From the NCBI GenBank assembly GCA_013204545.1, contig JABMNN010000056.1, positions 1 to 36,761 on the forward strand: a DNA stretch of 36,761 nt, written 5' to 3'. A program made the position numbers and the translations under genes. Source of the stretch: Chloroflexota bacterium. Its GTDB lineage: Bacteria > Chloroflexota > Dehalococcoidia > Lucifugimonadales > Lucifugimonadaceae. Of this stretch, positions 1 to 36,761 are shown in pieces (position 1 is the first letter of the stretch; the number at the start of each line of letters is the position of its first letter). The notes below the pieces were generated by a model. It was not told the origin of the DNA. It made no database searches and saw only the letters and a program-made list of their open reading frames with translations.

Positions 1-395
1 CAACACCAACTCCAACACCAGCGCCCACATCAACACCAGCACCAACTCCGACATTAGTAGCCGCACCAACACCGACGGTAGCGCCCGGGGCAGATCCGAC
101 AGTAGCTCCCACCCCCGAAGCCACGGTTGCTTCAGGTGGAGATGGTGAGTTGCTCGCCGCCGGTAAGCTTCTCTACGAAGAGACAGCCGGGGTAAAGGGT
201 TGTGCAGAATGTCATGGTTTCGAGGCCGAGGGCGGTGGCCCCGGATCAGCAAATGCTCCGAGTATCAGAGGAACAACTCGAAATAAAATTCGTAGTGCAA
301 TCGATGGCGCTTTTGATATGAATGGCATCAAACTCTCTTCCGCCGACCTAACGGCTATCGAGGCTTATTTGGGTCTCTTCTCGACCGAAAAGTAG
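1..395 (+). CDS. c-type cytochrome, probable lipoprotein (5' end outside window)
   Basis: The reading frame is open from base 3, so the gene starts upstream of the window; an internal TTG at 150 is not a credible start. The visible N-terminal part is a Thr/Pro/Ala-rich linker (bases 3-130), typical of a lipoprotein tether that spaces a haem domain from the membrane. The C-terminal ~80 residues form a small class I cytochrome c domain with one CAECH haem-attachment motif (about bases 201-215) and a later Met in AFDMNGIKL that can be the distal axial ligand. Role: periplasmic, membrane-anchored one-electron carrier. It lies 12 nt before the next lipoprotein gene and two genes before another cytochrome of the same design, so it belongs to the respiratory/copper block. 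Signal peptide and exact length cannot be seen. Confidence 0.85.
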   Translation, partial: TPTPTPAPTSTPAPTPTLVAAPTPTVAPGADPTVAPTPEATVASGGDGELLAAGKLLYEETAGVKGCAECHGFEAEGGGPGSANAPSIRGTTRNKIRSAIDGAFDMNGIKLSSADLTAIEAYLGLFSTEK

Positions 396-407
396 AGGGC
401 TTCGAAC

Positions 408-1055
408 ATGAAAAGTGACATGCAAATACAAAATAGACGAGACCACAAAGTGAATCTGGTTCTCGGAGGGCTACTCATTTCGTTGGTCATTTTGGCTGGC
501 GCTTGTTCAAGCGACACTGCGAAGATCGGCACGCTAGCCAAAACAGTTCAATCAACAACAACACCCATTGAAGCTGATGCCGACCCGTTACAAAAACTAG
601 CCGATGTTATTGGTGAAGTTCAGGAAGTTCAAAGAAGCCAGTTACCGGTCATTTTTAACGTTGAACTAACAGCAGAAGGGCCAAAGCCTGAACACCTGTT
701 TGTACCATCTTTTCGAGATGTCCAAATTGTTCTCCGAGGTCGTACCGTCGTTGAAATGCACTATGAGGTGCTCGGTTTGAAACCAGACGAAATCAATTGG
801 ATTTCAGTCCCTGAAGATGCAGTTGATAGAGAAGTTGGGGTTTCAGATGAAGATCATGAGGCACATCATGAAAGAGATTTCGTGCCTTGGCGAAAGAAGT
901 CTCTGTCAGGTATCCAGCCGTCAGGCGAAGAGGTTCACGGCTATACGACCGCAGGTGAGATTGATGTAATTCGATTCAGCACTGGAACTCTCGGAACGTT
1001 CGACGTCGTCGATCCTCTGCACTCAGAGATTTCGGCTCGATTGACCGTCTACTAA
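408..1055 (+). CDS. Lipoprotein with degenerate cupredoxin-like domain
   Basis: 215 residues. The ATG at 408 follows an AGAGGG ribosome site; an in-frame ATG at 420 is an alternative. A hydrophobic signal runs over residues 17-32, ending in LAGAC with Cys33 as probable lipidation site. The mature part ends in a strand pattern (GTFDVVDPLHSEISARLTVY) that resembles the last two strands of cupredoxins, where a Cys-loop-His-loop-Met set binds copper. Here the His is present but the Cys position is Asp, so a type 1 copper site is unlikely. A His/Asp/Glu-rich stretch (EDHEAHHERDF) may bind metal. The setting between two cytochromes and upstream of SCO and TlpA genes supports a role in periplasmic electron transfer or copper handling. 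The family assignment is inference from pattern only. Confidence 0.55.
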   Translation: MKSDMQIQNRRDHKVNLVLGGLLISLVILAGACSSDTAKIGTLAKTVQSTTTPIEADADPLQKLADVIGEVQEVQRSQLPVIFNVELTAEGPKPEHLFVPSFRDVQIVLRGRTVVEMHYEVLGLKPDEINWISVPEDAVDREVGVSDEDHEAHHERDFVPWRKKSLSGIQPSGEEVHGYTTAGEIDVIRFSTGTLGTFDVVDPLHSEISARLTVY

Positions 1056-1182
1056 ATGCAAACACCGGGCATCAATCAGTCATGTTTCGGCATGCTCTGA
1101 TCTATGGGCCAAGCATAAACAAATTGGAAACTAGGCTCGATAAACACATTGGCCGAAATATCGGCAGATGGGAGACATCACG

Positions 1183-1764
1183 ATGAGACAAATACACAAA
1201 TTTCAAAAGAACGTTATCACTGTATTGATGTTGGGAGCTGCACTCGCCATTGTTACTGCATGTGGTGGCTCTGATGTCAGCAGTTCACCAGTGGCGACAA
1301 TCACTTCTGTTCCGACTGCAACCCAGGTCGCAGCGCAGCCGACAGCTAAGCCGGATCCAACCGCAACTCAAGCACCAGTTGCTACTGCAACACAGGCCGC
1401 TCAGCCCACGGCGACATCTGCCCCGTCGACTGAAAGCCCATCAGGCGGGGGCGATCTCGCTTTCGAAGACCCAGCAGGTCAATTCGATCAGGAATTGTTG
1501 GCTATTGGCAAAGAAATTTTTGAAGTGAGCGCTGGTGGACTCGGCTGCGCTTTCTGCCACGGTCTTGACGGAAATGGTGACGGTCCGGCAGGTATCGGTG
1601 CGCCACCTAACCGTGGTCTTGATATGGCTAGATTCGAAGCTGGGTTAACCGAAGGATCAACCGGTGCAATGGAGTTCCTTCAGACCATGCTCACAAAAGC
1701 GGATAAACAAGCCGTAGTCGAGTACATTGGCTGGCTCGGAACTCAACCGTTAGCCGCCGAATAG
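1183..1764 (+). CDS. c-type cytochrome lipoprotein
   Basis: 193 residues from the ATG at 1183, preferred over the in-frame ATG at 1168 because GGGAG lies 8 nt before it and the protein then begins with a compact basic signal peptide. The lipobox is IVTAC with Cys27. Residues ~30-90 are a Thr/Gln/Pro/Ala-rich linker. The cytochrome domain carries CAFCH (Cys122, Cys125, His126) followed by a GNGDGP loop common in cbb3-type CcoP and related small cytochromes; Met169 is a candidate axial ligand. Same architecture as the partial cytochrome at the left edge but only moderately similar, so paralogues rather than a recent copy. Expected function is electron transfer outside the cytoplasmic membrane. 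A small dyad (GCCGA-AATA-TCGGC, 1152-1165) precedes the ribosome site. Confidence 0.85.
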   Translation: MRQIHKFQKNVITVLMLGAALAIVTACGGSDVSSSPVATITSVPTATQVAAQPTAKPDPTATQAPVATATQAAQPTATSAPSTESPSGGGDLAFEDPAGQFDQELLAIGKEIFEVSAGGLGCAFCHGLDGNGDGPAGIGAPPNRGLDMARFEAGLTEGSTGAMEFLQTMLTKADKQAVVEYIGWLGTQPLAAE

Positions 1765-1814
1765 TAAAAGCACTCTGCACGGAGGAAATACCGGTCCGGG
1801 ATGGGAGAAGTATC

Positions 1815-3020
1815 GTGAAAAATGAACCTGAAGGTGGCCGGAATGTTAGTCGCGTCGCGCTGCTTTTCCTAACAGCACTCCTTGTCGTTGCCTTCGCTGT
1901 GGCATGTGGTGGACAAGATTCAGTCGATCCGATCGATTCCAATTCGAGCGGGTCTGGTTCAAGCGCGGTCTCAGCCGCCACTGAAGTTAAAGATGCTGAC
2001 GACATGGCGATGTCTGATGATGGCTCGATGGACATGGACATGGACATGGACATGAGCTCTGTTGACGACACCAAAACCGCCACGGAAACTCGCGACCCAT
2101 TCGTGCGTCGACCAATGGACCGTCAGGCCGCCGGATTCAAATTGACCGACCAGAATGGTGATTCAGTCAGCCTGAACGAATTCCGCGGGAAGTGGGTGGT
2201 GGTCGACTGGATTTATACCAGTTGCATGACCGTCTGCCCTGCGCTCACAGGAGAAATGATCCATGTGCGAGACGCTTTAGGCGATCGATTTGGTAAGCAG
2301 GTTCAGTTCTTGAGCATCACATTTGATCCAGATCGAGATAGCGTCGAAGTGATGCGTAAGTACGCTGAAAACGTCAGTGCCAACACCAATTCATGGTCGT
2401 GGCTCACTGGATCCCAAGCCGAAACCGACTCCGTCGCTCAGGCGTACGGTGTCAGCTACACGCCGGCTGAAGCAATGATGGGCGTTGCCATGTTCGATCA
2501 CACTGCCCTAACGATCCTGATCGATCCAGGAGGCGTAGAGCGATACCACTATTACGGTGGTGGTTGGTCAGAAGATATGATCGAAACTCTGAATAACCTA
2601 GTGCCAGAAGTGACAGCAGGCAACGTCAGCCTTAATGACTCGGATGCAAGCCCATTAGCTGGACTAAGCGTTGAGGCAGCTGCACTGCTGTCCGATGCCA
2701 CATCCTACTTCTGGGAAGACTGGGAACTCGACGAAGGCATAACCGTACAATCGGTACATAACTTCGCTGGCAAGATTCCGACCAAACGGTATTTTAATGA
2801 GCGTATGAGCAGCCTCGAAGAAAGCGGATGGACAAACCTCGGCAAGGAAGATGAGGGTGGAGAAGTGTATGGCTTGTACTACATGTTCAAAACCTCAGAT
2901 TCCGACTTCATAGGCGTAGGCACCAACGAAAACGTCTTGGTTGAAGTTCGAGGTGAAAATTTCAATACAACCTTGGATACTCTGTTCTGGTTGGGTGGCG
3001 CTCTGTGCTGTCCCGCCTAG
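1815..3020 (+). CDS. SCO1/SenC-family copper chaperone lipoprotein with C-terminal extension
   Basis: 401 residues, GTG start with GGGAGAAG just upstream. Lipobox FAVAC, Cys31. Residues ~105-265 form the SCO thioredoxin-like domain: the copper-binding pair in SCMTVCP (Cys137, Cys141) and the conserved distal His in FDHTALTILID (His229). SCO proteins deliver copper to, or reduce cysteines of, the CuA site of cytochrome oxidase. Between anchor and domain there is an Asp/Met run (residues 71-80, coded by repeated GACATG units), plausible as a soft copper ligand string. The last ~120 residues after the SCO domain are an extension I do not recognise, ending in two adjacent Cys. The 3' end overlaps the next gene by 16 nt, so the two are probably translationally coupled. 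Confidence 0.88.
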   Translation: MKNEPEGGRNVSRVALLFLTALLVVAFAVACGGQDSVDPIDSNSSGSGSSAVSAATEVKDADDMAMSDDGSMDMDMDMDMSSVDDTKTATETRDPFVRRPMDRQAAGFKLTDQNGDSVSLNEFRGKWVVVDWIYTSCMTVCPALTGEMIHVRDALGDRFGKQVQFLSITFDPDRDSVEVMRKYAENVSANTNSWSWLTGSQAETDSVAQAYGVSYTPAEAMMGVAMFDHTALTILIDPGGVERYHYYGGGWSEDMIETLNNLVPEVTAGNVSLNDSDASPLAGLSVEAAALLSDATSYFWEDWELDEGITVQSVHNFAGKIPTKRYFNERMSSLEESGWTNLGKEDEGGEVYGLYYMFKTSDSDFIGVGTNENVLVEVRGENFNTTLDTLFWLGGALCCPA

Positions 3021-3514
3021 CAATACTGCTGCTAATACCGATGCTTCTCGTGGCTTGTTCACAAGCCAGCGTCGAAGTGGGTGAGTCAGTGAAGTACAAC
3101 TCACCTGCACCCTTGCTTGAAGGGGTCACATTGACGGATGAGCACGTGAGCAGCGCATCTTTGGGCGATGGCCCAGTCATTCTCACATTCTGGGCAACAA
3201 CCTGTGCACCTTGTCGTAGAGAACTACCGATGCTCGAGCAGCTGGCGAAAGACTACTCGGATCAAAACCTAACGGTTCTAGCAATCAACACCGGCGAGAC
3301 GTCTCAAGAAATCACAGATTTCCTTGAGGAAATATCGGTCGATCTCCCGGTCGTGATCGACACGGACGGCACAGTGATGAATCGGTTCGAAGTATTGTTC
3401 TTACCGACGACCTACTTCATCGACAGCAACTGGGTACTTCGTTACCGAACGATCGGCGAACCGCGCCCCTCTCAAATAGAACGCGGCATGGAAGCAGTCC
3501 TCGCAAATAGCTGA
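3005..3514 (+). CDS. TlpA/ResA-type thiol-disulfide oxidoreductase lipoprotein
   Basis: 169 residues, GTG start inside the end of the SCO gene. A short signal ends at LLVAC (Cys18, lipidation). The thioredoxin fold has the active site TTCAPCR (Cys67, Cys70) and the cis-proline region LPTTYFID (Pro134), standard for AhpC/TSA-Redoxin TlpA-like proteins. Such proteins keep periplasmic cysteines reduced, for example those of apocytochrome c or of SCO and CuA sites. The overlap with the SCO gene, the cytochromes upstream and the CcdA/DsbD-like gene converging from the right together indicate a thiol-reduction and copper-insertion pathway. The CcdA-like membrane protein encoded at 4133-6064 is a natural electron donor; this partnership is inference. 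Confidence 0.88.
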   Translation: MLSRLAILLLIPMLLVACSQASVEVGESVKYNSPAPLLEGVTLTDEHVSSASLGDGPVILTFWATTCAPCRRELPMLEQLAKDYSDQNLTVLAINTGETSQEITDFLEEISVDLPVVIDTDGTVMNRFEVLFLPTTYFIDSNWVLRYRTIGEPRPSQIERGMEAVLANS

Positions 3515-4064
3515 TCGACTATCCGAGAATAGCACGTTCTAACTCGCGGCGATTTCGCAGCATCCATGATGCCTATCTGGCTCGCCATGCCAAGCACTAC
3601 AGTGCCTCGCTGCCTTTCGAGCTGGGCGTAACACTCGCTTCATCTGCTTGGTATGCAGTGTCGTGCGTAACGAACCCGATCATTCGATCAAAGAGCCGCG
3701 ATCTTTGAGTTTTAGCGAGACCGTAAGCATCAAGTATTGCCCCAAGTTGACGTGCTCTCGCGCAACGTCAGCAGCCCTTCAAGCCCGGCTACATCGTCGC
3801 TGAAAAGCCGGACGTTCAGCCAGCACACCTGAGCCAATTCAACGATTGGATCGATTGGCACGGCGTACTCCCAGTCGATTGGGCCAACCGGATGTCCGTT
3901 GAACGCTCATCGCTATCAAGCCAAGCGCGGCGCATGGGTTTTCCGAGAGGGGCTTCCCCGTTGGGGATGCTCATCGTGGCAAATATAGATAAGACGCGAA
4001 TCGGCGGTTTACCAAAACGATAAACCGCCGATGATCATTCCTAATTAGTACCTATCCAACTTTT
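3515..4064 (+). other. Gene-free region, possible decayed coding remnant
   Basis: No intact gene. Two stretches stay open without a usable start: 3538-3708 (56 codons) and 3751-4023 (90 codons, translating to W-rich text such as QFNDWIDWHGVLPVDWANRM). They read like remnants of one or two old genes, but I recognise no family. The region ends in a strong hairpin and a dispersed repeat between the convergent operons. Confidence 0.3.
4000..4032. terminator. Perfect 12-bp hairpin between convergent operons
   Basis: ATCGGCGGTTTA and TAAACCGCCGAT pair perfectly around a 9-nt loop (4012-4020). It sits between the plus-strand redox genes and the minus-strand operon ending at 4133. There is no clear U-tract on either side, so it may be a bidirectional, partly factor-dependent terminator or an mRNA end stabiliser. 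Confidence 0.6.
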
Positions 4065-4131
4065 CTCCCTCCCCGATTGGGAGGGAGTTGGAGGGGAGAT
4101 TGCGACCGGCACTTACGTACCGGGAGCGAAC
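4065..4131 (+). repeat. Composite intergenic repeat, copy 1 (diverged)
   Basis: Begins with hairpin CTCCCTCCC-cgatt-GGGAGGGAG (4065-4087), followed by GTTGGAGGGGAGATTGCGAC, then a second imperfect hairpin CCGGCAC-ttac-GTACCGG and GGAGCGAACG. The same order of parts occurs near 11371, 22953 and 36597. The repeat abuts the stop codon of the minus-strand gene. Confidence 0.65.
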
Positions 4132-4132
4132 G

Positions 4133-6064
4133 TTAGTACGGAGCCGGCGCTCCGGTCAGCCCATAGATGAACTCGGCGAATGCCATGTAGTTTCCGCTGA
4201 GAAGAAGTACACCGAACGAAAGCATCAGAAGCGCACTTGCGATGCCCATCCAGCGAACCATCTTCTCGAGCTTGAAAAGCAACGGCAGTACCTTCGCCAT
4301 CATCACCCCAGCAATTACTAGCGGAATACCCATTCCAAGTGAGAACAGGAACAGAATCGCCGCACCATAGAGAGCCGATTGAGCCATGCCGACATATACA
4401 ACCATGCCGATAACCAAAGCGGAACCGAAGCAAGTCATACAGCCAGTAGCGAACGCAATACCTGCGACCATCATCTCCCACGGTCGAGCGCTACCGTTGC
4501 TCTCGTGAGCCATCTTGGAAAGCACCGGCATCTTGCACACCAGCGGCGCCCGTGCTTTCGCTGCGACCCGCAAGCCCAAACCGATAACGATGATGCCTGC
4601 ACCAAACGCTACCCATCGCTGTAGAGAGCCAAAGAAGGCAGTCTCGCCGAGTTGACCCGCTGCGAAGCCGATAATCGCTCCAGCTGTTGTATAAACAATT
4701 GTGAAACCAAGTACGAAGTACAATGCTGCCCTGAACACTCGTACTCGCTGACCAAGTGCAACCTGTCCCGACGCATCCTGCATGTTCATACCCGCAAGCG
4801 CAGGAATGAAGTAAGCAGTTAGCTGGAACAAGCACGGCCACATCGAAGCCAGCATTCCTGCCAGCAGAGCCATCACAGTGGCCCAACCGATACCAAATGG
4901 AGTATCAGCAACGTCATATTCGATCGGCAGATCCCATGCCATCGCCTGTCCATCAGGCATAGTCAGTGTCATCGCCGAAGCGTTGTCCATCTCTGCTTGA
5001 CTCACGTCGAACCGCACAAGAGTCACCCTGTGGTGAGCAGAAGTTACCTTCACCTCGGTGAAATCGCTTATGTAAGTTTTACCGTCTACCGCCAATACCA
5101 AGTTTGGTAATTCATCCGAAAGACTCTCAGTGTGGGTGCTTTCAGAAACCACGAACACTGGCTCACCCTGAGGTGAATACAGCTCAGCGGCTCCGTCTGG
5201 GAACGAGGCTACGAAATACTCCGGAGTGGCGTAAGTCGCAGTCATTTCAGCACCCGATATGCCTTCGTACACCACCGAAACGAGCTCTTTTCGCAACGCA
5301 TCAGTCAAGCTCCGCATTGGCAGGGCTGAGCCATCTGTTGTAGTCGACCCTGAGTTATCAGCGGCCAATCCAACTACAGCACCAAGGTCAACAGGCATTG
5401 CCCATTCAAAGATATTTTGGCCGGTCGAATCTCCTGGCGTGGATCCAACCGTCAGACTCAAAGAGTGGTCTACCTGAACAAAATTTTCTGGTGCGTAACC
5501 GAACGGAAGAGAGAAATCGAATCGGGTTGTTCTCTGTTCGAGCACGTTTTTGGTCACTCGTGAAGAAACAGCCATGAGCGGATCGGCGCCGTCGATGGAA
5601 AGCCAAACTTCGGGAATTTCTCCTGCGATTTGGTCTTCTCCGATATTTTCTGTAACGAAGAAAACAATCAGATCCTCAACACTATCCGCACCTCCGGCAA
5701 CCTCTAGCAACAGTGGGTGTCCGAACACGGCGTTGACTTCAATTTCATTAGGGGTATACCCAATTCTAGTGAGGTCAGATATCAACCCACGAACGTACGT
5801 GTCATCAATGACCGCCGGTGCCCCACTGGATTCAAAATCCTTCGGAGTCTCCACTGAATCGATGATGGTGCCGGTCGTTTCCGACTGCCGAGTCGTTGTT
5901 CCGCCCGGCTGCACCACGTACATCAACGCAGCAATAATTAGTCCGGCGACAACCAATGTGCCCAGCACCAACATCAAGTTGAGCCGACCCGGATTAATCC
6001 GGCGCCATACTGACCGGAGTGCCCCCGGTTGTTTTGGGTTCTTTATTGCAGATTGATTCGACAT
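4133..6064 (-). CDS. CcdA/DsbD-like transmembrane thiol-electron transporter with large periplasmic domain
   Basis: 643 residues, ATG at 6064. One N-terminal membrane segment (about 29-51) is followed by a ~330-residue extracytoplasmic region of beta-rich character that I cannot assign. Residues ~390-635 form a six-helix CcdA/DsbD-type domain. Its first conserved Cys is in MWPCLFQL (Cys411), and the second cysteine region is GCMTCFGSAL (Cys542, Cys545), where CcdA has a single Cys before Gly-Pro. CcdA proteins move reducing equivalents from cytoplasmic thioredoxin to periplasmic thiol proteins for cytochrome c maturation or metal-site assembly. It is last of three minus-strand genes, 36 nt after the CopD-like gene. 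The plus-strand TlpA-type protein is a likely acceptor. The paired Cys542/Cys545 and the long N-terminal domain differ from plain CcdA. Confidence 0.82.
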   Translation of the reverse strand: MSNQSAIKNPKQPGALRSVWRRINPGRLNLMLVLGTLVVAGLIIAALMYVVQPGGTTTRQSETTGTIIDSVETPKDFESSGAPAVIDDTYVRGLISDLTRIGYTPNEIEVNAVFGHPLLLEVAGGADSVEDLIVFFVTENIGEDQIAGEIPEVWLSIDGADPLMAVSSRVTKNVLEQRTTRFDFSLPFGYAPENFVQVDHSLSLTVGSTPGDSTGQNIFEWAMPVDLGAVVGLAADNSGSTTTDGSALPMRSLTDALRKELVSVVYEGISGAEMTATYATPEYFVASFPDGAAELYSPQGEPVFVVSESTHTESLSDELPNLVLAVDGKTYISDFTEVKVTSAHHRVTLVRFDVSQAEMDNASAMTLTMPDGQAMAWDLPIEYDVADTPFGIGWATVMALLAGMLASMWPCLFQLTAYFIPALAGMNMQDASGQVALGQRVRVFRAALYFVLGFTIVYTTAGAIIGFAAGQLGETAFFGSLQRWVAFGAGIIVIGLGLRVAAKARAPLVCKMPVLSKMAHESNGSARPWEMMVAGIAFATGCMTCFGSALVIGMVVYVGMAQSALYGAAILFLFSLGMGIPLVIAGVMMAKVLPLLFKLEKMVRWMGIASALLMLSFGVLLLSGNYMAFAEFIYGLTGAPAPY

Positions 6065-6100
6065 TTCAAACTTTCTTTACGGTTCTACGAACCTACGTTC

Positions 6101-7201
6101 CTATGTCTCGGGTAAAAACACGCCGAGATGACTCAAGTAATGCAGATAAATAACAATCGCCAAATCTGCAACCGCGATTGCGGCAAGGGCTGTGCCAACC
6201 CCTATTAGCCGCTTCAATTGAATATCCGTTGAGGGTGAAGCACCAACATCGCCGTGTTGCGCTGTGTCGTCGGCAGCCCCAGAAGGAACACCAACCGCAA
6301 CGATATCTGGCTCGTCTAGGGCGTCAAAAGCCGGCTTTACAACTACTGCGTCGATCCTCAAAGCAAAAATCACCATCGCCACCCATCCGATTGGTTTCAG
6401 AATGAATGCGATGAAATAAGCATCTCCGTATGGGAGTGCTAACAAATCTCGATAGTCGTAAATACCTGGGGCGGCATTTGGTGCATCGAATGCAGCGCCG
6501 TACAACCCGCTCAGCAAGATTCCTGTAAGCCCTAGTGTGGTTAACAGCAGGAAATTTTCGCCAAATCGGCCGGTAAGAATTCGGCTGCCAGTACCGCCGA
6601 TCCACGCTGCCAGCAGAACTACTCCAACCACACCTGCATAAATGACTCCCGACATCGAATGAAGTATTCGAATAGCGATAGTCGCAATATCTGGCCACCA
6701 CTCGAAGGCGAAGAAAACCTGAAGTCTCTGAACCCTGTCTGCTTCAGTCAAAAGCGACGTCTTATCTGCGGCTGAAAGAACGACCGGTGTCACCGATTCG
6801 ACAAGATTCGCTGCGCCATCACCCTGTCCGAGCGCTGCCTGAACCTCAATCTCCAACTCCCATTCACCAAACCGGTCATATACAACTTCTGCAACATAAA
6901 TTCCCGGCTCACCGGGTAGTTCAATCAACCTCTGTGTGGCAAGCAGTTCGCCACCTTCACGCCTCGTTCCAGTCAGTACAACCTCAGCGCCTTCGACCAT
7001 GTCCTGGTCACCGCTATACGCTACACGAACTCGATACATTCTTCGCAACGGCTCAGAGTGATCTGGAATCAGTGACGAAACTGTCAATGTCAGTTCTTTG
7101 CCATGCGCTTCTACTGAGTCGGCGCGTGTCAGCCCGAAAAGACTCGACACAAGAATCGAGAGAATCAGCGCATAACGAATATGTCGAATACGAAGTTTCA
7201 A
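6101..7201 (-). CDS. CopC/CopD-like copper-related membrane protein
   Basis: 366 residues. A signal peptide or anchor (about 8-27) precedes EAHGKELTL, the N-terminal His arrangement of CopC/YtkA-like domains. Residues ~33-125 form a small beta-sandwich with the pattern GIYVAEVVYDRFGEWELEIEV seen in YtkA/FixH-like modules. Four membrane helices follow (about 177-200, 215-235, 261-283, 331-354) with IRILHSMSGVIYAG and AFILKPIGWVAMVIF, typical of CopD-type domains. CopC/CopD proteins bind periplasmic copper and pass it across the membrane, supplying cuproenzymes. The start codon is 9 nt downstream of the preceding lipoprotein stop, so co-transcription and probably coupling. Assignment rests on pattern and topology; a generic CopD-like protein of other function remains possible. 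Confidence 0.75.
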   Translation of the reverse strand: MKLRIRHIRYALILSILVSSLFGLTRADSVEAHGKELTLTVSSLIPDHSEPLRRMYRVRVAYSGDQDMVEGAEVVLTGTRREGGELLATQRLIELPGEPGIYVAEVVYDRFGEWELEIEVQAALGQGDGAANLVESVTPVVLSAADKTSLLTEADRVQRLQVFFAFEWWPDIATIAIRILHSMSGVIYAGVVGVVLLAAWIGGTGSRILTGRFGENFLLLTTLGLTGILLSGLYGAAFDAPNAAPGIYDYRDLLALPYGDAYFIAFILKPIGWVAMVIFALRIDAVVVKPAFDALDEPDIVAVGVPSGAADDTAQHGDVGASPSTDIQLKRLIGVGTALAAIAVADLAIVIYLHYLSHLGVFLPET

Positions 7202-7210
7202 TTTAGTGCC

Positions 7211-7888
7211 TTAGGGAACCGCAACTATCACAACTTCCATCGTGTATTCCTTCCCCGGAATTTCGGGATCAGGAATGGAGAAAAACTGCATCCAAGGTCC
7301 GAACATCACGTAGTCCAACCGGAACGTGTAGTGCCCATTTGGGCTCTTATCGGTAACCGTGAAGAACGGGCCATGTCCCATTGAGTACATGTCGTAGTCG
7401 ATCTGGACTTTGACATCTTTGAACACGGAGTCATTTCCATCGTGCAAATAAAGATCAACCCAGGCAGTCAGGGTGTGGGTTGGGTAAGGATCGATAAATA
7501 TTTCGGCAACGAACCCGTCACGCAGACGAATTGATCCCCCATTCTTCATCGAAACACGGCGGCCTTCGGTTCCCTGAACCTTTACTTGAAGCATGTTTTG
7601 TTCGAGATCAACACTCGACTCTAAAACACCAACTTCGCCATCGTTGTAGGCAACTCCGGCAACTCGTTCCGCCGTTACCGCTGCCTGATCAAGGTCGGAA
7701 CCAATATCTCCAAAAAGATCGGATACGGCGTTCTGGGCAGAGTCAGAAATTACGGGATTGCTGGAATTCGAGAAATCGGTTGTTTCAGCAACAGCATTGT
7801 CACCGCCTGAGCAACCAACCAGAACAAACGGCATAAATGCAGCAAGTAATGCCGATATTCCCAACGTCGCTTTATTGTTCTTAGCCAC
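7211..7888 (-). CDS. YtkA/FixH-like lipoprotein
   Basis: 225 residues from the GTG at 7888. The frame runs on upstream to 8032, but only the GTG start places a normal lipoprotein signal (VAKNNKATLG..., lipobox VLVGC) at the N-terminus; the extra 48 residues of the longer version look non-coding. Residues ~70-225 contain two strand-rich parts; the second has DMYSMGHGPF followed by NGHYTFRLDYVMFGPWMQFF, the Met/His-Gly loop and Gly-x-Trp end of YtkA-like (FixH/CopC-related) domains, which are linked to copper binding. First gene of the operon running into the CopD-like and CcdA-like genes, so it probably acts with them outside the membrane in copper supply. Confidence 0.72.
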   Translation of the reverse strand: MAKNNKATLGISALLAAFMPFVLVGCSGGDNAVAETTDFSNSSNPVISDSAQNAVSDLFGDIGSDLDQAAVTAERVAGVAYNDGEVGVLESSVDLEQNMLQVKVQGTEGRRVSMKNGGSIRLRDGFVAEIFIDPYPTHTLTAWVDLYLHDGNDSVFKDVKVQIDYDMYSMGHGPFFTVTDKSPNGHYTFRLDYVMFGPWMQFFSIPDPEIPGKEYTMEVVIVAVP

Positions 7889-8420
7889 TGCTACCTGCCC
7901 ACCGTTATTGTTCCAGCCACTTTCGATACACCAGCCCATGCTCTGGCCACGCCCAAATATCGACACATGACGGTGGTCGTAGAAAACCTGCCCAGCCGCT
8001 TGGTCTACTCCTGAATCAATCCAAAGATTCACTTGTGCGTAATAGTGATTCTCTTAATAAACGTCAAACTTCGCCGTGATAATAAGCAAAACTGCGTGAA
8101 CTTCGCATGAGATTTAGTTGGTTATTAACTGGAATTAGCGCGCCTATGGCAAAATTCACTCTGCACGTAAGTAGCCTCGTAATGCCATTCCACCGAACCT
8201 GTGTGAACTTGTTGAGATAACAATTTTTCGCTATTCAGGACTAGATCTCTCAACCTCTACACTTTGGGCACCGCACTACGAAATAGATTCATGACACTAA
8301 AGAACGATGTGATTTGTCTTCGGTAACCCATTCCATATCGGCTCCGCCAACGACCCTGCCACCACTCAATTAACGTGGTAATACCACTTCAGAAAGGGTG
8401 CTACCGGCACTGATAACGCA
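7889..8420. promoter_or_regulatory. Divergent intergenic region with operator-like dyad
   Basis: About 530 bases between the copper operon (minus) and the methyltransferase (plus). No RNA gene or ORF is convincing. A 13-bp perfect dyad GTGGTA-a-TACCAC lies at 8375-8387, 33 nt before the methyltransferase start, a likely repressor or activator site. Promoters for both directions must lie here, but no clear -35/-10 pair could be chosen. Confidence 0.45.
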
Positions 8421-9161
8421 ATGGACATCTGGAAGTTTTACGGCGTCACACATCGTGACCACATCGTCATGAACCCCACCTCGGAAGCAAAGACGGATCA
8501 ATTCATCGCCCTCTTGCCCTTGAAGCCCAACGCTCGCGTTCTCGACGTAGCCTCAGGCAAGGGTGAGCAACTTCTCAGGATCATCGATAAGCACGATGCA
8601 ACGGGCGTTGGTATCGACATATCACCCTACGAAGTGAAAGCAGCCCGTCAGCGCGCCTCCGTGCGCAACCTCGAAAGCAAAGTCGAATTCGTTGAGGGAG
8701 ATGGCGCGAAATACAACGTCGAACCGAACTCATTCGACCTAGCAATGTGCCTTGGCGCAACTGGGGTCTGGGGCGGCTATCGGGGCGCAATCGAAGCTCT
8801 CAAGAAAACCGTTAAGCCCACCGGGCTGATCGTTTTGGGTGAACCCTACAAACTCAAAGAACCCGAGTCTGGTTATATCGAAGCAGAGCCAGAATTCGCT
8901 CCAACTCTGGTCACTCACGCCGAAAACGTTCAAATTGCCCAAAATGCCGGACTCAAACTGCTCTACTCAATCGTCAGCGATCACCACGATTGGGACCGCT
9001 ACGAAGGTCTACGCCTGCGGGCTGCCGAACTCTACGCAGAAGAAAACCCAACCGACCCAGACGCTCACGAAATCCTCGACCGACAACGAGGCGAGCACGA
9101 TACCTACCTCAAACATGGCAGAGACACCCTAGGCTGGGCGATCTATATGTTCAGGACCTAA
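8421..9161 (+). CDS. Class I SAM-dependent methyltransferase
   Basis: 246 residues. Motif I (SAM binding) is VLDVASGKGEQ at about residues 40-50; the acidic end of strand 2 is in VGIDIS; motif III is FVEGDGAKYNV; motif IV is FDLAMCLGATGVWGGY, with PTGLIVLGEP for strand 5. This is the Rossmann layout of small-molecule methyltransferases, distantly like UbiE/cyclopropane synthase type. The substrate cannot be told. The ribosome site is weak. It converges with the next gene, the stop codons overlapping by 4 nt, and has an operator-like dyad upstream. Confidence 0.85.
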   Translation: MDIWKFYGVTHRDHIVMNPTSEAKTDQFIALLPLKPNARVLDVASGKGEQLLRIIDKHDATGVGIDISPYEVKAARQRASVRNLESKVEFVEGDGAKYNVEPNSFDLAMCLGATGVWGGYRGAIEALKKTVKPTGLIVLGEPYKLKEPESGYIEAEPEFAPTLVTHAENVQIAQNAGLKLLYSIVSDHHDWDRYEGLRLRAAELYAEENPTDPDAHEILDRQRGEHDTYLKHGRDTLGWAIYMFRT

Positions 9162-9697
9162 CGCACCGCCGCGTACCTCGACTGCACCAACCCACTCGCA
9201 AATCCCTGCGTTTCAACGTGGCGCAGCAGAACATCGCGATCCAGTTCACCAAACAGCGGAACCCCAGAACCCAACAACACCGGCATTCGACTCAAAATTA
9301 ACTCGTCGATCAACCTCTCCCGCAAAAACCGTTGAATCGTCAACCCGCCATCGATGTAAACGTGCTTTGCCCCCTCTCCAGCCAGTTTCGCAGCTAACTC
9401 AAGCGGCTCCATAGCAAGAAACTCAACCTTGCCCGCTAAATGCGGTGCCGCATCATCGGCACCCAAGGTCGAACTCATTACCACCATCCTCTTGCCCTCG
9501 TACGGCCATAACCCAGTAGACACCACGAACTCATACGTCAGACGACCCATCACCACCGTGTCTACCGATGCCATAAACTCAGCGAAGCCGTAGTCGTCAT
9601 CTCCCGCATCGTGCTCGAGCCAGTCCATCCCGCCATCAGCGCGGGCAATAAAGCCATCAAGGCTCGTCGCAATGTAAACGGAAATTTTTGTCTTCAT
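9158..9697 (-). CDS. RibD C-terminal / dihydrofolate reductase-like protein
   Basis: 179 residues. The sequence starts ISVYIATSLDGFIARADGGMDW, the usual opening of the RibD_C/YyaP-YwjB group, continues with DTVVMGRLTYEFV and ends with GAKHVYIDGGLTIQRFL and VLLGSGVPLF. The fold binds NAD(P)H; members include the RibD reductase domain but stand-alone proteins like this usually have no proven substrate. Tail-to-tail with the methyltransferase, sharing 4 bases; monocistronic. Confidence 0.85.
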   Translation of the reverse strand: MKTKISVYIATSLDGFIARADGGMDWLEHDAGDDDYGFAEFMASVDTVVMGRLTYEFVVSTGLWPYEGKRMVVMSSTLGADDAAPHLAGKVEFLAMEPLELAAKLAGEGAKHVYIDGGLTIQRFLRERLIDELILSRMPVLLGSGVPLFGELDRDVLLRHVETQGFASGLVQSRYAAVR

Positions 9698-9918
9698 ATT
9701 TCACACCCTACTATCTCTCAATCAAAACACCGAGTCGACCTTATGATCGAGCCATGAAAACGAAATCAGTGAGTTCAGAATTAGACTCGTGCTCATCTTC
9801 GAATAACATGTGTAGCAGTTGACCGAATTGAGAATGGCACAAGCAATTCAGCCATCACTCACCATCATTAGAGACTGATAGCCAGCAGCACCGGCGATAG
9901 CGCAAGAAGGAACACGTC

Positions 9919-10827
9919 GTGACCGTCCCACCATTCATCGATACCCACCATCATCTTTGGGATCTCGAAAACAACCCCTACCCGTGGCTCATTGACCCCA
10001 TCGACCATTTCGTTGGTGACTACTCGGCGATCCGCAAATCATGGCTAATTGGTGACCTCCACGAAGGTGCAAAGAACATCCCACTCGTTAAATCAGTTCA
10101 TGTTCAAGCTGAATGGGACCATAACGCCGACCCCGTTGGCGAAACCGCATGGCTACAGTCAGTCGCAGATGACCCCGCTTCAAAAGGAATGCCAAATGCC
10201 ATCATCGCCTACGCAAATCTCTCTGATCCTAAAGTAGAAGGCGTCCTAGAACGGCATGCCGAACACGCTAACTGGCGTGGCATTCGCCACATGCTCAACT
10301 GGTCAGACGACAAGCCAAATTTCCGGTTCGCCGAAGCTGGCGATTTGATGAGCGACCCACAATGGCTGGCTGGATTCAAATTACTCGCCAAATTCAACGG
10401 CTCCTTTGAAGTGCAAATCTGGCCATGGCAGCTTCAAGAAGCTGCAAAACTTGCCAACGATATTCCCGAAGTGCAAATCGTCCTCGGCCACACAGCGATG
10501 CCAATTGGTCGATCACCCGGCGAGTTACGTGAATGGCGTAAAGGACTCGAAGCCCTTGGAACCGCTCCCAACATCTCAGCAAAAATCTCCGCATTAGGAA
10601 TGCTCGATCAACAGTGGACCACTGAATCGATAGCCCCATTCGTTCTTGATGCAATCGACATTCTAGGTGTCGACCGCTGCATGTTCGCGTCGAACTTCCC
10701 GGTCGATAGCTTGTTCAGCGACTACGAAACACTGTGGAACGCCTACGACGAAATAACGTCAGACTTCACCGAGTCCGAACGAGCCAAACTCTTCCGAACC
10801 AACGCCGAAAAATACTACCGAATCTAA
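9919..10827 (+). CDS. Amidohydrolase, TIM-barrel lactonase-like (COG3618 type)
   Basis: 302 residues, GTG start with AAGGA upstream. The metal-binding HxH is in FIDTHHHLWDL (His10, His12), followed by the NPYPWL signature of the amidohydrolase-2 group. Later ligands are expected in VLGHTAMPIG and in DRCMFASNFPVDSLF, a strand-8 motif shared with L-fuconolactonase and 2-pyrone-4,6-dicarboxylate lactonase relatives. These enzymes hydrolyse sugar-acid or aromatic-pathway lactones; the true substrate is not readable. The VOC gene starts 8 nt downstream, so the two form an operon, perhaps in degradation of an organic acid. Confidence 0.85.
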   Translation: MTVPPFIDTHHHLWDLENNPYPWLIDPIDHFVGDYSAIRKSWLIGDLHEGAKNIPLVKSVHVQAEWDHNADPVGETAWLQSVADDPASKGMPNAIIAYANLSDPKVEGVLERHAEHANWRGIRHMLNWSDDKPNFRFAEAGDLMSDPQWLAGFKLLAKFNGSFEVQIWPWQLQEAAKLANDIPEVQIVLGHTAMPIGRSPGELREWRKGLEALGTAPNISAKISALGMLDQQWTTESIAPFVLDAIDILGVDRCMFASNFPVDSLFSDYETLWNAYDEITSDFTESERAKLFRTNAEKYYRI

Positions 10828-10835
10828 CATCAACC

Positions 10836-11315
10836 ATGCCAACCATTCAGACCATCTACCACACTGGCTTCATCGTCGAAAACCTCGATAAAGCCCTCGA
10901 CTTCTACACACGCGTTCTCGGAATGGCCGTCGAACGCGAACCAGCCATATCCGAAACGCCCTGGATATCTGAGGTAGTCGGCTACGAAAACGTAAAAATG
11001 CGGCAGGCTTACGTCGGTGTTGGCGACGGGCATTCGATCGAACTAATCGAGTACATGCGACCTCGCGGCGAGAGACGGTCCGACCAACATGACCGAAACC
11101 GACCCGGCTCCGCGCACGCCGCAATGGTCGTCGATGATGTTCCGACGTGGAGAGATCGACTCGAAGCAGAGGGGATTAATATCTTCGGACCCAAATACGA
11201 ACGTGATCTCGAATATCCGTGGGCGCGCTATGCAATCTACTTTCAAGACCCCGACGGCAACTGGCTAGAAATGATCTCCCGCAACCCCAAACCCGAAGGC
11301 TCAGACGAAAACTAA
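10836..11315 (+). CDS. VOC-superfamily metalloenzyme (glyoxalase/dioxygenase-like)
   Basis: 159 residues from the ATG at 10836; the open frame extends back to 10734 only as overlap inside the amidohydrolase. Two beta-alpha-beta-beta-beta modules are visible with the four metal ligands expected for an active VOC protein: His9 (IYHTGFIV), Glu69 (SIELIEY), His94 (SAHAAMVV) and Glu145 (GNWLEMIS). The family includes glyoxalase I, methylmalonyl-CoA epimerase and extradiol dioxygenases; no more exact call is possible. Co-transcribed with the amidohydrolase. The TAA stop lies inside the first unit of an intergenic repeat. Confidence 0.85.
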   Translation: MPTIQTIYHTGFIVENLDKALDFYTRVLGMAVEREPAISETPWISEVVGYENVKMRQAYVGVGDGHSIELIEYMRPRGERRSDQHDRNRPGSAHAAMVVDDVPTWRDRLEAEGINIFGPKYERDLEYPWARYAIYFQDPDGNWLEMISRNPKPEGSDEN

Positions 11316-11480
11316 GTCGTCCGACGACGCCCGGGAGTAACGGAGACTGCGCTCAATGGCAACAATCAGTCCCTTCCAGACGGAAGGGCTAGGGTAGGAG
11401 ATTGCGACGCGCTACCAAGTCGTCCGACGACGCCCGGAGCTATAACGAGACTGCGACGCGGAGCCGAGTCATCCTATGAC
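11313..11480 (+). repeat. Composite intergenic repeat, copy 2 (three CCAAGT-type hairpin units)
   Basis: Units: GTCGT-ccg-ACGAC at 11316-11328 and again at 11419-11431, GTCAT-cct-ATGAC at 11468-11480. A lead hairpin CCCTTCC-agac-GGAAGGG (11371-11388) is followed by AGGGTAGGAGATTGCGACGCG. After each of the first two units comes GCCCGGGAG or GCCCGGAG and a GAGACTGCG tail. It lies between the VOC gene and the convergent lipoprotein gene; the first unit includes the VOC stop codon. Confidence 0.75.
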
Positions 11481-11510
11481 GAGCGCGACTAACGCTAACG
11501 CAAAACGCGA

Positions 11511-12992
11511 CTACCGCTCGTATATTTTCGCTGACGGCGTGAATCCGACCACGTCATCCGTAATCATCCCCGGAAAAACTTCGCACGTAAGCGTGCCATC
11601 GGCGTTTATCTGGAGCAACGCTACGCCCAGCACCTGATCCATAGTTCCTGCGACTATGTCATCACCAGGCCGCATTCCGTTAGTACCGCCGAGTCCAGAG
11701 CGAGACTCATCGTTACGTGCAAAGTGGGTGGAGTAGCCCAATTCGTATCTCACCAGTCCAGTCTCTGTTGTGATGGTCAGAGGATCGGGAGCATTTCCAA
11801 GAATGCCGAACTGTCGGGCATTGCCCAGCTCACCGGAGAAATTGCCTGTAGAGAATCGCCACTGGGTTGGATCAAGGGCATCGGGAACGATCGCAAGGTG
11901 CCCATCCCAATATTTTGATGGCTCAACACCAGCGTAACCATTCGTACCCTGTTGGAACCAGTTACCAGAGAGAGTGCCTTCTACGTCGTAATCGATCTTC
12001 CCTGCTCTCGGCTCTACCTGTCTCAGCATCAGGGCTAGCATCGATGTGCGGATATCCTCTGGAAAGTACGGAAATGGGTCAACTGTGTGGATCTTCCATG
12101 ATTCATGGTCGTAGTGAGCAGGAACGATGTAGCCGGAAGCAGTCGTCTCGTAGTCGTAGACGCCGAAGTCGAGAGTCTGTGCACCGACGCGACCCACCAC
12201 CTGTCCTGCCTTCACAGGTATCCCTTGCCATCGTCCAGTTCGCCCACCCTCTGTCTTGCTCCACTCCGCTTCAATCTCAGGGTCTAGTGATGTCAGCAGG
12301 TCGAAGTAGCTTGTGAACGTACAGGTGTGAGCGATATCCATACGCCACTCACGTTGGCGAGACTGACCAGTGTCTACATTGATATCACGTGACTGTAGGC
12401 TATATATCACGCCGTCCTGAATCGCTCTGACCTCGTACACATCCCGACCCAGTGAACGGTCGGCTGGTTCAAAATACATATGGTCGATCGGGGTGACGTG
12501 AGCACCCGCAAGCATCCCGTAAGGGAGCATATGTAAAACGTCTTCAGGCCGCATCGGCGAAACAGAGAACATCACCGTCCCGGTGCCAGTGCAACCGCTA
12601 AAACCGACCGATTCCTGTTCGCTATCACTGGAGCCCGGCCGTCGTTGGTTCGGTGTCTCTGTAGAGCGGGCTATCACTGTTGATGACGATCGCGACGAGT
12701 TGGTCGGTGTAGTAGTAGGGCGCACCGTCACGGTGGCTGTTGGCGATAGTCGTGACCGACTGATCGGTGTCGCCGTCGAACTTGCTGGTGTGGTGGACGC
12801 TCTGACCGAACTGGGATTTTCACGTTCCGTAACACCTGCGGTCGTGGCAGGATCAGTTATTTCTGGTGCCACATTCGTTGGGGCGATAGGGGTTGAATTG
12901 ACCTCTGATACTGCTGTGCAAGCAGAGGCTGCAATCACCAACCAAACCGTTACGGCGATCCATCGGACATGAAGGAAATTTATCGTAAGCAT
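11511..12992 (-). CDS. Lipoprotein with degenerate M23/LytM-like domain
   Basis: 493 residues. The signal peptide ends at AASAC (Cys25); residues ~30-125 are a Ser/Thr/Pro/Arg-rich linker. Residues ~140-310 follow the M23 (LytM) barrel order: GAHVTPIDHMYF at the place of the HxxxD zinc motif but with one extra residue, YEVRAIQDGVIYSL, IAHTCTFTSYFDLL, and GIPVKAGQVVGRVGAQTLDFGVYD. The final HxH of active M23 peptidases is replaced in LDFGVYD, so zinc catalysis looks lost. The C-terminal ~180 residues form a beta-rich part I do not recognise. Probably a cell-surface binding or structural protein. Assignment to M23 is inference. Flanked by a repeat downstream and a 250-base gap upstream; transcribed alone. 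Confidence 0.55.
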   Translation of the reverse strand: MLTINFLHVRWIAVTVWLVIAASACTAVSEVNSTPIAPTNVAPEITDPATTAGVTERENPSSVRASTTPASSTATPISRSRLSPTATVTVRPTTTPTNSSRSSSTVIARSTETPNQRRPGSSDSEQESVGFSGCTGTGTVMFSVSPMRPEDVLHMLPYGMLAGAHVTPIDHMYFEPADRSLGRDVYEVRAIQDGVIYSLQSRDINVDTGQSRQREWRMDIAHTCTFTSYFDLLTSLDPEIEAEWSKTEGGRTGRWQGIPVKAGQVVGRVGAQTLDFGVYDYETTASGYIVPAHYDHESWKIHTVDPFPYFPEDIRTSMLALMLRQVEPRAGKIDYDVEGTLSGNWFQQGTNGYAGVEPSKYWDGHLAIVPDALDPTQWRFSTGNFSGELGNARQFGILGNAPDPLTITTETGLVRYELGYSTHFARNDESRSGLGGTNGMRPGDDIVAGTMDQVLGVALLQINADGTLTCEVFPGMITDDVVGFTPSAKIYER

Positions 12993-13240
12993 ACTCGGAG
13001 CGTAACGGCAACTCTAACGCATGTCATTGACTCAATTGGCAACAATGTATGAGTGCCGACAACCACGCGCCATTGCTAGAAACCGAACTAATTTGATGAT
13101 GTAAAGTCAACGATGGAAGTAACCTAACTCATGCTGCAGCTGCCCGATAAATTCGTATAAACGGATATATCAGAACTCATAATCCAATCCTGTTTGCCTG
13201 TTTTATTAGGGGCGATGTTCAACGCAACCGTTAAATAGCC

Positions 13241-13783
13241 ATGCCAAACCCCATCTCAACATGGCTCTCAAAATTCCTGAACCGTTTCGGTGGTCCAAAA
13301 CTCACCACGCCAGAGAAGAACCTAAACATCTTCAAAAACGGTGTTCGTGAAGTCGATGAAGGTCACCCCAAAAAGGCAATCGAATACTTCACCGAAGCCA
13401 TTATTGCGTCACCAAAATCGTCCAAGCTTCACCACTATCGAGCCGATGCCTACGCGTTAAACGGTGACTACGAACTAGCGGTCATCGATTTCGATACCTC
13501 AGTACGTCTCAACCCTTCCTACCCTGACACCTATCTTGATCGAGGTAACGCCCATTACCAACTCGGTCAGTTCGAAGCCGCCCTCAAAAACTTCTCAGAA
13601 GCCATTCGACTTAAACCCGAATGGGGTGAGGCCTACGCCAACAGAGCAGTAATTCACATCGAACTCGGTGAAGACAGTGAATCTGAATACGACGTAAAAA
13701 CTGCAATCTCTCTTGGCGTCAACGAAACCCAACTAAACAAAATGCTAGAAGACGCTCGCAGAGAATCTAGCGACGTCAGATGA
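13241..13783 (+). CDS. TPR-repeat protein
   Basis: 180 residues. Three to four tetratricopeptide repeats from about residue 28 to 165, with typical phrases such as PKKAIEYFTEAIIASPKS, YELAVIDFDTSVRLNPSY and FEAALKNFSEAIRLKPEW followed by GEAYANRAVIHIELGE. The N-terminal ~25 residues are basic and amphipathic with no clear signal peptide, so a cytoplasmic scaffold is likely. TPRs bind partner proteins; no catalytic part is present. It stands alone between two minus-strand genes. Confidence 0.85.
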   Translation: MPNPISTWLSKFLNRFGGPKLTTPEKNLNIFKNGVREVDEGHPKKAIEYFTEAIIASPKSSKLHHYRADAYALNGDYELAVIDFDTSVRLNPSYPDTYLDRGNAHYQLGQFEAALKNFSEAIRLKPEWGEAYANRAVIHIELGEDSESEYDVKTAISLGVNETQLNKMLEDARRESSDVR

Positions 13784-13873
13784 AACTATCTTTCAGTCAT
13801 TCAGCGCAGCTTGTTCCAACGAACAACTAGAGTCGATAATAGCTAGCTAACAACCATCGTTAACTCGGATGCG

Positions 13874-14461
13874 TTAGACGAACTGCAGCTTCCCATTTCG
13901 TATAAACGGCAACTCCAACACTTCCGCCTGAGAAACTGCCGGAAACTGCATGTCACCAAATCGTGATTTGAGATCTTCAGGCGTCTCGATAATTTCTGGT
14001 GCATTAACTCGCTCGAAACCTTGGACCTCTTCTTGATAGAAGAAAACCATTATCGATTCACGGGCATGGCGCGACCCGTTTGGAAGCAACATGCCTGCAG
14101 GTAACCCTCGCCACATGTGAGGGACTCCGGGGCCTATGTCACACAGAGTGTTCGGAAGTATCACAATCCGTTCACCGCCAACGTCCAGAAGAATCGCCGA
14201 TTCGAGAATTAGTATCCGTTCTCTAACGAATCGTTTTCCGTCCACGCTCAAGTGAACGTGCCTCATCAACCCGTCAGATTTGCAAAAACGATTGACCCCG
14301 AACTGCCCTGAAAAACCTATCCCCGAGTGATCAGAAAAATAGGTCATCGTGAATGCCTCGAATGGCTCTTCACGCCCGGCAGCCTCTTCGTCTACGAAAT
14401 AGCTACTTTGAATTTCCATACCACCAATAGAGTGTGTTGCATGTGTCACGGAATTACTCAC
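13874..14461 (-). CDS. Cupin-like protein of unknown function
   Basis: 195 residues. No signal peptide or membrane segment. The middle and C-terminal parts have cupin-like turns: a conserved beta pattern around GKRFVRERILILESAILLDVGGERIVIL, then IGPGVPHMWRGLPAGM, which resembles the second cupin box (Pro-Gly-x-x-His). The first-box His residues are not clear, though MRHVHLSVDG may supply them. The role is unknown. A 9-bp dyad sits 27-49 bases upstream of its start. Confidence 0.5.
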   Translation of the reverse strand: MSNSVTHATHSIGGMEIQSSYFVDEEAAGREEPFEAFTMTYFSDHSGIGFSGQFGVNRFCKSDGLMRHVHLSVDGKRFVRERILILESAILLDVGGERIVILPNTLCDIGPGVPHMWRGLPAGMLLPNGSRHARESIMVFFYQEEVQGFERVNAPEIIETPEDLKSRFGDMQFPAVSQAEVLELPFIRNGKLQFV

Positions 14462-14864
14462 ATTTCAAGGGTTTGAGTCACGATATTCGACGAAATGCTA
14501 TATTTCGTCGTCATCGATTTGCCGAGAGAGTAAATCGTTACGATAATCGGTGCAACAAATTGGTTATATGCTCATTTTATTTCGAATACTCGCGAATAAT
14601 AACTTAAGATTACGAATACCGTAGAAATAGAAATGGGATATTCCTCTATGCGATTCTGCGTTGCTTAGTGGCAGTGTCAGAGTCAGTTGGGTTTTCATCA
14701 CGATTGATCTCTACATGTGCAATCGAGCAACGTACTGGCATCCCTACATGTCAAACATACTCAGCCGCGTACATGACTCGAGCAAGGATGCTCATCCGAG
14801 TGTTGCTCATGCGCCTCTAAGCACCTAAACTCTCGCCATTACGGATATCTGAGGGCTCAACCGA
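14462..14864. promoter_or_regulatory. Divergent AT-rich intergenic region with 9-bp dyad
   Basis: A perfect inverted repeat CGACGAAAT-gctat-ATTTCGTCG lies at 14488-14510, just upstream of the minus-strand cupin-like gene; it may be an operator for it or an RNA hairpin in its leader. From 14560 to 14650 the sequence is clearly AT-richer than the surroundings and probably carries promoters for one or both directions. No RNA gene seen. Confidence 0.45.
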
Positions 14865-16295
14865 ATGACTACGATCGAATCTCGCACCGACGAATTGCTG
14901 ATTGCTCACCTGCTCAGGCGGGCGGGCTTCGGAGGCACGGCAACCGAGCTTCGCGACTATTCGAACCTAAGCTACGAAGTTGTGGTCGATAAACTGCTGA
15001 ACGCTGTCGATTCGACGTCAATTCCACAGGACGTTATCCGTCGCTACCACATCGACCAATCTGACCTCCGTACCAGAGGAAGTAGCTCAGGCAACTGGCT
15101 CTACCAGATGGTCACTACCGATGCTCCTTTCATTGAGAAAGTGAACCTGTTCTGGCATCGGGTGTTCGCAACCGGTCAAACGAAGCTTATCCAGGGCAAG
15201 GCGATGGAAACCCACCTCGCTATGCTTCGAAAATTCGGGCTAGGAAAATTCGACGACCTTCTCCTCAACCTGTCCAAAGATCCCGCAATGATCCTGTGGC
15301 TCGACAACCAGGACAACCACAAAGCCTCTATCAACGAAAATTACGGCCGAGAAATCCTCGAACTGTTTGCGATGGGGGTCGGTAATTACACCGAAGAAGA
15401 CGTCAAAGAGTGCTCTAGAGCATTCACCGGTTGGACGGTTGAAAACACCGACTACATGGCGCTGAAGATGCGCAACAACACGATGCGTCCATACGGATAC
15501 GTTAATTGGCAATTCAAATTCGACCCCGATGACCACGACAACGGCGAAAAAACGTTCTTGGGCGAAACCGGAAATTTTAACGGTGACGACATCATCGCCA
15601 TCATCTGCAAGAACCCCGCAACTGCTGGATTCATAGCTCGGCACCTCTATCACTACTTCGTTGCCGACGAACTGCCGGTTCCGCAATGGCCGCACTTCCC
15701 GCCAATCAACCCCGAAGCGATCCAAGTAATGAGCGATGCATACTTCGACTCTGGATACTCGATCAAAGCCATGCTCAGAGCGCTATTTCTCTCTGATTCG
15801 TTCAAATCAAAGACCGCGTGGAACGCACGAGTGAAAAGTCCGATAGAACTCGTAGTCGGAACTGTTCGACTCGCCGGAGGGTACGACGGGCCTAGTTCCG
15901 ACGTTTACAACCACATCGCTGCCAGCGGTTATATGGGGCAAGACATATACGCACCCCCGAGCGTCGAAGGTTGGATGGGCGGGGCCGACTGGATTTCGAC
16001 CGGATCAATGGTGATGCGCGTCAACTTCGCAGGTGAGATCGTTGGCAACCTCGATAACAAAGGGGTTCGCGATTTGATTTCCACAATCAAGTCAGAGACT
16101 GGGAACGTAACAACCCCAGAATCTCTAGTTAGAACAAGCCTCGCAAATTTAGGAAATCTCCAAGTATCTGACGAAACCCGCGAAGGACTCGTTCAATTCG
16201 CTTCTAGTGCTGAGGATTCCGCACACCCCTCAGACCAAGACGTTGCATCGCTCCTTCAACTTATCGTTGCTACCCGCGAATACCAGTTCGTATAA
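14865..16295 (+). CDS. DUF1800 family protein
   Basis: 476 residues. Family marks are HLLRRAGFG at residues 15-23, VNLFWHRVFATG at about 93-104, NENYGREILELFAMGVGNYT at 157-176 followed by EEDVKECSRAFTGWT, and PPSVEGWMGG towards the C-terminus. DUF1800 proteins are regularly coded beside DUF1501 proteins, in Planctomycetota, Bacteroidota, Proteobacteria and Chloroflexota; their biochemical role is not established. This copy has no recognisable export signal. The NHL-repeat gene follows after 2 nt, and a DUF1501 gene comes next, so the three act together. Confidence 0.9.
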   Translation: MTTIESRTDELLIAHLLRRAGFGGTATELRDYSNLSYEVVVDKLLNAVDSTSIPQDVIRRYHIDQSDLRTRGSSSGNWLYQMVTTDAPFIEKVNLFWHRVFATGQTKLIQGKAMETHLAMLRKFGLGKFDDLLLNLSKDPAMILWLDNQDNHKASINENYGREILELFAMGVGNYTEEDVKECSRAFTGWTVENTDYMALKMRNNTMRPYGYVNWQFKFDPDDHDNGEKTFLGETGNFNGDDIIAIICKNPATAGFIARHLYHYFVADELPVPQWPHFPPINPEAIQVMSDAYFDSGYSIKAMLRALFLSDSFKSKTAWNARVKSPIELVVGTVRLAGGYDGPSSDVYNHIAASGYMGQDIYAPPSVEGWMGGADWISTGSMVMRVNFAGEIVGNLDNKGVRDLISTIKSETGNVTTPESLVRTSLANLGNLQVSDETREGLVQFASSAEDSAHPSDQDVASLLQLIVATREYQFV

Positions 16296-16297
16296 AC

Positions 16298-17317
16298 ATG
16301 ATTACCCAAACCAAATCGAAGCTAAATTACGTCGATACAGTAGGTTTTGGCGCTGACGTTGGCGGTCGTGGATTTCACATTCCTGTCGACCTATCCATTC
16401 GACCCGATGGCCGCATTTACGCTGTAAACCGTAGTCCGATGCACCGACTCGGCATACGCGTCGGTATCTGCGATGTTAATCACGGTTGGTATCACGAGTT
16501 TGGAAGCGACGGAACTGATGATGGTCAGTTCGTGGGACCTACCGCGATCACGCACGGCCCCGATAATCGCGTCTACATCGCCGATGAAGAGCTAAATCGA
16601 ATCACCGTGTACACCCCAGACGGCGAGTTCATCTCGAAGTGGGGCGAGCAGGGCAGCGATCCCGGTCAAATTAATGGACCCGCTGGCCTGAAGTTCACCT
16701 CAAATGGCGATCTACTTGTGGTCGACCACCTCAACAATCGAATCCAGCGCATGACTCCAGATGGAAAGTACATCTCGCACTTCGGCTCAGAAGGCACCGG
16801 TGAAGGCGAATTCAATCTCCCTTGGGGCATCGATACCGATTCCGATCCTTCTGGCAATATCTACATTGCCGATTGGCGTAACGACCGAATTCAACGCTTT
16901 ACATCCAACGGCAAATTTATCGACATGTACGGCTCGTCGGGTCGTGAGGAAGGCAAGTTTGACCGACCCTCCGACGTTGCCGTCGACCAAGACGGTTTCA
17001 TATACGTCGCCGATTGGGGCAACCAGCGCGTTCAGATGTTCGATTCCAATTGGAATTTCCAACAATCAGTAAGAGGCGAAGCAACAGTCTCACCATGGGC
17101 GCAGGAATACCTCGATGCCAACGCCGATGAAGCCGAAGCTCGATCTCGATTTAATCCGTTTATCGAAGTCGACACCGATGATCCACATGAAATTTCCTCA
17201 AGGGTAGAAAGCTACCTGTGGGACCCCACGGCAATCGAAATCGATCCTGAAGGCAGGCTCATCATCACCGACTCCCTCCGCCACCGCCTACAGGTCTATC
17301 AACGATCAAACGAATAG
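16298..17317 (+). CDS. NHL-repeat beta-propeller protein
   Basis: 339 residues, 2 nt after the DUF1800 stop. At least five NHL blades are readable, for example RITVYTPDGEFISKWG, RIQRMTPDGKYISHFG, RIQRFTSNGKFIDMYG and RVQMFDSNWNF, each preceded by a VYIAD or IYIADW type strand. A six-bladed propeller is likely. No signal peptide is evident. Bacterial NHL propellers serve as ligand- or protein-binding platforms and some as lyases or lactonases; no catalytic set can be named here. The position between DUF1800 and DUF1501 suggests a partner for that pair. Confidence 0.88.
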   Translation: MITQTKSKLNYVDTVGFGADVGGRGFHIPVDLSIRPDGRIYAVNRSPMHRLGIRVGICDVNHGWYHEFGSDGTDDGQFVGPTAITHGPDNRVYIADEELNRITVYTPDGEFISKWGEQGSDPGQINGPAGLKFTSNGDLLVVDHLNNRIQRMTPDGKYISHFGSEGTGEGEFNLPWGIDTDSDPSGNIYIADWRNDRIQRFTSNGKFIDMYGSSGREEGKFDRPSDVAVDQDGFIYVADWGNQRVQMFDSNWNFQQSVRGEATVSPWAQEYLDANADEAEARSRFNPFIEVDTDDPHEISSRVESYLWDPTAIEIDPEGRLIITDSLRHRLQVYQRSNE

Positions 17318-17343
17318 TTCTGACGCAACAAGGTCGCACTCTG

Positions 17344-17377
17344 CAATTGCGAGGAGTTCGATGACACAGCAATCACG
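17344..17377 (+). repeat. ATTGCGAG...GCAATC dispersed repeat, copy 1
   Basis: A 34-base element starting with ATTGCGAGGAG and ending GCAATCACG, whose ends pair (ATTGC with GCAAT). A second copy lies at 21274-21307. From memory, similar GTCATTGCGAGGAGC...GGCAATC elements are scattered through many unrelated bacterial genomes. It lies in the 125-base gap between the NHL and DUF1501 genes. Confidence 0.65.
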
Positions 17378-17442
17378 AACACCTGTGAAAAATCGTTCGA
17401 CTCAGTAAAAAAACCAACCAACTCCAAGTACCCGTACCCACC

Positions 17443-18579
17443 ATGACCATCACAGCCAAACGAGAAAAAGTCCTTGTAGTCATCCAGCTCTCAGGCGGTA
17501 ACGACTATCTCAACTGCATAGTTCCCTACCAAAACGGCTTCTACAAAGACTCTCGGAAAAATATCCGTATCACCGACGATCAAGTCATTCCCCTCGATCA
17601 GGGCTACGGGCTCAACCCCGGCATGGGACCCATCAAAGATCTCTACAATCAGGGCAAAGTAGCGATCGTTCACGGCATCGGTTATCCCGTGCCAAACCGA
17701 TCTCACTTCCGATCGATGGACATCTGGCACACCGCCGAACCGACTACAGTCGGATCAAAGGGCTGGCTCGGTCAAGCGATCAAAGACCTCGACCCTCAGG
17801 GCAGTAACCCTGTAACCGCAGTTAACTTCGGAAGCGGACTCCCTCGCGCCCTCGCAGCACCCGGAGTACCTGTAGCTTCAGTCAGCGATCTTGAGAACTA
17901 CGGCCTGCTCACCGGGGTTGCTGGTGTTGATCAACGACAACAAGCCCTGAACGTATTTAGCCGCATGTACACACCGCTGCTCGGCTCTGACACCGTGATG
18001 GACTATCTTGGCCAGACCGGACTCGATGCCATGCGTGGTGCCGATATTCTCAAAGCAGCGCCTCTCAAGTACAAGTCGAACGTCGAATACCCTGATAATC
18101 CGTTTGCCAAAAGCATGAAGGGCGTCGCGCAAGTCCACTTCGCCGATCTCGGTACTCGAGTTTTCTACACGCAGTACGGCGGCTTCGATACTCACACCAA
18201 TGAAGTAGCCCTTCAGTCGAACCTATGGAGCCATATATCGAGCTCACTCGTATCGTTCTTTGACGATCTCGAAGAGCACGGCCTTGGCGACGAAGTAACC
18301 GTTCTGATGTTCTCTGAATTCGGTCGTCGTGTTCTCGACAACGGAACAGGAACCGACCACGGCTCGGGCGGAGTCGCATTCGTAGTCGGCAATCAAGTCA
18401 AAGGCGGTCACTACGCCGAATATCCGTCGATCGATCCCGTCGACTGGGTGCAGGGCGACCTAGCATTTAACAACGACTTCCGAGGCCTCTACACCGACAT
18501 CCTTGAAGACTGGCTCGAAGTCGATGCTAAACCAATAGTCAACGGCACCTACGAAAAAATAAAACCCTTCGCCGTCTAG
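17443..18579 (+). CDS. DUF1501 family protein
   Basis: 378 residues. Opens with VLVVIQLSGGNDYLNCIVPY, the family's GGND motif at residues 18-21, then NPGMGPIKDLYNQGKVAIVHGIGYP and NRSHFRSMDIWHTAEP, later YTQYGGFDTHTNEV and FSEFGRRVLDNGTGTDHGSGG. The fold is related to alkaline phosphatase/sulfatase-like proteins, and the conserved Asp/His residues could bind metal, but activity is unknown. Many homologues have a Tat signal; this one starts directly at the first strand. Third gene of the DUF1800-NHL-DUF1501 set, though a 125-base gap with a repeat separates it from the NHL gene. Its stop codon coincides with the start of the duplicated zwf end. Confidence 0.9.
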   Translation: MTITAKREKVLVVIQLSGGNDYLNCIVPYQNGFYKDSRKNIRITDDQVIPLDQGYGLNPGMGPIKDLYNQGKVAIVHGIGYPVPNRSHFRSMDIWHTAEPTTVGSKGWLGQAIKDLDPQGSNPVTAVNFGSGLPRALAAPGVPVASVSDLENYGLLTGVAGVDQRQQALNVFSRMYTPLLGSDTVMDYLGQTGLDAMRGADILKAAPLKYKSNVEYPDNPFAKSMKGVAQVHFADLGTRVFYTQYGGFDTHTNEVALQSNLWSHISSSLVSFFDDLEEHGLGDEVTVLMFSEFGRRVLDNGTGTDHGSGGVAFVVGNQVKGGHYAEYPSIDPVDWVQGDLAFNNDFRGLYTDILEDWLEVDAKPIVNGTYEKIKPFAV

Positions 18580-18667
18580 CTAACCATCACCCTAACCCAC
18601 TTACGTTATTCGTCGAGCAGCGATTCCGAATCGACAGCTCCGACGCTACCTGGTTCGTAAGACTTCA
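18577..18667 (-). pseudogene. Duplicate fragment of the zwf 3' end
   Basis: About 90 bases match 19817-19906, the last codons of the glucose-6-phosphate dehydrogenase gene, in the same orientation and at close to 88% identity (about ten mismatches and one gap). Read on the minus strand it gives GLKSYEPGSVGAVDSESLLDE and then a stop, against GLKPYEPGSIGPVDSESLVG in the real gene. It lies just downstream of corA, so the two copies flank corA as direct repeats. Confidence 0.85.
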
Positions 18668-18693
18668 GCCCCACACTCGATGAATAATTAAAT

Positions 18694-19740
18694 TCAACGC
18701 TTTCGCTTGCGTACATGATCAATCGGTACTTTGAGAGAAAATAGCCCCTTCGATCCAAGCTTCCAAACTGAAATTCTTTGCCGGAGCCAAACCCACCATA
18801 TAACGGAAATGGCGAAGGCTAACATCACACCTAGTACAGCAAAGTAACCCCACTCAAGCTTGAGTTCTGGAATATTCACAAAGTTCATGCCGTATATTCC
18901 GGCGAGGAGCGAAAGTGGAAGAAAAATGGCAGTGATGATCGCCAGAACTTTCATCGTTTCATTCTGTTTCAACGCCAATGTTCCCTGATAGATAGTCATC
19001 GCACTGTCAGCCCGTTCTCGCAGAACATTGTTGATCTCGAATGTACGCGTTGCGCGTGTAGCCAAATCCTGAAATGAAACGCCAAGTTCAAAATCGCTGT
19101 TTTTCTTTGCACTGCCAATCGAATGGAGCACCTCTGTCTGCCGGGCCATAGCTCGATTGATTCTCAATGCGCTGCGTTTCAGCCTGAGCAAACCGGCGAG
19201 AACCAATGGTTGAGGATTATTGATCGCCGCTTCTTCAAGGTCATCGATGACATCGCTCATGTGGTCAACGGTTGGCCTGATGTGAGACATAAATCTATCG
19301 AGGATCAAAAACGTTAATGATTCTGGATCGCTTGCAACCACAGCCCCGGTGCTGAACTCATCGAAGACCTGGTCGATGCTGAGTAAGTCGACCGCGTGGG
19401 TCGTAACAACGAAGTTACGACCAATGAAAATCCCAAGTTCAGCGATTTCAACGAGCTCCGATTCAGATGCGTAGTTGATTCCATGGGCTAATACGAACTC
19501 GTGATCACCGTACTGTTGATATCTAGCGGTCTGAATTTCAGTTTGCAATGAGTCATGCACGGCCTGCGTGTGGAGGTCGAATGTCTTCGTAAGAAGATCA
19601 GAAGTGGTTTCGTCATGCACCGAAACGTCCAGCCACAGGAGCCCGGCGTCACTGTCGACAAACTGGGCTATTTCTTCCATATTCACTCGCACAGTGAGAT
19701 TCGATTCGGAATTCACGAACGCTGCGCGATTTTCCATCAT
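18694..19740 (-). CDS. corA: CorA-family magnesium/divalent cation transporter
   Basis: 348 residues; start at the first of two adjacent Met codons, with AAAGGG upstream. The cytoplasmic N-terminal domain (residues 1-260, with long helices from about 150) is followed by the pore helix ending in the family signature YGMNF (Gly284-Met285-Asn286), a short outer loop and a second membrane helix (about 298-319). The basic C-terminal tail (VRKRKR) is normal. CorA forms a pentameric channel for Mg2+ (Co2+, Ni2+). The gene sits between two direct copies of the zwf 3' end, which suggests it was inserted next to zwf. Transcribed in the same direction as zwf, 79 bases downstream. Confidence 0.92.
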   Translation of the reverse strand: MMENRAAFVNSESNLTVRVNMEEIAQFVDSDAGLLWLDVSVHDETTSDLLTKTFDLHTQAVHDSLQTEIQTARYQQYGDHEFVLAHGINYASESELVEIAELGIFIGRNFVVTTHAVDLLSIDQVFDEFSTGAVVASDPESLTFLILDRFMSHIRPTVDHMSDVIDDLEEAAINNPQPLVLAGLLRLKRSALRINRAMARQTEVLHSIGSAKKNSDFELGVSFQDLATRATRTFEINNVLRERADSAMTIYQGTLALKQNETMKVLAIITAIFLPLSLLAGIYGMNFVNIPELKLEWGYFAVLGVMLAFAISVIWWVWLRQRISVWKLGSKGLFSLKVPIDHVRKRKR

Positions 19741-19816
19741 TCCACATCCCTTTCAAAATCAGAGTGCCGCACTCACAGATTTTCGAAATTGTTACCACAT
19801 CAATGAAACGATTACT

Positions 19817-19906
19817 TAGCTAACCATCACCCGTAACCCACTTACGCCCTTCGCCGACAAGCGATTCCGAATCGACAGGTCCGATGCTACCTGGTTCGTA
19901 AGGCTT
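19817..19906 (-). repeat. Right-hand copy of the corA-flanking direct repeat (native zwf 3' end)
   Basis: The last ~85 bases of zwf plus 3 bases beyond its stop, matching 18577-18667. The identity begins at the same TAGC that on the left side overlaps the DUF1501 stop. This copy is intact coding sequence; the left one carries an early stop. Confidence 0.85.
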
Positions 19907-21250
19907 CAACCCCGCCCGCCCTGCACTAACCCAAGCGTTGATGAACGGATCGATGATTCGCCACGACGACTCAATCTCGTCACTACGATTAAAGTGAGTT
20001 GCATCCCCGATAATCGCATCTAGCAGCAACCGTTCGTAGGCATCACGAATCTCGCCCTTTGGGAAGTGAAATTCCAGCGATTCCGTAGTCAAATTCGAAC
20101 CAGCCCCCGGAGATTTATTCACAAATTCCAGATTCACCCCCTCGTGAGGCTGAATCGAAATCACCAAACGATTCGGACGAGCCTCATCATTATCCCCGAA
20201 AATCGACTGAGGCGGTCGCTTGAACTCAATCGCTATCTCCGAAGTCTTTCGTTCCAGTGCCTTCCCCGATCTCAGTACGAACGGCACACCCTGCCACCTC
20301 CACGTATCAACAAACAACTTCACCGCCCCGAAAGTTGCAGTTGTAGAAGCAGGGTCAACTCCAACCTCATCCAAATATCCGTTGTACTGCCCACGAACAG
20401 AGTTCTCAATCGCATAAGTCGAATCCACTGTCCGAACAGCCGAAAGAACCTTTGCCTTTTCATCACGAAGAGCGTCGGGTGTAGATGAAGCGGGTGGCTC
20501 CATTGCGATAAGGGCCAGCAGCTGCATCAAATGGCTCTGAACCATGTCACGCAACACCCCGGATGTATCGTAATAAGCGCCCCTCGACTCAACGCCCAAA
20601 TCCTCGAGCACGCTTATTTGAACGTGATCAATGTAGTTGCGATTCCAGATCGGTTCAAAGATCGAATTAGCGAATCTGAATACCAAAATGTTCTGAACAG
20701 TGTCTTTGCCCAGATAGTGATCGATCCGGTAAATCTGATCTTCATTGAGCACCGTGTGGGCAAGGCTATTTAATTCCTTAGCCGACTCAAGATCGGTGCC
20801 AAACGGCTTTTCGATAACCACTCGCCTAGAACCATTGGTTTCGTTGAGCGATCCCGACTCAGCGAGTGCGATCAGCGTGTCGGCGTACAGCGACGGTTTT
20901 AGAGCGAGGTAATAAACCCGGTTGTCTCGATCTTTTTCACCGCACCCGAAAGTAATCTGTGCATCAAGCTCAGCCAACGTCTCATGATCGGTAGATGATC
21001 CAGCGAAGTAGTCGACATTGCCAGTAAATTCCTGCCAATCGGAATCGCTTTGGTCGGCAAGTCCTTCTCGAAGAAACGTATGAAATTCAGAATTGGTAAA
21101 TTTTGACCTTGCTACTCCGATAAACGAACAGCGATCCGGAAGTGCTCCCGTTTTCGACAAGTGAAACAACGCCGGACCCAGCTTGCGTTGAGTTAAATCG
21201 CCCGAAGCACCAAGTACCACAACCGTCGTTTTTTGAGTTTGATTCTGCAT
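19820..21250 (-). CDS. zwf: Glucose-6-phosphate 1-dehydrogenase
   Basis: 476 residues, full length for the family. The NADP-binding motif is GASGDLTQRKLGPAL (residues 14-28), the substrate region has EKPFG (147-151), and the active site signature is RIDHYLGKDTVQN with His178 and Lys182. It oxidises glucose 6-phosphate to 6-phosphogluconolactone, the entry of the oxidative pentose phosphate path, giving NADPH. No gnd, pgl or opcA gene is adjacent. The 3' end is duplicated beyond corA. An ATTGC-type repeat lies 24 bases upstream of the start. Confidence 0.95.
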   Translation of the reverse strand: MQNQTQKTTVVVLGASGDLTQRKLGPALFHLSKTGALPDRCSFIGVARSKFTNSEFHTFLREGLADQSDSDWQEFTGNVDYFAGSSTDHETLAELDAQITFGCGEKDRDNRVYYLALKPSLYADTLIALAESGSLNETNGSRRVVIEKPFGTDLESAKELNSLAHTVLNEDQIYRIDHYLGKDTVQNILVFRFANSIFEPIWNRNYIDHVQISVLEDLGVESRGAYYDTSGVLRDMVQSHLMQLLALIAMEPPASSTPDALRDEKAKVLSAVRTVDSTYAIENSVRGQYNGYLDEVGVDPASTTATFGAVKLFVDTWRWQGVPFVLRSGKALERKTSEIAIEFKRPPQSIFGDNDEARPNRLVISIQPHEGVNLEFVNKSPGAGSNLTTESLEFHFPKGEIRDAYERLLLDAIIGDATHFNRSDEIESSWRIIDPFINAWVSAGRAGLKPYEPGSIGPVDSESLVGEGRKWVTGDG

Positions 21251-21273
21251 TTAGTGGAGTCTACGTTGACTTT

Positions 21274-21307
21274 GTCATTGCGAGAAGCCAGCGACATGGC
21301 AATCACG
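21274..21307 (+). repeat. ATTGCGAG...GCAATC dispersed repeat, copy 2
   Basis: Second copy of the element at 17344-17377: CATTGCGAGAAGCCAGCGAC followed by ATGGCAATCACG. It differs by several internal substitutions and one base in length, while the pairing ends ATTGC and GCAAT and the trailing CACG are kept. It lies between zwf and the small cupin gene. Confidence 0.65.
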
Positions 21308-21378
21308 TCCTAAGCCTCCAACTTCACGGGCCACCCCACAACGCTCAGCCTCTCAGAAAACGTGGCTCAGCCACCAAC

Positions 21379-21738
21379 CTAATCGAGCGTAATGAACAGT
21401 GAGTGCCGAATTTTGCCATTCACCGCACGACTAATGTGACCCTGTCCCGTCGTGTCCTCAGCAAGAAACATCTCGCCCGCCTCCAGCACCCGCTTCTCGC
21501 CGCTGCCAACCGTAATCTCAACCGCCCCATCAAGATTCACAACATACTGACGCCTTGGAGCAACGTGGAAATCGTAATCATACGACCCGCTAGTCTCCCG
21601 AAAAATTAATCCCGTCGCAGCAACCGTTTCCGAAATGTGACCCACCAAATTCGGCTCCATCTCCACCTCAATCTCACCAAAGTGCGACTGACCATCATCC
21701 CCCGTGTACAACCGCGTAACCTTCGTCTTTTTTGTCAT
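21379..21738 (-). CDS. Small cupin-domain protein
   Basis: 119 residues from the ATG at 21738, chosen because GGAGGAG lies 6 nt before it; the frame is open further upstream but that part covers a terminator-like hairpin. The single cupin barrel shows FHVAPRRQYVVNLDGAVEIT then RVLEAGEMFLAEDTTGQGH. His in FHVAPRR and GQGH fit the two cupin metal boxes. Related small proteins occur widely and have no fixed function. Its own strong ribosome site and the upstream hairpin suggest separate expression from the preceding membrane-protein gene. Confidence 0.8.
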   Translation of the reverse strand: MTKKTKVTRLYTGDDGQSHFGEIEVEMEPNLVGHISETVAATGLIFRETSGSYDYDFHVAPRRQYVVNLDGAVEITVGSGEKRVLEAGEMFLAEDTTGQGHISRAVNGKIRHSLFITLD

Positions 21739-21759
21739 AAAAACTCCTCCAGATAAACA

Positions 21760-21787
21760 GAAGCCTGAATCATACGACTCAGGCTTC
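21760..21787 (-). terminator. 12-bp hairpin, copy A
   Basis: On the minus strand GAAGCCTGAGTC-gtat-GATTCAGGCTTC folds into a 12-bp stem with one G-U pair and a four-base loop. It follows the end of the zinc-ribbon membrane protein gene and precedes the cupin ribosome site. A near-identical hairpin lies at 22888-22915. Only a short T-rich run follows (TGTTTAT). Confidence 0.65.
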
Positions 21788-21828
21788 CATAAACAAATCA
21801 GACCAGTTCCGGTCACTCCAAACGACCC

Positions 21829-22777
21829 CTAAAGATTCCGAAGATCATCCGTCGGAGGAGTCCCCGAACTACGCACCGCACCCGGGTCCATCTCCAACGC
21901 CAACGAATCCAACGTCAGACCTTGTTTCCTTGCCCTGAGGTCGAAGTAAACAACAGTCAAACCTATGGCAGCTACGGGAGCAAGCAAAGCCATCCCGATC
22001 GAAGACATTATGACGGCTAGTGGTTCACTAAAACCGTCGACGATTCCTGTAACAATTCTTATCAATATCTGAATCACAATACTGATCAGAAAAAATACGA
22101 TTGCGATACCTAGAACACGCCAGCGACTGCCTTTGACGAGATCGTAGCTACCTGTAAGTGCGGATACCGGTCCCGCTCCGTCAATCAAAATCAACGGAAA
22201 AATAAATGCCCAGGAAATCATGAGAAAAATTATTAGTGGGATGCCGATAAGTATGAGTATCAACACTCCGGAGAGGCTTATCGCAAGCATTGCGAGAATG
22301 CTCGAAACGATCAATATCCATAATTTCGAAAGCCCACGCCGAAGACTAACCAGAGCATCGACGTTTCGACCACCATATTGCCTTGCGACCGCATCGATCG
22401 TTGCTCCTACGGCGATCATAGTCGCCACCCCACTGAGAAAACTGATTACGGAAAATTTTGGCGCAGCAGCCGCGTATTCATCGAACGCGGCTTTGACGGG
22501 CTGCCTCAGACCCGGAAACGGACGTCAAACCTGTAATTGAGTCTGGAATTACGAATAGAACCACAAGTCCCAATATCTGAGGGGGCAACCCAATTAGAAT
22601 GAATGCCCAAAAATTCTTACCGTAGAGATGAAACGTGTGACTAATTAATTGGCCCAGGTCACGGTAAGGAATAAAACTCTGACCTTCCCGAGCTTCCAAC
22701 GGAGTCCCGCACCACGTGCAAAACTCGGCGCCCGCAGCATTATTCTGACCGCATTTGTCACATTTCAGAATAATCAG
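21829..22777 (-). pseudogene. Zinc-ribbon plus multi-helix membrane protein, frameshifted
   Basis: Two overlapping pieces make one protein. The upstream piece is open before its TTG at 22699 and codes for a zinc ribbon, KCDKCGQNN...FCTWCGTPL, probably starting at a CTG (22777) or a nearby non-ATG codon. It continues with QLISHTFHLYGKNFWAFILIG and runs into TGA at 22478. The downstream piece continues in another frame: PVKAAFDEYAAAAPKFSVIS, then QYGGRNVDALVSLRRGLSKL and several long hydrophobic helices to the C-terminus. Joining them needs one base removed (or two added) near 22490-22530. The layout resembles YciC/GPDPase-membrane-domain-like proteins with an N-terminal zinc ribbon. Either a real pseudogene or a sequencing error; both parts keep coding character, so decay would be recent. 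Confidence 0.7.
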
Positions 22778-22887
22778 CCCTTGTCCTAATACAGAAAATG
22801 CAAAAGCAAAACATACCAGAACCCCGGCACATAAAGCTATGCCATTGATGAGAGCCAGCTATTTTCTGTACCATCGCCTAACGAACA

Positions 22888-22915
22888 GAAGCCTGAATCG
22901 TAAGATTCAGGCTTC
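22888..22915. terminator. 12-bp hairpin, copy B
   Basis: GAAGCCTGAATC-gtaa-GATTCAGGCTTC, a perfect 12-bp stem with four-base loop. It matches the hairpin at 21760-21787 including the preceding ACA. Together they flank the membrane-protein gene. It may terminate lpdA transcription from the right, but it lies about 190 bases past the lpdA stop. Confidence 0.55.
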
Positions 22916-22952
22916 AAATAACAATCTATTTAGCGACGCTGATCAATCAGTC

Positions 22953-23075
22953 CTCCCCCGGATCGGGGGAGTTAGAGGAGGAGAATTGCGACGCGCGACC
23001 AAGTGCGAAAGCACGCCCGGAGCCATAACGCCAGACTGCGACGCGGTCCCAAGTCATCCGATGACGCCCGGACCA
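22953..23075 (+). repeat. Composite intergenic repeat, copy 3
   Basis: Lead hairpin CTCCCCC-ggatc-GGGGGAG (22953-22971), then GTTAGAGGAGGAGAATTGCG and ACGCG. The first CCAAGT unit is GTGC-gaaa-GCAC (23003-23014), then GCCCGGAGCCATAACG and AGACTGCGACGCGG. The second unit is GTCAT-ccg-ATGAC (23053-23065), then GCCCGGACC. Same order of parts as at 11371-11480, with different stem sequences. Confidence 0.75.
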
Positions 23076-23080
23076 TCACG

Positions 23081-23111
23081 CACTTCTAAAAGCACTCACA
23101 ACTTAGAAGTG
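23081..23111 (-). terminator. lpdA terminator-like hairpin
   Basis: CACTTCTAA and TTAGAAGTG form a perfect 9-bp stem around a 13-base loop. The stem includes the lpdA stop codon. No strong U-tract follows, so termination strength is unclear. Confidence 0.55.
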
Positions 23112-24512
23112 AATCGCCTCACCCGTAACCGCAGCACCAGCTTCCTTCACAGCCTCCGACAACGTCGGGTGAGCGTGAGTCATCTTGTGCAGCTCAAGGT
23201 TCGTACCTTCTAACATTTGAAGCATCCCGATCTCAGCGATCAACTCCGTAGCTTCAGGGCCAATAATGTGCGCCCCAACAATCGCGCCTGAATCATCATC
23301 AGTCAGCACCTTGACGAAACCCTGAGGCTCACCAATCGCAACCGACTTACCAGCAACCGCAAACGGCACCTTGCCGATCTTCAAATTAATTCCTTGTTCA
23401 CGAGCCTGAGCTTCCGTAAGCCCGATCGAAGCAATCTGAGGCTGCGCGTACGTACAACGCGGCATGTTCGTGTAATCATCGATCGGCTGAGGAGCGTGAC
23501 CCGCAATCGTCTCCGCCGCCACAACACCCTGATCGAACGCAACATGAGCCAGCATTAACTTGCCGTTCACATCACCGACAGCGTAAACACCGCCGACATT
23601 CGTCCGCATATTGCCATCAACATTGATGTAGCCAGGGCCAACCGTCTTGATCCCAACATTCTCAAGACCAATGCCATCGGTGTTTGGCTGAACACCAACA
23701 CCCAGAAGCACCTTGTCGCAAACGAACTCCTTCTTCTCGCCGTTCACTTCGTACTGAACCGCAAGACGACCGTTCTTCTTCTCAACGCCAGAAACGCTGG
23801 CAGAAGTGGCGAACTCTATGCCCTGTCGACCAAACTGACGCTCCAGTTCAACCGAAACTTCCTCATCCTCTCGTGGAACCAGATGACCCAACATCTCGAA
23901 CATCATCACGTTCACACCGTACGAATTAAAGTAATAGGCGAACTCACAACCAATAGCCGAAGCACCGATAACAGCAATCGCCTCAGGCTGCTCACGAAGC
24001 TCAAGGGCATGTCGTGAAGTGATGATGTCCTTGCCGTCAATCTCAAGACCCGGCAAGCTACGAGCCCGTGCGCCAGTTGCAATAACAATATTCTTGGCAG
24101 TAAGCGTCTCGCCGCCCTCGACATCGATCTGCGTCGATGATTTCAGTGTCGCCTTGCCTTGAACCAACGTGATCTTGTTTTTCTTGAACAGAAATCCAAT
24201 ACCGTTCGTGAGCGCCTTCGAAACCTTGCGCGAACGATCGACCGCTTTCGACATACTGGCCGACCACTCGCCAACCTCGATGCCCCAGTCCTCTGCGTGC
24301 GAAAGGTGATTCACAACTTCAGCATTCTTGAGAAGTGACTTTGAAGGGATACAGCCCCAGTTCAAGCAAACTCCGCCGAGTCCACCAATGCCCGTGCCAT
24401 CATCCTTCTCAACAACCGCTACGCTCAACCCAAGCTGAGCACCCCTGATCGCGGCGTGGTATCCACCGGGCCCCGCACCAATAACAACAAGATCGAAGTT
24501 AGTTTCTGCCAT
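23103..24512 (-). CDS. lpdA: Dihydrolipoyl dehydrogenase
   Basis: 469 residues, full length. The FAD-binding motif is VIGAGPGGYHAAIRGAQLG, the redox-active disulfide is GGVCLNWGCIPSK (Cys49, Cys54), the NAD-binding segment is IAVIGASAIGCEFAYYF, and the C-terminal catalytic His-Glu pair lies in HAHPTLSEA (His448, Glu453). It re-oxidises dihydrolipoamide of 2-oxoacid dehydrogenase complexes or the glycine cleavage system, passing electrons to NAD+. No E1 or E2 genes are adjacent, so it probably serves several complexes. Monocistronic, with a hairpin at its end. Confidence 0.95.
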   Translation of the reverse strand: MAETNFDLVVIGAGPGGYHAAIRGAQLGLSVAVVEKDDGTGIGGLGGVCLNWGCIPSKSLLKNAEVVNHLSHAEDWGIEVGEWSASMSKAVDRSRKVSKALTNGIGFLFKKNKITLVQGKATLKSSTQIDVEGGETLTAKNIVIATGARARSLPGLEIDGKDIITSRHALELREQPEAIAVIGASAIGCEFAYYFNSYGVNVMMFEMLGHLVPREDEEVSVELERQFGRQGIEFATSASVSGVEKKNGRLAVQYEVNGEKKEFVCDKVLLGVGVQPNTDGIGLENVGIKTVGPGYINVDGNMRTNVGGVYAVGDVNGKLMLAHVAFDQGVVAAETIAGHAPQPIDDYTNMPRCTYAQPQIASIGLTEAQAREQGINLKIGKVPFAVAGKSVAIGEPQGFVKVLTDDDSGAIVGAHIIGPEATELIAEIGMLQMLEGTNLELHKMTHAHPTLSEAVKEAGAAVTGEAIHF

Positions 24513-24898
24513 TCCAAATACTTCCTGAGACTAGCCTGACCATCAAATCCCTAATGACTAAATGCCAAATACAAGGACAGGCTCTAAACGTACAACGAAC
24601 TTACGAAGAAACAGCGTTATACACGCGTCTGCACTCCGTAATACGAAATTCCAACCGCCCGATTATACGACCGACCCAGCCCTCAATCTTCCGACTGGCA
24701 TGCCGAACTTGATTCAGTATCAATCGCAACCTGCACAAAACAGTCTAACCAGTCGACTTCGCAGCACAGTGAAAAACACGGGAAAACCCCAATGCGTCCG
24801 CAACGCGCAAACAGTAATACTGAACGTGTAGACGAACAAGAACGACCGCAGTCGTGCCGTTGTTGTGAGCGTGGTGTGGAAGCGCGGATTCCGTCGAT
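24513..24898. promoter_or_regulatory. Divergent intergenic region upstream of lpdA and the DUF3179 gene
   Basis: No RNA gene found. A dyad TTGAT-tcagt-ATCAA at 24709-24723 could be a regulator site. A 46-codon ORF from 24791 running into the DUF3179 start has no ribosome site or recognisable content and was not called. Confidence 0.35.
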
Positions 24899-26353
24899 AT
24901 GGGCTATTTTCATTTCAAAATCCAGAATTGCCTGAGGCAAACAATAAGCCTCACTCTTCTCGCGTTCGCCCTAATTCTGATCACTGCATGTGCGCAAGCG
25001 ACCGAATCCGAACGCGCAACCGTTTCCGCCGCAGCTGTACAACTCACTGCCAGCGAAGAAGCAATCCCTCGTCCCGCTTCCACATCTGCGACTTCGGCTC
25101 CTAGAAATCCCAACGAACCTACTCTGGTTCCTGTCGCAACACTTGCCTCAATAGAAGCCATGCCTGCCACTGACGAAGCGATCTCCACGCCTAAGGCGCG
25201 CGAAACAGCCTCGCCCGGAAACCCCGCTAGAGGCGCTCTACCAACATCAATATCTATTCCGGTAAACCCAACCGAAGTGCCAGTGCTAGTTGCCTCAACA
25301 ATTCCAGCACCAACACCAGCTGCAACCGCCACACCAATCTCAACTACAGCACCTGCACCCGCCCCCACGCCACGCCCAACACCCGGACCCATCACCCGCC
25401 AAACCCAATTTGTCCCGCTTGATGAACCCAAATACGTCTCTCGTGAGAATGCGTCCGGCAACATAACCAATGCCTCGTACGTACTGGGCGTCGCCAACAA
25501 CGGAGAAGCACGCGCCTATCCGCTCGACATGATGTGGTATCACCACATCGCCAACGACACGGTAGGTGGCGAACCGTGGTTAGTCACCTACTGAATTCTC
25601 TGTCATTCAGGGGTCGGGTTCGATCCCATAGTGAACAGTCAACTTCTCAACTTCGAAGTTGTCTCCCTTATCAATGGCGTGTTCTCGATGACTGATCGAG
25701 AAACAGGAACGCTCTGGACACACTTCGACGGTGTATCGCTGTCAGGTCCGCTCCTCGGCGAACGTCTTAAATTTCTACCAATGCAGATCACAACATGGGA
25801 AGAGTGGCAGCGACTCTATCCACACACCACAGTTCTCGATTGGAGCACCGGATTCCAGTCGCAATATCGATCAGTAATGCCCGGCGCGAGCGTGGGCAGC
25901 GATGCCGACTTCAACGACACGCGTCTTCCAGTAAACGCCCTCATGATCGGCGTCGAATTGAATGATCAGTTCAAGTCATACCCGCACCAACTTATCGACC
26001 GCGAGGGCAGCGTCATCAACGACACGCTCGGAGGCGAACCTGTAGCAGTCTTCCACACGCCTGTCGGAGATTCAGGTCTCGCTTACAAACGAACCGTCGA
26101 CGATCAAACACTTACATTCCAGATCGAGATTTCTTCAATCAACATCTACTCAGATCAGGAAACAGGAACGCTCTGGACGTCGACAGGGCTAGCAATCGAC
26201 GGACCGCTATCAGGCACGCAACTCGAATTCATGCCGTCTATCACCACAGAATGGTATGGCTGGGCTGAATACCACCCAACAACCGCCATCTACGGAACCC
26301 CGTCCGATTGGGTAGCAGTTACCGGGCCATCCACACAGGGTGGCTTCAACTAG
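24899..26353 (+). CDS. DUF3179 lipoprotein, candidate selenoprotein (TGA at 25592 read as Sec232)
   Basis: 484 residues if the in-frame TGA at 25592-25594 is translated. Signal peptide with lipobox LITAC (Cys33); residues ~34-165 are Pro/Thr/Ala-rich. Then two DUF3179 halves. The first has GVANNGEARAYPLDMMWYHH and NDTVGGEPWLVTY, then TGA, ILC and HSGVGFDP, followed by DRETGTLWTHFDG and GPLLGERLKFLP. In the family this site reads VTYCPLCNTG, so TGA replaces the first Cys and Cys235 is the second. The second half (VINDTLGGEPVAVFHTPVGD, QETGTLWTS, GPLSGTQLEFMP) lacks both Cys, as I recall is usual. Frame and motifs stay intact for 252 codons after TGA. A SECIS-like hairpin follows at once. DUF3179 has no known function; a thiol/selenol redox role is inference. 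A fresh nonsense mutation is the alternative. No sel genes are in the window. Confidence 0.72.
25592..25638 (+). promoter_or_regulatory. UGA codon plus bacterial SECIS-like hairpin
   Basis: After the UGA (25592-25594) the mRNA can form a stem-loop over 25600-25638. The upper stem is GGGGUC (25610-25615) with GAUCCC (25622-25627) around loop GGGUUC; the lower stem is CUGU (25600-25603) with ACAG (25635-25638), one bulged A at 25634, then CAUU with AGUG, and a 2x2 internal loop. The apical loop begins 21 nt after the UGA and starts with GG followed by U, as expected for SelB recognition in bacterial SECIS elements, which lie inside the coding region right after UGA. Confidence 0.6.
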
Positions 26354-26366
26354 AGCTAGTCAGCTC
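26353..26366. terminator. Short hairpin between convergent genes
   Basis: GAGCT-agtc-AGCTC (26353-26366) lies at the meeting point of the DUF3179 gene and the convergent lipoprotein gene, including the last base of one stop codon. The 5-bp stem is weak; a shared terminator is possible but unproven. Confidence 0.3.
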
Positions 26367-26955
26367 GATTTAACACCGATCGACCAATCGACTCCAAATC
26401 ACCCAATAACCACGGCATAGCGTCGGTCGAAGGGCCCGCCGAAACCGTCACGACCCAGCTTTTCTTCCGAAGAGTAGCAACGCGGCCCATCCCGTCTCTA
26501 TTGATCAACGCTCCAACCTGGTCGATCAGATCGCTCGAAGCATTATTGAGCTCATAAATCGGTAAATTCTGAATAACGAATCCGTCTTTTATCATCTCGT
26601 ATCTATCGATAGCAGCCTGATCACTACTGAACAAAATCACAGTCGTTGTCAGGAAATGGTCGCCCGGAATGCTTGACTCAAACGAGGCCGAACACATGGC
26701 ATCGATGTCACGGCCCGGAACCGCCACTGTCGAAGTCAGACTCCGCACCTCAAGAGCCTGATCCGAAGGCGCCGTCCCGAGAACCCCTGCGCAAGTGTCA
26801 GCATCCACAAAACCAGCACCAACCGCGGCAAGACCCTCTGGAGAGTTAGTAATCGGCACCGAAGAAACTGGATCCGACGGACCACCCGTGTCCGTCGATA
26901 TAACGCAGCCAGCCGCAGCCAGCAGGAAAACACATCCCACAGCGATTCGTAGCAT
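26356..26955 (-). CDS. Hypothetical lipoprotein
   Basis: 199 residues. Signal peptide with lipobox AAAGC (Cys17). The mature part starts with a Gly/Ser/Pro-rich linker to about residue 45, then a compact domain of alternating strands and helices containing two Cys (in ADTCAGVLG and DAMCSASF) that could form a disulfide. The phrases TTTVILFSSDQAAIDRYEMI and RKKSWVVTVSAGPS suggest a small alpha/beta fold similar in feel to sensor or PknH-type extracytoplasmic domains, but I recognise no family. It ends 2 bases from the DUF3179 stop on the other strand. Confidence 0.7.
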   Translation of the reverse strand: MLRIAVGCVFLLAAAGCVISTDTGGPSDPVSSVPITNSPEGLAAVGAGFVDADTCAGVLGTAPSDQALEVRSLTSTVAVPGRDIDAMCSASFESSIPGDHFLTTTVILFSSDQAAIDRYEMIKDGFVIQNLPIYELNNASSDLIDQVGALINRDGMGRVATLRKKSWVVTVSAGPSTDAMPWLLGDLESIGRSVLNRAD

Positions 26956-27263
26956 TACTAACCGTACCCTTTATCGAATTAGAGTGATCATCTCATGACT
27001 CTATGACGTAATTCACCCAACATTTGTTCCACCTGAACTCACTCACGGCGTCGGCTGCACCACAAGCACCGATTCGTTCACCGCTGCATGGTATATCTGG
27101 CTGAATGCCACTCAGCAACTGCACTTACGCGTCGTAAATAGCAAGCTCAATACGGAACATCTATCGGTCATTCGATACCGAAACTTTACCTCACCCTACT
27201 CTAGTGTCTGTCAACATTTAGCGAATATTCTGGCAGTATTGACGTCATATTTGAAAAATAGAT
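26956..27263. promoter_or_regulatory. Divergent intergenic region upstream of the multi-GAF kinase
   Basis: Gene-free. TTGACG occurs 25 bases before the kinase start, too close for an ordinary -35 box of that start. No hairpin, RNA gene or clear operator was recognised. Confidence 0.3.
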
Positions 27264-30200
27264 GTGGATCCTCTTCAACCCATGAACCTCGATCAACTTG
27301 ATCACGAAATAGTTCGTTCGCTCGACTCTCTACCTGAAGCAATATTCTTGGTTTCAGGCGATGGTCGAATTAAATCTGTAAATACTCTGGCGTGCGAACT
27401 ATTTGGGTACAGCCGAAAAGAGTTGAATGGCAGCAGCTTCCAGCGACTTGTCTCGGACGCGCATCAGGCAAGTCATTCGGAACTCTTGGAACGATTTCAG
27501 AATTCTCTAGAATCTGAGTACACACGTAATGGAACAACGTTCAACTACGTAAGAGCAGACGGCCCAACGTTCAGCGCTAAAACGATTCTGAACTCATACG
27601 AGCTTGATGGTCAGCATGCTACGTGGATCTATGTGCGCGAACTGGATAACACCGACAATCAGACAGTGAATGAAGATGGGGTCAAGGCACTTGAAGCCAT
27701 CGGTAGAGCAGTATCTTCTACCTTCGATCTCTCCCGCGATTTCGGAATTATCGCCGACCAAGTAAAGAAATTGATCCCATGGGATTACGTCGCTGTAATG
27801 GTTCTGGATAACGACAACCTTGACTCGGGAAAAATAGTCTATCTAAGCGATGGTGTACCCGGCATCTTGAGCCAAGGTGAAATGGCCGAGGTATCGCAAA
27901 TCGCATTATCAGACGTTATACGCGCCAATGCATTGGTCGAGTATTCCAGTAAAAACATAGCGAATTCCCCCGATAACGTTCAACGTATTTTCGAACACAA
28001 CTATACGAGCGTAATCGCCACTCCAATGATTAGAGATGGCGCTGTTTTTGGAACGATAGTTTTCGGTACAAAAAACTACGACGGCTATAGCTATCAATAC
28101 AGGAATTTAATTGAGAAGCTCGCTTCATATTTGAGTGTTGCGGTGTTGAACCAGCAATTGCGCGAGAGTCTGGCAAAAGTGGCGCGTACGCGTGCATATC
28201 TGGCCAGTCTTGGACGAGAACTTAGCTCATCTTCAGATATTTCAGCAGCCTTTGATTTGGCGCGTAATTCAATTAAGTCGCTAATTTCATATGATCGAGT
28301 CTCAGTGTTCGTGTTCAATTCGGATGCTCGATCTATCAGGAACATATTCGCAGACGGAGAGCCCTTCCCTGGACTTGACGATCAAACTCACTTTTTGACT
28401 CCTGAATATTCGGAACGCCTTGAAAATATTCTGGATGCCGATTTTCCCGTGCATTTTGATCGTGATGGACTCGCTTCGGCTCAAGAGTTAATCGGAACCC
28501 TAAAACCCCACGCAAAGGCCGGTTATGGATCGGCTCTGCTCGTTCCCCTAAAAACCGTGCAGCAGTCAACCGGGCTGATGGTCATCAGTCTGAAAGACGA
28601 CCATTCGTACACTGCTAATGAACTTGATTCAATATCGCAAGTCGCCCGCCAGATTGCAGGACCCGTTGCGGCATCGTCGTTTCTGGGAATCGCTGAAGCG
28701 CGTGCTGATGCGGAAGCCAAAATATCGAAAATTAGCAGAACTCTAGGTTCGGTTATCCGACTGGATCAAAGCCCCGAGCGGTTTGCAGAACTCGTGAGCG
28801 AATTGATTCCCAACGAGTCGATCTCCGTGAATTCGATTGTCCAGAGTACCCGCGAGCTTCGCTCTATCTACTGTATTGGGTCGATGATCCGCAGCGACCA
28901 AGAGTGGGGGGTCGACCTCGTACACCCAATGAGCGGCACGATGACTGAGAGGGTTGTTGATGCTGAACAAACATTGACAGTTGAATTCGAATCCCACGCC
29001 GAATTGCTTGCCGAGTTTCCGAGCTCAGCACCAGCGATCTCGGACGATAAACATGCAACATTCATCAACGTTCCCATTGAAACAGATGCTGGCATCGTTG
29101 GGATGCTATCTATCGGATCAAGCATCCCAAATTCTTTTTCAAGCAAACACATCGAAATTGCTGAAAAAATCAGTCAGCAAATCGCTGGTCTCGTAGCCCA
29201 TACCGAACTACGTATGACAGAGTCGGCGGTTCGATCAGAACAATCAATTCTGGGGCAAATCGGGCAGCTAATGAGTTCAGCACTCGATCTCGGAACGGTA
29301 TGGAACGAATTTGCCAATCTCACGTCCGAACTCGTCCCATACTCGGTAGTTTCCATGGCTTTTGTGGATAATCATGCAGGTTGTGGAGTAGTTGCCTACG
29401 ATTACCGACCAAGTAACGTACCTGATGCAGGACAGAAAGTCGGAGATACATTTCCGCTCAAAGATACCCTGTCAGGGCAGATAGTTTCTGAACGAAAAGG
29501 CATCATATTTTTTACAGAAAATCCTGCCGATTTCAACAAGCGATTCCCTGCTTCCAAACATTCCGGGGTTGCAAATCTTGAAAGGTCGTTAATCGCCGTC
29601 CCTTTGATCTGGGGTGATGAAGTGGTCGCTATTCTTTATCTGAGGCACCTCGATCCAAAGAGATTCACACCTGCCCATTTGCGGATCGCTGAGCAAATCG
29701 CCACACATATCTCCGCATCTGTTGCTGGGAGTTTGGCACGCCAACGCGAAAACGAAATCGCAGCCGAAAGAGAATCGCTAACTTCTATCGGATTAGCTGT
29801 GACATCAGGTGGGTTATTCTCTGAAAATTTTGATCAGTTTGTCGAAATGATCAGAAACCGCATAGATTTCGATGACATAGGTGTTGTCAATCATGATCCC
29901 GACCGAGGCATCCTCTACTCCAACATATTCAGGCATCGAGGGAAATCACCGTACGCCTTGGAGAAAGTCGATAGTCAAGGTTCCATCGAAATACCAATGC
30001 GTGGAACGATGGCTGAACAGGTCTTCCAAACCCGTGCAGGAATCTTATATTCGTGTGATTCGAATGCACAGCTTGAAACTGACTACCCTGGAACACCTTT
30101 CGTCGGCATCGAGGGCGAACAGCGGTCACTTATATATCTGCCGGTAATTTGGGACGACCGAATTGATTCGGCTCTCTGGATCAGTAGGAGCGATGGCACC

Positions 30201-32108
30201 AGATTTTCTACTGATGAGTACAACTTTATGGAGAAAGTTGTAGCTCAAGTTGCAGGTTTCATCGCAGGAAATATGCTTCGCGATCGCGAAACCAATATTG
30301 CCGTTGAACGAGGATATTTAAACGAAATCGGGACAGTTCTAAATTCAGCACCTGATGTAGCTTCAGGTTTCGAAGAATTCGCCAGAGTTGTCGAAAAACT
30401 AATACCGTTTAACTCTATCGCAATCAGTCGTATCTATTGGGAACGCGGCTGCGTCATACGGGAATACGACTCATGGCGAGATATGGAACCAACCGGCCAT
30501 CGGCCCGGTGCCATTATTCCACTTGAAGGTTCAGTTGCGGCAGCCATCGGAAGAACAAAACAAGGGTTTCTCACACCTTTCGATAATGCCGATATCCTTC
30601 TTGATGAATTCCCAAGCGCCATGCCACCAGATCACGCATGGAAGCAAAAATCGTCCGTCGCCGTACCTATGCTGTGGAGCAACGAAGTTATTGCAATTTT
30701 GTCGATATCGACAGCGTCCCACCCCGGCTACGGTCCTGCTCAACTTGACCTCGCCAATCGAATCGCAGCGCAAATTGCTGGCCCTCTCGCAGGGCACCTA
30801 TTACGGGAACAGGAAAAGGCGCGGGTAAAGGAACGAAATATCCTGAATGCGATAGGCTCGCTGATGAGCCTGAACCCTCACACTAGTGAAGTTGCCAACT
30901 CCTTTTTCGATCTTGTTAGTTCACTCATCAACTGCGACGCGGTCGGGCTTCTGGAAGTAGATCAAGATAACGATGAAATACGACCAGTAATCTCAAGATA
31001 TGCAGCAGACTCGAACGTTCCGAGCGTCTGGGATACTACGGATTCGACACGGCTTAGCGGAACCATTACAGAGCAGGTTGTCAAATCTCGTGAAGTTGTA
31101 GTGAATCGTCCCGACTCTAAAGAACATCTCGGTACGAACTATCCAAATTCACCCGGTGTTCAGACTTACGTACCACATCGTACCGTACTGATAGCACCGT
31201 TGATTTGGGACGACTCAGTTAATTTTGTTCTATTTTTGCGAAACATGGACGGAACAGGGTTCGACCACAACGACATCCGCCTCGCCGAACTTATTTCCGC
31301 GCAAATCGCAGGCCCTGTTGCTGCCGAACAAACCAGAGCGAGTCAGTCAGCACTCGAAACGGAAAGACAGAGAAGAACTGAAGCCGAATTGGAGGCAAAA
31401 CTCTTCTCTGAAATCAGCGAAACCAAAAGCAATTTCGTCAGTGCAATGTCACACGAACTCAAGACACCGTTAACGAGTATCGTGGCGTTTGCCGACATCC
31501 TGTCACGCAACCGAACAGGCGTACTCGATACCCGAATTCTCAAACAGATCAACATCATTCAACGAAATAGTCGACATCTTGAATCGATGATCGACCAGCT
31601 ACTCGATCTTTCAAGAATGGAATCGGGCCGTTTCACCATCATAAAGATCCCATTCGATCTTGCTGAGCTTGCTACTCAAGCCGTTGAAAACAACGCACAC
31701 CTATGGGAGGGTAAATCCCAACGGATTTCTGTCGATTTGAATCCAGATTCACTCATCATCAATGCGGATCGAGAACGAATTCTGCAGGTGATAAACAATC
31801 TGATCAACAACGCATCGAAGTACTCGCCAGAAGAAACCGATATCGAAGTCTCACTACGAACGCTCATGAGAAATGCCGAAATAACAGTCACAGACCGAGG
31901 TCCAGGCATACCTGAAGACTCAATCGAAAAACTGTTCGAAATGTTCTACAGAGTCGAAAATCCAGGCGCAGCAAGCGTCCCAGGTACCGGAATTGGGCTC
32001 AACGTATCCAAGCGGATCGTTGAAGAACATGAAGGCGAAATCTCTGTAAGCAACCGTGAAGGTGGAGGAACAATAGCAACCTTCACAATTCCACTCCCCA
32101 TCCGGTAA
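27264..32108 (+). CDS. Giant sensor histidine kinase: PAS, seven GAF-like domains, HisKA, HATPase
   Basis: 1614 residues; GTG at 27264 or ATG at 27282, neither with a good ribosome site. A PAS domain (about 12-125) starts SLPEAIFLVSGDGRIKSVN. Seven GAF-like modules of ~170 residues follow (about 140-1355), each opening with a helix of IG..MSSALD type and closing with IA.QIAG.VA, joined by helical linkers. The kinase core starts near 1364: coiled coil, HisKA box SAMSHELKTPL with phospho-acceptor His1397, N box NNLINNASKYS, G1 DRGPGIPEDS, G2 GTGIGLNVSK. No membrane segments, so a cytoplasmic sensor of several small ligands or redox/light cues. No receiver domain and no response regulator nearby; its partner must be elsewhere. 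The GAF tandem probably arose by internal duplication. Confidence 0.93.
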   Translation: MDPLQPMNLDQLDHEIVRSLDSLPEAIFLVSGDGRIKSVNTLACELFGYSRKELNGSSFQRLVSDAHQASHSELLERFQNSLESEYTRNGTTFNYVRADGPTFSAKTILNSYELDGQHATWIYVRELDNTDNQTVNEDGVKALEAIGRAVSSTFDLSRDFGIIADQVKKLIPWDYVAVMVLDNDNLDSGKIVYLSDGVPGILSQGEMAEVSQIALSDVIRANALVEYSSKNIANSPDNVQRIFEHNYTSVIATPMIRDGAVFGTIVFGTKNYDGYSYQYRNLIEKLASYLSVAVLNQQLRESLAKVARTRAYLASLGRELSSSSDISAAFDLARNSIKSLISYDRVSVFVFNSDARSIRNIFADGEPFPGLDDQTHFLTPEYSERLENILDADFPVHFDRDGLASAQELIGTLKPHAKAGYGSALLVPLKTVQQSTGLMVISLKDDHSYTANELDSISQVARQIAGPVAASSFLGIAEARADAEAKISKISRTLGSVIRLDQSPERFAELVSELIPNESISVNSIVQSTRELRSIYCIGSMIRSDQEWGVDLVHPMSGTMTERVVDAEQTLTVEFESHAELLAEFPSSAPAISDDKHATFINVPIETDAGIVGMLSIGSSIPNSFSSKHIEIAEKISQQIAGLVAHTELRMTESAVRSEQSILGQIGQLMSSALDLGTVWNEFANLTSELVPYSVVSMAFVDNHAGCGVVAYDYRPSNVPDAGQKVGDTFPLKDTLSGQIVSERKGIIFFTENPADFNKRFPASKHSGVANLERSLIAVPLIWGDEVVAILYLRHLDPKRFTPAHLRIAEQIATHISASVAGSLARQRENEIAAERESLTSIGLAVTSGGLFSENFDQFVEMIRNRIDFDDIGVVNHDPDRGILYSNIFRHRGKSPYALEKVDSQGSIEIPMRGTMAEQVFQTRAGILYSCDSNAQLETDYPGTPFVGIEGEQRSLIYLPVIWDDRIDSALWISRSDGTRFSTDEYNFMEKVVAQVAGFIAGNMLRDRETNIAVERGYLNEIGTVLNSAPDVASGFEEFARVVEKLIPFNSIAISRIYWERGCVIREYDSWRDMEPTGHRPGAIIPLEGSVAAAIGRTKQGFLTPFDNADILLDEFPSAMPPDHAWKQKSSVAVPMLWSNEVIAILSISTASHPGYGPAQLDLANRIAAQIAGPLAGHLLREQEKARVKERNILNAIGSLMSLNPHTSEVANSFFDLVSSLINCDAVGLLEVDQDNDEIRPVISRYAADSNVPSVWDTTDSTRLSGTITEQVVKSREVVVNRPDSKEHLGTNYPNSPGVQTYVPHRTVLIAPLIWDDSVNFVLFLRNMDGTGFDHNDIRLAELISAQIAGPVAAEQTRASQSALETERQRRTEAELEAKLFSEISETKSNFVSAMSHELKTPLTSIVAFADILSRNRTGVLDTRILKQINIIQRNSRHLESMIDQLLDLSRMESGRFTIIKIPFDLAELATQAVENNAHLWEGKSQRISVDLNPDSLIINADRERILQVINNLINNASKYSPEETDIEVSLRTLMRNAEITVTDRGPGIPEDSIEKLFEMFYRVENPGAASVPGTGIGLNVSKRIVEEHEGEISVSNREGGGTIATFTIPLPIR

Positions 32109-32225
32109 GCAGTTCCTATCAGGACAAACGATCTAGTCCTACTATTCGGCTACCTCGAGTCGATTTCGAGCGACTAACCTCTCAAAATCCGTGGAACTCT
32201 TACTCGGTCGTCGAGAGCTAGTAGC

Positions 32226-32528
32226 TCAATCATCTATGTCAGTGCCGATACTCGGCTCGTAAGCTTTCTCGCCACCAATCGACGTGTCGAAAATCTTGTA
32301 AGCCTTCGCCCCAAAAATCGAAATGATTACTGTCGTAACCAGTATCACTAGGAAAATAACCGCTGAAACGATAGCGAACGGCTCCCAACTGGCAGGACAC
32401 TTGCGAATGCCTGAACAAAGCCATGCGCTGGTCAACCCGTAAGCTCCGCCAAACATAAGTCCCAGCAACGTACCGAGAACTAATCCAACAACTGCAGGGC
32501 GTCTTCTGAAAATGAAACTCAACATCAT
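32226..32528 (-). CDS. Small two-helix membrane protein, unknown function
   Basis: 100 residues; two adjacent Met codons at the start. Membrane helices at about 12-36 and 50-71, separated by a short loop with two Cys (WLCSGIRKCP). The acidic C-terminal tail (EPSIGTDIDD) is probably cytoplasmic. No family recognised. It lies alone between two plus-strand kinase genes. The coding call rests on the clean helix pattern and the strong Met start. Confidence 0.6.
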   Translation of the reverse strand: MMLSFIFRRRPAVVGLVLGTLLGLMFGGAYGLTSAWLCSGIRKCPASWEPFAIVSAVIFLVILVTTVIISIFGAKAYKIFDTSIGGEKAYEPSIGTDIDD

Positions 32529-32927
32529 CCCTCAACACTACCGCCAATCGTCGCCGTATGCACTTCAAATCGGCGTCGGCAGTAAAACTATTCTCGGGCC
32601 AGTCGACAAATACTACGAACCTCGATAGCCCGCCGGATGCTGTGCATTCCCTAGCACTGCAACGAATCCACAATCGTAAATTGCGACATGTCTTGCGGAC
32701 ACTCAGTACACAATCGCACAGGTAATTTTTGCTAAAACCCAGCTTTGATACCTAGGATTTTCTGCCAAAGGAAACTGCAAGCCTAATAAGTGCCAGTTCA
32801 CACCCACCCCGACTCGACGGCTGAAACGATTGTAAGTTAATGCTACTTGAGCTATCTGTATTCATTAACTGCAAAACCGCTCCTGATGTCCAGTAAATTC
32901 CGGTCACACCGATGTGCCTGAACTCTC
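32529..32927. other. Intergenic region, nothing recognised
   Basis: About 400 bases between divergent genes. ORFs here are short shadows. No RNA gene, repeat copy or convincing operator is seen; promoters for the small membrane protein and for the kinase at 32928 must lie here. Confidence 0.3.
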
Positions 32928-34103
32928 ATGCCACTCAGAACAATTAACAAGGGTAGAAAATGGGCGCTCCAACACAAAACCAACGTGTTATGGGGGCGTA
33001 GAGCCGCGTATGTGTGGGCCATTTTCTTAGTCGTTAGCTTCTTCGTGCTCGATGCCTTTTTACCTCTGGGTGTTGCGGCTGGGGTTCTCTACTCAGTTGC
33101 AGTCATGGTATCCATGCACACGTCGAAAACACGATTCATCGTCACCGTAACAGTAGTATCAGTCCTACTCACGATACTGGGATTACTTATGTCACCCGAT
33201 GGCGGAGAAACATGGAAAGTCGTCGCAAACCGTGTACTCGCCATCTTCGTGATTCTCGGTGCCGGAGTATTCGCTATATACGCCATCGCCGTTCGCCGAA
33301 GATCCACACGTCAGGCGATCATGTTTGAGCAAGTCCGACGACGACGAACTCAGGATGTGAACGTTCAACTCATGCGTTCAGCCGAAGCTCGAAACGAATT
33401 CCTCGGGCAAATATCGCATGAACTACGTACCCCGCTCACAAGCCTCACAACATTCGCCCACATACTCGACGAAAAATCCGAAACGCTCTCGAGAGAAAGA
33501 GTAAGAGCACACGCAGAAGTTATCAGCCGTAACGCACGGCGCCTCGAAGTGCTTGTAAACGACATCTTCGACGCCTCAGGAACGGTAACTGACTCATTCA
33601 AACTCAATCTGGCGACCATCGATCTGCCTCAGATCGTACAAAACACCACCAACGACTATGTAAATCATATCCGCACACGTGACCAGGAACTGACCACAGA
33701 AATCGATATACCTGAAGGATCGAACTTCCATGCAATCGCCGATCTCTCCCGCATCGCTCAAGTCGTAGCCAATCTTCTATCCAACGCCTCCAAATACTCG
33801 TTACCCGGATCGACAATCAACATCTTCTGTGGGCTTGAAAGCGGCAAATACATCGTGAAAGTCACCGATCACGGCAACGGCATCAGCACCGGCGACATCT
33901 CCAAAGTGTTCACACCATTCTTTCGAGTCGATAGCTCCGACGTGCGATCAGTCCCCGGCGCCGGGCTCGGCCTAACTATCGCCAAATCGATCATCGAACT
34001 CCACGACGGCCAGATATACATCGAAAGTGAACTCGAAATCGGTACAACCGTCTCATTCGCAATCCCAGCCATCGCCGACATCCCAGTCCTCGCAGCAAGT
34101 TAA
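32928..34103 (+). CDS. Membrane-bound sensor histidine kinase
   Basis: 391 residues. The N-terminal part has about four membrane helices (residues ~27-41, 46-62, 69-87, 102-122) with almost no extracytoplasmic domain, as in intramembrane-sensing kinases. A helical linker leads to HisKA with GQISHELRTPL (His164) and HATPase_c with N box NLLSNASKYS, G1 DHGNGIS, F box FTPFFRV and G2 GAGLGLTIAKS. No receiver domain. No response regulator is adjacent. It is closely similar in kinase core to the neighbouring kinases, suggesting paralogues. The stimulus is unknown. Confidence 0.92.
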   Translation: MPLRTINKGRKWALQHKTNVLWGRRAAYVWAIFLVVSFFVLDAFLPLGVAAGVLYSVAVMVSMHTSKTRFIVTVTVVSVLLTILGLLMSPDGGETWKVVANRVLAIFVILGAGVFAIYAIAVRRRSTRQAIMFEQVRRRRTQDVNVQLMRSAEARNEFLGQISHELRTPLTSLTTFAHILDEKSETLSRERVRAHAEVISRNARRLEVLVNDIFDASGTVTDSFKLNLATIDLPQIVQNTTNDYVNHIRTRDQELTTEIDIPEGSNFHAIADLSRIAQVVANLLSNASKYSLPGSTINIFCGLESGKYIVKVTDHGNGISTGDISKVFTPFFRVDSSDVRSVPGAGLGLTIAKSIIELHDGQIYIESELEIGTTVSFAIPAIADIPVLAAS

Positions 34104-34374
34104 TCAACCGGCTCCCGACCCAGTCCGATGCCTAATGCGTCTCACCAGCAACACCGCTGTGACAGCACTTTCTCTTCCGTTCCCACGCAGCAGCCAAGCC
34201 ACATCCTCTCGCACCGCAACGATGCCCATAGCCGAGCGGTCATACTGCGTTTTTCAAACTCATTTATCATCATCATCAATCGACCCTAGATAGGTGCAAG
34301 CACCTATTAAAACTTGGCTGGTAACCCACAGAATGCACTAGATACGTAAACAAACTTCGATCGAGTTGCAACGA

Positions 34375-36057
34375 ATGAAATTAGGCTTCTGGGCGAAAAT
34401 CCCAAAACCTAAATCTAATAAATCCAAAATGGCACTTGTTGCCATCTTATTCTTGGTCATCTCAGTCGTAACGGTCATCGCCGATTCACACGATCTCCGC
34501 GTTATAGCGGCTGCATTCGTTATCCCCGCAGTTGCTGCAGTCCATTTCTGGAATCTAAAACGAGCCATCCCAGTACTGCTCGCTGTGCCAGTTGTGAACG
34601 AACTCTTAAGCTTCGGCGAAAATTGGTATAGCGGAACCGATGTGATTCAGGATCCAGCCATCGGCAACCATATGTTGGGGTCGATCTCTGTAATTCTCAT
34701 TGCGGTCGCCTACTCCGCAGCCATAAGAACAAGCCGATCGCTAACGCGTGAACTGAAACTTAGGGAAGCCTCTGAAGCGCGTGAATCCCTGCGTGCCAGC
34801 CAGCAATCCATCCTCGCTCGAATGTCACGTGAAATCGGTTCTATCGAACACCCAGAACGCATGAAACGCCAAATTGCTACATTCATGTACCAACTGGCAT
34901 CACCCGATAGCGTCATCATCTACGAACGAATCGAAGAATTGGGTGGCTGGGTAGAAATCGCTCAATCAGGCGCTATAACCAAAACAACTGCCGATTCCAT
35001 CCCTAACTCCGTGTCGTTTGAAAATTTCACCGAAATCGACACCATGATTTCGCCAACATGGGTGCCCGACGATATCGCAGGGAAGCTCACTACTGTCGTT
35101 CCAATCTCAACGCACGATGCAAATCAACATCTAATTGTCCCGATCCGATGGCGATCCCAATCCATCGCTTTCGTAGTGCTGACGTATAAATCCTCACCAG
35201 CACCCGATAGCCAACAAATCTACCTTCTCCAGCAAGCAGCCTGGCAAATCGCCGGGTCCCTCGCCGGAAGCATCGTCTATCAGAAAGCCGTTGACCTCGG
35301 ATTTCGACTCGAAAAAGAAGCCCAAGCCCGCGATCGTATGGCATCCGTCGTCTCGCATGAAATGAGAACCCCCCTAACAGCCGCGGTCGCAATGAACGAT
35401 CTTCTGCTTCGTGACAACGACAAAAACCTCAACGACCGCCAAATTCAAAAGCTAACAGTCATCAGGCGCAACCTGCAACGCATCATCGCCGTCAGCGACG
35501 ACCTCCTCGAATCGTCCAGAATGCGATCCGGTGGCTTTGAACTATTTTCTGAACACGCAAACCTCGTACAAATCATCAACGATGCCGTCGCTAACTTCCG
35601 CCCCGTTGCCGATGGCTTCAATCAACACATTGAATTGGATCTTCCCGAAAATCCCGTCGTTGTGCACGCCGATGTATCGCGACTCTCTCAAGTTGTTACC
35701 AACTTTCTGTCAAACGCTTCAAAATTCTCATCACACGGAAAATCCATCCAAGTCACCTTCGCCTCGAACCACGAAACAGCCCGCATCGAAGTAATCGACC
35801 AAGGATCAGGCATCGGTTCCGACGAAATTTCTCACATCTTCGACTGGGCATTCCAGTCCGATCAGAAGCAATCAACTGGCAAGCACGGAGCAGGTATCGG
35901 ATTGTTCGTATCGAAAGCGATCGTCGATGCCCACGGCGGAAAAATCGGCGTCGAAAGCCTCCCCGGCGGAAACACCGTTGCATGGTTCGAAGTCCCCATC
36001 ATCGAATCGGCACAATCCACCTCAACGCCGGCAACACTCGAACACTCCTTCTCCTAA
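34375..36057 (+). CDS. Membrane-bound histidine kinase with GAF-like domain
   Basis: 560 residues from the ATG at 34375; the frame also offers TTG at 34366. Four N-terminal membrane helices (about 20-38, 42-58, 64-80, 100-118), a helical linker, then a GAF-like module (~140-305) ending WQIAGSLAGSI like those of the 1614-residue kinase. HisKA follows with VVSHEMRTPL (His328), then N box NFLSNASKFS, G1 DQGSGIGSDE and G2 GAGIGLFVSK. Expected to autophosphorylate and pass phosphate to an unlinked regulator. Third orphan kinase in a row; it seems to combine the membrane part seen in the previous gene with one GAF of the first. Confidence 0.9.
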   Translation: MKLGFWAKIPKPKSNKSKMALVAILFLVISVVTVIADSHDLRVIAAAFVIPAVAAVHFWNLKRAIPVLLAVPVVNELLSFGENWYSGTDVIQDPAIGNHMLGSISVILIAVAYSAAIRTSRSLTRELKLREASEARESLRASQQSILARMSREIGSIEHPERMKRQIATFMYQLASPDSVIIYERIEELGGWVEIAQSGAITKTTADSIPNSVSFENFTEIDTMISPTWVPDDIAGKLTTVVPISTHDANQHLIVPIRWRSQSIAFVVLTYKSSPAPDSQQIYLLQQAAWQIAGSLAGSIVYQKAVDLGFRLEKEAQARDRMASVVSHEMRTPLTAAVAMNDLLLRDNDKNLNDRQIQKLTVIRRNLQRIIAVSDDLLESSRMRSGGFELFSEHANLVQIINDAVANFRPVADGFNQHIELDLPENPVVVHADVSRLSQVVTNFLSNASKFSSHGKSIQVTFASNHETARIEVIDQGSGIGSDEISHIFDWAFQSDQKQSTGKHGAGIGLFVSKAIVDAHGGKIGVESLPGGNTVAWFEVPIIESAQSTSTPATLEHSFS

Positions 36058-36297
36058 CCGCACAACTCCGGCAACCGCCAGCCATACCCGTCTCGCCGTT
36101 CGATGTGTCCACCCCCGCATCACGAACGAATCGCGCCCCTCAAACCCCATCGATACCATCACCGTCCTAGCCCGCATCACCCGGCATGCCATCCCGCAAT
36201 CTCGCCACCACACTCATTTATAATCACTCCAACTGAAACAGTTCTCCGCTTATAGTTAGGCATCTGAAAAAGGGAACTGGCAAACAGGAGCAAAAAC

Positions 36298-36585
36298 GTG
36301 CTGTACGGAATACCCGCCGAAACAAAAATCGGCGAACACCGCGTGGCAATCACGCCTGAAAGTGCCCAAGCACTAATCAGTCGAAACCAAACCGTCATCA
36401 TCCAAACCGGCGCAGGCACCGGAAGCGGATACAACGACGACTCCTACCGCGCAGTCGGCTGCCACATCGCCCAAACACCCATGACCTCCCCCATCAAAAT
36501 CCCAGCCACCAACGACCCCGCAGCCCTCCGACAAGCCGTTCTCGGCCACATGCATGCCAAGCGGCATCGCTCTTCCGAAGAGTGA
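36298..36585 (+). pseudogene. Truncated alanine dehydrogenase / PntA-like N-terminus
   Basis: 95 codons, GTG start with a good AGGAG 7 nt upstream. Residues 1-59 match the N-terminal domain of alanine dehydrogenase and transhydrogenase alpha: GIPAETKIGEHRVAITPES, then VIIQTGAGTGSGYNDDSYRA and VGCHIA. Family proteins go on for over 300 residues with an NAD-binding domain; here, just past codon 59, the sequence changes into a copy of a 59-base repeat (36473-36531) and ends 18 codons after it. The substrate-binding Arg (HRVAITP) is present, but an NAD site is missing, so it cannot be active as such. Either a truncated gene made by a local duplication or an assembly join near a contig end. Confidence 0.7.
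36473..36531 (+). repeat. 59-bp exact direct repeat, left copy
   Basis: AAACACCCATGACCTCCCCC onward is identical to 36703-36761, 230 bases downstream. This copy is fused in frame into the truncated alanine dehydrogenase; its ATG codes for an internal Met. Confidence 0.95.
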
Positions 36586-36641
36586 TCGCGATTCTTGGGG
36601 CTAAGCCAGCCCCTGCATACTGGGCCCAAGTGCGAAGGCAC
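36570..36641 (+). repeat. Composite intergenic repeat, copy 4 (partial)
   Basis: Hairpins in series: CTCTT-ccg-AAGAG (36570-36582), GGGGCT-aagcc-AGCCCC (36597-36613) and the CCAAGT unit GTGC-gaag-GCAC (36630-36641), followed by GCCCGGCCC and a TAACG tail as in the other copies. Confidence 0.6.
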
Positions 36642-36702
36642 GCCCGGCCCTTTACGTAACGCCCGCCCCATAACGAAAATACCAATCACACCATCCCCGC
36701 CG

Positions 36703-36761
36703 AAACACCCATGACCTCCCCCATCAAAATCCCAGCCACCAACGACCCCGCAGCCCTCCGA
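36703..36761 (+). repeat. 59-bp exact direct repeat, right copy, at window end
   Basis: Identical to 36473-36531 and ending exactly with the last base of the window, which is a common sign of an assembly graph break at a repeat. Confidence 0.95.
36711..36761 (+). CDS. Possible start of next gene (partial)
   Basis: ATG at 36711 opens MTSPIKIPATNDPAALR to the window edge. The phrase looks like a protein N-terminus, loosely like the opening of TsaC/Sua5-type threonylcarbamoyl-AMP synthases, but 17 residues are too few to assign. If real, the left copy of the repeat is a duplicate of this gene start fused into the broken alanine dehydrogenase. Confidence 0.3.
   Translation, partial: MTSPIKIPATNDPAALR

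Follow-up and report, generated by a model that had tools for sequence, protein, structure and literature searches.

DUF3179 (PF11376, with a UxxC/T motif) is tabulated as a prokaryotic selenoprotein family in a 2022 review (PMC9312934) and in a 2026 review (PMC13188914), and in both tables the entry is sourced to Zhang and Gladyshev 2007. Each table carries one example accession. The 2007 work is reportedly the paper on the Olavius symbiont. A family named OS_HP1, with a UxxC motif, was described from ocean samples, where a single Sec sequence was listed alongside 69 Cys homologues (PMC2398784), and we infer that it is the same family as DUF3179. The DUF3179 proteins of the Cys type (CPLCNT) are identical to the Sec type in domain and site, but Cys replaces Sec and, as a set, they show no hairpin excess. 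SelA and SelB have been reported in sponge symbiont bins (PMC5649159). SAR202 bacteria are described as widespread in the ocean and slow-growing, with one species cultured; “Candidatus Lucifugimonas marina” is a cultured SAR202 member of the class Dehalococcoidia, and the main text of its culture paper contains no word starting with “seleni” (PMC10444878).

The window analysed here, a stretch of 36,761 nucleotides, corresponds to contig C41 in an assembly of 134 contigs that totals 2,951,305 bases and is 92% complete. The genome is congeneric with L. marina, and by this kinship the window counts as SAR202. Its DUF3179 gene belongs to the listed Pfam family and places Sec where that motif has its first Cys, so the proposal of a new selenoprotein family, made in a sequence-only reading of this DNA, fell away, since the tables of both reviews already hold DUF3179. 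What sets the present case apart from the single tabulated accessions is a radiation in Chloroflexota/SAR202 with several Sec paralogues per genome. No report of such an expansion of Sec-DUF3179 in SAR202 was found in the literature searched; the expansion, which reaches six Sec paralogues in a single genome, and a possible Rieske-like scaffold are the parts that look unreported.

The gene and its in-frame TGA

The gene runs on the forward strand from ATG 24899 to TAG 26351-26353 and is interrupted once, by a TGA in frame with both ends, and the 252 codons 3′ of that TGA contain no further stop, just as the sequence-only reading had described. With TGA read as Sec the product has 484 residues and a UxxC pair, U232 and C235; the proposed placement of the TGA at the first Cys of a CxxC motif is thus upheld, also by the aligned homologues discussed below. 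The family assignment was equally sound, with Pfam DUF3179 matching the 484-residue product at 2.9e-68 (230.9 bits against a cut-off of 27) and each half matching alone (3.6e-15 and 2.4e-44). The domain consists of two repeats (local score 193, against 57 for the best of 500 shuffles; hhalign repeat-to-repeat probability 99.87), and the Sec/Cys pair is confined to the first. Cys or Sec occurs at positions 11, 31, 232 (Sec) and 235 and nowhere else, and past the lipobox Cys31, Cys235 is the sole Cys. The lipoprotein suggested earlier stays putative, compatible with an ITAC lipobox read by eye from the translation, and from its sequence the product is probably lipid-anchored and extracytoplasmic.

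Table 1. Coordinates of the DUF3179 selenoprotein gene, its parts and its divergent neighbour within the window
Feature	Position	Strand	Basis or detail
Dihydrolipoyl dehydrogenase gene, divergent neighbour	23103..24512	-	also upstream in relatives
DUF3179 selenoprotein gene, 484 aa with TGA almost certainly read as Sec	24899..26353	+	translation, Pfam match, orthologues, dN/dS
Putative signal peptide with lipobox ITAC, Cys31	24899..24991	+	translation read by eye
Ala/Pro/Thr-rich linker, residues 32-165	24992..25384	+	28 A, 25 P and 20 T among 134
DUF3179 repeat 1, bears Sec-Cys pair	25412..25867	+	repeat comparison, structure model
In-frame TGA, Sec232	25592..25594	+	frame, alignment
bSECIS-like hairpin	25600..25638	+	upper stem 7 bp 25610-25616/25621-25627, loop GGUU 25617-25620, lower stem
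Cys235, partner to Sec232	25601..25603	+	translation
DUF3179 repeat 2, without Cys	25868..26350	+	repeat comparison

It is almost certain that the TGA at 25592-25594 is read as selenocysteine, and highly probable that SelB and tRNA-Sec decode it via a bacterial-type SECIS to give a lipid-anchored, two-repeat DUF3179 protein with Sec232-x-x-Cys235. The in silico support covers the codon, the machinery, the hairpin, conservation and selection; export, lipidation and redox cycling are what we infer from them. Because an open reading frame with a GTG start at 25631 is present, the TGA might instead be a true stop between two cooperating proteins, the second translated from that GTG or from a start upstream. 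This is very improbable: the break would fall at a strand end inside repeat 1 of a confident structure model (AlphaFold2 with the 66-sequence alignment A3 as input, alignment A5 holding 48; mean pLDDT 93.2 and pTM 0.91 for both repeats, 93.9 and 0.89 for repeat 1), a start at GTG 25631 would lose the conserved Cys235, and intact Cys paralogues are single frames across the site.

Five of six loci (L192-L195 and L197, at 79-94% identity) have the dihydrolipoyl dehydrogenase gene upstream in divergent orientation, 3.4 kb from the DUF3179 gene in L195; the sixth (L196) begins at the DUF3179 gene and so is uninformative on this neighbour. The adjacency hints at a redox link to the selenoprotein but falls short of showing one, because dihydrolipoyl dehydrogenase is expected to be cytoplasmic. 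Elsewhere in the window, a DUF1800 gene, an NHL-repeat protein gene and a DUF1501 gene follow one another at 14865-18579, and a 1614-aa PAS/GAF histidine kinase gene is followed by two further histidine kinase genes at 27264-36057.

Selenocysteine machinery and the hairpin

The own genome contains all four of the genes that the sequence-only reading had proposed to look for, including selB and tRNA-Sec, whose absence it had taken as fatal to its case: selA (517.7 bits), selB (338.3 bits, summed over neighbouring pieces), a tRNA-Sec (65.1 bits, called tRNA-SeC (tca) by ARAGORN) and selD (374.2 bits), the last itself with one in-frame TGA. The 76 genomes examined from the GTDB family gave a selB match in 57 cases (55 above the cut-off), a selD match in 56 and a DUF3179 match in at least 48, and at the genus level selB was matched in 19 of 19. 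It was also matched in 36 of the 38 genomes bearing a Sec-site DUF3179; the two in which the profile search found no selB match, G020 and G056, are 76% and 56% complete.

Some DUF3179 copies lie close to these genes. A second copy in the own genome, about 6 kb from selB (G000:C123:15737-16804; L027 5738-6805), was ruled out as a Sec gene, as it is a decayed copy of the Cys type (CPLC) spread by frameshifts over several frames, and several relatives, among the matches listed, have Cys copies about 6-11 kb from selB. In L. marina a Sec-DUF3179 gene of group B lies about 3 kb from selD (L232 5057-6145 and 9256-10224), and in genera g1 and g2 the distance is 2.4-3.9 kb in at least 14 genomes (G001, G009, G011, G013, G014, G015, where the gene is decayed, G017 and G019-G025). 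Linkage to selD as a family-wide rule was rejected, the two being far apart in G026 and G055 and on separate contigs in G012.

SelB and tRNA-Sec would insert Sec by acting on a hairpin whose GGUU loop starts 22 nt downstream of the TGA. The 7-bp stem-loop alone has a folding energy of -10.2 kcal/mol, and a 49-nt piece reaches -18.3 kcal/mol, where 200 shuffles average -10.25 (z -3.47). Published rules for bSECIS elements ask for a loop of 3-9 nt, 4-16 bp, a G at loop position 1 or 2, a spacing of 16-37 nt and an MFE of at most -7.5, and the window hairpin satisfies every one of them as they are given there (PMC13188914). The register also covaries, which together with the fit to the rules answers the earlier suggestion that a SECIS be sought here: the covariation score is 0.338 against 0.116 shuffled in a set of 32 sequences and 0.525 against 0.161 in a set of 28, values reached by none of 500 shuffles in either set, and slid registers score at most 0.073. 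In the upper stem 94.6% of 224 cells are paired in the larger set and 99.5% of 196 in the smaller, with five of the seven pairs changed on both sides in each. Two simpler counts of covariation are weak, further pair types being matched by 84 of 500 shuffles (32 sequences) and 430 of 500 (28 sequences), and both-side pair changes by 13 of 500 in the 28-sequence set. The two alignments (A1 and A2) hold 60 of 84 Sec sites and were drawn from a 70-site set, the other 14 sites lying outside it; the ten left out comprise six of group C, two of group P and the decayed L040 and L061. An Rfam search of the window at gathering thresholds gave no match.

Against synonymous-codon shuffles, mean folding z is -1.28 for Sec frames (n = 84), -0.02 for Cys frames (n = 51) and +0.29 for frames with another residue (n = 25). 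A strict single-stem bSECIS filter was passed by 31/84, 3/51 and 0/25 of these, where synonymous shuffles predict 4-6%; all six members of group C (UPIC) fail it. In one tandem of Cys and Sec copies, 67% identical and a natural Sec/Cys swap pair (L170, G071:C141:11500-13900), the group C stem is present in the Sec copy and absent from the Cys copy, as judged by eye.

Conservation and selection at the site

The gene has orthologues in only four of the 19 genus genomes, its own and three of the 18 others (G001, G011 and G017, at 72, 83 and 67% identity), and every one retains the TGA. The sequence-only reading would have given up its claim had all close relatives carried TGC or TGT and reads shown the TGA to be an error or a strain-specific nonsense mutation; these three relatives carry TGA. 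The G001 orthologue occupies the position that it has in CP046147.1, the finished chromosome of L. marina JH1073.

For a wider view, 167 distinct DUF3179 frames were aligned from loci fetched, among the matches listed, out of 76 family genomes, and 160 of them have a residue at the Sec column: TGA in 84, Cys in 51 (40 TGC, 11 TGT) and another residue in 25, which answers with a yes the earlier question of whether other members have a TGA aligned to this Cys. Since frames flagged with one TGA were deliberately fetched, 84 of 160 cannot be read as a frequency; the placement of the TGAs at the Cys column is still informative, because choice by flag leaves the position of the TGA free. The motif reads UxxC in 83 frames, UxxY in one (decayed), CxxC in 51, SxxT in 15, SxxC in five, AxxC in two and three single other states; one of the 15 SxxT frames is a paralogue in the own genome (L030, G000:C134:16986-17906). 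The 84 Sec sites are spread over 38 genomes, with six in G055, five each in G053 and G057 and four in L. marina.

Reading of TGA as some other residue, whether by near-cognate read-through or a reassigned code, is the next alternative to weigh. Outside the site, 28 further in-domain TGAs occur in 49,133 codons; 23 fall where the domain ends and resemble genuine stops, and five are internal (L058, L155, L067, L040 and L050). L067 (G001:C1:2386500-2389500) and L040 carry theirs at a Gly position 5′ of the Sec codon, which would be an error, decay or a second Sec, and L050 has Arg at the site. These internal codons speak for another residue, but we give the idea very little credence: the genome has selC, selA, selB and selD, the Cys column holds 84 TGAs against five internal ones elsewhere, with TGA a likely stop at domain ends, and the folding excess is limited to TGA frames. 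Sec remains the preferred reading. From other Chloroflexota families, 12 loci in seven genomes were picked because of a TGA flag; of their 16 in-domain TGAs, 13 fall at the Sec codon, at least one per locus, and three at the domain end. By eye, a hairpin of 6-7 bp forms where expected at 12 of these 13 Sec sites, and in L249 it is absent from the best fold.

Decay does occur in this family, as the copy on C123 of the own genome and others in G005 and G015 attest, and L061 and L040 are Sec copies that look decayed, which lends some colour to the idea of a pseudogene whose TGA arose by nonsense mutation or is a sequencing error. We consider this highly unlikely, given that an identical TGA appears in independent assemblies and in a finished isolate chromosome, that the hairpin covaries and that the codons past the TGA are constrained. 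For the four genus orthologues, with five of six pairs usable, dN/dS is 0.033-0.092 3′ of the TGA, at a dS of 1.2-1.7 that is near saturation, and 0.076-0.095 5′ of it. In wider Sec groups, taken from 70 of the 84 sites, the median is higher (0.05-0.31) and the Cys set is alike (0.18, 0.24), with dS saturated. On a quick tree of the 151 of 160 frames that passed a length filter, which came with long-branch warnings, the three site states need at least six changes and Sec/Cys alone four, against 59.3 for shuffled labels (three states). Sec appears to be ancient in several of the paralogue groups and to have switched rarely.

Fold and likely role of the Sec-Cys pair

Outside the cytoplasm, Sec232 and Cys235 would take part in a redox reaction by alternating between the selenol/thiol and selenenyl-sulphide states. 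The UxxC thiol oxidoreductases (Trx-like, Prx-like and DsbA-like) share the pair and a likely redox role, but DUF3179 is a beta-rich tandem repeat that is probably lipid-anchored, and no thioredoxin-like protein is among the best 50 matches of each Foldseek search. Rieske oxygenases and ferredoxins come first instead, for both repeats (4nbf_C, E 3.1e-3; 5bok, E 5.7e-3, probability 1.00, target TM 0.57) and for repeat 1 (2qpz, E 0.038, probability 0.99). In the repeat 1 model the UxxC closes a strand and is followed by a loop and a strand, a placement that, on our reading of the model and of alignment A4, resembles the CxxH of Rieske box II.

These matches would favour metal binding over thiol redox chemistry as the role of the pair, which we regard as unlikely. 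None reaches E < 0.001, the top query TM is only about 0.2 for both repeats and 0.37 for repeat 1, and no sequence relative was found among solved structures at E ≤ 1. Rieske kinship by sequence was rejected, with hhalign probabilities of 0.48 (whole), 0.58 (repeat 1) and 0.72 (repeat 2) no better than those of eight column-shuffled controls run with repeat 1 (0.07-1.62). The cluster ligands CxH and CxxH are not found in the product: there is no box I Cys, and Cys stands in place of the box II His. Sec as an Fe-S ligand is also rare. With a redox pair still preferred, the models weakly suggest a Rieske-like fold in tandem, in which the Sec-Cys pair would lie close to the site of half the cluster ligands. 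It is possible, if doubtful, that DUF3179 is a tandem Rieske fold that lost its Fe-S site, in which a selenol-thiol pair replaced the box II ligands and which radiated as exported paralogues in aerobic SAR202.

Annotation that treats TGA as a stop would truncate the Sec-DUF3179 genes. The reading is directly testable, because L. marina is cultured and finished and has four of them. If it is true, members of the GTDB family would use as many as six selenoproteins, probably exported and all from one unstudied protein family, for some redox task, and this where the cultured representative of the group is aerobic, whereas the organisms richest in selenoproteins are, according to the 2026 review, predominantly anaerobic (PMC13188914).
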